The notes under the pieces: generated by a model | The model's input: only the letters and a program-made list of their open reading frames with translations | The model's database searches: none | Told to the model about the DNA's origin: nothing | Virus record (IMG/VR): IMGVR_UViG_3300014325_000025 | Coordinates: 1-40,474 of that record | Source: a virus | Length of the DNA: 40,474 nucleotides | Strand: one strand, 5' to 3' | Position numbers and translations under genes: made by a program | Shown here: positions 1 through 40,474 of the stretch, piece after piece | Position numbering within the stretch: position 1 is the stretch's first letter | Layout of the letters: every line of letters starts with the position of its first letter

Positions 1-123
1 GATGTCTGCCGCATCCAGGGCTATGGCGGTGGGCAGGATCGATTGGTGGCCGTCAACGGTCACGACAACTTCCTCAAACGGGCGTCGCTCAACAAGCATG
101 AACGGAATACCATCGGCATGGCC
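1..123. repeat. Terminal redundancy, left copy
   Basis: These 123 bases are identical to the last 123 bases of the window (40352-40474). A minus-strand gene runs through the join without a break, so the repeat is best read as the overlap of a circular or circularly permuted genome. The non-redundant length is then 40,351 bp. A genuine short direct terminal repeat cannot be excluded from sequence alone. Confidence 0.95.
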
Positions 124-171
124 GCTCGCCCGGTACGGGTCTTCCTGCAAAATATCATATTCGATGCGCAT
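1..171 (-). CDS. Small hypothetical protein (5' part; continues at 40351)
   Basis: The protein begins MRIEYDILQEDPYRASGHAD and continues across the circular join to the stop at 40268, giving 84 residues in all. The ATG at 171 is preceded by TAAGGAG, which also contains the stop codon of the upstream 32-residue gene, so the two are translationally coupled. No domain is recognised. The C-terminal half is Ala/Arg rich and helical (ARLQAARERADAVQAAE). It is part of the long minus-strand early operon. Confidence 0.75.
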   Translation of the reverse strand, partial: MRIEYDILQEDPYRASGHADGIPFMLVERRPFEEVVVTVDGHQSILPTAIALDAADI

Positions 172-180
172 GCAGTCTCC

Positions 181-279
181 TTACAGTCCAACGCTTTGCA
201 GAAAATGGATTGCCTCAGCCTGCGATTTGATGTAATGGTCGTTCAGGATCCACACCGCGTCAGCGACGGCGGTTCTCAT
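181..279 (-). CDS. 32-residue hypothetical peptide
   Basis: A very short gene whose ATG overlaps the stop of the upstream gene as ATGA (279) and whose TAA forms part of the ribosome-binding site of the next gene. It starts MRTAVADAVWILNDHYIKSQ and ends FLQSVGL. The tight coupling on both sides and the lack of another frame here support it as real. The peptide would be one amphipathic helix. No function is recognised. Confidence 0.55.
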   Translation of the reverse strand: MRTAVADAVWILNDHYIKSQAEAIHFLQSVGL

Positions 280-680
280 CAGTCGGCCAGGATCTCCCCG
301 TCCGCATCCGTCACGCCGAGGTCGCGCGCCTTGGCCTCGGCCGCGCGAAGAGCCTCACCCCATGTCCGACCGCGATCCTGCTTCACCTGAGCATGCTCGA
401 GGATGTTCCCCGCGGCGGTGCTCCCGCGGTCAAACATCCCAGCGACCGCCACGCCCTCATATACGGACAGCGTTTCCAGGGACACGCCTTCGGCGTGCAA
501 AGCGTGGGCGATCAGACATCCGGGCACGGCCGTGCCCGTGACAAGGTCCCCGTGAATGTAATAGCAACCATCCCGGTCACCGTTTTCGTTGACGTAGATG
601 GTGCCCTCACGGCCAGCAACAGCCTGCCGCAGGGCCAGCAGGGCTCTACTTGGTGTGATCTCAGCAAGAGACGTCATCAT
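279..680 (-). CDS. Conserved phage protein, paralogue of the gene at 7341-7736
   Basis: A 133-residue protein. It aligns along its whole length with the product of 7341-7736: both begin with an LAEITPSRAL / LEEITPGRAL segment, have a CYYIHGD / CYYLHGR core, PGCLIAHAL / PGCLIGHAL, then TWGEAL and an ALGVTDA-type C terminus. No catalytic motif is obvious. The start overlaps the upstream stop (ATGATG, so either ATG is possible). Two diverged copies in one operon suggest duplication or acquisition of a paralogue. Function unknown. Confidence 0.8.
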   Translation of the reverse strand: MMTSLAEITPSRALLALRQAVAGREGTIYVNENGDRDGCYYIHGDLVTGTAVPGCLIAHALHAEGVSLETLSVYEGVAVAGMFDRGSTAAGNILEHAQVKQDRGRTWGEALRAAEAKARDLGVTDADGEILAD

Positions 681-1219
681 CCGCCGTTCATGTGGTAGGC
701 GAGGGCCTGTACCGCGCGCGAAAACCGCTTCCGCGCAGTCACATCCGTGGGGTCGTAGCCGGTCAACGCGTTCCGCTGGTCAGCTGACAGGCATTCCCAC
801 CCGATGGCCATGTCCGCCATGCCGGCCAGAGGCTCACTGGCTGCCGCGCCAGGGTCCACAGGCTCACTGCCCACAGGGACCGGCGCGGCCTCCCAACCGT
901 CTCGGGAGGCCAGGAAGACGGGCAGCAACGCGCGGACATCATCCGTGCTGTACCGCCACTGACCGGTACGGGCGAGGTAGGCGGCACGCTCACGCCTGCA
1001 GTAGCTGTCCGCCGTCCGGCGGGCAGCAGCATTGACTTCCTGCCGACTCGCCGAGGTCGGGTCCGGCCAGCCGGACAACAGCCGGATCATGATTTCCTGC
1101 GCCAGGTCGGCGGCCTCGATGGGATAGCCGTACCGCGCGGCAAAGCCTCGCGCTACCCCATCCGCCTGCGCCTGCAGCCGCTCGAAGCATTCCACGGCCT
1201 GTTCCGGACTCCACGTCAT
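677..1219 (-). CDS. Sigma-factor-like protein (region 2-like N terminus)
   Basis: 180 residues. The N-terminal half contains YPIEAADLAQEIMIRLLSGW (about residues 31-50), which resembles the DLxQEvfl helix of sigma-70 region 2 in ECF-like proteins. A basic helical segment (RRTADSYCRRERAAYLART) follows, and a C-terminal helical part (DQRNALTGYDPTDVTARKRF) could be a degenerate region 4 helix-turn-helix. Such sigma-like genes are common in actinophages, though promoter recognition has rarely been shown. The start at 1219 overlaps the preceding small basic gene (ATGA). A general DNA-binding regulator is the alternative. Confidence 0.65.
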   Translation of the reverse strand: MTWSPEQAVECFERLQAQADGVARGFAARYGYPIEAADLAQEIMIRLLSGWPDPTSASRQEVNAAARRTADSYCRRERAAYLARTGQWRYSTDDVRALLPVFLASRDGWEAAPVPVGSEPVDPGAAASEPLAGMADMAIGWECLSADQRNALTGYDPTDVTARKRFSRAVQALAYHMNGG

Positions 1220-1377
1220 CGGCCGCGCCCCGCGCGCCGTGCGGCACGCTGCCGCTTCCCCGCGGCACGTCTACGCCTACGCTCCGCAGGCGAGCATGAC
1301 CGGCCCGCAGGAATACCGCGGAGTTCCCGCAGAAAAAAGAACGCGGACCACCGTCTACGTTCGTCAAGGCTGATCAA
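1216..1377 (-). CDS. Putative small Arg-rich protein (TTG start)
   Basis: A 53-residue candidate. The TTG at 1377 sits 6 bases after GGAAAGGA, inside the 3' end of the metallophosphoesterase gene, and the stop overlaps the next start as ATGA. The product begins MISLDERRRWSAFFFLRELR and ends in a very basic tail with many Arg. It fills what would otherwise be the only sizeable gap in this tightly packed stretch. The overlaps favour it, but no homologue is recognised and composition alone could create this frame. Confidence 0.4.
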   Translation of the reverse strand: MISLDERRRWSAFFFLRELRGIPAGRSCSPAERRRRRAAGKRQRAARRAGRGR

Positions 1378-2176
1378 CGGCGATCCTTTCCAAATCGTCG
1401 AAATCGTCAAAGCTCGGGATCGGATATTCCTGACCGTGGACAAGGAACGATCCGTCAGACTGGATATGGACAAGTTCGGGAATGACCGTGCCCGCATCCG
1501 AGATGTGCAGCAGGGCAAAGCCCTGCTGCCAGTTCGCCGAACCGTGGGTGAGGTAGGAGGCAGCATCAATGTCGGCCAGGTGGCCGCATTCCACCGCGGC
1601 AATGGTCTTCCTGCGCTCCCGATGACCGCGAGTCTCATGGATCAGGCCGAGGCGATGCGAATGCCCCTGAACCACGCTTTCGCCGAATTCGCGGGCCATG
1701 CGAAGCGCGCTACCGCCCGCGTAGCCTGCCAGTTTGTCACCGTGGATGGCGACCCATCCGGGGGCGAGCGTCAACGGCTGGCCCTGGTAGGTGATGGCCA
1801 GCCGGTCAAATTCGAGTAGTTCGGGGAGCTGCAGGGACTGCAGGTCCCGCAGGGCGGGCGCATATCGGGCCAGGTAGGCGCGAATGCGCGCCTCATGGTT
1901 TCCCTCAATGTAGTCGCATGGGCCGTCCCACACGGCGCGCAGTGATTCGAGGATCCCCACCGCGGCGTTGCAATCCATCTGTAGATCAGACTGGTATTCC
2001 TCGGCCATGCCGCGGGACCAGCGCGCGGGTCCGCGCATGTCCACGAAATCGCCGAGGATCACGATCCGGTCCGGGTCGTACTCATGGACGAGCTGCAGAA
2101 TGCCTGCGACGGCGCGCGGATCATGGTCGGGTATGTGGGTGTCGGGCCACGCTAGAACGGTCTGCCAGCTGCTCAT
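1364..2176 (-). CDS. Calcineurin-like metallophosphoesterase
   Basis: 270 residues with the ordered metal-binding motifs of the family: DTH (12-14), GDFVD (42-46), GNHEAR (92-97), HGD (145-147) and GHSH (171-174). The fold hydrolyses phosphomono- or diesters with two metal ions. The substrate cannot be read from sequence. It lies downstream of a cytosine methyltransferase and an RNA ligase with ATGA-type overlaps, so it may act in nucleic acid end processing; that is inference. Start ATG at 2176 overlaps the methyltransferase stop. Confidence 0.9.
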   Translation of the reverse strand: MSSWQTVLAWPDTHIPDHDPRAVAGILQLVHEYDPDRIVILGDFVDMRGPARWSRGMAEEYQSDLQMDCNAAVGILESLRAVWDGPCDYIEGNHEARIRAYLARYAPALRDLQSLQLPELLEFDRLAITYQGQPLTLAPGWVAIHGDKLAGYAGGSALRMAREFGESVVQGHSHRLGLIHETRGHRERRKTIAAVECGHLADIDAASYLTHGSANWQQGFALLHISDAGTVIPELVHIQSDGSFLVHGQEYPIPSFDDFDDLERIAVDQP

Positions 2177-2928
2177 GTGGCCTCCCTAGATGTGTGTGGA
2201 TTCCCGCCATCGAGCGCCCACGCAATCGACCGGCCAATGACCTCGGCGCAGGCCGGTACGACCGCGTTTCCCAATGCCTTCACTCTGGCAGCGTCCAACC
2301 TTCCGGAAACCCCATCATGATCTCCACCAGCCGCACGGGCGGACGCCATGATCCGGTCAAGGAGATTATTTGCCGAACCCGCGTTTTCGTCGCCTGCCTG
2401 TACCGCGGGCCGCTGCCGATGCCCCATCCGTTTCGCCCCAACGCTGCCGTGGGGGTAGGCAGCGATAAACAGACGTCTTCGCATGTGTGGGAAACCCACG
2501 GCGCACGCCGTAAGCGGAGCCCATTCCGTGTCATAGCCGATATCGGTAAGACCATCAATCACCTCCTCGAGTCCTCGTTTCCGCAGGCCGATCACGTTCT
2601 CTGCGAGTACCGCATGCGGCTGCAGGTCGCGGATAGCCCGTAGCATTTCCGGCCAGAGCCACCGTTCGTCGTCGGCGCCCTGGTGCCGGCCCGCGATGGA
2701 CACTGGCTGGCAGGGGAAACCCCCTGCCAGCACGTCTACTCGCGGCACGGCCGTGAAATCAACGTCGTGGATGTCCTGCCATCGGTGGACGTCTGGCCAA
2801 TGTCTGGCCAGAACGGATGCGCAGAACGGGTCTTTTTCAACCTGCCATAGGCAGGTCATGCCGGCGCGTTCGAACCCGAGGTCTATTCCGCCGATGCCTG
2901 CGAACAGGCTGCCGAACGTCAGGGCCAC
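2173..2928 (-). CDS. DNA (cytosine-5) methyltransferase
   Basis: 251 residues with the canonical C5-methyltransferase motifs: motif I FAGIGG (9-14, S-adenosylmethionine binding), motif IV GGFPCQP with the catalytic Cys at about 73, motif VI ENV (110-112), motif VIII GFPHMRRRLFI (145-155) and a C-terminal motif X-like KALGNAVVP. The region between motifs VIII and X, the target recognition domain, is short, so the enzyme is compact. No cognate restriction endonuclease is seen beside it, so self-protection against host restriction is the likely role. Its stop overlaps the metallophosphoesterase start. Confidence 0.93.
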   Translation of the reverse strand: MALTFGSLFAGIGGIDLGFERAGMTCLWQVEKDPFCASVLARHWPDVHRWQDIHDVDFTAVPRVDVLAGGFPCQPVSIAGRHQGADDERWLWPEMLRAIRDLQPHAVLAENVIGLRKRGLEEVIDGLTDIGYDTEWAPLTACAVGFPHMRRRLFIAAYPHGSVGAKRMGHRQRPAVQAGDENAGSANNLLDRIMASARAAGGDHDGVSGRLDAARVKALGNAVVPACAEVIGRSIAWALDGGNPHTSREAT

Positions 2929-3587
2929 TAGGCGACCGCCTGCGCGGTCGCGCCCTTCGGCAGGTCGTCATGCTCGAGCAACGCCTTAAAGCTCGTTTTC
3001 GCCTGCGTGTGGTAGACCACAACGCCTTCCGGGCGCATCCATCCGGGGGCGGCATCCGACCCGCCGATACGCAGGTACTCGAGGGCCTCATCAACCAGCG
3101 CATCGGCGTAGATGCCCTGGCAGATGACGGGCACGACACCGCACGCCGAGGGCGCCGGGATGCGATCGTCTGCCAGGTCTGCATCAAGCTCACGCCACCG
3201 TGACGCGTTGAACAGGCTGAAACGGCGTTCAGAGAGGCCGTAGCCGCGCTGGATTCCCTGCCCCCACCATTCCCCATAGTGGTGCCCGGAGCCAAGCTCT
3301 GAGAGGCTTACAGCGTGGTCACGGACCCATGCGGCGAAGCCGTAGTTGTCGTTGTCGGGCGTGAGCCACCTGTTCCGGCTTCCGGCACGCACCTCCCAGA
3401 GGATGCCGCCGCGGGTCACAATGCTTGACCCGGTCGCGGCGGACCATGTGACCGCGACGCTACCATCATCGTCGCCCGCGCCAAGCGCGGCCACGGCCAC
3501 CAGGCCGTTGGTTCCGTCGATTTTCTCTGTGATGACCGCCCGCCTGCGCAGGCGGGGGATTTTCGGGAACGACGGGTAGGACTCCAT
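2928..3587 (-). CDS. RNA ligase (T4 Rnl2-like nucleotidyltransferase)
   Basis: 219 residues. The adenylation motif I EKIDGTNG is at 21-28, with Lys22 as predicted nucleophile. Later come a YGEWWG element (about 105-110), motif IV EGVVVYH (188-194) and a motif V-like KTSFKALLE (198-206). This order and spacing fit the Rnl2-like catalytic core. No separate C-terminal domain is present, so it is near-minimal. It probably seals RNA nicks, for example tRNAs cut by host nucleases. ATG at 3587 follows GGAAAGGAAGAGT. The stop overlaps the methyltransferase start by one base. Confidence 0.88.
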   Translation of the reverse strand: MESYPSFPKIPRLRRRAVITEKIDGTNGLVAVAALGAGDDDGSVAVTWSAATGSSIVTRGGILWEVRAGSRNRWLTPDNDNYGFAAWVRDHAVSLSELGSGHHYGEWWGQGIQRGYGLSERRFSLFNASRWRELDADLADDRIPAPSACGVVPVICQGIYADALVDEALEYLRIGGSDAAPGWMRPEGVVVYHTQAKTSFKALLEHDDLPKGATAQAVA

Positions 3588-3617
3588 ACTCTTCCTTTCC
3601 GGAGACCGCCGGGGTGT

Positions 3618-3698
3618 TTAACGCCAGCGGTCCCAGCGGCCAATGCCGAAATAGACGATGAGTGCGAGGACGACGAACGCGAACAGGAAGCTGCTCAT
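3618..3698 (-). CDS. 26-residue membrane peptide
   Basis: A tiny gene whose ATG overlaps the stop of the preceding membrane-protein gene (ATGA at 3695-3698). The product begins MSSFLFAFVVLALIVYFGIG and ends in the basic tail RWDRWR. It is one hydrophobic helix with a charged C terminus. It pairs with the 54-residue membrane protein just upstream. A role at the membrane is certain in outline only; function unknown. Confidence 0.65.
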   Translation of the reverse strand: MSSFLFAFVVLALIVYFGIGRWDRWR

Positions 3699-3859
3699 CG
3701 GCGTTGCTGGCGCCTCTGCGCCAGGTCATCGCCGCGCATGATCTCGTCAACGGTCAGGCGGGCACGCCTGTAGCCTGACAGGAAAACGATGCTGCAGGAG
3801 ATGATGAAAGCCCCAATTCCCGCGAACAGCAAGCCGAGGCCGAACAGGAACATGTGCAT
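3695..3859 (-). CDS. 54-residue membrane protein
   Basis: The product begins MHMFLFGLGLLFAGIGAFII, continues with a hydrophobic stretch to about residue 29, and ends with a basic cytoplasmic tail (DLAQRRQQRR). The start chosen (3859) overlaps the upstream stop as TGATG. An ATG at 3880 in the same frame would add seven residues but has no better ribosome-binding site. It forms a pair with the 26-residue membrane peptide downstream. Function unknown. Confidence 0.65.
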   Translation of the reverse strand: MHMFLFGLGLLFAGIGAFIISCSIVFLSGYRRARLTVDEIMRGDDLAQRRQQRR

Positions 3860-4137
3860 CAGTCGTCGACCCCTGGCCATGCGTCATCGAGGACCAGGGC
3901 TAGGATCGCCCCGTAGCCCATGATGTCGTAGGCCGTGTCCATAGCAGGCTCATTCCAGGTGCCGTACAGCTGCCCGGACACGGCCAGGTTCGCCAGCCGC
4001 GCCACCTTGTCATTCAACCGGGTTAGAACCGCGCGGACCACTTCGGTCTTATCCGATCCGAATGGGGTTGCCGCAATGTTCCGCGTGCCATAATCCTTCT
4101 GCTTGCCGATGACCAGCGCCTTAGCGGCATCGAACAC
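3859..4137 (-). CDS. Nucleotide-modification-associated domain protein (DUF1599-like)
   Basis: 92 residues from a GTG at 4137. It shows the KQKDYG...N motif near the N terminus, a K-x2-RLxNL helix (NDKVARLANLAV) and a C-terminal DTAYDIMGYGAILAL helix, the pattern of the DUF1599 / nucleotide modification associated family in phages. The family is linked by context to modified-nucleotide metabolism, with no defined reaction. The same frame extends upstream to a CTG at 4164. That CTG overlaps the previous stop as CTGA and sits after GGAAAGGA, so the true start may be this CTG, adding LTIEDAISE. Confidence 0.7.
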   Translation of the reverse strand: MFDAAKALVIGKQKDYGTRNIAATPFGSDKTEVVRAVLTRLNDKVARLANLAVSGQLYGTWNEPAMDTAYDIMGYGAILALVLDDAWPGVDD

Positions 4138-4160
4138 TTCCGAGATTGCATCTTCGATGG

Positions 4161-4817
4161 TCAGAGTGGGATCCTTTCCGTGAACGCGTCAACACCATCA
4201 CTGGCGATGAACGAAGAGGCGTCATGCCCTTCGGGTAGACGCACCACACGGGCGTGTGGAATGTCCTCGAGGATCGCCCGGACAAGCTGCTCACCCGGGC
4301 GCTGCCCGGACTGCTCATTCGGCGGATCAGCGTCCGGGACGATCACCACCTGAAAGCCTGCGTAGCATCTGGCCATGTACGGGCGCCAGGTGGACACGCC
4401 GGGAATGCCCGTGGTCGGCAGACCGGTTGCCTGCCGCACCGCCCACGTATCCGACTCGCCCTCGCAGATGAACGCGACCTCGCCCGCCGCCAGTAGATCA
4501 CGGGCGTTGTAGATGAGAGGTGGCCTGCCTGGCAGGCCCAAATACTTGGGTTTCTCATCAACGGTCAGACCTGGAATCGCCCGGAATTTGATTTGCACAA
4601 TACCGGTCGGGGTTTGATAGGGGATTGCCATCCTGCCCACATAGGGTTCATGCCCCGGGTAAGGCTCGCCTACGTATCCGAGATTGAAATATTGTGCGCT
4701 GACCCCGTTGTATCCTCGGCCCGTCAAATATTCGTGAACCGCGGGCTCGTCCCGCAGCATCGCCTGATAGACTACCGACGCTTCCGATAATTGTTTCTTC
4801 GATGAATCGTCGAGCAC
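4161..4817 (-). CDS. DNA primase, catalytic TOPRIM part (DnaG-like)
   Basis: 218 residues. It has a YLTGRGYN helix-turn segment typical of DnaG-type primases (about 30-37), a core PYQTPTGIVQIKFRAI, and the TOPRIM signature: Glu in FICEGESDTWAVRQ and an Asp pair in VVIVPDADPP. It overlaps the zinc-finger ORF at 4648-5037 by 170 bases in another frame, so the primase is split in two as in L5-like phages. It may be made as a second polypeptide from GTG 4817 or by frameshifting. It would prime lagging-strand synthesis with the DnaB-like helicase. Confidence 0.85.
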   Translation of the reverse strand: MLDDSSKKQLSEASVVYQAMLRDEPAVHEYLTGRGYNGVSAQYFNLGYVGEPYPGHEPYVGRMAIPYQTPTGIVQIKFRAIPGLTVDEKPKYLGLPGRPPLIYNARDLLAAGEVAFICEGESDTWAVRQATGLPTTGIPGVSTWRPYMARCYAGFQVVIVPDADPPNEQSGQRPGEQLVRAILEDIPHARVVRLPEGHDASSFIASDGVDAFTERIPL

Positions 4818-5037
4818 CAGGGAAATCTAAATTCTCCCTCCACATGACGATCGTGTAGCCGTCGCCTTTCACGCATCCCGTGTGGCAGGTGAAAGCATGT
4901 TCGGTGAGGTTGACCGAGGCGGATGCCTGCCTGTCCTCGTGGAACGGGCATTTAAGCGGTGTCCACCCGCCCCGGTCGGGCCGCAGTGTCGCGCCGTAAT
5001 GCTCGAGCACGGCCCGGATATCGGGCCGTGGGGTCAC
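4648..5037 (-). CDS. DNA primase, zinc-binding part (CHC2-like)
   Basis: 129 residues from a GTG at 5037 that overlaps the upstream stop as GTGA. A TTG-like extension to 5064 is less likely. The N-terminal half holds the primase zinc motif: CPFHEDRQASASV then CHTGC and KGD. After FPGARRFIEE the product becomes Arg-rich and unprimase-like, and the TOPRIM frame takes over at 4817. The zinc domain recognises template sequence in DnaG-type primases. The useful part probably ends near 4810. Confidence 0.82.
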   Translation of the reverse strand: MTPRPDIRAVLEHYGATLRPDRGGWTPLKCPFHEDRQASASVNLTEHAFTCHTGCVKGDGYTIVMWRENLDFPGARRFIEETIIGSVGSLSGDAAGRARGSRIFDGPRIQRGQRTIFQSRIRRRALPGA

Positions 5038-5246
5038 GAAACGGTCAGCTGCCAGTCGTACCACTGGCCGCCTGGCGCGCGGGTGAACTGCACTTCGGCG
5101 ACCTCGGTGTCCTTGTCGTCCGCGGCCTTGGCCTCGGCCGCGTCGAGGACCTTCCGCAGGTCGGAAGTGGAGATCAGTTGGTCGACGTCGAAGCGGATGC
5201 CTGTCACGGGGGGCTCGACAGGGTCACCGAAGATGAGACGGGGCAT
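5034..5246 (-). CDS. Small hypothetical protein (paralogue of 5292-5480)
   Basis: 70 residues, ATG at 5246 after AAAGGAG. It shares an FDVDQ...RKVLDAAEAKA...RAPGGQW...QLTVS pattern with its upstream neighbour (FDIDDYVD...LAQRAKE...TAPW...QIVIVS). The two are probably a tandem duplication. The predicted fold is a strand, a helix and two strands. Its stop overlaps the primase start. No known family is recognised. Confidence 0.75.
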   Translation of the reverse strand: MPRLIFGDPVEPPVTGIRFDVDQLISTSDLRKVLDAAEAKAADDKDTEVAEVQFTRAPGGQWYDWQLTVS

Positions 5247-5291
5247 GTATGCTCCTTTAGGCTGGTGCGCTGGACGGTTTGTCTTATGCGG

Positions 5292-5480
5292 TCAGCTGAC
5301 GATGACGATCTGGTGATCCTCTTCGGCCGACCACGGCGCCGTGACGAACCGCAGGCGCCGCCGCTGCTCCTTCGCACGCTGCGCTAGGAGGATGATCTCT
5401 TGCGGGTCGACGTAGTCGTCAATGTCAAACAGCAGCGACTCGACCGGGACGGTTACAGTCTCATAGGTCAGCTTCGCCAT
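5292..5480 (-). CDS. Small hypothetical protein (paralogue of 5034-5246)
   Basis: 62 residues beginning MAKLTYETVTVPVESLLFDI, with ATG at 5480 well spaced after GGAGGAAACAAGA. The frame extends upstream to 5528 but that part lies inside the nuclease gene and lacks a ribosome-binding site. It is similar to the next gene in the operon, including the strand-helix-strand pattern and an IVIVS C terminus. Function unknown. Confidence 0.75.
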   Translation of the reverse strand: MAKLTYETVTVPVESLLFDIDDYVDPQEIILLAQRAKEQRRRLRFVTAPWSAEEDHQIVIVS

Positions 5481-5844
5481 TCTTGTTTCCTCCGTTGAGT
5501 GCGGCCACGATGCGAACAAACTGGTCAAGTTCCATCACGACGAACGCCTGACCGACTGGTTTACGGCGAGCTTTCACAATTGCCGCATACCATCGGGTTT
5601 TCGCATTCGCCTGTTCCTTTTTCGCCTCGGCCATATACAACGGCAGGCGAATTTTCTCCTCGTCTTTGCATTCGACGGTGAACCCGGGCACGCCGCGGAG
5701 GTCACCGCGGTCGTCTTTGCCGTTGACGTCACCCCATCTGCGGATGTCCTCCGCGGGCACGCCGAGCATCTCGGCGTGCCCCTGCAGGTAGGCCTCTACG
5801 GCGGTTTCCCATCGGGTGCCGCGGGCAACGGACGGGTGGCTCAC
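5461..5844 (-). CDS. PD-(D/E)XK nuclease, Holliday-junction-resolvase-like
   Basis: 127 residues from a GTG at 5844 (GTGA overlap with the upstream stop). It contains GTRWETAVEAYL, then DVNGKDDRGDLRGVPGFTVECK, where the D...GD and E-x-K residues fit a PD-(D/E)XK active site. The C-terminal AFVVMELDQFVRIVAAL helix is typical of actinophage proteins annotated as resolvase. It would resolve branched replication or recombination intermediates before packaging. A VRR-NUC or other small structure-specific nuclease is the alternative. Confidence 0.72.
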   Translation of the reverse strand: MSHPSVARGTRWETAVEAYLQGHAEMLGVPAEDIRRWGDVNGKDDRGDLRGVPGFTVECKDEEKIRLPLYMAEAKKEQANAKTRWYAAIVKARRKPVGQAFVVMELDQFVRIVAALNGGNKNGEADL

Positions 5845-6029
5845 CCGCCCGTCAGAGCGTCCTGGATGGCGTTCGCCGTGGCGCGGCAGAACGCGCCTCC
5901 CTCGGGCGCGGCATCCCACACGCCAGCTCCGGGCAGGGTGGTGGTCAGGAGGGCATGCGCCAGATAGCCGGCCTCGCGGTCGTCAAGGGTGAGCGTGACC
6001 GTGGTATACCGGTCGGCTTTGAGGTTCAC
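5841..6029 (-). CDS. Small hypothetical protein
   Basis: 62 residues from a GTG at 6029 overlapping the upstream stop (GTGA). It begins MNLKADRYTTVTLTLDDREA and ends in an Ala-rich helix (CRATANAIQDALTGG). A short beta segment followed by helices is expected. No family is recognised. It lies between two other small coupled genes in the operon. Confidence 0.7.
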   Translation of the reverse strand: MNLKADRYTTVTLTLDDREAGYLAHALLTTTLPGAGVWDAAPEGGAFCRATANAIQDALTGG

Positions 6030-6214
6030 CGCGGGCCAGTCATTGCGCCGATGACATTCTCGGCGTTGTCGGCCTCGGGCGGCGGGCCCGCGAGGGCCAG
6101 GGCCAGGATCGCAATCAGCGCCTGCGCCCGGGTGAACCCGGCAGTCTCAAGCACGCGCAGCGCATGCCGGATCGCAGGGGGCGTGTCGGTCGGAAGGCCA
6201 TGAACGTCGCTCAA
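6026..6214 (-). CDS. Small hypothetical protein with a helical hydrophobic core
   Basis: 62 residues from a TTG at 6214 that overlaps the upstream stop (TTGA) after GAAAGGGAAT. It contains AIRHALRVLETAGFTRAQAL followed by IAILALALAG, then a polar tail. The first part has the look of an UBA-like or helix-turn-helix segment. The hydrophobic part is too short to be a sure membrane span. Function unknown. Confidence 0.65.
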   Translation of the reverse strand: MSDVHGLPTDTPPAIRHALRVLETAGFTRAQALIAILALALAGPPPEADNAENVIGAMTGPR

Positions 6215-6489
6215 CTACATTCCCTTTCATCGATGGGATGATGGTCGAAACCGCAGTCGTCGCAGACCGTGTCATCGGCCGGCACATGACCGGCCGCATC
6301 ATCGGACTCGCCTGTGCAGGCCTTGCAAGGCCTGCACAGCGGCAGGCCCATGAGTTCGTATTCGTCGTCTTCGCAGATGTAGCACCCACGGCGGACGGGG
6401 ATTTGCCGCTTTGACCGCCAGGACGGATCGTGTCGTCCCCGCTCGAGCATCCAATATGCCGGATCATCCGGCCTGGTCGGTGTGGACAT
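6211..6489 (-). CDS. Cysteine-rich zinc-binding protein
   Basis: 92 residues. Cysteines are arranged as C-x2-C (GCYICEDD), C-x2-C-x2-C (LCRPCKACTG) and C-x2-C followed by DHH (DDCGFDHHPIDERECS), enough for two zinc sites. The N-terminal part is Arg- and Trp-containing (YWMLERGRHDPSWRSKRQ). A small nucleic-acid-binding or adaptor protein is plausible, but no family is recognised. Confidence 0.72.
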   Translation of the reverse strand: MSTPTRPDDPAYWMLERGRHDPSWRSKRQIPVRRGCYICEDDEYELMGLPLCRPCKACTGESDDAAGHVPADDTVCDDCGFDHHPIDERECS

Positions 6490-6493
6490 CAGG

Positions 6494-6703
6494 TCAGATG
6501 TTGTGACGGTCCTGGTCGCGAATCACTCCGGTCGGGTCAAGGGCCAAAAGCGTCTGAAAGATGATCCGGTCCGGCTCAGGCCTGAAAGCGTCCACCTCAT
6601 AGGCATACTGCATTGCGGCAACGGCAAGCCGGAATTCCCGTCCACTGAATCGGACGGTGATGTCCGGGTCGGGCACCTCGACGGGGTCGATGATATGAGC
6701 CAT
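6494..6703 (-). CDS. Small hypothetical protein
   Basis: 69 residues, ATG at 6703 after AAGGAGCACCTGTC. It begins MAHIIDPVEVPDPDITVRFS and contains FRLAVAAMQYAYEVDAF. The N-terminal half should form strands and the rest helices. No homology is recognised. Confidence 0.72.
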   Translation of the reverse strand: MAHIIDPVEVPDPDITVRFSGREFRLAVAAMQYAYEVDAFRPEPDRIIFQTLLALDPTGVIRDQDRHNI

Positions 6704-6721
6704 GACAGGTGCTCCTTGCTG

Positions 6722-7351
6722 TCAGGCTGCCCTCTCGGGCAGCCATACGGATATGGCCTCGCCATGCTCGAGCGCGGCGAGCATGCGCGGGTATGGTGGG
6801 TCGGCCAGGTAGGCGTCTGCCTCAGCCCAGCCGGATAGCCCCCGCGACTCGTAGTGCCCTAGGATTAGGTTGCAAGACCGGCAGAGAATTCCACGAACAC
6901 ACTTTCCGCATGAGCCATCACGACCGGGGCAACACGAATGGTCATGGTCGGTGTGGATATGCTTTGTCGCCATCCGGTCGAACGGCGAGCGGCAAATAGC
7001 GCAGGAACTATCCTGCAGACCTACCAGATGCTCCCGGAGGAACGCGGACATGCCGTATTTGACGGTGGCCTGCCAGGCGCGCTTCTGCGCGCGCCGCCGT
7101 TCCCGGTTCGCCGCGTAGTAGGCGCGGTTAGATTCGCTCACCCGTTCCCGGTTCGCCGCGCGGTAGGCGCGGTTAGATTCGCGCGCCCGTTCCCGGTTCG
7201 CCGCGCGGTAGGCGCGGTTATATTCGCGCGCGCAGCCCTTGCACCAGCAATTCAGGCCGCCCGGCCTCGTCCTGTTCCTTCCGTACTCCTCTAGCGGTTT
7301 CACCTGGCCGCATTTGGTGCACGCCTTCCCGACGTCAGGATCAGTCAACAA
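6722..7351 (-). CDS. Recombination endonuclease VII family protein
   Basis: 209 residues. An N-terminal zinc hook (CTKCGQ...CWCKGC) is followed by three imperfect 15-residue repeats of the AYRAANRERARESNR type. The endonuclease VII core is CAICRSPF...HTDHDHSC...CVRGILCRSCNLILGHYES, with the conserved His/Asp and four Cys. The family cleaves branched DNA such as Holliday junctions. Start is one of two adjacent TTG codons at 7351/7348, overlapping the upstream gene. The basic repeats probably form a DNA-binding helix whose length can vary by slippage. Confidence 0.85.
   Translation of the reverse strand: MLTDPDVGKACTKCGQVKPLEEYGRNRTRPGGLNCWCKGCAREYNRAYRAANRERARESNRAYRAANRERVSESNRAYYAANRERRRAQKRAWQATVKYGMSAFLREHLVGLQDSSCAICRSPFDRMATKHIHTDHDHSCCPGRDGSCGKCVRGILCRSCNLILGHYESRGLSGWAEADAYLADPPYPRMLAALEHGEAISVWLPERAA
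7097..7231. repeat. Three tandem 45-bp repeats inside the endonuclease VII gene
   Basis: Three consecutive 45-bp units at 7097-7141, 7142-7186 and 7187-7231, each starting CCGTTCCCGGTTCGCCGCG. They encode the basic 15-residue repeats between the zinc hook and the nuclease core. The length is a multiple of three, so copy number can change without breaking the frame. Confidence 0.9.
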
Positions 7352-7736
7352 TGATGTTCCCCGCAGCGTCGGTCACGCCCAGAGCCCTAGCCCTTTCCTC
7401 GGCGAACAGCAGGGCCTCACCCCACGTCTCGCCCTCGTCCTGGGCGGCCTGCGCCGCGCGCAGGACGATCCGCACCGCGGCAAGGTCCGGGAACATCACT
7501 CTGACGCTGCATCCCTCCCAGCCATCGAGGATGGCAGGGTCGACACCTTCGGCGATAAGGGCATGGCCAATCAGGCAGCCCGGGCGGACGGGGTTACCGT
7601 CGCCCCTGCCATGCAGGTAGTAGCACCTCCCGCCCTCACCGTCCGGGCTGGTGTAAACGAAATTCTCGCGGCCCTTCACAGCCGTCCGTATCGCACGCAG
7701 AGCCCTACCGGGGGTGATCTCCTCGAGCGTGGTCAT
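7341..7736 (-). CDS. Conserved phage protein, paralogue of the gene at 279-680
   Basis: 131 residues from an ATG at 7736 that overlaps the helicase stop (ATGA). An in-frame ATG at 7763 would place nine extra residues inside the helicase gene and is less likely. The sequence starts MTTLEEITPGRALRAIRTAV and has CYYLHGRGDG, PGCLIGHALIAEGVDP and TWGEALLFAEERARALGV. Each segment has a counterpart in the second copy. No catalytic motif is recognised. Confidence 0.78.
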   Translation of the reverse strand: MTTLEEITPGRALRAIRTAVKGRENFVYTSPDGEGGRCYYLHGRGDGNPVRPGCLIGHALIAEGVDPAILDGWEGCSVRVMFPDLAAVRIVLRAAQAAQDEGETWGEALLFAEERARALGVTDAAGNIIVD

Positions 7737-8500
7737 GCCAGAATACCCCTTTCCAAATCCCATGAGAGCAGGGTGTTATAGTGGCCTGCGGCCGACGCAT
7801 TCCCACCGCGGTTCTTGACAATCGCCACACCCATTTTCGGCCAGGTGTCATCGCCCGCGCGCCACAAGGTGAGAACCTGTTCGGGCACTTTGGAAATCTT
7901 TCCGCGTAGACCGGAAAGGGGAACGGGAGAATCGCCGTTCTCATGCTCGCCTGTCACATGGTGCAACGCGACAATCAGAGCGCCTGTTTTCCGGGCCACA
8001 TCATGCAGATAGTCGCAGACGGATTCCAGCCCGCCCCACCTGTCATCACCTCCCGCATCAATGTTCGCCAGATTGTCAACAACGATGATTTCGGGCCATG
8101 CGCCGTAGACCTGCGCATATGCCATAAGCTCATCGTCCACATCATCCTGGGAGAGTGATGATTCGTAGACGAATTGGATATGATGCAGGTCGGAAATGTA
8201 CCGTTCGTAGCCCGCCGGATAGCGGGCTATGTCCTCAATGGGAATACCCGTGTGCATCGAACATAGACGGGTGTACTGTGTGTGTGCGTCCGTGTCGGCC
8301 GAAATGTAAAGGGTGCGCAGCTGCGCCCGGTAGGCCAAATTCAAAGCGAATGGGGATTTTCCGACGTTGGGCGCGGCAGCCACAAGAACCATTTGGCCGA
8401 GGCGCATTTTCAGGCCGAGGGCGGACAGCGGGGCGAACACGTCCTTCACGGGCGTGCCCGCCTGCCCGCCTGCCCTTAGCCCGCGTGTTGCGCTCAACAT
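7733..8500 (-). CDS. DnaB-like replicative helicase / RecA-fold ATPase
   Basis: 255 residues. Walker A is APNVGKS (43-49), preceded by the hydrophobic strand MVLVAA. Walker B is EIIVVDN (137-143). A later ALHHVTGEHENGD and LSGLRGKISKVPEQVLTLW segment matches the sensor and glutamine region of DnaB/RepA-type hexameric helicases. It lacks the N-terminal DnaB domain, as in many actinophages. With the split primase it should form the replisome core. ATG at 8500 has only a weak ribosome-binding site, and a repressor-type site lies just upstream. Confidence 0.85.
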   Translation of the reverse strand: MLSATRGLRAGGQAGTPVKDVFAPLSALGLKMRLGQMVLVAAAPNVGKSPFALNLAYRAQLRTLYISADTDAHTQYTRLCSMHTGIPIEDIARYPAGYERYISDLHHIQFVYESSLSQDDVDDELMAYAQVYGAWPEIIVVDNLANIDAGGDDRWGGLESVCDYLHDVARKTGALIVALHHVTGEHENGDSPVPLSGLRGKISKVPEQVLTLWRAGDDTWPKMGVAIVKNRGGNASAAGHYNTLLSWDLERGILA

Positions 8501-8511
8501 GAGCGTACCTG

Positions 8512-8526
8512 GTTTAACCTAAGTTT
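8512..8526 (-). promoter_or_regulatory. Repressor-type operator (stoperator-like) upstream of the helicase
   Basis: TTAACCTAAGTTT at 8514-8526 on the top strand. Read on the transcribed strand, it overlaps a possible -10 (TTAAAC, 8512-8517) ahead of the helicase start at 8500, but no good -35 is seen. It is an exact copy of the consensus found at the other early promoters, so it may act as a roadblock as well as an operator. Confidence 0.65.
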
Positions 8527-8537
8527 GCCACCTTTTT

Positions 8538-8945
8538 TTAGCGGCCCCACACCGTCGCGCAGTTCCGGTCAGCTGCACACGTGCCCCGATACCACGGCTT
8601 CTGCGTCTTCGTGGAAATCCCGTGCGCGAGCGTACGCGGCCCGTGGACAGGGCAAACCAGGTCGGCGGGTGAGAAGTGCCCGGAAAGGTCTCCCGGTGCG
8701 TAGGCGGGCGTGCTAGGGGCCGTCGCGGCGGCGTTGTAGGCAGGCGCCTGCGGGGGAGGTGTAAGCAGCGGCGCGGCGGCAGTCAGAGCGCGGTGCATCT
8801 CGAGCCCATCGGCGAGCCTCTGCGCGGCCTCGGCCGTCGTCATCCCAGCGAGCAACCCGGTAACCTCTTCCGGGCTGTCACCCCGCAGATTGATCATAGG
8901 CCCGTTGTTGGAATAGGAGACCTGGACCTTATAGTCATCCGACAA
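8538..8945 (-). CDS. Hypothetical protein with C-terminal Cys/His cluster
   Basis: 135 residues. A structured N terminus (MSDDYKVQVSYSNNGPMINL, then a helix with AEAAQRLADGLEMHRAL) is followed by a Pro/Ala-rich linker (about 58-85) and a C-terminal zinc-ribbon-like segment CPVHGPR...GTCAADRNC. Genes with this layout often sit next to the RecB/Cas4-type exonuclease in actinophages, as here, so a single-strand DNA-binding or recombination partner role is possible. The function is not established. Confidence 0.72.
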   Translation of the reverse strand: MSDDYKVQVSYSNNGPMINLRGDSPEEVTGLLAGMTTAEAAQRLADGLEMHRALTAAAPLLTPPPQAPAYNAAATAPSTPAYAPGDLSGHFSPADLVCPVHGPRTLAHGISTKTQKPWYRGTCAADRNCATVWGR

Positions 8946-9743
8946 TTATGATACCCTCTTTCCGAAAATCGGGCAGGCGTGCGCGACCCCACAGGGCCGG
9001 CACAGATCCCCCGGATTGGGCAGATAGATGCCCTGGCCGATAGCGGTCTCGAGCGCGCGAAAGTCGCGCGTCAAATCGTCCAGCGTGTAAAACGACAGAT
9101 CCACAGCTGGGGTCGTCTCGCCCTTACGGGCGAGATAGTAATCCCCCTCTCTCGGATCCTCACCGAACAGATCAATCCAGGCTAGGCGGTACAATGCCAG
9201 CTGCTGCCAGCCGACCGGCGCCTTACTCCCGGATTTCAGATCACGGATCCGCCCCGGCGTCCGGCCGTCCAGCGTCAACACCTGATCGATTGATCCGATG
9301 ATGTCGACCGGGCCGTCAGGGCCCGGCACCGTCAGTCGAAACGCCACCTCGACCGCGGGGGTGCCGTCGGGAAGCTCGTAGATTTGCCAGTCGTCGGCCA
9401 GGGCGTGACGGATGTAGGTCGCCACCCATTCCTGCCCGGCCTCGGCGCGACGGTCGAGGTCGGCCTGCGCCCCGCCCCGACCGCCATACAGCCATCGGGA
9501 GAGGTCAGGTTCGCGGCGCAGCGACCCGGTGAACGCCCCTGCGAACTCCGACACGTAGATGCTCTGCCAGGTCTCCACGGTAAGGGTGCGTCCAGCGCGC
9601 TCCCATGCCTCTACGGTGCGATGAAACGCAATCCCCGAAATGAGCCACGTCGCAGGCGCCTCGGCGACCTGGTGGACCCGGTGGAGTTCGTACTGCTTTC
9701 CGCAGGACGACCACTCGGCGAGCTGGCTGTAGCTCCGGTGCAT
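8946..9743 (-). CDS. RecB/Cas4-family PD-(D/E)XK exonuclease
   Basis: 265 residues with the family layout: Cys14 near the N terminus, GIAFHRTVE (37-45), a Glu at about 132, Asp in GSIDQV (150-155), DLKSG (168-172) and QLALYRLAW (181-189), and a C-terminal cluster Cys248, Cys251, Cys257. The four cysteines fit the iron-sulfur cluster of AddB/Cas4-type nucleases. In phages this enzyme usually resects DNA ends for recombination. Despite the Cas4 relationship, nothing here links it directly to the mini-CRISPR array 5 kb away. Confidence 0.88.
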   Translation of the reverse strand: MHRSYSQLAEWSSCGKQYELHRVHQVAEAPATWLISGIAFHRTVEAWERAGRTLTVETWQSIYVSEFAGAFTGSLRREPDLSRWLYGGRGGAQADLDRRAEAGQEWVATYIRHALADDWQIYELPDGTPAVEVAFRLTVPGPDGPVDIIGSIDQVLTLDGRTPGRIRDLKSGSKAPVGWQQLALYRLAWIDLFGEDPREGDYYLARKGETTPAVDLSFYTLDDLTRDFRALETAIGQGIYLPNPGDLCRPCGVAHACPIFGKRVS

Positions 9744-10000
9744 CCGCCCCCTCTCGTGCCCGCCGAAGCGGGCTGATCAATGCTGTAGACCTCGACGTAG
9801 GCGGGCACCGCCAGGGGGCCGCCGTCCAGGTGCTCAATCCGATCGATCCATCGCCCGTCCGCAGGCACCATGGACAGGATGGCAGTCTCGAGCGCCTGTC
9901 CGACCTGCAGCGCAATGTGCACGTGATACTGCGGACCCACCGTCGAAACCACTCGGAGGATCATCCACACGCCCTGCGCACCCGGGTGCAAAATTTCCAC
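9611..10000 (-). CDS. Hypothetical protein, first gene of the leftward early operon
   Basis: 129 residues from a GTG at 10000 with a strong GGGGAGGG six bases upstream. The first 95 residues look like a globular protein (GVWMILRVVSTVGPQYHVHI, then an amphipathic helix and PAYVEVYSIDQP). The last 35 residues are Ser/Thr/Arg-rich and overlap the exonuclease gene by 133 bases, so they may be a poor C-terminal tail or reflect a frame change near 9780. No family is recognised. Confidence 0.55.
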   Translation of the reverse strand: MEILHPGAQGVWMILRVVSTVGPQYHVHIALQVGQALETAILSMVPADGRWIDRIEHLDGGPLAVPAYVEVYSIDQPASAGTRGGGCTGATASSPSGRPAESSTNSTGSTRSPRRLRRGSFRGLRFIAP

Positions 10001-10051
10001 CGCTTACCCTCCCCTGCGCCCCAGTGTGGGGGCACTTACGGTTATGCCACG

Positions 10052-10161
10052 GGTTGCTCCGTTGACGGAGCAACCGCGAGACAACGTTTTCTGTCCGCAC
10101 GCGGGTGCGGACGCAGGGTCACAAAAGCAGAACCGCACCCATCGGGTGATGGGTGCGGTTC
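10052..10161 (-). other. Cluster of three strong hairpins in the early leader
   Basis: Three perfect stem-loops follow each other: 10130-10161 (13-bp stem, 6-nt loop), 10093-10112 (8-bp stem, 4-nt loop) and 10052-10075 (10-bp stem, 4-nt loop). They lie between the predicted minus-strand promoter at 10267-10295 and the first gene at 10000. The first is followed on the minus strand by TGCTTTTG and could be an attenuator. The whole stretch 10001-10332 carries no convincing gene. Possible roles are antitermination (put-like), attenuation or RNA protection. Confidence 0.7.
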
Positions 10162-10266
10162 GTGCGGTGCATATCGGGACAGACATGGATGATCCACGTA
10201 TGTCGTCATAGCTACATCTATCTAGCCTCCCTGGCCAGGTGCTACCGTGCGTTGCCCTCCCCACAT

Positions 10267-10295
10267 ATTTAACCTAAGTTTCGGCGCCTTGTCCA
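10267..10295 (-). promoter_or_regulatory. Early leftward promoter with embedded repressor site
   Basis: On the minus strand, TGGACA (10290-10295), a 17-bp spacer and TTAAAT (10267-10272). The repressor-type site TTAACCTAAGTTT occupies 10269-10281, covering the -10 and part of the spacer, so a bound repressor would block polymerase. It would drive the whole leftward operon. No other promoter-like sequence is seen between here and 10000. Confidence 0.7.
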
Positions 10296-10332
10296 GCCAG
10301 CAAGAGGCAGATTTGGACAACTGTCCGACAAC

Positions 10333-10361
10333 AAAAAGGGCCCCCGGGGGGGCCCTTTTTG
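10333..10361 (-). terminator. Terminator of the repressor gene
   Basis: A near-perfect GC hairpin flanked by A5 and T5 runs (AAAAAGGGCCCCC / GGGGGCCCTTTTT) begins directly after the stop codon of the repressor gene at 10362. The flanking runs make it functional in both directions. Confidence 0.88.
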
Positions 10362-10829
10362 CTACGCCCTGCGCGACGAGCGACACAGGGTCCGAGGAGG
10401 CTGCCTGATCAGGGTCTCGCCCGGCCGCGCGGGCACGTACGCCCAGCCACCGTGAATCGGGCTGGCGGCGTTGGGCGGCACGTCCGGATGGTAGTAGACC
10501 ACCATGCCGTCGCGCGTCAGGGCCTGGACCCACTGCGTGTAGGCGCGCGCCTCGGCGGGTTTCAGCGCCTCACCCGCCAGCACCCGGCCGTGACAGCGGA
10601 GCATGTGCGCCGGATAGCACATCCGGTGAGCCTGGACGCTGATGCGCCACGGCAAGCCCTGTCTATGGTCCACATTCTGGGCGACAATATGGTACTCACG
10701 GAGCTTGGCATAGACGGCGGTTTCGGTCACGCCGTATTTCTCGGCTATCTGCTTGTAGGTCATGGGATCGGGCGGGCGCCTGTGGGCCGCGAGGACAGCC
10801 GCGGGCGGCAGTTTCGGACGCTGCGGCAT
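10362..10829 (-). CDS. L5 gp71-like immunity repressor
   Basis: 155 residues from ATG 10829, preceded by GTGGAGATTGGC. A TTG at 10898 would lie in the promoter, so the internal ATG is chosen. An N-terminal helix-turn-helix (MTYKQIAEKYGVTETAVYAK, about 23-42) is followed by PW...H, a helical middle, then WVQALTRDGMVVYYHPD and GGWAYVPARPGETLIRQP. This order matches the repressors of cluster A mycobacteriophages such as L5 and Bxb1, which bind asymmetric stoperators as monomers. The phage carries a matching set of repeated 13-bp sites. Assignment as the lysogeny repressor is strong by family and context. Confidence 0.8.
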   Translation of the reverse strand: MPQRPKLPPAAVLAAHRRPPDPMTYKQIAEKYGVTETAVYAKLREYHIVAQNVDHRQGLPWRISVQAHRMCYPAHMLRCHGRVLAGEALKPAEARAYTQWVQALTRDGMVVYYHPDVPPNAASPIHGGWAYVPARPGETLIRQPPRTLCRSSRRA

Positions 10830-10869
10830 GCCAATCTCCACTCGCAGGAATGGGCCAATCTCAAGAGAG

Positions 10870-10908
10870 ACTCTATCCCCCACATGGGGGTCAGTCAAAC
10901 CTAAGGTT
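10870..10908 (-). promoter_or_regulatory. Repressor promoter with autoregulatory site
   Basis: On the minus strand, TTGACT (10893-10898), a 17-bp spacer and TAGAGT (10870-10875), placing transcription start about 35 bases ahead of the repressor ATG. A variant repressor site (AACCTAAGG core, 10896-10908) overlaps the -35, as expected for autoregulation. The promoter position supports the downstream ATG at 10829. Confidence 0.7.
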
Positions 10909-10929
10909 CGACCCCGCGGCGATGGCCAC

Positions 10930-11046
10930 GATCTGTGACGTGGTGTAGCCTGTCAGGACCAGGCCGATAGCTCCGGAACGGGCGCTATCCATGCAGGTCA
11001 CTGCCTGCATGGGAGTTCACGTAGATCTGTAACCTGGTATAACCTA
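10930..11046. repeat. Imperfect 23-bp direct repeat and 22-bp inverted repeat in the repressor-integrase gap
   Basis: GATCTGTGACGTGGTGTAGC at 10930 and GATCTGTAACCTGGTATAAC at 11024 start 23-bp copies that match at 18 of 23 positions. The second copy runs into a repressor site. Between them, 10990-11011 is a perfect inverted repeat (CATGCAGG, 6-nt loop, CCTGCATG). Such elements beside an integrase gene could be arm-type sites of attP or a duplicated promoter-operator. The attP core itself cannot be identified. Confidence 0.55.
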
Positions 11047-11051
11047 AGTAT
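11016..11051 (+). promoter_or_regulatory. Possible integrase promoter with repressor site
   Basis: On the plus strand, TTCACG (11016-11021), a 16-bp spacer and TATAAC (11038-11043). The repressor-type site ATAACCTAAGTAT lies at 11039-11051 over the -10. Predicted transcription would begin near 11051, about 40 bases before the integrase GTG. Confidence 0.5.
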
Positions 11052-11089
11052 CGCAGGCGCGCACCGTAGGTGCATGACCAGGTCATGGG

Positions 11090-12148
11090 GTGATCCACGT
11101 TCCATCAAACCTAAGCATCGCAGAGGCCGCGGACATCTACCTGCGCCACAGGCGGGCGCGGTTCGCCGCAGGCACCGTGGGCAAGATCGAACGCGTGCTC
11201 CGCGAGGTCGCGGAGCACTTCGCGCGCCGCGCGTTCATCCGGATAACACCGGACGACATGGCCGACTACTGGGCGATCATCACTGCCCTGCCGAGAGAGC
11301 CCCGCGGTGAGCCTGCGACCGCGGGCACCGCGCGGAATTGGTTTTATGTGCTGAAATCATTCACCGCATGGAGCGCTGACCGTAAATACTGCCAGGTAGG
11401 CATGATGAGGGAGATTCACCTGCCACCACCCCCGCCGCGGAAAGACTACCTCTATCTGACCGCGGATGAACTCATTGTGGCGATAGAGGACGCGGCGAAT
11501 CCGCGGAACCGTTTCGCCCTGGCGCTGTTGGCGAACACTGCGGGGCGAGCGAAGGAGATATGTCGTATCAACGTCGGGCATCTGGACCTCGACAACGATA
11601 TGATGTACTACCAGCCCGTCAAGGGCGGACAGACGGACCGCATGCCCATCACTGCGGAACTTCGGCAGGAAATCGGCCGATGGCTACCCGCCTATTCCCG
11701 TCTCTACGGCGGGCAGCTGACCGAGGGCATGCCCCTGGTGCCCGGTATCCACGCGGGCAACTGGGGGCACAAACGGGTCGTCCGATTGACCGGACGCAGG
11801 GCGTCACCCAACGCGTTGGGCCATGCCGCGCAGGCGATGCTGCGCGGCCTCGGCTACACCGATGCGCAACGTGAGAGAGAGGGCACCCACACCATCCGTC
11901 GCAGCGTCGCCAGGCTGGCGTTTGACGCTGCGGCAGAGTCCGGTAGCGGCTACAGTCACGCCCTGGCCGAGGTTGCCGCCCTGCTGCACCACAAGAGTAC
12001 CGTTACCACGGAGAGATACATCGGCCTCACCCCAGGCCGTGTCGCACGCGATACGAGAATGAAAGGCCAGCCGTTTCTAACACCGATGAGGAAGAGTGGC
12101 AGACCCGAAGGACAAATCATCCGACTCGCAGGGCAGGAGAAGGCATAG
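11090..12148 (+). CDS. int: Tyrosine integrase
   Basis: 352 residues. An N-terminal SAM-like DNA-binding domain (SIAEAADIYLRHRRARFAAG onward) is followed by a catalytic domain with Arg in NTAGRAKEI (R153), HTIRRS (H267, R270), LLHHKS (H300/301) and the nucleophile in TTERYIG (Y310). This is the R-H-x-x-R-H-Y set of tyrosine recombinases. It integrates the phage at a host attachment site, so the phage is temperate. GTG at 11090 is used by default. A repressor-type site (11106-11118) lies within the first codons, so initiation or elongation could be repressed. Confidence 0.93.
   Translation: MIHVPSNLSIAEAADIYLRHRRARFAAGTVGKIERVLREVAEHFARRAFIRITPDDMADYWAIITALPREPRGEPATAGTARNWFYVLKSFTAWSADRKYCQVGMMREIHLPPPPPRKDYLYLTADELIVAIEDAANPRNRFALALLANTAGRAKEICRINVGHLDLDNDMMYYQPVKGGQTDRMPITAELRQEIGRWLPAYSRLYGGQLTEGMPLVPGIHAGNWGHKRVVRLTGRRASPNALGHAAQAMLRGLGYTDAQREREGTHTIRRSVARLAFDAAAESGSGYSHALAEVAALLHHKSTVTTERYIGLTPGRVARDTRMKGQPFLTPMRKSGRPEGQIIRLAGQEKA
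11106..11118. promoter_or_regulatory. Variant repressor site inside the integrase start
   Basis: CAAACCTAAGCAT, matching the AACCTAAG core of the family, falls within codons 6-10 of the integrase. It is followed by CGCAG, as is the site at 11039-11051. It lies downstream of the promoter, so it would work as a transcription roadblock if bound. Confidence 0.5.
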
Positions 12149-12251
12149 GATAGAGCCATGGGACGGATATAAGGATCATATTGCGTCCCTGCCTGACGAC
12201 GAAAAGCCGCCGATTGAACTAGAACCCCCCCCGGGGGGAAGCGGCGAATAG
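12096..12251 (+). CDS. Putative 51-residue hydrophilic protein overlapping the integrase end
   Basis: A GTG at 12096 opens a frame that overlaps the last 53 bases of the integrase gene and ends at 12251, just before the terminator. The product starts MADPKDKSSDSQGRRRHRIE and continues WDGYKDHIASLPDDEKPPIE. Charge and composition look protein-like. The AGGA is only about three bases from the GTG, which weakens the case. A small DNA-binding or excision accessory protein is conceivable; no homology is recognised. Confidence 0.38.
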   Translation: MADPKDKSSDSQGRRRHRIEPWDGYKDHIASLPDDEKPPIELEPPPGGSGE

Positions 12252-12258
12252 CAGAATT

Positions 12259-12288
12259 CAGGGCGGGGGGAACAGGCCCCCCGCCCTG
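12259..12288. terminator. Bidirectional hairpin between convergent genes
   Basis: A perfect 12-bp stem (CAGGGCGGGGGG / CCCCCCGCCCTG) with a 6-nt loop separates the rightward integrase region from the leftward clamp-like gene. No long T run follows, so termination may be weak. Confidence 0.7.
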
Positions 12289-12295
12289 CGGTGGA

Positions 12296-13009
12296 TCACC
12301 ACAGCATTGCCTGTGGGGTTGCGTCCCGAATATGGGGCATGATCGCGCCGCGGAACGTGGCGCCCACCTTGACAAGGATCGGTTCCTCGGACCCCCACAT
12401 GCGCAGGTCGCCTATCTGGCTTTCGGGTCCCGCGTGGCGCACCTTCGCGAAGGCGCTCAGAAGCCCCAGATCCAACGCAACGTCGCAGGGCCATGGGATG
12501 ACGCCGGGCGGGTCCTCTCGGCCGTCCAGGCGGCCTATGAGGCCGTCTATGAGGCTGTAGAGGTCTGCCTCAGATGCGCCATGCCCGAGCTGGCTGACGC
12601 GGACGTGCGGGTCGGGTAGATGGCCTGTCGTGCCTGCGGGTAGCAGAGGCAGGCCCACGTTCGTCGCCAGCTGTACCGGTAGCGCCTCGGCCTCGCCGAG
12701 GCCGATCGTCAGAGTCACGTCCTGGCCCCTCTCGCTGCGCGCCGCGCGCTCGAGCGTCTGCGCGTCGGCGCGCTGCAGGCAGGCCAGGGCCTGCCCGTCC
12801 GTCTCGGCCTGGACGTGGTCCACTCCGATCGTGTAGGCGTCCGAGGCGGACACCCTGACCGCCTCGGGCAGGATCTCCAGCCGGACGGACGGGTAGGCGC
12901 TACGGGCCGGACAAAAAGCGAGCGCGTTGCCCATGATCCGGGCGAACGCGCTCGCGTCGATGGCGGCCGAGGCCGCAGGGCCGGTCAGTGGGCGCCACCG
13001 CCGAGGCAC
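12296..13009 (-). CDS. DNA polymerase III sliding-clamp-like protein (DnaN-like)
   Basis: About 237 residues. Clamp-like elements are VRLEILPEAVRVSASDAYTI (a strand pair followed by the D-x-Y helix) near the N terminus, a second helical domain, VALDLGLLSAFAKV, and the C-terminal PILVKVGATFRGAIMPHI, which recalls the PILV...ggxxxylIMPxR end of DnaN. It is shorter than bacterial beta (about 366), so it may lack one of three domains or use a compact fold. The start is uncertain: ATG 13039, GTG 13009 (used here), or a CTG at 12988 that overlaps the upstream stop as CTGA. Confidence 0.6.
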   Translation of the reverse strand: MPRRWRPLTGPAASAAIDASAFARIMGNALAFCPARSAYPSVRLEILPEAVRVSASDAYTIGVDHVQAETDGQALACLQRADAQTLERAARSERGQDVTLTIGLGEAEALPVQLATNVGLPLLPAGTTGHLPDPHVRVSQLGHGASEADLYSLIDGLIGRLDGREDPPGVIPWPCDVALDLGLLSAFAKVRHAGPESQIGDLRMWGSEEPILVKVGATFRGAIMPHIRDATPQAMLW

Positions 13010-13146
13010 ACCCGGTCCGCGGCCCGGTCCAGGTCGCACAGACGGGCGTAATGGGTGGCGAACTCATCTGGCTGGCCGACGGACAGCTGCCCATCGCCGT
13101 AGCCGCGGACAATGTCCGCGGTGCGTATCGTCTGGTTCCAGGTCAT
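12985..13146 (-). CDS. Small hypothetical protein translated from a likely leaderless mRNA
   Basis: 53 residues beginning MTWNQTIRTADIVRGYGDGQ. The ATG at 13146 lies six bases after the -10 hexamer of the promoter at 13153-13182, so transcription should begin at or next to the ATG. There is no ribosome-binding site. It overlaps the clamp-like gene. Predicted to be mostly helical; function unknown. Confidence 0.6.
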   Translation of the reverse strand: MTWNQTIRTADIVRGYGDGQLSVGQPDEFATHYARLCDLDRAADRVCLGGGAH

Positions 13147-13152
13147 GATCCT

Positions 13153-13182
13153 ATTTAACCTAAGTTTCGACTGCGATGTCAA
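13153..13182 (-). promoter_or_regulatory. Leftward promoter with embedded repressor site
   Basis: On the minus strand, TTGACA (13177-13182), an 18-bp spacer and TTAAAT (13153-13158). TTAACCTAAGTTT at 13155-13167 covers the -10 and spacer. It drives the leaderless small gene and the clamp-like gene. Confidence 0.75.
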
Positions 13183-13233
13183 GCTCACTCTGGGTAGATG
13201 TGACGAGCATCACCCAGTTTTCATGTCACGATC

Positions 13234-13262
13234 TTGACGGTTGTGACACATATATATAAGTA
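13234..13262 (+). promoter_or_regulatory. Rightward promoter before the hairpin array
   Basis: TTGACG (13234-13239) followed at 15-17 bp by the AT-rich TATATATAAGTA (13251-13262). The predicted start is near 13268, within the first hairpin of the array. No repressor-type site overlaps it. Confidence 0.55.
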
Positions 13263-13264
13263 GA

Positions 13265-13475
13265 GGCAAGCCCCCCGCGGGGCTTGCCGACAAAGCGCCC
13301 CCAAGGGCGCCCACACAGAAACACCAACAACAGCCCCCGACACCGGGGGCTGTTTGCATGTCTAGCACAGTAGAAACACCTAAACGACAAAAGCTACCTC
13401 AGACTAGACAAAAGGGCGAGCCAACCAGGCTCGCCCATATAAGCAAACAATAAGGGCGCCCCACAAGGGCGCCCT
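13265..13475 (+). ncRNA. Array of five perfect hairpins (structured leader or small RNA)
   Basis: Five perfect stem-loops without a gene: 13265-13288 (10-bp stem), 13295-13310 (6 bp), 13329-13354 (10 bp), 13414-13436 (9 bp) and 13453-13475 (9 bp). They differ in sequence, so they are not simple repeats. They fill the gap between the divergent leftward promoter and the HNH gene and begin where a rightward transcript should start. An antitermination element, tandem terminators or an independent RNA are the options. An AT-rich stretch (13481-13493) follows. Confidence 0.6.
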
Positions 13476-13507
13476 ATTAGTATATATAATAAAGAAGGCA
13501 GTTGATC

Positions 13508-13840
13508 ATGTTAGCTTGCCTCACCTGCGGCAAGCTCACCCCCCGAAGCTACTGCCCTCAGCACCAACCCCCGCGCCCACGCGGGCGCCACCGCAACCGC
13601 CTCTCATCCTCAGCCAGGGGCTACACCGCGGCCTGGCGCACCCACAGGGCGCAGGCCATCCAGGACCACCCATGGTGCGCTGCCTGCGGCAGCCTTGACA
13701 GGCTCACCGGTGACCACATCACCCCCCTCTCGCGAGGGGGAGACCCGCTAGGGCCCGTCCTGGTCCTCTGCCTCAGCTGTAACAGCCGCAGAGGCGCGGG
13801 CCCCTTGCCCGCGCTCCCCTACCTACACCGACGCCCCTAG
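13508..13840 (+). CDS. HNH endonuclease
   Basis: 110 residues. A zinc pair (CLTCGK, YCPQHQ) precedes an Arg-rich linker, then the HNH core WCAACGSLDRLTGDHITPLS with later LCLSCNSRRG. The two C-x2-C pairs and DHITP match the HNH fold of phage packaging-associated nucleases. In HK97-type phages such a protein helps the terminase to cut DNA, and here the terminase genes lie a few kb downstream. ATG 13508 follows AGAAGG. A TTG two codons upstream is possible. Confidence 0.85.
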   Translation: MLACLTCGKLTPRSYCPQHQPPRPRGRHRNRLSSSARGYTAAWRTHRAQAIQDHPWCAACGSLDRLTGDHITPLSRGGDPLGPVLVLCLSCNSRRGAGPLPALPYLHRRP

Positions 13841-13846
13841 GCGGAC

Positions 13847-14122
13847 ATGTCCAGTCGAACCTTCCCCACAGACCTACTCCGCCACCTCGACATCCCATAC
13901 AACGCCGTTTCAACCGAACATATCGACTCCGGCAGATGGGTAGAATACCGCGTGGCGGTATTCGAACATGAAGGTAAACACTGGCTAGTCCACTACCAGC
14001 GTGGCCTAACCGAAATGCAAGACGTCGACCCGTGGGGCTATGCGACCGAGGTTGAGGCGTGGGAGGTTGAGCGCGGCACGCGCACCATCACCATCGACAC
14101 CTGGCTACCCGTAGAGGGCTAG
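13847..14122 (+). CDS. Hypothetical protein
   Basis: 91 residues beginning MSSRTFPTDLLRHLDIPYNA. It has strand-rich segments (WVEYRVAVFEHEGKHWLVHY) and a C-terminal TRTITIDTWLPVEG. Trp and acidic residues are frequent. It lies seven bases after the HNH stop and is followed by a hairpin, so it is probably cotranscribed with it. No family is recognised. Confidence 0.7.
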   Translation: MSSRTFPTDLLRHLDIPYNAVSTEHIDSGRWVEYRVAVFEHEGKHWLVHYQRGLTEMQDVDPWGYATEVEAWEVERGTRTITIDTWLPVEG

Positions 14123-14133
14123 CGCCACACCCA

Positions 14134-14155
14134 CCCTCACCCCTCGAGGTGAGGG
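14134..14155. terminator. Hairpin after 14122
   Basis: CCCTCACC, a 6-nt loop and GGTGAGGG follow the stop of the previous gene. No T run is present, so termination is uncertain. Confidence 0.5.
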
Positions 14156-14262
14156 CTACCCGCGGGCCGCGGTAGTCGGGCCGCAACCCCCGGCAGGGGG
14201 CCCAAGCCTGGCAAGGATCCCCCCGCGGGACTAGGCATACCCCACCGATAGCATCCAACCCC

Positions 14263-14631
14263 ATGCACGTATCGGGGTACATCATCGCAGGGCTGGCCCT
14301 AGCCAGCCTCACCGCCTGCGGCAGCAATGGGACAGGGGCCCCCACCACAGGCCAGGCACCCACCACCATCAACACCACAGGCCACACCGAGGTAGATGCC
14401 ACCCGCTTCACCGACGCACTACAGGCCCAATACCCTGCCCTCGCGCAGGGCAGGACAGCCAAGGGCATAGGCCACGACGTGGACGCCACCTGCGCCGAGG
14501 CCCACCAGGGCGTTGACCCCCTGGTCATCCAACAGCACATCATCGGCAGGTTCGCCCGGCCCGACACCACACCATCACCAGCGCAGGCCGCCGCGCTGCT
14601 CGCACTCATGCGAGCGACCGCCTGCCCCTAG
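14263..14631 (+). CDS. DUF732-like lipoprotein
   Basis: 122 residues. A short signal peptide ends in the lipobox LTAC (Cys19), so the mature protein should be lipid-anchored outside the membrane. A Thr/Gly/Pro-rich linker leads to a helical domain with F-T-D-A-L, one Cys (DATCAEAHQGV), then PSPAQAAALLALMRATACP. The spacing and the Cys pair resemble the mycobacterial secreted DUF732 family. Prophage lipoproteins of this kind can block superinfection, which is a reasonable but untested role. It has no obvious ribosome-binding site. Confidence 0.72.
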   Translation: MHVSGYIIAGLALASLTACGSNGTGAPTTGQAPTTINTTGHTEVDATRFTDALQAQYPALAQGRTAKGIGHDVDATCAEAHQGVDPLVIQQHIIGRFARPDTTPSPAQAAALLALMRATACP

Positions 14632-14775
14632 CCGCTGCCCGCAGCAGGGTCACAGCCTGTCACCGGGCCCGGCCCGGGAAGTCTGAGGCCACCCCCGGAA
14701 ACCCGTGTTATAAATTTTGACGCGTGCGTCTCCATAACGCGCAGTGAGTGCCCCGAGGCCCTCCGGGCACTGTGA

Positions 14776-14803
14776 GTGAGGGGTGGCCGAGGCCGCCCCT
14801 CAC
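14776..14803. terminator. Hairpin between convergent genes
   Basis: GTGAGGGG-T-GGC, loop CGAG, GCC-G-CCCCTCAC lies between the rightward lipoprotein gene and the leftward accessory block. It probably ends transcripts from both sides, although it lacks a strong T run. Confidence 0.6.
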
Positions 14804-14815
14804 GGCGAGTGATGA

Positions 14816-15000
14816 TCAGGCCGCCTTGACGCGTAGCTCATACGGCACCGCCGTGCCGTGCGGTGGGGGCCGGGGGTGCATGCGGCCATATACCAGGCCG
14901 ACGCGGACCTGGTGGCCCCCCCCCGCCTCGGCTGTTGACCGACGATGAGTTTGACGCGCTGCTGCGCGCGGGTGGACCGCCTGTAGCGGAATGACGAAGG
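14816..15000 (-). pseudogene. Possible degraded small gene interrupted at a C9 run
   Basis: On the minus strand one frame reads RYRRSTRAQQRVKLIVGQQ and another, downstream of a nine-base homopolymer (about 14918-14926), reads HQVRVGLVYGRM then HGTAVPYELRVKAA. The latter resembles the GTALPMEIKFVAF end of the gene at 15552-15908. Joining the two would need a frameshift at the homopolymer. Either a decayed paralogue or a sequencing error is possible, and no intact start is seen. Confidence 0.3.
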
Positions 15001-15020
15001 GCTCCCCGTAGGGAGCCCTT
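14997..15020. terminator. Hairpin at the distal end of the CRISPR-like array
   Basis: A perfect 10-bp stem (AAGGGCTCCC / GGGAGCCCTT) with a CGTA loop ends exactly where the first CRISPR-like repeat begins. For a minus-strand transcript it would be the 3' terminator of the array. Confidence 0.65.
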
Positions 15021-15231
15021 CTGTGCCCCCACGGTCGTGAGGAGGGTGCGACGCCTGCAACATCACGTCGGGAAGAGTGGTGGTTCACCCCCACGGTCGT
15101 GGGGAAGGCTGTCGCAGCGTCCTGCTGCTGGCGTCAGCCGCTGGTTCACCCCCACTGAGGTGGGGAGGGTGTTGCCATGTGCCTGCTGCATGCACCGGCA
15201 GGTGGGACACCCCCACGGTCGTGGGGAGGTG
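15020..15231 (-). CRISPR. Mini-CRISPR array, type I-E-like, four repeats and three spacers
   Basis: Four 28-nt units start at 15020, 15082, 15143 and 15204, a period of 62, 61 and 61. The spacers (15048-15081, 15110-15142, 15171-15203; 34, 33 and 33 nt) are unrelated. Three of the four units share CACCCCCAC and all keep a CCCCAC...GTGGGG-type stem, with one mismatch in the first. Read on the minus strand the repeat ends GTGGGGGTGAACC, like actinobacterial type I-E repeats. The repeats are imperfect: the 15143 unit has a different loop, and the outer two have decayed ends. No cas gene is present. The array begins 16 nt after the stop codon of the gene at 15248-15484, so the two are probably cotranscribed. 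Confidence 0.68.
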
Positions 15232-15247
15232 GCGCGGACACAGCATA

Positions 15248-15484
15248 TCAGGCAACGCACACCTTGCGGTACCCCTCGGCCGATCGCGTCTCGCCTACGC
15301 CCTTGCCGTAGTTGCCGATCGGCCCGTAGTCGATGGTGACCGTGCCGGCCTCCTCGTCATGCTCCTGTACGTTGACAGGGTGCCCGTCCGGGTCTAGCCA
15401 GATCCACCCCCCGTCCGCGGTCTCCGCCGCGTGGATCTGCTCAGGCGTTGGCGTTCCGATCAGGTTCATGTCCGCATCGAACAT
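15248..15484 (-). CDS. Hypothetical accessory protein upstream of the mini-CRISPR array
   Basis: 78 residues, starting MFDADMNLIGTPTPEQIHAA and containing GGWIWLDPDGHPV and TVTIDYGPIGNYGKGV. It looks like a small beta-rich domain. It has its own promoter (15527-15555) and a purine-rich leader. Its 3' end runs straight into the CRISPR-like array on the same strand. Function unknown. Confidence 0.7.
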   Translation of the reverse strand: MFDADMNLIGTPTPEQIHAAETADGGWIWLDPDGHPVNVQEHDEEAGTVTIDYGPIGNYGKGVGETRSAEGYRKVCVA

Positions 15485-15526
15485 GGCGCGCCCCGTGGCC
15501 CTCTCCCCCCCTCGTGGTGTGACACC

Positions 15527-15555
15527 ACTCTATCCGAACCGCATGACACTATCAA
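15527..15555 (-). promoter_or_regulatory. Accessory promoter P1 (palindromic -35 family)
   Basis: Minus strand TTGATA (15550-15555), 17-bp spacer, TAGAGT (15527-15532). The -35 lies in a decayed copy of the 21-bp palindrome. GGTGTCACACC near the start point is also found at the promoters at 36818 and 38144. It reads through the 78-residue gene into the mini-CRISPR array. Confidence 0.75.
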
Positions 15556-15908
15556 AAGGCTACGAACTTGATTTCCATCGGCAGAGCCGTGCCGTACGCC
15601 CTGCCCGCCAGCAACCTGGCGAACTTCTCACCCCCGCCGATCTTTCCCGCCCATGCGGGGAGCCGCTGATACGCGGCCAGGACGCGCGGATCCTCGGCCG
15701 CGATGAACCCGCCATCGGGGGCGGTCACTCCGGCGGTGGCCACCACGCGGATGTTCCGCCCGGACCGGTCGGTGTCGCTGTAGACGCTAATCACGGCCTG
15801 GCCGTTGGCCAGGTCTGAGGCCAGGTCGCCATCCTCGGGTGTCCAGCCGTCCGCGTTATACAGCGCGGCCTCGTCGCGGACGCGTTCCGGTGTCCAGCTG
15901 TCTGCCAT
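15552..15908 (-). CDS. Hypothetical accessory protein
   Basis: 118 residues beginning MADSWTPERVRDEAALYNAD. It contains QAVISVYSDTDRSGRNIRVV and ends GRAYGTALPMEIKFVAF. It is acidic at the N terminus. The gene has its own promoter with the palindromic -35, and its stop codon overlaps the -35 of the next promoter. Function unknown. The C-terminal segment resembles the possible pseudogene at 14816-15000. Confidence 0.72.
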   Translation of the reverse strand: MADSWTPERVRDEAALYNADGWTPEDGDLASDLANGQAVISVYSDTDRSGRNIRVVATAGVTAPDGGFIAAEDPRVLAAYQRLPAWAGKIGGGEKFARLLAGRAYGTALPMEIKFVAF

Positions 15909-15938
15909 TTCGGTTCCCTCTCTCTCGGCTGTGGCCTC

Positions 15939-15967
15939 AGTCTAGGCGAACCGCATGACACGGTCAA
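15939..15967 (-). promoter_or_regulatory. Accessory promoter P2 (palindromic -35 family)
   Basis: Minus strand TTGACC (15962-15967), 17-bp spacer, TAGACT (15939-15944). The half-sites GCATGACAC and GGTCAAATGG form a partial copy of the palindrome. It drives 15552-15908. Confidence 0.75.
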
Positions 15968-15984
15968 ATGGTTCCGGGAATGGG

Positions 15985-16011
15985 AAAGGGCACCCGGCGG
16001 GGGTGCCCTTT
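15985..16011 (-). terminator. Terminator after 16014
   Basis: AAAGGGCACCC, a 5-nt loop and GGGTGCCCTTT directly follow the minus-strand gene ending at 16014. It is a classical intrinsic terminator shape with a short T run on either side. Confidence 0.8.
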
Positions 16012-16013
16012 GG

Positions 16014-16202
16014 CTATTCGGTGAAGCCCTGCCCGACCTCGATGACCTTGAAGCCGAGGTTTTCCATGACAGCCCGCGCCCCGTCCGCGCTGTAGGCGCG
16101 GACACTGCTGACCACCTCGCGCTCTCCGATGGCCACCAGGTGCTCTCGGTGCTTGACCGGGTAGAACATCTGCCCTGCCTCAAGCTTCGGCATGTGGTCC
16201 AT
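16014..16202 (-). CDS. Hypothetical accessory protein
   Basis: 62 residues beginning MDHMPKLEAGQMFYPVKHRE. The ATG at 16202 follows GCGGGAGGCCAGAC. A longer frame upstream would cover the promoter and is excluded. It contains EREVVSSVRAYSADGARAVM and then VIEVGQGF, suggesting a small alpha/beta fold. It is one of a set of single-gene cassettes with own promoter and terminator. Function unknown. Confidence 0.7.
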   Translation of the reverse strand: MDHMPKLEAGQMFYPVKHREHLVAIGEREVVSSVRAYSADGARAVMENLGFKVIEVGQGFTE

Positions 16203-16245
16203 GTCTGGCCTCCCGCTTTGTAGTTGTTTCCCGCTTGCAAGGGCA

Positions 16246-16274
16246 AGCCTAAGCGAACCATATGACATCGTCAA
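16246..16274 (-). promoter_or_regulatory. Accessory promoter P3 (palindromic -35 family)
   Basis: Minus strand TTGACG (16269-16274), 17-bp spacer, TAGGCT (16246-16251). The palindrome CCATATGACA-TC-GTCAAATGG spans the -35. A weaker -35 (ATGACA) faces the other way, so the site could also serve the terminase small subunit gene. Confidence 0.75.
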
Positions 16275-16308
16275 ATGGTTCCCCATGATTTTTTAGGGGG
16301 TGACCTCG

Positions 16309-16764
16309 ATGGCACCACGGACGAAGCCAACGGCTTTGAAGCTGCTGCAGGGTGACGACAGGACGCACCCCGGTCGGATCAACCGCGCCGAGGCCGCGCC
16401 ACCGGTGGTCACGGACCTGGTACCGCCGATTGAGCTGGACGCCGAGGCGCAACGGGTGTGGGATCATTTCGGCCCGATGCTGCGCAGGCAGCGCCTGTTG
16501 ACCGAGGCCGACCGGCTTTCGTTCGCTGCGCTCTGCCAGTCATGGAGTCTGTACGCCGAGGCGTCCGCCACGGTGCGGCGTGAGGGCACGCTGACGGTTG
16601 GGGTTAAGGGTCAGCCGGTGCGGAATCCTGCCGCCCTGGTGGCGAAGGACGCGCTACAGGACTACATGCGCCTAGCCACGGAGTTCGGCCTGACCCCGTC
16701 CAGCCGTGCGCGGATCGTGCTGCCCGCGGCGGATGGCGATGACCTCGACGCGATGCTCGCCTAG
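16309..16764 (+). CDS. terS: Terminase small subunit (P27 family)
   Basis: 151 residues beginning MAPRTKPTALKLLQGDDRTH, the characteristic P27-family N terminus. It continues with the ELDAEAQRVWDHFGPMLRRQ helix pair and DRLSFAALCQSWSLYAEA, and ends TEFGLTPSSRARI. It recognises the packaging site and recruits the large subunit. ATG 16309 follows AGGGGG, and a GTG three codons upstream is less well placed. Unusually, a block of minus-strand genes separates it from the large subunit. Confidence 0.92.
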   Translation: MAPRTKPTALKLLQGDDRTHPGRINRAEAAPPVVTDLVPPIELDAEAQRVWDHFGPMLRRQRLLTEADRLSFAALCQSWSLYAEASATVRREGTLTVGVKGQPVRNPAALVAKDALQDYMRLATEFGLTPSSRARIVLPAADGDDLDAMLA

Positions 16765-16808
16765 GCCCTTCCCCGCGGCACCGACCCGTTCGGCCGTCTA
16801 CGGCCGTT

Positions 16809-17450
16809 CTAGGCCCCTTCGTGACCCCGTTCCGTGGCCGTCGCTGCGATGCCGCGGGCTACGGCCACGACCATCCCGGGCCGTGCGAATCGGCCGAGTT
16901 GCTCGGTTGCCCGCTGCACCGCCCATGCGGGCGGGGGCGTGTCCAGCCCAGCCCGGGCCGGCGTCCGCGGTCCGAACGTGAGTTTGTTGTCGGGCAGGAC
17001 GGCCGCGGGCAGCGTCTGCGGCCCGTAGTTCTTCCTGATCTTTGATGCTGCCGCCGCGCGGGCACGCGCGGGGAAGTTTTTCCTGGGAGGGGTAGTGCCA
17101 GGGAGGGGTCCGGATTCCCGGACGCTGCCCGCATCATGATCGGTACCATTCGGCCCGGTTTGGGTCCGGCCCGCCGGACGCTCCGCGAACAGCAGGCGGT
17201 AGACGGCCCGCCGACCTCTGCGGGCCGTCTCGGCTAGGGCGATCAGGCCGTGCGCTGCTAGCCGCGCGAGCGTGGCGGACAGCTGCGACCGCTTTAGCCC
17301 GGATCGTGCGGACAGGATGTCGTGCCCGGGGGACGCGACGTCACGCCCCGCGCGGCAGTCCTCCGCGAGGGCAACCAGGACAACGCGCTCTTGTGGAGTG
17401 AGTTTGCCGGGGAGCAAATCCCATGCTGCGAGCATGTGACCGAGGCTCAT
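16809..17450 (-). CDS. Winged-helix DNA-binding protein
   Basis: 213 residues, ATG 17450 after GGAGAG. The N-terminal 75 residues look like a winged helix: LTPQERVVLVALAEDCRAGR, SARSGLKRSQLSATLARLAA (recognition helix) and RRGRRAVYRLLF (wing). A long basic, Pro/Arg-rich disordered middle follows, then a C-terminal helical part (PPAWAVQRATEQLGRFARPG). The layout resembles phage replication-initiator-like and regulator proteins. It lies between the two terminase genes on the opposite strand and is transcribed from a promoter overlapped by a repressor-type site. Confidence 0.72.
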   Translation of the reverse strand: MSLGHMLAAWDLLPGKLTPQERVVLVALAEDCRAGRDVASPGHDILSARSGLKRSQLSATLARLAAHGLIALAETARRGRRAVYRLLFAERPAGRTQTGPNGTDHDAGSVRESGPLPGTTPPRKNFPARARAAAASKIRKNYGPQTLPAAVLPDNKLTFGPRTPARAGLDTPPPAWAVQRATEQLGRFARPGMVVAVARGIAATATERGHEGA

Positions 17451-17511
17451 GTGATACACTCTCCTTGCTCATGTGGTGTGTGCGCACTGTGAATGCGCGC
17501 ATGCGTTCGGG

Positions 17512-17546
17512 GTAGGCCCTCCCGGTTGCCGGCCGGGAGGGCCTAC
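17512..17546. terminator. Strong hairpin between the Cys-rich peptide and winged-helix genes
   Basis: An inverted repeat GTAGGCCCTCCCGG / CCGGGAGGGCCTAC is followed on the plus strand by CTTTTTG. For the minus-strand transcript it lies between two cotranscribed genes and could set their relative expression. For plus-strand readthrough it would be a terminator. Confidence 0.65.
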
Positions 17547-17558
17547 CTTTTTGGGCAC

Positions 17559-17654
17559 CTACTTGCAGGTGCAGTGTCCGCACTGGATGCAGGCCCCACA
17601 GTCCTGGCAGGCTGCGTGATCTGCGTGCTTGCTGTCCTCGCGTGGCTTCTTCAT
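17559..17654 (-). CDS. 31-residue cysteine-rich metal-binding peptide
   Basis: ATG at 17654 follows GAGGGA. The peptide starts MKKPREDSKHADHAACQDCG and ends ACIQCGHCTCK. Six cysteines lie in 16 residues with C-x2-C-x2-C-x2-C-x2-C-x-C spacing, plus three histidines. This is enough to bind zinc or an iron-sulfur centre. It has its own promoter (17686-17714). A metallothionein-like or zinc-knuckle role is possible; no exact family is recognised. Confidence 0.6.
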   Translation of the reverse strand: MKKPREDSKHADHAACQDCGACIQCGHCTCK

Positions 17655-17677
17655 TCCCTCACCCCCTTTCGCTTGGT

Positions 17678-17714
17678 ATAACCTAAGCTTAGCGGCTGCA
17701 TATGACACTGTCAA
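17678..17714 (-). promoter_or_regulatory. Promoter P4: palindromic -35 plus repressor site over the -10
   Basis: Minus strand TTGACA (17709-17714), 17-bp spacer, TAAGCT (17686-17691). The repressor-type site ATAACCTAAGCTT (17678-17690) covers the -10, while the palindrome (GCATATGACA-C-TGTCAAATGG) covers the -35. It is the one place where both site families meet, so this promoter may answer to two regulators. Confidence 0.75.
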
Positions 17715-17944
17715 ATGGTTTGCTCAAAGTGCCATCCGTTGGGCAGCTGGATCTGCCCGGCGGACTGCCGGTCAGCGGTGAGGCGGATGTCGTTCCGTCC
17801 CGCTGCCGCCCTCGCGTCGGCCAGGGCGCGGCGTAGCGCCCTGGCGCTGTTGGCGCACTGCCCGAGTAGCCTGCCCCCGTCCTGCTCCCGGATGGTGACC
17901 AGCCCGGGGGCGTAGGACAGTGTCAGCCACGTGATTCTCTTCAT
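17711..17944 (-). CDS. Hypothetical protein
   Basis: 77 residues, ATG 17944 after GAGGGGAC. It begins MKRITWLTLSYAPGLVTIRE and contains a helical ANSARALRRALADARAAAG and a C-terminal LPNGWHFEQTI. Two repressor-type sites lie upstream. Its 3' end overlaps the -35 of promoter P4. Function unknown. Confidence 0.7.
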   Translation of the reverse strand: MKRITWLTLSYAPGLVTIREQDGGRLLGQCANSARALRRALADARAAAGRNDIRLTADRQSAGQIQLPNGWHFEQTI

Positions 17945-17961
17945 GCGTCCCCTCGTGCCAC

Positions 17962-18008
17962 TTAACCTAAGTTTCGGGCATCTTATATAACCTAAGCTTC
18001 TGTGTCAA
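17962..18008 (-). promoter_or_regulatory. Doubly-operated promoter between the 77-residue gene and terL
   Basis: Minus strand TTGACA (18003-18008), 17-bp spacer, TAAGAT (17980-17985), driving the gene at 17711-17944. Repressor-type sites occupy 17987-17999 (in the spacer) and 17962-17974 (past the start), exactly 25 bp apart. Read on the plus strand, TTAACC and TATAAC with an 18-bp gap could form a divergent promoter whose start would fall almost at the terL GTG. Confidence 0.7.
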
Positions 18009-19651
18009 CAACACGTTTCGAGGGGGCAGTGATCACCTCCCCTGAAATGTGGCGCCATGATGAGGCCCGCGCGGACCGCGCGCAAAAATTCATCGAACGA
18101 ATATTGGTCCACACGAAAGGCCGTCACGCCCGTACCCCGTTCATTCTCGAGCCCTGGCAGCGTGACGACATTATCCGACCGCTCATGGGCACCACGATGT
18201 GGGATGAGCAGCTAGGCCAGTGGGTCAGGCAGTACCGTCTAGCCTGGATTGAGCTAGGTCGCAAGAACGGCAAGTCGGAGCTGCTCTCCGCTATGGCGCT
18301 CTATTTCCTGGTGGCCGATGGGGAAGAATCCGCCGAGGTCTACTCGGCGGCCTGCGATCGTGATCAGGCAGGTCTGGTCTATGCCGTCGCGAAGCGGATG
18401 GTTGAGCTTTCCCCTGTGCTGTCGAAGCGACTGGAAGTCATCGACTCTAAGAAGCGCATCGTTGACGCTAAGACGAATTCTTTCTATCAGGTACTTGCCG
18501 CCGATGCGGGCGGCAACCTCGGGCAGAACCCGCATGCAATTCTGTTCGATGAGGTTCTGACCCAGCCTAATCGGGAATTGTGGGATGCGCTGAAAACCGG
18601 TATGGGCACACGTTCCCAGCCGATGATGATTGCTGCGACGACGGCAGGCACGACCGGCGCGGCGTTTTGCTTAGAGGAACACGAATTCTCGGAGCTTGTT
18701 GACGCCGATTCGCAGACGGATCCGCACCGGTTTGTGTTCATGCGGAACACGCCGGTTGATTGGGAATGGACCGATGAGGGTCATCCCCCCGATCCCACGG
18801 CGGGCGTTGAGGCAACAGGCTGGTATCAGGCGAACCCTGCGCTAGGCAGCTTCCTGAGTATCGTCACGCTACGCGCCGAGGCCGAGGAGGCCAAGAAAAG
18901 GCCATCCGCGCAGAACGCGTTCCGACAGTTCCGATTGAACCAGTGGGTTAGCCAGACGAGCAGATGGTTAGACATGGGCATCTGGGATGCCTCGGCCGGA
19001 CCGATACCCGCCGGAGAGTTGCCGCAGCTGCTGACGGGCAGCGTCGCCTACGGGGGCCTGGACCTGGCCTCGGCGAGCGACTTTGCCGCGTGGTGTCTGG
19101 TCTTCCCGGGGGAGGATCGGACCGCGGCAGTCTGGCGGTATTGGGTTCCCGAGGCCGCGGTCGCGCGGCATCGGGCCGCCGACCGGATAGCCGTGTGGGC
19201 CCGGCAGGGCCATGTGACAATCGTCCCCGGCGCGACCATTCCGTTTGACGATATCGAAACAGCCATCCATGAAGACCTCGAACGTTTCGACGTCCAGCGG
19301 GTCGGCTACGACCCGTGGCAGTCACCGCAGATCGTTCAGCGTCTCGAGGATGCTGGCGTTGTCTGCGTGAAGGTCCCACAGACGCTTACGCGTCTGTCGG
19401 CCCCGTCGAAAGAGCTCGAGCGGCTGTTGGCGGAACGGCAGCTAGCGCACGGCGGGCAGCCTGTGTCCAGGTGGATGGCGGACAACGTTGAGGCGGTAAG
19501 GGACGGGGAAGGAAACATTCGTCCGTCGAAAAAGAAATCCGCCGACAAAATCGACGGTGTTTCCGCGCTGGTGAACGCTCTGTTTGTGAACCTCTTGCCG
19601 GATGAAACTCCGGACGTTCCGGAGGTGATTTCCCTGGAGGATTTCCTATGA
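18002..19651 (+). CDS. terL: Terminase large subunit
   Basis: 549 residues. The ATPase part has a Walker A-like GRKNGKS (86-92) and Walker B AILFDEV (179-185). The C-terminal nuclease has YGGLDLASASDFAA (first catalytic Asp), YDPWQ and DGVSALVNAL (last Asp). It is a HK97/phage-type packaging motor that translocates and cuts DNA. GTG 18002 has no ribosome-binding site and follows a possible -10 by about ten bases, so leaderless translation is possible. GTG 18029 is an alternative. Part of the coding sequence (19063-19089) recurs exactly in the repeat-protein gene. Confidence 0.95.
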   Translation: MSTTRFEGAVITSPEMWRHDEARADRAQKFIERILVHTKGRHARTPFILEPWQRDDIIRPLMGTTMWDEQLGQWVRQYRLAWIELGRKNGKSELLSAMALYFLVADGEESAEVYSAACDRDQAGLVYAVAKRMVELSPVLSKRLEVIDSKKRIVDAKTNSFYQVLAADAGGNLGQNPHAILFDEVLTQPNRELWDALKTGMGTRSQPMMIAATTAGTTGAAFCLEEHEFSELVDADSQTDPHRFVFMRNTPVDWEWTDEGHPPDPTAGVEATGWYQANPALGSFLSIVTLRAEAEEAKKRPSAQNAFRQFRLNQWVSQTSRWLDMGIWDASAGPIPAGELPQLLTGSVAYGGLDLASASDFAAWCLVFPGEDRTAAVWRYWVPEAAVARHRAADRIAVWARQGHVTIVPGATIPFDDIETAIHEDLERFDVQRVGYDPWQSPQIVQRLEDAGVVCVKVPQTLTRLSAPSKELERLLAERQLAHGGQPVSRWMADNVEAVRDGEGNIRPSKKKSADKIDGVSALVNALFVNLLPDETPDVPEVISLEDFL

Positions 19652-19818
19652 AGTTTGCCCGCCAGGTGGCGCGGCTCGTGGCCGCGCCGAACTCCCTGCA
19701 GCTAGCCGGATTCGCCCTGATCGCTGCAGGTGTCTGCCTGGTGTTCCTGCCTGCCGGTCTGATCGTCGCGGGAATCCTCGTCTGCGTGGCCAGCCTCGGC
19801 GTTGAGAGGTCGCGCTGA
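19648..19818 (+). CDS. 56-residue membrane protein
   Basis: ATG overlaps the terL stop (ATGA at 19648) and the TGA overlaps the portal ATG. The product begins MKFARQVARLVAAPNSLQLA, then two hydrophobic stretches (GFALIAAGVCLVFL and GLIVAGILVCVASL) and a short VERSR tail. Two membrane helices with a tight turn are predicted. Coupled on both sides within the packaging operon. Function unknown. Confidence 0.75.
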   Translation: MKFARQVARLVAAPNSLQLAGFALIAAGVCLVFLPAGLIVAGILVCVASLGVERSR

Positions 19819-21077
19819 TGTCGATTCTTAGCGCGTTCTCCCGCCGGTCGGCGGGCGCCATCACGGGCCGGGACGTGTGGGGCGATGATTGGATTACCGC
19901 TAGGCGTACCGCGTCAGGCGCCAGGGTAGACCAGGACTCCGCCCTGCGCATGATCGCAGTCTATTTCTGTGTGAGCCTGATCTCTGATGTGATTTCCACA
20001 CTGCCGATTGACACCTACCGGAAGGTGAAGGGTGGGAGGGACGCCATCCCTAACCCCCTGTGGCTGGACCAGCCGAACACGGAAATGACCTCGGTTGATT
20101 TCTGGCATCGGGTACTCGCGTCGATGCTGTTGGACGGGAACGCCTACATCTACGTGAGGCGCACGGATTCGGGCAGCGTCCTGGACCTGACACCGGTACA
20201 TCCCGGGCTGGTCACGCCGTACAGATGGAACGGCAAGCTCACCTATGTGGTGGGGGCGGACGCGAACGGGTCACCGTTGCCCCCTGGCGCGGCGATCCTC
20301 ACCCCGCGAGAACTATTGCACATTCCCGCGTTCGTCCGCCCGGGTGATCTTAAGGGCCTGTCCCCTATCGAGGTTGCCCGCGAGGCTATCGGCCTCGGCG
20401 TGACGATGGAAGAGTACGGCGCACGGTTCTTCGCGCAGGGCGCCACCGTCTCTGGCGTGATCCAGTCGCCGAATGCTTTGGAGCCGACGCAGGCCGAGAT
20501 TATGGCGAGGTCGTTTGCCGCGCGCCATTCGGGCGCGCACAAGTCGCACCTACCCGCAGTGTTGACCGCCGGTAGCACCTGGCAACCGATCACCGTCCCC
20601 AACGACCAGGCACAGTTCCTCGACTCACGCAGGTTCACAAAAACGGAAATCGGTAACCTGTATCGCATTCCCGGTTATCTGCTTGACCCGCAGGTCAGCA
20701 GCACATGGGGCACCGGAATCGAAGAACAAAACCGGATGCTGGTTGATCTCACGTTTAATCCGTGGCTTGTCAGGATTGAAACGGCTATCAGTCAGCGTCT
20801 ACTCGCACGGCCGCAGTTCGCAAAATTCAACCTTGACGCGCTGCTGCGCGGACGCACGTTGGACCGATACCAGTCCCACCAGATCGGTATTTCCGCAGGG
20901 TTCTTGACCGTGAATGAGGCCAGGGCCCGCGAGGATCTACCCCCGATTGACGGGGGAGACGAAATGAAGGCACCGGCAGCCCCGGTGCCCCCACCCGCCG
21001 CGCCTGCGGCGGACCAGCCCGCGGCAGATCAGCCTGCAGCGGATGACAGCACCGGGGAAAACCAGAATGGAAATTGA
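19818..21077 (+). CDS. Portal protein (HK97 family)
   Basis: 419 residues. It has the family landmarks: ALRMIAVYFCVSLISDVIST near the N terminus, LPIDTYRK, a DFWHRVLASMLLDGNAYIY block, PREELLHIPAF-like LTPRELLHIPAFVRPGD, GLSPIEVAREAIGLGVTMEE, the KTEIGNLYRIPGYLL stem segment and a Pro/Ala/Asp-rich C-terminal tail. It forms the dodecameric vertex through which DNA enters the head. It precedes protease and capsid genes. Confidence 0.95.
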   Translation: MSILSAFSRRSAGAITGRDVWGDDWITARRTASGARVDQDSALRMIAVYFCVSLISDVISTLPIDTYRKVKGGRDAIPNPLWLDQPNTEMTSVDFWHRVLASMLLDGNAYIYVRRTDSGSVLDLTPVHPGLVTPYRWNGKLTYVVGADANGSPLPPGAAILTPRELLHIPAFVRPGDLKGLSPIEVAREAIGLGVTMEEYGARFFAQGATVSGVIQSPNALEPTQAEIMARSFAARHSGAHKSHLPAVLTAGSTWQPITVPNDQAQFLDSRRFTKTEIGNLYRIPGYLLDPQVSSTWGTGIEEQNRMLVDLTFNPWLVRIETAISQRLLARPQFAKFNLDALLRGRTLDRYQSHQIGISAGFLTVNEARAREDLPPIDGGDEMKAPAAPVPPPAAPAADQPAADQPAADDSTGENQNGN

Positions 21078-21660
21078 ACGGCGCCTACATAGCGCCGATG
21101 TCGAGGTCCGCGCGGACCATGCGGGTAACAAGACCATCGAGGGCTACGCCGCGGTGTTCGGTGCGCGGTCGCAGAACCTCGGCGGGTTCGTCGAGCGGAT
21201 CGATTCGGGGGCGTTCGCCGAATCGCTGGCAGCTGGGGACGATGTCCGCGCGCTGCTGAATCACGATCCCAATTTTGTCCTCGGCCGATCGACCGCGGGC
21301 ACGCTCGAGCTTGCCGCGGACAGCACCGGATTGCACTACCGGATCACGCCGTCCAACGCGCAGTATGCGAAAGACCTTGTGATCGCCATGGAACGTGGCG
21401 ACGTCACACAGTCCTCGTTCGGATTCCGTACGAACCCGGACGGTGATACCTGGTCCTACACCGAGGACGATTTCCCGCTTCGGACGCTGACCTCGGTCCG
21501 GCTGATCGACGTCTCGCCTGTGACTTTCCCGGCGTATCTGGACACCGACTCGCACGTGTCCACCCGCGCGGCCTCCCACGCGCACACCATGCGCGCGGTC
21601 CGCGACTTCGAGCCCGCGTGGCCTCTGCTGGACGCCCTGCAGTCCCGCCGGTACATCTAA
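21067..21660 (+). CDS. Prohead protease (HK97 family, U35)
   Basis: 197 residues from ATG 21067, after GGGGAAAACCAGA. Motifs include TIEGYAAVFG, a catalytic His in RALLNHDPNFVLGRS (H66) and Ser in VTQSSFGF (S116 or S117), then RTLTSVRLIDVSPVTFPAYL. It would process the capsid delta domain during maturation. It overlaps the portal gene by 11 bases. Confidence 0.93.
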   Translation: MEIERRLHSADVEVRADHAGNKTIEGYAAVFGARSQNLGGFVERIDSGAFAESLAAGDDVRALLNHDPNFVLGRSTAGTLELAADSTGLHYRITPSNAQYAKDLVIAMERGDVTQSSFGFRTNPDGDTWSYTEDDFPLRTLTSVRLIDVSPVTFPAYLDTDSHVSTRAASHAHTMRAVRDFEPAWPLLDALQSRRYI

Positions 21661-21678
21661 CAAACTCTCACGCCGTCA

Positions 21679-21709
21679 GGCCGACCCCAACGGGGCGCGG
21701 CCTTTTTTT
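21679..21709 (+). terminator. Hairpin with T7 between protease and capsid genes
   Basis: GGCCG-a-CCCC-aac-GGGG-cg-CGGCC followed by seven T. An intrinsic terminator shape ahead of the capsid gene could reduce upstream readthrough or mark a partial terminator. The next ATG is only 22 bases downstream. Confidence 0.7.
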
Positions 21710-21731
21710 GTGCGCAAATTCAGAAGGAACT

Positions 21732-22985
21732 ATGAGCGACATTATCAATACCCTGATTGAGAAGCGCCAGGCCGCGTGGGAGCACGCGAAGGGCATTCTC
21801 GACCGGGCGGACGACCAGGGCCGCCTGTCCGCCGAGGACCGGGCCGCCTACGACCGGGCATCGTCCGACCTGGACCAGGTCGACGCGGACATCCGTTCGG
21901 CGCAGGAACAGGAGAAGCGGCAGGCCGCGGTGGATGCCCTGCGCGCGGACGAACTCCGTTCCGGCCTTGACGTCAACGGGTCGACTCCCACGCCCCCGGC
22001 GGACCGGGAGAACCTGCGCGCGTTTGTCGCTGGCGAGCGACGCAGCGTCGAGTTCAGCATGGCCTCGGCTGAGGCTCGCGCGAACGAGCTTTTCGTCTCC
22101 ACGACCGGATCCTCGACTGGTGGGCAGCTCGTCCCGACCACCTTCGTCGACTCCCTGATCGAGTACATGGTCGTCAACTCCGGTGTTCTCGCGGTTGAGC
22201 CGACGATCATCCGAACCGATTCGGGTGAGACACTGACGATGCCACGCGTCTCGGCGATCACCGGTGCGGCAAGCATCATCGCGGAAGGCGCGGCGCTTTC
22301 CAACGCGCGCCCGGCATTTGACCAGGTGTCCCTGTCTGCCTATAAGTACGGGTTCCTGCGGCAGCTGTCCCCCGAGCTTGTGTCCGATTCCGCCGTCAAC
22401 ATTCTGGAATTCCTCGCGCGTGACGGCGGACGGGCGATGGGCAACGGCCTCGGCGCCCATCTTCTGGCCGGCACGGGCACCGGGCAGCCGCAGGGAGTTC
22501 TCACCGCGGCGACTCTCGGAAAGACGGGCCCGACCGGTGCAACCGGTGGTTTCGGTGCGCAGAACACGGTGGGCCAGGGCGGCGATCTGCTCATTGACCT
22601 GATCTACTCGGTGATTGCACCGTACCGGGCCAACGGCAAGTTCCTGATGCATGACAGCACGCTCGCCAGCATTCGGAAGCTGAAGGACAGCAACGGCGTT
22701 TACGTGTGGGCCCCTGGCCTGACCGCGGACACCCCGGGCACGATTCTCGGCTACCCGGTGTTCACCGACCCGAACATGCCGACCGTTGCCCTCTCGGCGA
22801 AGAGCATCCTGTTCGGTGATTTCTCCACCTACGCGGTTCGGCTGGTCGGCCCGGTCCGCTACGAGCGGTCCGACGACTACGCGTTTGCGAACGATTTGAT
22901 CACCTATCGGACGCTGCTGCGCGCGGATGGCAAGCAGCTGGACACCACGGGCGCCATCAAGTACTTCCAGGGCGCTGCCACCTGA
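21732..22985 (+). CDS. Major capsid protein (HK97 fold)
   Basis: 417 residues. The N-terminal 90 residues are a charged coiled-coil delta domain (LIEKRQAAWEHAKGILDRAD and DLDQVDADIRSAQEQEKRQA), followed by the HK97 fold: STTGSSTGGQLVPTTFVDSL, MPRVSAITGAASIIAEGAAL, and near the end LVGPVRYERSDDYAFANDLI. The ATG at 21732 follows AGAAGGAAC. The delta domain probably acts as scaffold and is cut by the upstream protease near residues 90-110. Confidence 0.95.
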   Translation: MSDIINTLIEKRQAAWEHAKGILDRADDQGRLSAEDRAAYDRASSDLDQVDADIRSAQEQEKRQAAVDALRADELRSGLDVNGSTPTPPADRENLRAFVAGERRSVEFSMASAEARANELFVSTTGSSTGGQLVPTTFVDSLIEYMVVNSGVLAVEPTIIRTDSGETLTMPRVSAITGAASIIAEGAALSNARPAFDQVSLSAYKYGFLRQLSPELVSDSAVNILEFLARDGGRAMGNGLGAHLLAGTGTGQPQGVLTAATLGKTGPTGATGGFGAQNTVGQGGDLLIDLIYSVIAPYRANGKFLMHDSTLASIRKLKDSNGVYVWAPGLTADTPGTILGYPVFTDPNMPTVALSAKSILFGDFSTYAVRLVGPVRYERSDDYAFANDLITYRTLLRADGKQLDTTGAIKYFQGAAT

Positions 22986-23051
22986 TTCGGCTACAGGCGG
23001 GCGGGATAGCCCCGCCCGCCTGTCCATCCAATTTACACGAATGGAGCGCCG

Positions 23052-23279
23052 ATGATTGTGCGAATGCTAGTTGACGTTTCCGGGCTACGCGACGGGGCCA
23101 GCTGGCCAGCCGCAGGCGAAACCCTCGAGCTTCCCGACGCCGAGGCGTCGGCCTACTGCGCGCTAGGAATGTGTGAACCCGTCCGCGGAACCGTCGAGGA
23201 TCGGCGTGAAACCGCCGACGTGATGACCACCGAAACCGTGTCCAGACGCCCCCCGGGGCGTCCGCGAAAGGCGACCTGA
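23052..23279 (+). CDS. Conserved small virion-module protein with AT-hook-like tail
   Basis: 75 residues beginning MIVRMLVDVSGLRDGASWPA. The first 45 residues resemble small head-module proteins found just after the capsid gene in other actinophages (LELPDAEASAYCALGMCEPV). The C terminus RRPPGRPRKAT contains a GRPRK AT-hook-like motif and may bind DNA or be disordered. Coupled to the next small gene (TGATG). Confidence 0.7.
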   Translation: MIVRMLVDVSGLRDGASWPAAGETLELPDAEASAYCALGMCEPVRGTVEDRRETADVMTTETVSRRPPGRPRKAT

Positions 23280-23389
23280 TGGCAATTGTGGTTGTGGACG
23301 AGCCTGTGATTTTGACCAGCGTCTCAGGCGCTGGTGACGAGACGAACGAGAACGACGGGGATTGCAATGGGTGCACTGGTAACGGCTGA
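23279..23389 (+). CDS. 36-residue acidic peptide
   Basis: ATG overlaps the upstream stop as TGATG. The product begins MAIVVVDEPVILTSVSGAGD and ends in an acidic Asn/Gly-rich tail with two Cys (DCNGCTGNG). It overlaps the start of the next gene by 23 bases. The tight coupling supports translation; function unknown. It may be a vestige of a connector gene. Confidence 0.45.
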   Translation: MAIVVVDEPVILTSVSGAGDETNENDGDCNGCTGNG

Positions 23390-23756
23390 GGCGAACAGCC
23401 TGGTCAACGCGAGTCTCGGCACGGCCACCTACACTGCGCCAACCACGCCGATCAAGCTGCGGCTGATGACCGCTAACGGGTCTGCCTCTGCGGCCGGCAC
23501 CGAGGTTACGGGTGGTTCTTACGCGTCGCAGACGATTACGTTTGCCTCTGCGTCGGGCGGATCCGCGGCGGGCCCGCCGTCCGGGAACCTTGATTTCACG
23601 GGCATGCCCGCGGTCACCGTTGTCGGCGTAGAAATCTGGGATTCCAACGGTACGCCTCGGCGTCTTTGGTGGGGCGCTCTGACCACGTCCAGGACTCTAA
23701 CCGCAGGCGATGTCCTGCGTTTCCCTGCCAGCTCGATTACCGCTGCTCTCACCTGA
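23367..23756 (+). CDS. Conserved phage virion protein (decoration or fibre-like)
   Basis: 129 residues from ATG 23367. It has the pattern IKLRLMTANGSASAAGTEVT, GGSYASQ, then VVGVEIWDSNGTPRRLWWGA and LTAGDVLRFPASS. This beta-rich family is found in capsid or tail modules of many phages and is usually annotated as a tail or fibre protein. It lies between capsid and connector genes, next to the repeat protein, so a head decoration or fibre role is plausible. Confidence 0.65.
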   Translation: MGALVTAEANSLVNASLGTATYTAPTTPIKLRLMTANGSASAAGTEVTGGSYASQTITFASASGGSAAGPPSGNLDFTGMPAVTVVGVEIWDSNGTPRRLWWGALTTSRTLTAGDVLRFPASSITAALT

Positions 23757-23782
23757 TCTGGCCCTAGGGGGAGGCTACCCCG

Positions 23783-25507
23783 ATGGCCAAATTTGACACT
23801 CTCGTAGAAAACTTTTCCGGCGGGTCCCTACCGGCTACCTTCACGACGGTGGGCACGGGCGTTTCCGTGTCCTCCGGTAAGGTGCAGATCCCGGAAACGG
23901 CCACCACCGCCGGCATAAACACCGCGGCGTCCACATACGACATCTCAAATTCGTCATTGTCGTGTGAGTTTGCGTTTCCGGCAACGGTCAATTCTCCGCT
24001 GTATCTGTTCACGATCCAGCCGGATGGCAATAACGGTGCCGCGTGGATTCGTGTTAACGCCTCCGATTTGCAAATGTCCGCCAAGACCGGCGGCACGAAC
24101 ATTTTCAGTACGACTATCACGTACAGTGCGACGAATCATCGGTGGCTGCGTTTCCGTGAGGCGGCGGGCACGTTCTACTGGGAGACCAGCCCGGACGGTA
24201 GTACGTGGACGTCGCAGGGGTCGATTACCTCGCCCACGTGGGCCTCCGGGAATATCCTTAACGCGACGTGGTCGGGTAGGACGTTCGGCACGGCCATCGG
24301 TAACACGGCGACGGTCGACAACATCAACACGACTGGTGCGGCAACCGTATCGGCGGATGCTGCACTGTCGTCCGCTGCGGCTGTAACGGCCTCGGCGGGA
24401 ATGGTCGGCCAGGCCGCTACCGGCCTGGCCTCTGCCGCCAGTCTGACCGTGGCTGGCACTCCTGTGCGTCCAGCTGCGGCGGGTCTTTCCGCCGTGGCTT
24501 CTCTGACGCTGGCGGATACGCCTATCCGGCTGGCCTCTGCGGCATTGTCCGCTGCGGCCTCTCTAACGGCCGCAGACACGCCAATCCGCCCCGCCGCGGC
24601 CTCCATGTCGGCAGGTTCCGCCGTGTCCGCCACGGCGGTTCTAGGGGCCGTTACGGCTGTTTCCGGTGCGGCCTCGGCCGCACTGTCCGCATCGGCCATT
24701 GCGGTCGTGCCTGCAGGCGCCTCTCTGTCGTCTGCCACGGCGCTGGTGGCCGAGGCGACAGGTACCGGTCCGCAGACCGCCGGCGCCTCCCTGACCGCGG
24801 CAGCTGCCCTGACCGCGGTCGCGGTCGCGGTCGCGCCCGTGGCCGCGGGCCTTTCCGCAGGCGCTGCACTATCTGCGGCAGCTACCAGGTATGCCCCCGC
24901 TGCGGGCAGCCTCTCCGCGGCCACGAGTCTCGGAGTAAGCCCCGTAGCGGTCGTTTCGGCCTCGGCCGACCTGGCGGCAGGTTCCGCGGCTGCCGCCGAC
25001 ACGGCGGGCACAGTCACGGGCGACGCCTCTCTCACCGCGGCCTCGACGCTGGCCTCTGCGGCGACTGCTGTCCGGCTGGCAGCAGTCGGCCTGGCAACAT
25101 CCGCAGTCCAGGCTGCGGACACGCTGCCCGTCCGGCTGGCAGACGCCAGCCTGACCGCAGGCTCGAGCGTGACACCGGACGGTGGGCTACTCGTCGCCCC
25201 GGCTTCGGCAGCCCTGGCCTCGGCGAGCGACTTTGCCGCCTCGGTCGACGGATCCCAGCAGGGCCGGTCAGACCTGGCCTCGGCGTCCGCCGTCACCGCG
25301 AACGCGCTACGCGTCCGGCTGGCGTCGGCTGACCTCGCGGCCTCGGCCTCGGCTACGGCAGCCGCAGGGCAGCGTTTCGCGACCGCGGATGCCACGGCCA
25401 TAGCCGTAGCGCATCTGACCGCCTCGGCGGCGGTCACCGCCCATTACGCCATGCCCGGATGGCGCCGATTCCTCGAGCTCGTGTCCACCGTCAGGAGTGT
25501 CCGTTGA
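23783..25507 (+). CDS. Virion protein with LamG-like head and about 16 alanine-rich repeats
   Basis: 574 residues. The first 185 or so form a beta-sandwich-like domain (DTLVENFSGGSLPATFTTVG, then FYWETSPDGSTWTSQGS), reminiscent of concanavalin/laminin-G folds. Residues about 190-545 are a run of roughly 20-residue repeats of the type A-x-LSAAASLTAADTPIRPA, rich in Ala, Ser, Thr and Val. The C terminus is MPGWRRFLELVS. It sits between capsid and connector genes, so a head fibre or decoration protein is likely. Codon-level repetition creates spurious long frames on the other strand. Confidence 0.75.
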   Translation: MAKFDTLVENFSGGSLPATFTTVGTGVSVSSGKVQIPETATTAGINTAASTYDISNSSLSCEFAFPATVNSPLYLFTIQPDGNNGAAWIRVNASDLQMSAKTGGTNIFSTTITYSATNHRWLRFREAAGTFYWETSPDGSTWTSQGSITSPTWASGNILNATWSGRTFGTAIGNTATVDNINTTGAATVSADAALSSAAAVTASAGMVGQAATGLASAASLTVAGTPVRPAAAGLSAVASLTLADTPIRLASAALSAAASLTAADTPIRPAAASMSAGSAVSATAVLGAVTAVSGAASAALSASAIAVVPAGASLSSATALVAEATGTGPQTAGASLTAAAALTAVAVAVAPVAAGLSAGAALSAAATRYAPAAGSLSAATSLGVSPVAVVSASADLAAGSAAAADTAGTVTGDASLTAASTLASAATAVRLAAVGLATSAVQAADTLPVRLADASLTAGSSVTPDGGLLVAPASAALASASDFAASVDGSQQGRSDLASASAVTANALRVRLASADLAASASATAAAGQRFATADATAIAVAHLTASAAVTAHYAMPGWRRFLELVSTVRSVR

Positions 25508-26349
25508 TCCGTGCACTGACCGGCACACCCGTGACGGTTGTCTTTCGTTTCACCCTGGATGAGATACCGACCGATCCTGACGGGCAGGCTGTAACCGTCA
25601 CCGCGACCGGGCCGACCGGGCCCGTTGATACGGGCCCGGTTACCCGGGAGGCCATCGGCGTCTACTCGGTCCGCCTGCCCGCCTCGCCGAACCCGACACA
25701 GCTGGACGTCATCTGCGCGGGTGAGTTCGCAGGCGACCCGGTCGCCCTCGCCGAAACCGTGGAGGTTGTGTCCGCACGCCTCTTCGACCTGGTGGAGTTG
25801 CGCGCGGCCGATCCCGCGTTAGCCGACCGGGACCGCTGGCCGACCGATCTGCTCGAGACGGTGCGGATGGAAACGGAGGATGAGGCCGAGCAGATCATGG
25901 CCCGTTCGTTTTTCCGCCGCTACCGGACGTCCACCGTGATCGCCGATGGCAACTACGAGCTGTGGGTTGATAGTCCCCTGCCGATACGGCAGGTGGTTTC
26001 CGCGGCCATCGCGGGCGAGGCCGTAGACGTGTCCGCGGTGCGGTCGACCCGGCTAGGGGCGGTCACGAACCCGGACGGCTGGCCATCCGAGACAGACGTG
26101 AGCCTGTCCGTCGTCTACGGCGAGGACAGAGTTCCTACCGATATCCGCCGCGCGGCCATCATCCGCGCCAGGACCAGACTGTTCGATTTCAACTCCGGGA
26201 TTCCGGATCGGGCCACGGGGTTCACCGCCGCCGAAGGTGGCGGCACGTACATGCTCGCCACCCCCGGCAGGGCCGGGTGGGAAACAGGCATTCCCGAAGT
26301 CGATGCCGTCTACAAGAGGCATTCCTACCGGATCCCGGGGGTGTGGTGA
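25504..26349 (+). CDS. Head-tail connector protein
   Basis: 281 residues from a TTG at 25504 that overlaps the upstream stop (TTGA) after AGGAG. An N-terminal beta domain (TGTPVTVVFRFTLDEIPTDP) is followed by a connector-like core: ETVRMETEDEAEQIMARSFF, DIRRAAIIRARTRLF and a C-terminal TGIPEVDAVYKRHSY. This matches gp6-type adaptor proteins, which bind below the portal. The fusion of a beta domain to the adaptor is typical of actinophages. Confidence 0.75.
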   Translation: MIRALTGTPVTVVFRFTLDEIPTDPDGQAVTVTATGPTGPVDTGPVTREAIGVYSVRLPASPNPTQLDVICAGEFAGDPVALAETVEVVSARLFDLVELRAADPALADRDRWPTDLLETVRMETEDEAEQIMARSFFRRYRTSTVIADGNYELWVDSPLPIRQVVSAAIAGEAVDVSAVRSTRLGAVTNPDGWPSETDVSLSVVYGEDRVPTDIRRAAIIRARTRLFDFNSGIPDRATGFTAAEGGGTYMLATPGRAGWETGIPEVDAVYKRHSYRIPGVW

Positions 26350-26781
26350 ATGACCTGGTATCCGACAACCGCCTTTCAGGTCAAGCGTGCGGCCGTACAG
26401 GCCATCTCTGCTCTACTGCCTGACGTCCAGGTCACCTATGGCCATCCGGGGCGATCCGTCGCGGCCGAGTGGGTATGCATCGGCGACGTGTCATGGGCCT
26501 CGGACGGCTACGCCAGCCTCGGCGACCGGCAGAAGGAAGAGCGTTACAGCATCTCCCTCACCGTGGACGTCCAGATTTCGGGCGGAACGTTCGAGGCCGC
26601 CGAGGCTCGCGCGGCCGATCTGATGGCAGCCATCGCCCTGTATTTCCGGTCCAGCCCGTTCATGGCGTTCGGCAGGCGGACCGAAATTTCGGTCGAGATG
26701 GATTCCGCGTCCGCCTACGACTATCCGAACGGCAGGGCCGTTCTGTTCACGGGCGCTTTGGCCGTCGTTTCACGCCTCTAA
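26350..26781 (+). CDS. Tail terminator or neck protein
   Basis: 143 residues. It has a helical start (AFQVKRAAVQAISALLPDVQ), VTYGHPG, and a repeated strand pattern (YSISLTVDVQISGG, AARADLMAAIALYF-like helix, EISVEMDSASAYDYPNGRAV). This is the arrangement seen in tail terminator proteins of siphophages. It lies right before the tail tube gene, as expected. The specific role is inferred from position. Confidence 0.65.
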   Translation: MTWYPTTAFQVKRAAVQAISALLPDVQVTYGHPGRSVAAEWVCIGDVSWASDGYASLGDRQKEERYSISLTVDVQISGGTFEAAEARAADLMAAIALYFRSSPFMAFGRRTEISVEMDSASAYDYPNGRAVLFTGALAVVSRL

Positions 26782-26810
26782 TTCAACCTCACCCGTAAGG
26801 CATCATATCT

Positions 26811-27818
26811 GTGAGTGCTATTCTTTCTCAGCTGGGCGTGGTCGACGAAACCACCTACGGCACGGCTGTCGCTGTCACAAAGTTTTTTGAGTTCAATTCC
26901 GAGAGTATCGCAGGGAAGTATGAGCGGATCGAATCCGAATCGATCCGCGCCGGGCAGAAGGTCCTCAGAACAGACCGGTGGATCCCAAACGCCAAGGGCG
27001 CCGAAGGCGATATCGAGATTGAGGTTCTGACGCGAGGTTTCGGCTTTTGGCTAAAATACATGCTAGGCACCGTGGCCACCGGGACGACCACGGACTCTGC
27101 CACCACCCACACGGCCACTCTCGGACCCCTCGACGGTAAGTCCTTCACCTGCCAGGTAGGCAGGCCGGATATCACCAACACGGTCCGCCCGTACACATAT
27201 GCGGGCGGGAAGGTCACCGAATGGGAGCTGAAAAACTCCGTTGACGGAGTTCTTACCTGCAATTTCACGTGTGATTTCGCGTCGGAGACGATTCCGGTTG
27301 CGTCCCCTTCGGGGCCGTTCGCCCTGCAGGCGTTCGGTATTCCCGCGACCGGGGCTGATCTTTTCCCTTATCTGAACGGCAGCCTCACTATCGGCGGTAT
27401 CGAGGTTCCGATCAGCGAATTCAGCCTCAAGGCGTCGAATACTCTCAAGACCGACCGGTTTTTCATCCGCAGCACCGGGGGTAAGCGGGAGCAGCGCGAG
27501 GATGGTATGCGCACCTACGAATGGTCGGTCACCGCGGAATTTGAGGATCTCAACCAGATTTCCCGCGTGGCCTCGGCCACCCGGGCGGGTGCGACTGCGC
27601 AGATTGTCGCGTCCTGGACGGGCCCGACGCTGATCGGGGTCACCACTTTCCCGGCCTTGACCATCACCCTGCCCCAAGCGCGTTTTGACGAACCGTCCAC
27701 GGTCGGCATCGATGGGGCGGAACAGCCGGACCTCGAGCTGTCCGGTATGGCTCTGGGCCCGACAGACGGATCGTCGCCTGTGTCGATTGCCTATCGCACG
27801 GCGGACGCCACGCTCTGA
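26811..27818 (+). CDS. Major tail tube protein
   Basis: 335 residues from GTG 26811. It opens MSAILSQLGVVDETTYGTAV with FFEFNSESIAGKYERIES, then GDIEIEVLTRGFGFWLKYML, typical of actinophage tail tube proteins. A C-terminal domain ends in a PALTITLPQARFDEP region, the conserved strand pair. It polymerises into the tail tube around the tape measure. It is followed by a gp10-like gene and the tail chaperones. Confidence 0.85.
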   Translation: MSAILSQLGVVDETTYGTAVAVTKFFEFNSESIAGKYERIESESIRAGQKVLRTDRWIPNAKGAEGDIEIEVLTRGFGFWLKYMLGTVATGTTTDSATTHTATLGPLDGKSFTCQVGRPDITNTVRPYTYAGGKVTEWELKNSVDGVLTCNFTCDFASETIPVASPSGPFALQAFGIPATGADLFPYLNGSLTIGGIEVPISEFSLKASNTLKTDRFFIRSTGGKREQREDGMRTYEWSVTAEFEDLNQISRVASATRAGATAQIVASWTGPTLIGVTTFPALTITLPQARFDEPSTVGIDGAEQPDLELSGMALGPTDGSSPVSIAYRTADATL

Positions 27819-28291
27819 TGGCTGGTGAGCGTGACGTCCCCATGGATATCCGCGTCGAGGGCGTCAAGGAACTCCGCAAGCAGCTGCTCGCGATGGACAA
27901 GCAGTGGGCGTCCAGGTTCAAAGACGCGAACGCGAAAGCGGCCGAGATTGTTGTCTCGGCCGCGCGGGCGCGGGCACCCCGCGTAGGGCGGATGGCAGCG
28001 AAAGCCGCGCAGACCCTGCGGGTAGCACGGACGCAGACAGCTGCAGCCGTGAGGTTCGGTGGATCCCGCGCCCCGTTCGCATTGGGCGCGGAGTTCGGCG
28101 CCGTGCGCGGCGCCTCCCGCTCTACCTCGCGCGGGCCCCGCCGAGGCTGGAATCAGTTTCAGCCGCACCGCGGCGGCGGAATGAGCGCAGGCTACTTCCT
28201 CTATCCGGCGATTCGCGAGAACCAGCCGGAAATCATCGACACTTTTCTAGCCGAGATTGATGCTATCACGCGGGACGCGTTTCCCGAATAG
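27818..28291 (+). CDS. HK97 gp10-like tail completion protein
   Basis: 157 residues beginning MAGERDVPMDIRVEGVKELR. It has KELRKQLLAMDKQWASRFKD, AKAAEIVVSAARARAPR, a basic Gly/Arg-rich loop and a YFLYPAIRENQPEIIDTFLA helix. This is the gp10-like family of head-tail joining or tail completion proteins. It starts on the last base of the tail tube stop. Its place after the tail tube gene is less common than before it. Confidence 0.72.
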   Translation: MAGERDVPMDIRVEGVKELRKQLLAMDKQWASRFKDANAKAAEIVVSAARARAPRVGRMAAKAAQTLRVARTQTAAAVRFGGSRAPFALGAEFGAVRGASRSTSRGPRRGWNQFQPHRGGGMSAGYFLYPAIRENQPEIIDTFLAEIDAITRDAFPE

Positions 28292-28306
28292 AGACAGGAC
28301 CCTTTT

Positions 28307-28627
28307 ATGGCCAGCCTGAACATTGACCCGAACAGCATGACCATCGGCGACCTTGACGATTTCGAGCAGATCGTCGGCAAGCCCATGCAGGAAGCCCTGG
28401 CGGAACGGCCTGTGATCGACCCTGATACGGGCGAGCCTCAGAGGGACAAGCGGGGCAGGCTGGTCCGGAAGGTCCAGCCATCGGCGAAGTCCATGCTGGC
28501 CCTGGTTTACATCGCCAGGCGTAAGACGGATCCGGGGTTCACGCTCGAGGATGCCCGCCAGGTGCCGATTTCCGAGCTGACGGCCGACGAGGGGGAGGCG
28601 TCCGAGGCGCCCGACCCAAAAGAGTAG
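28307..28627 (+). CDS. Tail assembly chaperone (gpG-like)
   Basis: 106 residues. It begins MASLNIDPNSMTIGDLDDFE, followed by a helical YIARRKTDPGFTLEDARQVP and an acidic tail ending DPKE. Position before the tape measure gene and the slippery CCCAAAA one codon before the end fit the gpG role of siphophages. The product binds the tape measure during tail assembly. Confidence 0.88.
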   Translation: MASLNIDPNSMTIGDLDDFEQIVGKPMQEALAERPVIDPDTGEPQRDKRGRLVRKVQPSAKSMLALVYIARRKTDPGFTLEDARQVPISELTADEGEASEAPDPKE

Positions 28628-28773
28628 CGCGGCTTAAAGGCTATGCCGCTTTCTGCCATTTCTATCGGATGTCGCCCGCCGATCTGCGGGCGATGACCAT
28701 AGCCGAATTCAATGCGTTTGAGCAGTACCGCAGGGAGTATATCCAGCGGATGAACAGGGGGGCCCGTGGCTGA
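28307..28773 (+). CDS. Tail assembly chaperone gpGT, -1 frameshift product
   Basis: A -1 shift at CCCAAAA (28615-28621) moves translation into a second frame with no independent start, ending at 28773. The fusion is about 155 residues: 105 from gpG and 50 from the T part (starting RVARLKGYAAFCHFYRMSPA). The T segment resembles the short C-terminal extension of actinophage tail chaperones. The tape measure GTG (28766) overlaps its end. Confidence 0.82.
28615..28621 (+). promoter_or_regulatory. Slippery heptamer CCCAAAA for -1 frameshifting
   Basis: The zero-frame codons CCA AAA fit X-XXY-YYZ, so both tRNAs can re-pair after a one-base slip. A zero-frame stop follows two codons later. No clear pseudoknot is apparent by eye downstream. 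Confidence 0.85.
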
Positions 28774-30835
28774 CGGTGGGTCGCGCACCCTACGCATCAA
28801 CATCATTGGTGATGCGCGGCGGGTCCAGGGCGCGACGCAGGAGGCCTCAGACAGCCTCGGGAAACTCGGTGTCGCGGCGGCAGGGGCGGGCGCCGCGGTG
28901 GCAGCTGGCCTTATGAAGGCTGTCGATAACGAAGCCGTCATCGGGAAGATGAACGCGCAGCTCGGTGCGACTGGGGACCTGGCGAAGGATCTGGGCACAA
29001 CCGCGGGCAACCTGTATAAGTCCGGGCTCGGTGAGAGCATGCAGGACGCTGCCGACGCTGTGAAGGCGGTATGGCAGGGTGGCCTGATCGACGAGGATGC
29101 GACCAATGCGGAAATCGAAAAGGTTTCCGGTAAGGTCATGACTCTCGCGAACGTTTTTGATCAGGATTTGGGTGGTGTCACAGCGGCCGTTTCCACGATG
29201 ATCAAGACGGGTTTGGCGCCGAACGCCGAAGCCGCGATGGATATTCTAACCCGCGGTTTTCAGCAGGGCGCAGACAAGGGCCAGGATCTGCTGGACACCT
29301 TCACGGAATACCCGGTGCAGTTCCAGGCTTTGGGTCTGTCTGGAACGGAGGCTATGGGCCTCGTCTCTCAGGGCCTGCAGGGCGGTGCACGTAACGCGGA
29401 CCTGGTGGCCGATGGCATCAAAGAGGCCACCCTGCAGCTGCAGGGGATGGGCCCTGCGACCGCATCGGCAGTGAAGCTTCTCGGGCTCGACGCGAGCAAG
29501 ATGCAGCGGGATATCACCGCGGGTGGGAAAACCGCCCATGACGCGTTCGGGCTACTGTTGACGAAACTGCAACAGATACATGATCCTGTACAGAAGAATC
29601 AGATTGCTGTCGGCCTTTTTGGCACGAAGGCTGAGGACCTACAGGCGTCTCTGAACGGCCTGGACTTGTCCGGCGCCGCGGGGGCTATAGGCAATGTTGC
29701 CGGGGCGCTAGACAAGGCTGGCGCGGCAGCGCAGGACAACGCCTCGGTGAAGATTGAGAAATTCAAGCGCCAGGTATCCGCAACGTTTGTGAACGTTTTG
29801 GGTAGCCAGGTGCTGCCCAAGCTGGAAGCGTTCGGCGCGTTCATCGAGCGGAATAAGGGCCCGCTCACCGCAGTGGCCGCGGTGATTGGCACGCTGCTAC
29901 TACCGGCGCTTATCCGCATGGGTGTCACGGCAACAGTCAGCGGTGCGCAGACCGTTGCGGCGTTCGTGGCAACGAACGCCGCTGCTATCGGCAGCGTAGC
30001 GACCGCCGTTGCCTCCCTGATCGCGCAGGGCGCCCGCTGGGTTTGGGTCGGTATCACCGCCCTGGCGTCGGCCGCGCAGGTAGCCGCAGCATGGCTGATC
30101 AGCATCGGCCCGATAGCCATTGTGATTGCCGCCGTGGCCGGACTGGTATTCCTGATATTCAAATATTGGGATGATATCAAGGCTGCCACGATTGCTGTTT
30201 GGGATTTCCTGTGGGGGAAGATCACCGGTATTGTTTCGGCGGTGGTCGGTTGGATTCAGGCAAATTGGCCGCTGCTGCTTTCCATTCTGACTGGACCTAT
30301 CGGCGCTGCGGTTATCCAGATAGCCACACATTGGCAGCAGATCAAGGACGGTGGCGTTGCGCTTCTAAACTGGTTCATCGGCCTACCGGGATCTCTCGGA
30401 AACGCCCTGTCCGGTTTGGGTGGGATTATCCTTTCGCCTTTCAAGGCGGCGTTTAACGCGGTGGCCTCGGCCTGGAACAACAGTGTTGCGAAGGTCGGTT
30501 TCACCGTGCCCGGATGGGTGCCGAAGCTGGGTGGGAAAGGCTGGCACATCCCCAGCATTCCCATGCTTGCCACGGGTGGCCTGTTCACCAGCCCCGGCAT
30601 GGCCCTTGTGGGCGAGAAGGGCCCGGAGCTCATCTTTGGCAGGCCGGGGGCGGGGGTCGCGCCCCTGCCGGACGGTGGCCTGTTCCCACCCGCCTCGGGC
30701 GGTGGTGGAACCGTCGTCAACGTTGTCATCAACAACGCCGGGAGCGTGGTCAGCCAGCGTGAGCTTGTGGACCAGGTCCGTACCGGTATCCGTGATGCCC
30801 TGCGCAGGCAGGGCCGGGCAGACATAGTCATCTAG
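28766..30835 (+). CDS. Tape measure protein
   Basis: 689 residues from GTG 28766. The N-terminal SRTLRINIIGDARRVQGATQ coiled-coil region is typical of tape measures. An extended helical section covers about residues 20-370, with a tape-measure core QKNQIAVGLFGTKAEDLQAS near 280. Several hydrophobic helices follow (LIRMGVTATVSGAQTVAAFV, IGPIAIVIAAVAGLVFLIFK). A Gly-rich C-terminal part contains LATGGLFTSPGMALVGEKGP. Length sets tail length: at about 0.15 nm per residue it predicts roughly 100 nm. Confidence 0.92.
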   Translation: MADGGSRTLRINIIGDARRVQGATQEASDSLGKLGVAAAGAGAAVAAGLMKAVDNEAVIGKMNAQLGATGDLAKDLGTTAGNLYKSGLGESMQDAADAVKAVWQGGLIDEDATNAEIEKVSGKVMTLANVFDQDLGGVTAAVSTMIKTGLAPNAEAAMDILTRGFQQGADKGQDLLDTFTEYPVQFQALGLSGTEAMGLVSQGLQGGARNADLVADGIKEATLQLQGMGPATASAVKLLGLDASKMQRDITAGGKTAHDAFGLLLTKLQQIHDPVQKNQIAVGLFGTKAEDLQASLNGLDLSGAAGAIGNVAGALDKAGAAAQDNASVKIEKFKRQVSATFVNVLGSQVLPKLEAFGAFIERNKGPLTAVAAVIGTLLLPALIRMGVTATVSGAQTVAAFVATNAAAIGSVATAVASLIAQGARWVWVGITALASAAQVAAAWLISIGPIAIVIAAVAGLVFLIFKYWDDIKAATIAVWDFLWGKITGIVSAVVGWIQANWPLLLSILTGPIGAAVIQIATHWQQIKDGGVALLNWFIGLPGSLGNALSGLGGIILSPFKAAFNAVASAWNNSVAKVGFTVPGWVPKLGGKGWHIPSIPMLATGGLFTSPGMALVGEKGPELIFGRPGAGVAPLPDGGLFPPASGGGGTVVNVVINNAGSVVSQRELVDQVRTGIRDALRRQGRADIVI

Positions 30836-30845
30836 GGGAGGCGCT

Positions 30846-32495
30846 GTGCTATTCGATTTCGCCTCGGCGCCTCTCCTCCTCGTCGAGGTGAACGAGGAAC
30901 CGCAGATATCGAACAACTGGACGAATATCGCTGCGGATGCTCCGATCCTGTCGATCAAAACGCAGCGTGGAAGGTCACAGGAGTTTGACCGGGTGCAGCC
31001 TGGCAGCTGCACCATTGTCATCGATAACGCCGATGGCCGCTACGACCCTGACCTCGGTACCGGTCTGATCAGCGCCACGCCGAACGTGTATCCGTGGCCG
31101 CAGTTCGGGTCCGGTGGAACCCATGTGTTGCCGGATACGCTGACCGGCACCTATTCGACGGCGCCGAACTTCCCGTCCAGCTCAACATGGCTGAACATGG
31201 TCTACACGTCGAGCACGGCATCGTTCACCTGGTCGCAGACTGCAGCGCGGACCGCACTGTCTAACCCGGGTACGCCTCTGTGTTTCACCGGGCAGGTTTT
31301 CCAATCCGGGTCGGACAGCCTGCAGGTAAATTTCATCTACCGGAATGCTGCGGGTACGGTCATCTCCGATACGCCTGTAGGAACAACAAGTATCCGCAAC
31401 AGATGGGGCGCCTGGTGCACCATGTACGCGCTGCATGTGCCCCCCGTGGACGCGGTCAGCGTCACCCCGAAAATCACCATGACCCGTGCGCCCGCGTCCA
31501 GCTCGAGCAATCTTTATTTTGATGGCTGGCGTATGCGGTACGGGTGGTGGAACATCCGCGACAACATCAACACAAGGACGTTGATGACGCCCGGCAGACA
31601 TATCCGCGTGTCCGCGTTTCCGTCAACGTCAGACCAGACCGCCCGTGATGTCATCTGGCAGGGGCGGATCGAAGATGTCGAGTCCGATATCGGCGATCAG
31701 CCGACTGTGACATTGACCTGCAAAGAGTATATAGCAGACCTGGCCAATGCGTATATTCCGAAGGTGTCGAGCGGGGTCACCTACAGCACCTATGCGGCCC
31801 GCGCCAACGACCTCGGCGCGAAGGTGTGGAACAACGCCAACCGCGGCCAGCCTGTGGTGTCCTGCTACCCGTCGACAGTCATTCCAGGGGCTACAACCTA
31901 CGACGGGTATGCGCTGGATCTGCTGCAGCTCGTCGCCGATTCCGATCAGGGCATCGTCTACCAGGACGGCGAAACCGTGTTCGTCGCCCTAGCTAACACG
32001 CTGCGCGCGCAATGGTCCTCGGCGAGCGTGGCAGTCGAATTCAACGACAACTATGCGGCGAACACAATCCAATATAAGGGCCTGCGTACATCTTCGGGCA
32101 TGTCAAAGATTCGGAATTTTATAACCGCCAAACTGGAAATCGGCGGCGAAACCGCCGAGCATGACGACACGTCGATAGACAACTATGGTCAGCGGGACCT
32201 GCAGGTCACGACCTGCAACCGGAACACTGCAGAGGCTTATTTCCTGTGCGTGGACATGATCGCCCGGCATAAGGACCCGTACCGGCGGATTGACGCGGTC
32301 GAGGTGGACCTGACCGCACAGCCACTCATCAACTTTGAGATCGTGCTCGGGACCGGGCTGTGGCAGAAAGCGCGTGTTTCGCGGCATTTCGCAGGCTTGA
32401 CGTTGACGCAGGACGGGCTGATCCAGGGCATCGAACATGACATCACACCCGACCGGTGGGGGATGACCATGTACCTGCAGAAGCCCTTCACCTGA
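30846..32495 (+). CDS. Minor tail protein (distal tail / baseplate)
   Basis: 549 residues from GTG 30846. A beta-rich N terminus with ILSIKTQRGRSQEFDRVQPG and VIDNADGRYDP matches the first domain of many actinophage minor tail proteins. A carbohydrate-binding-like insertion follows (about 90-245, with SSSSNLYFDGWRMRY). The rest has VIWQGRIEDVESDIGDQPTV and a C-terminal HDITPDRWGMTMYL. It should form the tail tip and may contain the receptor-binding part. No separate fibre gene follows. Confidence 0.8.
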   Translation: MLFDFASAPLLLVEVNEEPQISNNWTNIAADAPILSIKTQRGRSQEFDRVQPGSCTIVIDNADGRYDPDLGTGLISATPNVYPWPQFGSGGTHVLPDTLTGTYSTAPNFPSSSTWLNMVYTSSTASFTWSQTAARTALSNPGTPLCFTGQVFQSGSDSLQVNFIYRNAAGTVISDTPVGTTSIRNRWGAWCTMYALHVPPVDAVSVTPKITMTRAPASSSSNLYFDGWRMRYGWWNIRDNINTRTLMTPGRHIRVSAFPSTSDQTARDVIWQGRIEDVESDIGDQPTVTLTCKEYIADLANAYIPKVSSGVTYSTYAARANDLGAKVWNNANRGQPVVSCYPSTVIPGATTYDGYALDLLQLVADSDQGIVYQDGETVFVALANTLRAQWSSASVAVEFNDNYAANTIQYKGLRTSSGMSKIRNFITAKLEIGGETAEHDDTSIDNYGQRDLQVTTCNRNTAEAYFLCVDMIARHKDPYRRIDAVEVDLTAQPLINFEIVLGTGLWQKARVSRHFAGLTLTQDGLIQGIEHDITPDRWGMTMYLQKPFT

Positions 32496-32758
32496 TGACG
32501 GCGGTGGAAATCCTCGTATCGGCCGGTGCGGCCTCGGGTGCGGCCATGGCCGTGGGCGCACTGGCCGTACGACTGTGGCGCGGCATCCGCCACCTGGTGG
32601 CCATTGTCGACGCGGTCGAGCACAGAACAAAGCAGCTGGAAAACAACGGCGGGTCGTCCGTGAAAGACAAGGTTGATCAGATGTGGTCGACGCTCGATCA
32701 GGTGATCGAACGGTTGGACGCTATCGAGCGTCAGAGAGGCAGGTGGCGCCGTGGCTGA
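32495..32758 (+). CDS. Small membrane protein with coiled coil (holin-like candidate)
   Basis: 87 residues from ATG 32495, overlapping the upstream stop (TGATG). One membrane helix near the N terminus (MTAVEILVSAGAASGAAMAV onward) is followed by a charged coiled coil (DKVDQMWSTLDQVIERLDAI) and a basic end RGRWRRG. Such proteins precede the lysin gene in many actinophages. It could be an antiholin or accessory lysis protein paired with the holin at 33574. Confidence 0.65.
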   Translation: MTAVEILVSAGAASGAAMAVGALAVRLWRGIRHLVAIVDAVEHRTKQLENNGGSSVKDKVDQMWSTLDQVIERLDAIERQRGRWRRG

Positions 32759-33572
32759 TCTGTGGCTGCCCGGGGCGCAGGTGGTGAATCTGTCCGCTAA
32801 GGGCCTGGCCCTGTCGGGCGGTCCGCGTGTCGCTGTCTGGCACACCACCGAGACAGGCAAGGGGACCGCTGCGGCGGTCGCCAAGGGCGCCAACATGGCG
32901 CGGTGGCCAGCCCATCTCGTGTGGGATCCGTACACGGGTGAGATCATGCAGCTGCTGCCCGCGAACGTGGCAGCCTCGGCGCTGATCACCCACAACCGTG
33001 ACGGCGCCGTTGTCGTCCAGGTGGAGGCCGTAGGTAAGGCTGCCGACGCGCCGCTCGCAACGTCTCCCCTACTCGGTCTCGACGTGATCCTCGCATGGCT
33101 CGACTCGCATGGCGTGCCGCGGGTGTGGCCTGCGGGTGCGCCCCTGGCCTACGGCGCGGGCGGAGCACCCGCCTACGGGGCGGGCAACGGGCAGCGTGAC
33201 GCGTGGGGCCGGTCAGGCCACTACGGGCATTCGCAGGTGCCCGGTAACGACCATGGCGATCCGGGCAGGGTTGACCTGGCCCGGTGGTCTCCTGTTCCCG
33301 CGGCCGAAGCCGCGCCAGCCGGTATCAGCCTGTCCCGGTGGAATGAGCCACCCGCAGGATATCTCCTGTGGAAGGGATCGAGGGATCCCGTTCAGGGCCG
33401 GTGGACGTTCGTACATTGGGTTCAGGAAAGGCTGAATCTGACCGGCGCCCGGCTTTCCGTGGACGGTGATTTCGGTCAGCTGACCGAGACTGCGCTGCAG
33501 GTGTTCCAACGGCAGTCCGGGATCAACCCGGATGGTGTTTTCGGTCCGCAAACCCAGAACCGTTTAAGGTGA
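32751..33572 (+). CDS. Endolysin: amidase-like domain with peptidoglycan-binding domain
   Basis: 273 residues from GTG 32751. The N-terminal part has the amidase_2/PGRP pattern: VAVWHTTETGKG (first zinc His), VWDPYTGEIMQLLP and the later GRSGHYGHSQVPGNDHGDPG with further His and Asp residues. A C-terminal peptidoglycan-binding domain (LTGARLSVDGDFGQLTETAL, VFQRQSGINPDGVFGPQTQN) anchors it to the wall. It should cleave the N-acetylmuramoyl-L-alanine bond. Confidence 0.87.
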   Translation: MADLWLPGAQVVNLSAKGLALSGGPRVAVWHTTETGKGTAAAVAKGANMARWPAHLVWDPYTGEIMQLLPANVAASALITHNRDGAVVVQVEAVGKAADAPLATSPLLGLDVILAWLDSHGVPRVWPAGAPLAYGAGGAPAYGAGNGQRDAWGRSGHYGHSQVPGNDHGDPGRVDLARWSPVPAAEAAPAGISLSRWNEPPAGYLLWKGSRDPVQGRWTFVHWVQERLNLTGARLSVDGDFGQLTETALQVFQRQSGINPDGVFGPQTQNRLR

Positions 33573-33573
33573 T

Positions 33574-33762
33574 ATGATGAGTAGGATCCTCGCGTTTTTC
33601 CGGGCGAACCCGGGGCCCACTGTTTCCCTGGTCCGCTATGTGCTGTTGGCGGTCGCTGCGATCGCCGTTCCGATTCCGGATGCTGTTTCGGTTGCTCTGC
33701 TGACGCTGATCACCGCGTTTCTGCATCCTGTGACCTCGAGCGGCGGCGATGGTAACGGCTAG
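33574..33762 (+). CDS. Holin
   Basis: 62 residues starting at one of two adjacent ATG codons (33574/33577). It has one or two hydrophobic helices (VSLVRYVLLAVAAIAVPIPD and SVALLTLITAFL) after a positively charged N terminus, and a short Gly-rich tail. Its position right after the endolysin fits a holin. The next gene overlaps its end by 14 bases. Confidence 0.75.
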   Translation: MMSRILAFFRANPGPTVSLVRYVLLAVAAIAVPIPDAVSVALLTLITAFLHPVTSSGGDGNG

Positions 33763-34438
33763 GCATAGGCGTGCCGTGGCGCATACGGGCGCCACGGCTG
33801 TGACCGCGGCGGCCTCGGCCGCCCTGCTCGTGACACCTGCTACCGGACCGCTGCCGGTCGTCCAGGCCGAGGCGCCACCGGTAACGGTTGCCGTTCACGC
33901 CACGGTACCGGTGGATAGTCCACCGACCGTTCAGCTACACCTCACACCACGCCCAGCGGTGAAAGTCAACGGCGGGCCCGTGAAAGCCGTTTCTCGGCCT
34001 CTAGAACGGCCCGCGAGGCCCGTTCCTGCTACGCCGGTAGTGAAGGCTACCCCCGCCGCTCCTGAGGCGCCTACGGCCATTGTGGCGGCCTCGGCGTCGG
34101 CCGCGGTCAACCTGGCCGCGGCGCAGGCAGGTAAACCCTACGTGTACGGCGCGGCAGGCCCAAGCTCGTTTGACTGTTCCGGGCTCGTCCAATACGTGTT
34201 CCGGCAGCTCGGGATCAGCCTGCCGCGAACGGCGCAGGCGCAGTATGATGTGTCCACGCATATCCCCGCGGCCGAGGCCGCGCCAGGTGATCTCATTTTC
34301 TTCGGCGCACCATATGGTGTTTACCATGAGGGCATTTACGCGGGGAATGGTAAAATGTGGGTCGCGCCGCACACGGGCGACGTCGTGAAGCTTCAGACGA
34401 TCTGGTCAACCTACTCGGTTGGCAGGATCACGGTATGA
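33749..34438 (+). CDS. Secreted NlpC/P60 endopeptidase
   Basis: 229 residues. A signal peptide (basic MVTARHRRAVAHTG, then a hydrophobic Ala-rich stretch to about residue 40) precedes a Pro/Val-rich linker. The C-terminal NlpC/P60 domain has the catalytic Cys in SSFDCSGLVQYVF (C143), His in YHEGIYAG (H193) and a third polar residue in APHTGD (H208). The enzyme should cut peptide bonds in peptidoglycan stems. It is a second wall-degrading enzyme, exported by the host Sec system, downstream of the lysin-holin pair. Confidence 0.88.
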   Translation: MVTARHRRAVAHTGATAVTAAASAALLVTPATGPLPVVQAEAPPVTVAVHATVPVDSPPTVQLHLTPRPAVKVNGGPVKAVSRPLERPARPVPATPVVKATPAAPEAPTAIVAASASAAVNLAAAQAGKPYVYGAAGPSSFDCSGLVQYVFRQLGISLPRTAQAQYDVSTHIPAAEAAPGDLIFFGAPYGVYHEGIYAGNGKMWVAPHTGDVVKLQTIWSTYSVGRITV

Positions 34439-34442
34439 TAAA

Positions 34443-34475
34443 GGCGGGCACCCCGAAGGGTGCCCGCCGCTTTTT
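34443..34475. terminator. Terminator of the late operon
   Basis: Perfect 11-bp stem (GGCGGGCACCC / GGGTGCCCGCC) with a CGAA loop, followed by GC and seven T. It ends the rightward structural module; the gene beyond is convergent. Confidence 0.95.
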
Positions 34476-34491
34476 TTGTGCCCGCATCTGG

Positions 34492-35451
34492 TCAGACTGC
34501 TACGTCCCTGGCGTGGCCGATGGCGTCGGACATGAGCCGTGCTTTCGGATGGATGCTGGCTGTCCGGGACCAGGCCGCCAGCCGCCGACGGGCGACCGCC
34601 GCCGCGGGTTCCGCGGCGATCAGGTCAGCGGCCTGGATGGCGTACTTGGATGACTGGGAATAGTCCTCCTCCCGGATGCACACACGCGCCAGCGTCGCGG
34701 ACAGGCACGCCTGGTAGCCGTAGAGGCCGAGACGCGCCGAGGCGTCCATCGTCCGGGCGATGGGAGCCTCGGCCTTGCCCAGCTCGTCCGCCACGGCGAG
34801 CGAGGTAGCAGACCAGTAGTCCATTTCAAACTCTGAGACGGTGTCGGTCCAGCCGACCGGCGCCACGGTGGTAGCGGCATATCCGGAGACGATCAAGGCC
34901 CGGGCGGCGGTCAGGTCGGCTTCGACCGCATCGCCATCCAACAGCATCCCGTACGCGTATGCGCGGGTGAGCAGCAGACGGACCCGCATCGCAGGGGACC
35001 CTGGCCGGTCGAGGGCCGCCGCGACCCGCGCCGAGGCGGTAGCCGGACGCCCCGACTCAATCTGATCAATGATTGAGTCCTGTATCAGGGCGGCCTCAAC
35101 GGACTGTATTTCGGCGGCCTTGCTAGCCGCCCTGGCCGCTACGGCCGCCCTGGCGGCATCCCGCGCCCGCCCGGCTTCCCTAGACGCATATGAGGCGTAG
35201 AGGTGAGCCAGGGCTAGGATTCGGTGTATCTCGGCCTGCCTGCCGCTCGTGATGCGTATGGCCGACGCCGAGGCCGCCAGGGTCGCGGCGTAGGCCGCCA
35301 GCTGGACGGGCGGCAGAACGTCGGCGGCAGCCTCAACGCGGTCGAGGGTATCGGCTATCTGTTCTAGCCGGTCGGATGCGGCGCCCGCGGGGGGCGCATC
35401 AAACGCGGTCTCAACCTGGCGTACCAGGTCCCCCGCGACAGGATGGCTCAT
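34492..35451 (-). CDS. TPR-like helical protein without a DNA-binding domain
   Basis: 319 residues from ATG 35451. The upstream extension of the frame lacks a start signal. The whole protein is helical and Ala-rich, with helix pairs such as AEIHRILALAHLYASYASRE, MRVRLLLTRAYAYGMLLDGD and LYGYQACLSATLARVCIREE. These resemble the TPR-like C-terminal part of Streptomyces XRE-type regulators, but no HTH precedes it. It is convergent to the late operon, on the strand and in the place of lysogenically expressed genes. A superinfection-exclusion or signalling role is possible. Confidence 0.65.
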   Translation of the reverse strand: MSHPVAGDLVRQVETAFDAPPAGAASDRLEQIADTLDRVEAAADVLPPVQLAAYAATLAASASAIRITSGRQAEIHRILALAHLYASYASREAGRARDAARAAVAARAASKAAEIQSVEAALIQDSIIDQIESGRPATASARVAAALDRPGSPAMRVRLLLTRAYAYGMLLDGDAVEADLTAARALIVSGYAATTVAPVGWTDTVSEFEMDYWSATSLAVADELGKAEAPIARTMDASARLGLYGYQACLSATLARVCIREEDYSQSSKYAIQAADLIAAEPAAAVARRRLAAWSRTASIHPKARLMSDAIGHARDVAV

Positions 35452-35495
35452 ATCCGCAGTGTAACCACCCTGGCGCGTGTCGCGGCAGGGGATCG

Positions 35496-36302
35496 TCAGC
35501 AGAGAAGTTCCCGCCGGGACGCCTCCCACAGGCGGGACCACATTTCGCGTGCGCTGGACGTCTCGGCGTGGGCCATGTGCCACCGCAGGTTCTCGTTACC
35601 GTCGTCCAGGCCGGGCCGCCACTCGACCTCGACGCCCGCCGTGTCCTCGGCGGGCGCGGCTTCGGCCAGGTGCTGGCGGATGGCGGCCTCGGCGGCGGTG
35701 TCGTCCTGGTCCAGGCCCCGCGCCTCGGCCTCGGCGTTGGCATCCAACATCGCCTCGGCCTCGGCCAGCCGCGCGGCGTTCTCCGCCGCACGCGCCTCCA
35801 TGTCGTCCAGCATGGCGCCGATCTCGGCGAGGCCCTGGTCGATGCGTGCCTCGGCCTCGGCGAGATCGGCGCCATGGTGCGTGGCGCACGCGAACAGCTG
35901 TCCGCGGGGGCCGTGCCCGACCGGGACGGACGGGACGGTCAGGAGGTCCCGTCCGCAGTCGGCGCAGGCGTGCCCGTCCGCCTGCGCGTCGGTCAGGTTC
36001 GCATCCGACGCCTCGGCGTCGGCCTGCAGGTGCGCCCCTGTCAAGGGGTCGTAGTCGCCCGGGTCGACGTTCGCCATATCCTCGGCGTCGCGATTCATGA
36101 TCCGCGCCAGATCCATAGCACCTGCGCGGGCGCCGCGGCCCGTCCATGTTTGCCCCGGGACCTGCAGCCCGGTAATGCGATCCTTGACCCCCCATTCGCC
36201 GTCGTAGCGGTGCGCGACGTAGCGGTTGCCGGTCATGATCTCTCCCAGGGTGTCTAGGGCGGCAGGGGTCAGCGTGATGCCAAACCCGGTGGTGATCATC
36301 AT
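35496..36302 (-). CDS. Large acidic coiled-coil protein with a zinc-like motif
   Basis: 268 residues from ATG 36302 after GGGGTAA. The N-terminal domain (MMITTGFGITLTPAALDTLG) is followed by acidic segments, a possible zinc site CADCGRDL...LFACATHHG (about 112-142), then a long charged coiled coil (LAEAEARIDQGLAEIGAMLD). The C-terminal part has LRWHMAHAETSSAREMWSRL. Its promoter carries a repressor-type site. No family is recognised. Confidence 0.7.
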   Translation of the reverse strand: MMITTGFGITLTPAALDTLGEIMTGNRYVAHRYDGEWGVKDRITGLQVPGQTWTGRGARAGAMDLARIMNRDAEDMANVDPGDYDPLTGAHLQADAEASDANLTDAQADGHACADCGRDLLTVPSVPVGHGPRGQLFACATHHGADLAEAEARIDQGLAEIGAMLDDMEARAAENAARLAEAEAMLDANAEAEARGLDQDDTAAEAAIRQHLAEAAPAEDTAGVEVEWRPGLDDGNENLRWHMAHAETSSAREMWSRLWEASRRELLC

Positions 36303-36321
36303 TTACCCCTGCCTGCCTCTC

Positions 36322-36336
36322 ATTTAACCTAAGTTT
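36322..36336 (-). promoter_or_regulatory. Repressor site and -10 before 35496-36302
   Basis: TTAACCTAAGTTT at 36324-36336 with TTAAAT (minus strand, 36322-36327) as a likely -10. The -35 is weak (GCGTCA-like). It overlaps the stop codon of the upstream gene. Confidence 0.65.
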
Positions 36337-36532
36337 ACTGGCGTTTGACGCGGACGGAAAGGGTGTAGCGGTTGATGCCGCCGATGGTGTCCAGGTAGCG
36401 GCGCACCATGTGCGCCGATCCTGCCCTGCCGTGCTGCGCAATCGTCTTGCTGTGAAGGTCCCTGACCCACTCGGAGGTCAGGTCTCCCTCGACGGTTTCG
36501 ATGTAGGTTTCGGTGTAGGTGACCGGGGGCAT
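36335..36532 (-). CDS. Small hypothetical protein from a likely leaderless mRNA
   Basis: 65 residues beginning MPPVTYTETYIETVEGDLTS. ATG 36532 is seven bases after the -10 hexamer of the promoter at 36540-36568. No ribosome-binding site is present. An ATG at 36541 would lie on the -10 itself. The C-terminal half has VRRYLDTIGGINRYTLSVRV, with alternating strand pattern. Function unknown. Confidence 0.62.
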   Translation of the reverse strand: MPPVTYTETYIETVEGDLTSEWVRDLHSKTIAQHGRAGSAHMVRRYLDTIGGINRYTLSVRVKRQ

Positions 36533-36539
36533 GGGCCAC

Positions 36540-36568
36540 ATTTAACCTAAGCTTGCGCTAGGTGTCAA
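36540..36568 (-). promoter_or_regulatory. Promoter with repressor site for a leaderless gene
   Basis: Minus strand TTGACA (36563-36568), 17-bp spacer, TTAAAT (36540-36545). TTAACCTAAGCTT at 36542-36554 covers the -10 and spacer. The layout is the same as at 13153-13182. Confidence 0.78.
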
Positions 36569-36577
36569 GCGCCTCGG

Positions 36578-36787
36578 CTAGGCCGAGGCGTCCGGGTCCG
36601 ACAGGGCGTTCAGCCTGCGCGCGTGGATGGCGGCCGTCGCCGCGCGCTTCCACTGGAATCGCGCGGCGTTCCTCGTAGTGACGGGGCTACCCGTGCCGTC
36701 CACCTGCGGCCGGCACACGTCGCGGGTGTCGATCACGAAGAACATGCCGGCCCGCTCGCTTACCTTGTATCGCGTGTTGCCTTCCAT
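36578..36787 (-). CDS. Small basic accessory protein
   Basis: 69 residues, ATG 36787 after GAGGGGAACGGAG. It begins MEGNTRYKVSERAGMFFVID and has a C-terminal basic helix AARFQWKRAATAAIHARRLN. It has its own promoter P5. The strand-helix layout with basic residues suggests nucleic-acid binding; this is not supported further. Confidence 0.7.
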   Translation of the reverse strand: MEGNTRYKVSERAGMFFVIDTRDVCRPQVDGTGSPVTTRNAARFQWKRAATAAIHARRLNALSDPDASA

Positions 36788-36817
36788 CTCCGTTCCCCTC
36801 TCTCGTGGTGTGACATC

Positions 36818-36847
36818 ACATTAGCCTGATCCATTTGACACTGTCAA
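36818..36847 (-). promoter_or_regulatory. Accessory promoter P5 (perfect palindrome)
   Basis: The -35 TTGACA (36842-36847) is inside the perfect palindrome CCATTTGACA-C-TGTCAAATGG. The -10 is TAATGT (36818-36823) at an 18-bp spacing. GGTGTGACATCAC near the start point resembles the element at P1. It drives 36578-36787. Confidence 0.72.
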
Positions 36848-36883
36848 ATGGTTACCGTGTGACCTGGTTCACATCGTATCCAT

Positions 36884-36912
36884 TTGACAGTGTCAAATGG
36901 TTCGGTTAGGCT
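36884..36912 (+). promoter_or_regulatory. Accessory promoter P6 (perfect palindrome)
   Basis: TTGACA (36884-36889), 17-bp spacer, TAGGCT (36907-36912), with the perfect palindrome CCATTTGACA-G-TGTCAAATGG across the -35. It is divergent from P5, about 35 bp away. It drives 36944-37174. Confidence 0.85.
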
Positions 36913-36943
36913 GAGGCCACACCACCAACCGGGAGGAACCGAG

Positions 36944-37174
36944 ATGACCGCCACCACCGCCGGCTACATCCTTTTCACCATCGGCGTTGATGAGGCCGCC
37001 GAGGGCGTTTTCGCCAGCTGGGATGAGGCGTACGGCCTGGCGGTGGAACTGTGGGGGTGCGAAGTCGAGTTCAGCGCGCAGACGTGGGACAGCACAGATA
37101 ACGACGTAGACGCGTCGTGGTACGCAGACCTTACCGCCGACGTGGCGTTTTGCATCCGGCGCAGACGCGCCTAA
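36944..37174 (+). CDS. Small accessory protein
   Basis: 76 residues beginning MTATTAGYILFTIGVDEAAE, ATG 36944 after GGGAGGAACCGAG. It contains WDEAYGLAVELWGCEVEFSA and a basic CIRRRRA tail. It has its own promoter and terminator. The predicted fold is alpha/beta. No homologue is recognised. Confidence 0.72.
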   Translation: MTATTAGYILFTIGVDEAAEGVFASWDEAYGLAVELWGCEVEFSAQTWDSTDNDVDASWYADLTADVAFCIRRRRA

Positions 37175-37182
37175 ACACCAAA

Positions 37183-37206
37183 GGGCCACCCCCGCAGGGG
37201 TGGCCC
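37183..37206 (+). terminator. Terminator after 37174
   Basis: Perfect 10-bp stem (GGGCCACCCC / GGGGTGGCCC) with a CGCA loop, placed nine bases after the stop of the accessory gene. No strong T run follows. Confidence 0.75.
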
Positions 37207-37290
37207 TAGGCGTGCCTGGTTCGCCTACTCGGCAGGCCCTTAGAGGCGATCCGCGCCCCATCGGGGGGCGCCTCACCCCCTGGAGGGGTT

Positions 37291-37539
37291 ATGCGTAGCA
37301 GTGACCGCGCCGAGGCTGGCGCCCTGTATTTCGACCGCGACGCGTGGATGGCCACCATCCGCCATCTGTTCGCCTACGTCCGCCTCGGCGGCATCCTGGA
37401 CGCGCACGGCCCGGACGTCGCTGCGGATTTTGAGCTGTGGGCGACGGACACCCACGTGTCCCCCGCGGCAGGGCTGGACGCCCTGCCGCTCAGCTGGCGT
37501 GACGTGTGGGAGGAGTACCGGGACCTTAAGGGCCTCTAG
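37291..37539 (+). CDS. Small accessory protein
   Basis: 82 residues, ATG 37291 after GGAGGGGTT. It begins MRSSDRAEAGALYFDRDAWM and has TIRHLFAYVRLGGILDAHG, LSWRDVWEEYRDLKGL. It is mostly helical and acidic. No promoter of the palindromic family lies directly ahead, so readthrough from P6 may serve it. A 28-bp palindromic terminator follows. Function unknown. Confidence 0.7.
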   Translation: MRSSDRAEAGALYFDRDAWMATIRHLFAYVRLGGILDAHGPDVAADFELWATDTHVSPAAGLDALPLSWRDVWEEYRDLKGL

Positions 37540-37544
37540 AACGC

Positions 37545-37572
37545 CGCGAGGGGGCCCTAGGGCCCCCTCGCG
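37545..37572. terminator. 28-bp perfect palindrome terminator
   Basis: CGCGAGGGGGCCC, TA, GGGCCCCCTCGCG is a perfect palindrome between convergent small genes and should work both ways. Confidence 0.8.
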
Positions 37573-37589
37573 TGCCTGGGTTCTGCCGG

Positions 37590-37682
37590 CTACTCGTCAG
37601 CCGGTTCTACGGCCTCAACGGTCCAGGTCTGCTCATCGTCGCCCTGGCCTGTGGTCAGCGTGTCCTGCCGTTCTCTCTCCAT
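37590..37682 (-). CDS. Putative 30-residue acidic peptide
   Basis: ATG 37682 opens MERERQDTLTTGQGDDEQTW, ending AVEPADE. It is strongly acidic. The ribosome-binding site is weak (GGCTGCAGG). Only position between a terminator and promoter P7 supports it, so it is uncertain. Confidence 0.35.
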   Translation of the reverse strand: MERERQDTLTTGQGDDEQTWTVEAVEPADE

Positions 37683-37740
37683 GGCCTGCAGCCTACCCGC
37701 GCACCGCGCGGGGGATGTGACCGGCATCACCTCAAACCAT

Positions 37741-37769
37741 TTGACAGTGTCATATGGTTAGGGCATAGT
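37741..37769 (+). promoter_or_regulatory. Accessory promoter P7 (palindromic -35 family)
   Basis: TTGACA (37741-37746), 17-bp spacer, CATAGT (37764-37769). The palindrome CCATTTGACA-G-TGTCATATGG has one mismatch. It drives 37814-38068. Confidence 0.78.
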
Positions 37770-37813
37770 TAGAGATGCACCCGGAAGGGCCGGGGCGGAA
37801 AGGGGAAAGCGAA

Positions 37814-38068
37814 ATGGCCGACTACCGACTCCCGAAGGTGGGCGAGATGGCCCGGGGGGTCTACCGGGGGCAGCCAGTCCGGGGGGTCGTCCGAGAGGCG
37901 GTCCGCCTTCCCGGACGGACCGCGCGGGTCCGCCTGCGGGTCACCCTGGACCACTCGATCGCGATCGACGGTAAGCGGGTGGGCGACATCTACATCACGG
38001 TGTCCCCGTGGGATGGGATCGACCCGGACATGAACGAGGAGGCCGCGACGTTCATCATGGGCGCCTAG
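37814..38068 (+). CDS. Small basic accessory protein
   Basis: 84 residues beginning MADYRLPKVGEMARGVYRGQ, ATG 37814 after GGAAAGGGGAAAGCGAA. It contains RTARVRLRVTLDHSIAIDGK and a C-terminal acidic helix. Own promoter P7 and a strong terminator flank it. The N-terminal basic part may bind nucleic acid. Function unknown. Confidence 0.72.
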   Translation: MADYRLPKVGEMARGVYRGQPVRGVVREAVRLPGRTARVRLRVTLDHSIAIDGKRVGDIYITVSPWDGIDPDMNEEAATFIMGA

Positions 38069-38075
38069 GCGCCAC

Positions 38076-38112
38076 GGAAGGGCCCCCCTACCGGCAATAG
38101 GGGGGCCCTTCC
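38076..38112 (+). terminator. Terminator after 38068
   Basis: Perfect 15-bp stem (GGAAGGGCCCCCCTA / TAGGGGGGCCCTTCC) with a 7-nt loop, followed by CCCG. It ends the single-gene cassette. Confidence 0.85.
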
Positions 38113-38143
38113 CCGTTCCCCGAAAAGAATCATGGAGAACCAT

Positions 38144-38171
38144 TTGACGGCGTCATACGGTTCCGTATAGG
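38144..38171 (+). promoter_or_regulatory. Accessory promoter P8 (palindromic -35 family)
   Basis: TTGACG (38144-38149), 16-bp spacer, TATAGG (38166-38171). The palindrome is CCATTTGACG-G-CGTCATACGG. GGTGTCACACC follows near the start point, as at P1. It drives 38204-38446. Confidence 0.78.
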
Positions 38172-38203
38172 ATGGTGTCACACCAGAGAGAAGGGGAAAC
38201 GAA

Positions 38204-38446
38204 ATGACCAGCGACTTCACTCTCATCATCGCCCCGGACGGGGCGGTAGTGCACAACGCCTTCGAGATCGGTCAGCCCGAGTGCCCGGTCGACATGGACG
38301 ACCTGGACGACCGGGCGCTGATGTGGGCCGTAGCCCACGGGTACGCAGACCAGACGTGGGAGGTCTTCAACTACGACGTGCTACTCCACATCCAGCGCGG
38401 GCACGCCGACAGGCGCGACTTCCCGTCACTGCAGCTGACCCTCTGA
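38204..38446 (+). CDS. Small acidic accessory protein
   Basis: 80 residues beginning MTSDFTLIIAPDGAVVHNAF, ATG 38204 after GAAGGGGAAACGAA. It is acidic with MDDLDDRALMWAVAHGYADQ and ends PSLQLTL. Own promoter P8 and terminator. No family recognised. Confidence 0.72.
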   Translation: MTSDFTLIIAPDGAVVHNAFEIGQPECPVDMDDLDDRALMWAVAHGYADQTWEVFNYDVLLHIQRGHADRRDFPSLQLTL

Positions 38447-38462
38447 CCTGCGCAGGAACCAC

Positions 38463-38487
38463 AGCCCCCGGGGCGCCCCCGGGGGCT
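38463..38487. terminator. Terminator after 38446
   Basis: AGCCCCCGGGG, CGC, CCCCGGGGGCT is a perfect 11-bp stem after the accessory gene. It separates that cassette from the next operon. Confidence 0.8.
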
Positions 38488-38518
38488 TCACCCATGCGGC
38501 AGCGCGATAGGAGGGGTC

Positions 38519-38896
38519 ATGGCGAGACGGACAGTCCGCGCGGACGGTAGGCTCGCGGGCGTGGAGGACACGCAGACCGAGGCCTCAGGGGCGGCCTGGA
38601 CGCCTACGCCCAGCCAACTGGCCGAGGCGTTCCGCCGGATGGCCAGACCGGACCAGGAGGAGGCCATCCGGCTACTCGGCCTCACGCACACTAGCGGCCT
38701 CGCGGCGCTGCTCGGAAAGAACTCCAGGCAACAGGCGTTGATCATCGCCAACCGCGACGACTTCCCCCGGCCCCTACGTGAGCCTGTAGCCGGCGTCAGG
38801 GTGTGGCTGGCGAGCGACGTCCGCGCCTACGTCGCGGCTGGCCTAGTCGACCGCGGTGCGGGCGGCAGGCCACCGTGGAAGGGCAAGACGGCGTGA
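38519..38896 (+). CDS. DNA-binding protein (AlpA/MerR-like or excisionase-like)
   Basis: 125 residues, ATG 38519 after AGGAGGGGTC. A helical middle (PSQLAEAFRRMARPDQEEAI) is followed by FPRPLREPVAGVRVWLASDV and RAYVAAGLVDRGAGGRPPW. The RPP tail and the FP-P-x...W-x2-DV pattern are like the winged-helix DNA-binding part of AlpA-type regulators and recombination directionality factors. It could be the excisionase or a cassette regulator. It is coupled to a small zinc-motif gene. Confidence 0.6.
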   Translation: MARRTVRADGRLAGVEDTQTEASGAAWTPTPSQLAEAFRRMARPDQEEAIRLLGLTHTSGLAALLGKNSRQQALIIANRDDFPRPLREPVAGVRVWLASDVRAYVAAGLVDRGAGGRPPWKGKTA

Positions 38897-39141
38897 AGAA
38901 GCGGCGCCAGCATGGGCCGTTGCCGGCCCTGCCTGCCGTGCCCGCCGAAGCGGGCACGGTCCCGCTCGACTGCGGCCACCTGGCCGCAGGGCGGCCCGTG
39001 TGGCGGTCCGCCTCGGGTGGGACCGCCTGCGACGTGTGCGCCGAGGCGCGCCGGGCGGACCTTGACCGACTGCTAGAGACTGAGGCGGACGGGTGGGACG
39101 GCCAGGATGACGGGAGGGAAGGGGACCACGATGTGGTATGA
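38893..39141 (+). CDS. Small zinc-motif protein
   Basis: 82 residues from GTG 38893 that overlaps the previous stop (GTGA). It starts MKKRRQHGPLPALPAVPAEA and has a zinc-like pair DCGHLAAG...CDVCAEARRA, then an acidic tail (ETEADGWDGQDDGREGDHDV). The overlap suggests coupled translation with the DNA-binding protein. Function unknown. Confidence 0.68.
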   Translation: MKKRRQHGPLPALPAVPAEAGTVPLDCGHLAAGRPVWRSASGGTACDVCAEARRADLDRLLETEADGWDGQDDGREGDHDVV

Positions 39142-39409
39142 CGTGAAGACCACGCGTTTCCTGCTATTGGAAGATATCTGCGCCGCGCGGACTCAGAGCA
39201 TACCCTATTGGCACGAACTACTTGCCCTCTCCCCTGGAGAGCCTGCCTATCTGGCGGAAATCGACCGGCTAAGGGGGGAGATGCACGCGGCGGCGCGGCG
39301 CGCCCTTGACCTCGGAGAGCCTGTGGCGTATGTCTGCGAGGCACTCGGGCCGGGATACCGTGCGTCTAACGTCGCCCGCCTGATCGCGTCTACAGGCCAC
39401 GCGGCGTAG
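39131..39409 (+). CDS. Hypothetical protein
   Basis: 92 residues, ATG 39131 after AAGGGGACCACG. It starts MWYDVKTTRFLLLEDICAAR and has a helical LAEIDRLRGEMHAAARRALD and YVCEALGPGYRASNVARLIA. Last rightward gene before a strong bidirectional terminator. Function unknown. Confidence 0.7.
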   Translation: MWYDVKTTRFLLLEDICAARTQSIPYWHELLALSPGEPAYLAEIDRLRGEMHAAARRALDLGEPVAYVCEALGPGYRASNVARLIASTGHAA

Positions 39410-39412
39410 GAC

Positions 39413-39447
39413 GTTGATGGGGGCGGTGCACCACCGCCCCCATCAAC
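39413..39447. terminator. Strong bidirectional terminator between convergent operons
   Basis: A perfect 16-bp stem (GTTGATGGGGGCGGTG / CACCGCCCCCATCAAC) with a 3-nt loop. It ends both the rightward accessory operon and the long leftward early operon. Confidence 0.88.
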
Positions 39448-39453
39448 TGGCCG

Positions 39454-39651
39454 CTAGACGTCGCTGACCTCGGGCATGCCCGAGGTGATCCAACTACCCG
39501 CGTCGGCAGCTGTCGGCCAGACTGGCCCTACCGGCCATCCGCCCTGGCCGTTGATGTACTCGCGTACCTGCCAGCCCGCGCCGGTTTCGACGATCCGATA
39601 CGTCCGGTCGAGGTCAAGGTCGTCCGGGTCGCCGAGGTCGTGGTCAGGCAT
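39454..39651 (-). CDS. Small hypothetical protein, last gene of the leftward operon
   Basis: 65 residues beginning MPDHDLGDPDDLDLDRTYRI. An acidic N terminus is followed by YRIVETGAGWQVREYINGQG, a beta-hairpin pattern with Trp, and a WPTAADAGSWI helix. It overlaps the upstream gene by eight bases. Function unknown. Confidence 0.7.
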   Translation of the reverse strand: MPDHDLGDPDDLDLDRTYRIVETGAGWQVREYINGQGGWPVGPVWPTAADAGSWITSGMPEVSDV

Positions 39652-39898
39652 CGGCCTCGGCCTCGGCGGGGGGAAGTGACGTCACGATGGTGACGCGGCG
39701 GGCCGGTAGAGGCCCGGACGTCGCACGCTTGAAGTCGTCAACGGGCCCGTCCCGCACGGCGGTCACGGTGCGGGATTTCTCGTTTACGGACGCAATGCGG
39801 CCCGTTCGCGCCGCATATCCATGACCGTAGTTCCTCGACGTCCAGCATACCAACTGGCCGATTTTGATTTCGACTCCACGGGAGTCTTTCACCTGCAT
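39644..39898 (-). CDS. Small SH3/KOW-like protein
   Basis: 84 residues from ATG 39898 after CGGAGAAT. The N-terminal part (IKIGQLVCWTSRNYGHGYAA, RTGRIASVNEKSRTVTAV) has the alternating strands and Gly turns of an SH3-type barrel such as KOW domains. The C terminus is ARRVTIVTSLPPAEAEADA. Nucleic-acid or protein binding is likely but not more specific. Confidence 0.6.
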   Translation of the reverse strand: MQVKDSRGVEIKIGQLVCWTSRNYGHGYAARTGRIASVNEKSRTVTAVRDGPVDDFKRATSGPLPARRVTIVTSLPPAEAEADA

Positions 39899-40071
39899 AT
39901 TCTCCGTCCGCCTGCAGTATAGCATCTGACCTTATGTGTTTGATGAACGATGGTGGTGTGGTGTACGACGCTAGGATGGTCGTGGCGGTCCGGCTGACAG
40001 CCGGCTAGGGGTAGGGGTAGGGCTAGGGCCACGGCTGTTAGGGCCGTGGCGACCCTTACAGGGCCCTTCAC
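39889..40071 (-). CDS. Short His-rich lipoprotein
   Basis: 60 residues from a GTG at 40071 that overlaps the upstream stop (GTGA). The N terminus MKGPVRVATALTAVALALPL ends in the lipobox PLAGC (Cys25). The mature part is His-rich (DRHDHPSVVHHTTIVHQTHK) with two Cys in KVRCYTAGGRRIC. It should be anchored to the outer face of the membrane. A metal-binding or superinfection-exclusion role is possible. Confidence 0.68.
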   Translation of the reverse strand: MKGPVRVATALTAVALALPLPLAGCQPDRHDHPSVVHHTTIVHQTHKVRCYTAGGRRICR

Positions 40072-40271
40072 AGGCCCATCTCTTCCATCCACTCGTATAT
40101 CTCTGCAGCGTAGGGATCGGCGATCTTGTGTAGCGCCTGCAGGAACTCCCATGCTTCCCGGATATTGTCGGGAAGATCGTATTCCTCGGCCTTCAGGCCG
40201 TAGTCGAGGGCATCGTCGATGCCCCCCTCATGGTCGATTTTCGCTGCGAATTCCGCGGCTGGCCGTTTCAC
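40068..40271 (-). CDS. Small acidic hypothetical protein
   Basis: 67 residues from a GTG at 40271 that overlaps the upstream stop (GTGA). It begins MKRPAAEFAAKIDHEGGIDD and is helical and acidic (EYDLPDNIREAWEFLQALHK, YEWMEEMGL). No family is recognised. Confidence 0.7.
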   Translation of the reverse strand: MKRPAAEFAAKIDHEGGIDDALDYGLKAEEYDLPDNIREAWEFLQALHKIADPYAAEIYEWMEEMGL

Positions 40272-40474
40272 TCGGCGGCCTGGACGGCGTCAGCGCGCTC
40301 CCGCGCGGCCTGTAGACGCGCACGGTTCACGCCGATGTGAACAACCCTCGGGATGTCTGCCGCATCCAGGGCTATGGCGGTGGGCAGGATCGATTGGTGG
40401 CCGTCAACGGTCACGACAACTTCCTCAAACGGGCGTCGCTCAACAAGCATGAACGGAATACCATCGGCATGGCC
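40268..40474 (-). CDS. Small hypothetical protein (3' part; starts at 171)
   Basis: The 3' part of the 84-residue gene that begins at 171 on the circular map. Bases 40352-40474 duplicate 1-123. The stop at 40268 overlaps the next start as GTGA. The internal MLVERRPFEEVVVTVDGHQS should not be taken as its N terminus. Confidence 0.75.
   Translation of the reverse strand, partial: GHADGIPFMLVERRPFEEVVVTVDGHQSILPTAIALDAADIPRVVHIGVNRARLQAARERADAVQAAE
40352..40474. repeat. Terminal redundancy, right copy
   Basis: Exact copy of bases 1-123. See the left copy for interpretation as the overlap of a circular genome. Confidence 0.95.

What the first reader, a model, noticed from the sequence alone, without database searches (positions are those of the whole stretch)
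13234..13500. Five consecutive perfect hairpins right after a rightward promoter
Seen: stems of 10, 6, 10, 9 and 9 bp at 13265-13475, all different, no gene, preceded by TTGACG and a TATATATAAG box. The first stem begins at the predicted start of transcription. Known: HK022 put RNA uses paired hairpins at the start of early transcripts for processive antitermination. Inferred: a put-like antiterminator, tandem attenuators or a stable RNA. The rightward transcript would have to cross several terminators to reach the terminase genes.
Basis: partly seen in the sequence, partly recalled or inferred. Interest (0 to 1): 0.76.

Follow-up and report, generated by a model that had tools for sequence, protein, structure and literature searches.

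The report
Hairpin-array leader RNA of actinophages
The five hairpins are real and form the untranslated front end (leader RNA) of the phage's DNA-packaging operon; similar hairpin arrays, different in sequence but kept in structure, sit in the same place in dozens of related actinobacterial viruses, and they probably control how RNA polymerase gets through this operon, which nobody has tested.

Summary
It is far beyond chance (fold z -10.7; 4 stems >=8 bp against at most 1 in 1000 shuffles). The array fills the leader between a rightward promoter-like site and an HNH gene that heads the HNH-terminase operon. It is not private to this phage. In 30 loci with an HNH upstream of a related terminase, hairpins peak just before the HNH start (8.3/kb against roughly 0.2-2/kb). 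Stems covary with compensatory changes. In most relatives, not significantly in the window, the leader opens with a helix of tandem G.A pairs; a covariance model finds it 20 times in 909 kb, always on the + strand and at the array's start. No Rfam family matches; U-tails are rare, so these are not ordinary terminators. I conclude: a conserved, apparently undescribed structured leader RNA of actinophage packaging operons (about 0.85). Most likely mechanism: cis control of transcription elongation, antitermination-like (about 0.35-0.4). HK022-put membership is not supported. Rivals: hairpin-cluster attenuator, RNA-protecting leader. No expression data exist here, so mechanism is inference.

The parts
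13224..13248 (.). inverted repeat TGTCAC-N13-GTGACA, putative operator/activator site upstream of the rightward start
   Evidence: sequence; same GTCAC-N12-GTGAC placed before TTATTAAGTGAGG in L094, L096, L100, L101; other inverted repeats in the same place in L027 and, by eye, in L070/L072
13234..13260 (+). promoter-like site TTGACG (13234-13239) / TATAAG (13255-13260), spacer 15
   Evidence: sequence; not called by the consensus scan; AT-rich box in the same place in relatives
13265..13288 (+). hairpin H1, 10 bp, at the predicted 5' end; flanked by one possible tandem G.A step (13263-13264 with 13289-13290)
   Evidence: model R1 gives only 4.6 bits here, not significant
13295..13310 (+). hairpin H2, 6 bp, loop CCAA
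13329..13354 (+). hairpin H3, 10-11 bp, loop ACAC
   Evidence: MFE and local folds
13414..13436 (+). hairpin H4, 9 bp, loop AACCA
13453..13475 (+). hairpin H5, 9 bp, loop CACAA
13508..13840 (+). HNH endonuclease (phrog_144 type), first gene of the rightward operon
   Evidence: PF01844 and phrog_144
16300..16764 (+). small terminase subunit
   Evidence: PF05119, phrog_83
17511..17547 (+). strong intrinsic terminator (14-bp GC-rich stem, TTTTT tail) between small and large terminase
18002..19651 (+). large terminase subunit
   Evidence: tblastn to phage terminases
13153..13182 (-). leftward promoter TTGACA-18-TTAAAT, divergent from the array promoter; its -35 overlaps a GATGTCAAG motif

Best explanation
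The array is the 5' untranslated leader RNA of the rightward HNH-cos-terminase-virion operon. Transcription starts beside the inverted-repeat site at about 13260-13266; the nascent RNA folds one hairpin after another up to the ribosome site of HNH. Shown by comparison: conserved position, conserved structure, strand. Inferred: the folded leader acts in cis on the elongating RNA polymerase (suppressing pausing and intrinsic or Rho-dependent termination in the long, cos-crossing, high-GC operon), i.e. it works like an antitermination leader, probably switched on late by a phage factor such as the sigma-like protein.
For: Hairpins (stem >=8) peak at 8.3/kb in the 200 nt before HNH, 4.2/kb in the 200 nt before that, against mostly 0.2-1.7/kb elsewhere, in 30 loci. 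Local folding z: mean -4.9 in 29 leaders, -1.0 in 105 control windows, p 7.5e-13. Compensatory changes in two homologous hairpins of ten G1 loci (arms GGACACCC, GGGCGCCC, GGACGCCC, GGGCGGCC; and GCCCAGGC, GCCGTGGC, GCCGAGGC, GCCAGGGC, GCCATGGC, each with its exact complement); counted on the alignment, 8 pairs changed on both sides against 3.2 shuffled. 5' tandem-G.A helix: 94.7% of cells paired against 71.4% shuffled, 18 double-changed cells against 5.4, all slid registers far lower, wobble pairs are U-G on the + strand; model R1 hits 20 leaders, all + strand, none elsewhere at E<0.05 in 909 kb; contigs fetched by the G.A-helix sequence alone also show downstream hairpins and HNH (L160, L164, L165, L177) or, by eye, a terminase-like reading frame (L145). 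Unpaired bases A-rich over T in 24 of 26 leaders, p 2.5e-5. Leftward genes left of the array, HNH-TerS-TerL to the right, in nearly all relatives. The sigma-like phrog_354 gene is present in the window and 16 of 17 relatives.
Against: No transcript data. Hairpin number and sequence turn over fast (1 perfect stem >=7 in the L027 leader, about 5 here, up to 8 in L070), more like a generic structural role than a specific RNAP-binding fold. The window itself lacks a significant G.A-helix match. Few U-tailed terminators lie between HNH and TerL in relatives. HNH relatives L056/L062 have no array before HNH.
Confidence: 0.4

Rival explanations
1. RNA-protecting leader: the 5'-terminal stem and the following hairpins block 5'-end-dependent RNase E/RNase J decay and/or Rho loading, stabilising an abundant late mRNA; no change to RNA polymerase itself.
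For: The stem begins at the predicted +1 in the window and near the 5' end in relatives; structure but not sequence is kept and hairpin number varies, as expected for a generic shield.
Against: The 5' G.A helix is conserved in sequence and register over several groups, more than a generic shield needs; a short leader would do the same with less.
Confidence: 0.25
2. Hairpin-cluster attenuator: the array is a stack of terminators without U-tracts right after the promoter, which keeps the operon off in the lysogen until an antiterminator acts.
For: Hairpin clusters without poly-U were proposed to terminate transcription in many bacteria (PMC8355165); the array follows directly on a promoter.
Against: U-tails are rare (5% of array hairpins on +, 10% on -) while at least two terminator-like hairpins of the same phage have T5-T7 tails (17511, 34443); no switch to an alternative antiterminator fold was identified.
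Confidence: 0.2
3. Leftward terminators: on the minus strand the hairpins are followed by T-rich tails and stop leftward antisense transcripts before the early control region.
For: Three of the window hairpins score as terminators on the minus strand; the window has leftward ORFs at 14800-16286.
Against: Relatives without such leftward genes have the same arrays; minus tails are T-rich in only 10% of array hairpins; the G.A helix and its G-U pairs make sense only as + strand RNA.
Confidence: 0.07
4. Free small RNA: the leader is released as a stable non-coding RNA or decoy acting in trans.
For: Strongly structured; could be processed between hairpins.
Against: Mostly directly in front of HNH or terminase, ending at its ribosome site; no terminator at its end.
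Confidence: 0.08
5. DNA-level element: operators, cruciforms or cos/packaging signals rather than RNA.
For: Close to the packaging genes; perfect palindromic stems are symmetric on both strands.
Against: Each hairpin of one array has a different sequence, so no single DNA-binding protein is served; cos appears to lie between HNH and TerS (L003 and L004 start at the same base there; Chymera ends after HNH); strand-specific G.A/G-U helix.
Confidence: 0.05

Closest known systems
HK022 put RNA (putL/putR) cis-acting antiterminator
   Same: structured RNA close to a phage promoter, proposed to act in cis on elongation
   Different: put is ~70 nt with two stem-loops and serves early promoters, acting through the RNAP beta' zinc-binding domain (PMC9378689); here ~240 nt, five or more hairpins, in front of HNH/terminase, actinobacterial hosts, no RNAP data
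lambda pR' late leader (6S RNA / Q-dependent antitermination)
   Same: position: promoter and ~200-nt leader at the head of the operon that runs through cos into terminase and head genes (general knowledge)
   Different: no Q-like gene found among the proteins scanned; many hairpins; a sigma-like protein instead
Hairpin-cluster (non-U) terminators of bacteria (Gupta and Pal 2021, PMC8355165)
   Same: closely spaced GC-rich hairpins without U-tract
   Different: those lie after stop codons; these lie between promoter and start codon
Rfam RNA families (release 15)
   Same: structured RNA in a leader position is a common kind of Rfam family
   Different: no family reaches its gathering score in the window, and only tRNAs do in seven relatives

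Membership tests
HK022-type put RNA | about 70 nt made of two stem-loops | tested here: not met
   five to six stem-loops over ~240 nt
HK022-type put RNA | conserved put sequence and unpaired residues | not tested
   no put sequence was compared; the Rfam scan shows no match at gathering score but presence of a put model was not checked
HK022-type put RNA | terminator read-through in cis without phage protein, blocked by beta' zinc-domain mutations | not testable with these tools
   needs transcription assays
HK022-type put RNA | located in a phage transcript leader near its promoter | tested here: met
   the promoter itself is predicted, not shown
intrinsic terminators (U-tailed) | GC-rich hairpin followed by a U-tract | tested here: not met
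   T in 8 nt after the window hairpins 0, 0, 3, 2, 4; 5% of array hairpins with >=5 T
hairpin-cluster attenuator | transcripts ending within the cluster | not testable with these tools
   no RNA-seq
actinophage hairpin-array leader (this report) | hairpin array directly upstream of an HNH that precedes terminase, at a divergent junction | tested here: met
actinophage hairpin-array leader (this report) | 5' tandem-G.A helix (model R1) | tested here: not met
   window 13260-13293 scores 4.6 bits, not significant; one G.A step only
known Rfam family | score above gathering threshold | tested here: not met

The most novel reading that the evidence does not exclude
A new, widespread class of cis-acting phage antiterminator RNA: a tandem-G.A helix at the 5' end, followed by a replaceable hairpin array, that modifies actinobacterial RNA polymerase for processive transcription of the packaging and virion operon.
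Probability: 0.2. Interest if true: 0.9.

Novelty: new variant of a known kind. Interest (0 to 1): 0.7.

Why it matters
How temperate actinophages switch on and sustain transcription of their long packaging and virion operons is, to my knowledge, poorly understood. A conserved leader RNA with a defined 5' motif gives a concrete, testable candidate, present in a Frankia-type prophage, other isolate prophages and many soil viruses. It would also be a candidate new structured-RNA family and possibly a natural part for controlling termination in high-GC bacteria.

Tried and rejected
(1) Direct DNA relatives of the array: none in the phage collection above noise, no exact stem in viral contigs. (2) Strand test by mismatched stems: only 8 one-mismatch stems, no signal. 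(3) Inner-arm C/G polarity looked strand-specific but is symmetric for perfect palindromes, so it was dropped. (4) Fold energy of + against - strand: not significant overall, p 0.17. (5) Terminator crossing as a general need: few + strand terminators in relatives. (7) Named phages with the same HNH: no match for the window's HNH or L067's, only weak ones for L036's. (8) G.A helix in the window: not significant. (9) MAFFT misaligned some G1 hairpins by one column, so the pair counts are conservative; arms were compared directly. (10) Literature searches found no description of such leaders in the open papers searched, which is weak evidence of absence.

Full report
What the window is. The window is an IMG/VR contig of a temperate actinophage-like virus: leftward early genes, among them primase, DnaB-type helicase, exonuclease, RNA ligase, methylase, a sigma-like protein and a repressor, an integrase at 11090-12148, then a divergent junction at about 13150-13260 followed by rightward HNH, small terminase, large terminase and virion genes. 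The closest relative found is a prophage of Parafrankia sp. EUN1f (large terminase 77% identical). No named phage in the collection has a large terminase closer than about 42%.

The observation. All five stems exist at the stated places. The region folds far better than shuffles (z -10.7) and the density of long perfect stems is not reached in 1000 shuffles. A sixth weaker stem-loop lies between H3 and H4. The promoter pair is present but its spacing is 15 rather than 17. What supports a promoter is the inverted repeat TGTCAC-N13-GTGACA next to an AT-rich box; relatives L094, L096, L100 and L101 carry GTCAC-N12-GTGAC and then TTATTAAGTGAGG at the head of their arrays.

Conservation of the array. 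A large-terminase profile brought in 80 viral loci, and an HNH profile located an HNH gene in front of terminase in many of them. Upstream of that HNH most loci carry arrays of GC-rich hairpins whose sequences differ between groups. Across 30 loci the hairpin density is 8.3 per kb in the last 200 nt before HNH and 4.2 per kb in the 200 nt before that, against mostly 0.2-1.7 per kb elsewhere. Local folding z-scores average -4.9 for 29 leaders and -1.0 for control windows. The loci are related, so these are not independent samples. Gene layout is the same almost everywhere: leftward genes, an intergenic stretch, then HNH and terminase rightward.

Covariation and strand. In ten alignable leaders (group G1) two homologous hairpins carry four and five different arm sequences, each with its exact complement; the pair count on the plain alignment gives 8 pairs changed on both sides against 3.2 in shuffles, and 75% of cells paired against at most 60% in slid registers. 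Perfect palindromes do not tell the strand. The 5' end of the leader does: in many groups it is a helix of G-C pairs interrupted by tandem G.A steps in exact register, e.g. GGGAGGGAAGGAGGGAGC/GCGACCGACTGACCGACC in L005. On twelve sequences 94.7% of the standard-pair cells are paired, with 18 double changes against 5.4 in shuffles, and the wobble pairs are U-G on the + strand. A covariance model of this helix finds 20 loci in 909 kb, all on the + strand and all at the start of the leader, several not used to build it. Contigs fetched by this sequence alone also show arrays and HNH or, in L145, a terminase-like frame right behind. Unpaired leader bases are A-rich over T in 24 of 26 loci. Together this supports a rightward RNA.

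Where the window differs. The window's H1 sits where the G.A helix would be, but only one tandem G.A step flanks it and the model score is not significant. So the window belongs to the family by position, promoter repeat and array, not by the 5' motif.

How it may work. The leader precedes an operon that probably crosses cos: L003 and L004 start at the same base between HNH and small terminase, and Streptomyces phage Chymera has HNH as its last gene and small terminase as its first. That is the logic of the lambda late leader (general knowledge). The hairpins are not ordinary terminators. I therefore favour a cis-acting elongation-control leader, antitermination-like, with a protective leader and a hairpin-cluster attenuator as rivals; the sequence cannot decide. 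The sigma-like phrog_354 protein, present in the window and 16 of 17 relatives, is a candidate activator of this promoter; that link is inference. The strong terminator at 17511-17547 in the window is consistent with a need for read-through, but relatives mostly lack such sites.

Novelty. No Rfam family matches, and the literature searches in the open papers available found no description of it. As a thing it is a candidate new structured RNA; as a kind of system it is a phage leader RNA, hence 'new variant of a known kind'.

Noticed in passing
window 677-1219 (-): Sigma-factor-like protein (phrog_354, Sigma70_r2 weak); the family is present in 16 of 17 relatives' records and rings in none of 14 control genomes.
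   Followed up: partly
window 10362-10898 (-) and 13174-13182: Repressor of phrog_357 type, found in 14 of 17 relatives; a GATGTCAAG motif overlaps the leftward promoter -35 and resembles mycobacteriophage L5 stoperators (from memory).
   Followed up: partly
window 36831-36851 and 36880-36900: Two near-identical palindromes CCATTTGACA(C/G)TGTCAAATGG 49 bp apart, possible operators.
   Followed up: no
L003:1 and L004:1, against L005 about 1408: Separate contigs begin at the same base between HNH and small terminase, suggesting the cos end.
   Followed up: partly
L005, L036, L027, L088 between small and large terminase: tRNA genes (three, three, one, one) inside the packaging operon; none in the window.
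   Followed up: no
L056, L060, L062, L063 upstream of HNH: These loci lack the hairpin array before HNH; the stretch there looks like a second, leftward HNH-like gene; the L062 record also lacks the sigma-like and repressor families.
   Followed up: partly
L189, L190, L193, L195, L200, L203, L207-L209, L212, L213: An unrelated recurrent hairpin with two tandem G.A steps, TATGAAGGAGGC-GAA-GCCGACTGAATA and variants, in other viral contigs.
   Followed up: no
window 16809-17459 (-): Replication-initiation-like/HTH gene on the minus strand between small and large terminase; the strong terminator 17511-17547 lies just upstream of its start.
   Followed up: no

Follow-up and report, generated by a model that had tools for sequence, protein, structure and literature searches.

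What is a CRISPR array doing in the genome of a phage, and is it an array at all? The window, by which we mean the whole 40,474-bp virus record analysed here, is the genome of a temperate siphophage, in which a first-pass annotation had described a short repeat array with type I-E geometry. Virus-borne mini-CRISPR arrays have a precedent in SPV1 and SPV2 of the Sulfolobales (Medvedeva et al. 2019; PMC6858448), and a role for such Cas-less viral mini-arrays in conflicts between related archaeal viruses has been proposed from reciprocal targeting (PMC6858448). We conclude that the locus in the window is a real, phage-borne, Cas-less array of type I-E geometry, and that its repeat is of a host I-E type.

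Results

Genes for an integrase, a DnaB-like helicase, a primase, an exonuclease, an HNH protein, small and large terminase subunits, a portal protein and a tape measure protein were recognised in the window. These phage genes flank the array, with integrase and replication genes on one side and terminase and structural genes on the other, which places it inside the viral genome. It lies between the HNH endonuclease gene (13502-13840, plus strand) and the gene for the small terminase subunit, TerS (16300-16764, plus strand), the left and right borders of an accessory interval full of small genes that belong to no known family. The nearest relative, viral contig L037, has a terminase 77% identical to that of the window and is collinear with it from the integrase through the structural genes. 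The first-pass annotation had allowed that the spacers might be ordinary sequence conserved in related phages; this syntenic relative lacks the array, and we therefore read the array as accessory cargo. No relatives of the integrase were found in the viral contigs or in the phage collection, and the best match in a class-wide sample was 37% identical. Neither Rfam families nor tRNAs were detected in the window.

A repeat search returned a single four-copy family in the region, with start spacings of 62, 61 and 61 nt. Set in the 29-nt I-E register, the array occupies 15019-15231 on the minus strand, and comprises four repeats and three unique spacers of 32, 32 and 33 nt at a period of 61–62 nt. 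Four units of this period around three unrelated spacers is what had been described, and the constant period and unique, roughly 32-nt spacers are those of I-E arrays. The repeat sequence of the array is TCCCCACGACCGTGGGGGTGAACC. The leader-proximal unit by orientation, R1 (CACCTCCCCACGACCGTGGGGGTGTCCCA; 15203-15231), retains its stem and has an altered 8-nt handle, GTGTCCCA. R2 (ACCCTCCCCACCTCAGTGGGGGTGAACCA; 15142-15170) has a changed loop, CTCA versus GACC, and its stem and handle are intact, so the earlier remark that this unit keeps its stem despite a different loop was correct. R3 (GCCTTCCCCACGACCGTGGGGGTGAACCA; 15081-15109) comes nearest to the host-type I-E consensus (25/29, with one mismatch in the core), and in the terminal repeat, R4 (ACCCTCCTCACGACCGTGGGGGCACAGAA; 15019-15047), a wobble pair keeps the stem while the 3' end is lost. 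At up to three mismatches the core pattern occurs in three copies, versus none expected from 100 shuffles. The units are hairpin repeats of I-E length (28–29 nt) with an I-E core and an 8-nt handle, R2 and R3 having the canonical stem and GTGAACCA.

Along the minus strand, a promoter-like site is followed by a 78-amino acid gene, 16 nt, R1 to R4 and an 11-pair hairpin. The site ahead of the gene is a sigma-70-like match at 9/12 positions (TTGATA-17-TAGAGT; 15527-15555), and the gene itself (15248-15484) has no family match. The hairpin (14996-15021, fold −25.1 kcal/mol), directly past the array, is perfect and terminator-like, and has no U tract. Promoter, 16-nt distance and perfect hairpin had all been reported by the first-pass annotation, and each was recovered here. 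This order of elements suggests that the small gene and the array are probably co-transcribed. We found no recognisable leader, and the 16-nt gap between gene and R1 is too short for a separate one; thus, normal adaptation probably adds no spacers to the array. A single-sequence structure prediction for the upstream gene (mean pLDDT 67) was too weak for use. A further accessory gene, of 118 amino acids and no assigned function (15552-15908, minus strand), has one 39% identical relative in a phage contig (L116, 4998-5303); that relative lies near an ArdC-like anti-restriction gene, which hints at an anti-defence neighbourhood.

The description of the array as Cas-less was borne out. The Cas7e model PF09344 had no match in the window, while the same model found two copies in Acrocarpospora, and a PADLOC scan of the 46 window ORFs gave only methyltransferase and primase-like families, with no Cas, among the 25 of 58 matching families listed.

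The repeat was said to resemble those of actinobacterial type I-E arrays, and the comparison most able to overturn this claim did not do so. I-E arrays of Streptosporangiaceae have a repeat core one loop base away from that of the window (CCCCACG[C/A]CCGTGGGGGTGAACC) and the same 61-nt period; Acrocarpospora macrocephala, for example, carries CCCCACGCCCGTGGGGGTGAACC in large arrays with a period of 61 nt, and spacers in such arrays are 32 nt long, as in the window. Beyond the one core base, the repeat differs from the nearest sequenced arrays in its variable 5' end. The 8-nt handle GTGAACC(N) is common to both, ending in A in the window and in G in Streptosporangiaceae. Among the 299 genomes of the family of A. 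macrocephala (Streptosporangiaceae by NCBI taxonomy), 16 contain the core at up to one mismatch, mostly in long arrays. Matches in a class-wide sample of 395 genomes consisted of two genomes shared with the family sample and one isolated site, so that the core was all but restricted to this family. Of the ∼85,000 species genomes in the GTDB collection, only that of A. macrocephala contained the exact 23-nt core, as an isolated degraded copy. This copy belongs to an isolated cluster of degraded I-E-like repeats, some of them inverted (L054, 2835-3040). Sequence comparison thus provides good evidence for a repeat of the Streptosporangiaceae I-E type. The window array differs from the arrays of that family in being phage-borne and cas-free, in having four repeats and no recognisable leader, and in the greater divergence of its repeats. 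A Streptosporangiaceae-like actinobacterium is the most likely host of the phage. Repeat type does not prove the host, because the closest terminase among the 299 family genomes is 49% identical and because none of 395 host-type spacers matched the phage above control.

The repeats are unusually divergent. Their mean pairwise identity is 0.75 over R1–R4 and 0.80 over R1–R3, whereas 320 four-repeat stretches of host-type arrays had a minimum of 0.81 and a median of 1.0. The window array therefore falls below all of them and lacks the near-identical repeats that are usual in, although not strictly defining for, I-E arrays. The differences from the array consensus are unevenly placed: they affect 1 of 56 stem positions versus 14 of 60 other positions (Fisher p = 5e-4), a test somewhat biased towards the stem because units were recognised partly via their cores. 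The single stem change, C to T in R4, leaves a G-U pair. Host-type arrays display a weaker stem-sparing bias (0.6% versus 1.8%), so part of the bias in the window array may be inherited. Bad erosion is limited to the 3' end of R4 and the handle of R1. In the general scheme of I-E maturation, the lost end of R4 would enter no crRNA. Two of the three predicted crRNAs, those of SP2 and SP3, carry the canonical 8-nt handle GUGAACCA (GTGAACCA); that of SP1 carries the altered one.

The first-pass annotation had also proposed that the spacers might be aimed at rival phages. Searches of phages, plasmids and host-family genomes, and of viral contigs with exact 18-nt cores, turned up no protospacer and did not bear this out. 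BLAST with the array region returned nothing from phages and chance-level matches only from plasmids. No Streptosporangiaceae genome contained a spacer at up to three mismatches (SP1, 0/299; SP2, 0/156; SP3, 0/156). Among exact 18-nt cores in viral contigs, SP3 (33 nt, 15048-15080) had no match, SP1 (32 nt, 15171-15202) had one, and SP2 (32 nt, 15110-15141) matched one unrelated sequence in four contigs. The SP1 match, the best outside the window, falls in a terminase gene of L146 (18 nt exact, 22/32 overall). We treat it as chance because phages in the collection related to L146 infect Rhizobium, Myxococcus and other non-actinobacteria, and because the spacer is absent from the 299 Streptosporangiaceae genomes. 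The matching of SP2 to L117–L120 ends after the core. SP2 also aligns in frame with the integrase gene of the phage itself at 24/33 positions (a 33-mer that includes the last repeat base). Shuffles reach this score at a rate of about 1.2% per spacer, and we rejected the match as chance, because reversed host-type spacers equalled it in at least 8 of 395 cases.

Similar arrays occur in other viral contigs. A pattern scan found 33 stretches with a related repeat core, of which about 20 are arrays of at least two units at a 61–64-nt period. Cas-less arrays of the window's repeat type are present in about ten other viral contigs, most of them beside phage genes, and contain 2–6 repeats that are mostly cleaner than those of the window. 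In most, the neighbours are terminase, portal, head, tail or integrase genes: terminase and portal in L004 (array at 8636-8726), portal and capsid in L007 (12025-12113; L036 is a copy of this contig), terminase in L009 (12745-13016), head morphogenesis in L010 (5073-5225), portal in L018 (4881-5215), portal and head morphogenesis in L029 (2275-2424), and tail in L033 (3059-3147). The scan also yielded Cas-less I-E-type arrays in L016 (6527-6676) and L028 (8589-8799). Neither Cas7e nor Cas6e was found in the tested viral-contig records with arrays; many contigs are fragments, so for an individual contig this absence says little. A set of 24 spacers from other phage arrays had no match in the phage collection. 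Together with the window array, these contigs suggest that phages repeatedly carry Cas-less I-E arrays, some of which adjoin terminase or portal genes. Mini-arrays borne by phages of bacteria are less studied than those of the archaeal virus pair, and the window array and the viral contigs that share its I-E repeat family form a set with which to test whether bacteriophages exclude superinfecting rivals by means of host Cascade, and to study the ageing of such arrays.

Discussion

By anatomy, the array fits a known kind, the mini-array. Like those of SPV1 and SPV2, it is short and cas-free, lies in a viral genome and has a host-type repeat, and like the leaderless mini-arrays mentioned for phages and prophages (PMC6858448, PMC11656645) it has no recognisable leader. 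It has three spacers, whereas mini-arrays are usually defined by one or two, and it differs from the SPV1 and SPV2 arrays in being of an actinobacterial I-E type, in its imperfect repeats and in having no related-virus target that we could find.

Because the repeats are of the Streptosporangiaceae type, the phage probably borrows, or once borrowed, the CRISPR machinery of its host against rival phages. The array would be transcribed from the minus strand as the 3' region of the small accessory gene and end at the hairpin found there. Cleavage by host Cas6e at every conserved hairpin would then yield crRNAs for loading into host Cascade, and in a lysogen these would most likely direct interference against rival phages or other mobile elements. 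Cas7e does occur in one Streptosporangiaceae genome with host-type arrays. We consider the case for a Cas-less I-E mini-array that serves as accessory cargo for such host-Cas interference to be evenly balanced. Superinfection exclusion is plausible, at about even odds, and is the leading reading; its main rival is that the array is a relic, brought in by recombination with a host I-E locus and now decaying without present function.

We regard a relic as possible, if somewhat doubtful. The first-pass annotation had worried that the repeats are imperfect, especially at both ends, and this worry carries weight because their divergence exceeds that of every sampled host-type array; the eroded handle of R1 and end of R4, the lack of a leader and the lack of targets point the same way. 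What does not fit decay is that substitutions spare the hairpin stems, albeit with a milder bias of this kind in host-type arrays, that the 3' end of R4 is not needed for crRNA maturation, and that the array sits neatly between a gene and a hairpin. The array is possibly ageing. Retention of the hairpins while other parts drift could also mean that the transcript is an RNA anti-CRISPR or decoy that occupies host Cas6e or Cas7e, its handles or spacers being unfit for interference. Virus-encoded repeat mimics, I-E included, can inhibit host CRISPR (Camara-Wilpert et al. 2023; PMC10651486), and the window array resembles these Racrs as a phage-encoded CRISPR-repeat mimic with a conserved hairpin; the altered R1 handle and the absence of targets would suit such a role. 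However, the known Racrs each consist of a solitary repeat unit, and arrays are left out by the published finder (PMC10651486), whereas the window has four units at a constant period with proper spacers, and a decoy needs neither spacers of normal I-E length nor two canonical handles. We think mimicry of this kind rather unlikely. Slightly less probable still is a dual role, in which the transcript would starve host immunity as a decoy and also deliver two working crRNAs against rivals; the hairpins would be under selection to engage Cas6e and Cascade, the repeat ends and one handle would have drifted, and expression would be as the 3' region of the accessory gene. Finally, with just four imperfect units, lying close to the terminase genes and a replication-initiation-like gene, the locus might be a set of structured repeats that serve in protein binding or as transcription signals and resemble a CRISPR array in appearance only. 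This we consider very improbable, since the stem and 8-nt handle match true I-E repeats of the same period, the spacers are unique and of I-E length, and the syntenic relative is without the array.

Two further features of the phage were observed away from the array. The genes at 279-680 and 7341-7763 (both minus strand), in separate places and of no known family, are related to each other (51% identity by alignment). The phage also has an RNA-ligase-like gene (2928-3587, minus strand) and a weak sigma-factor-like gene (677-1219, minus strand).
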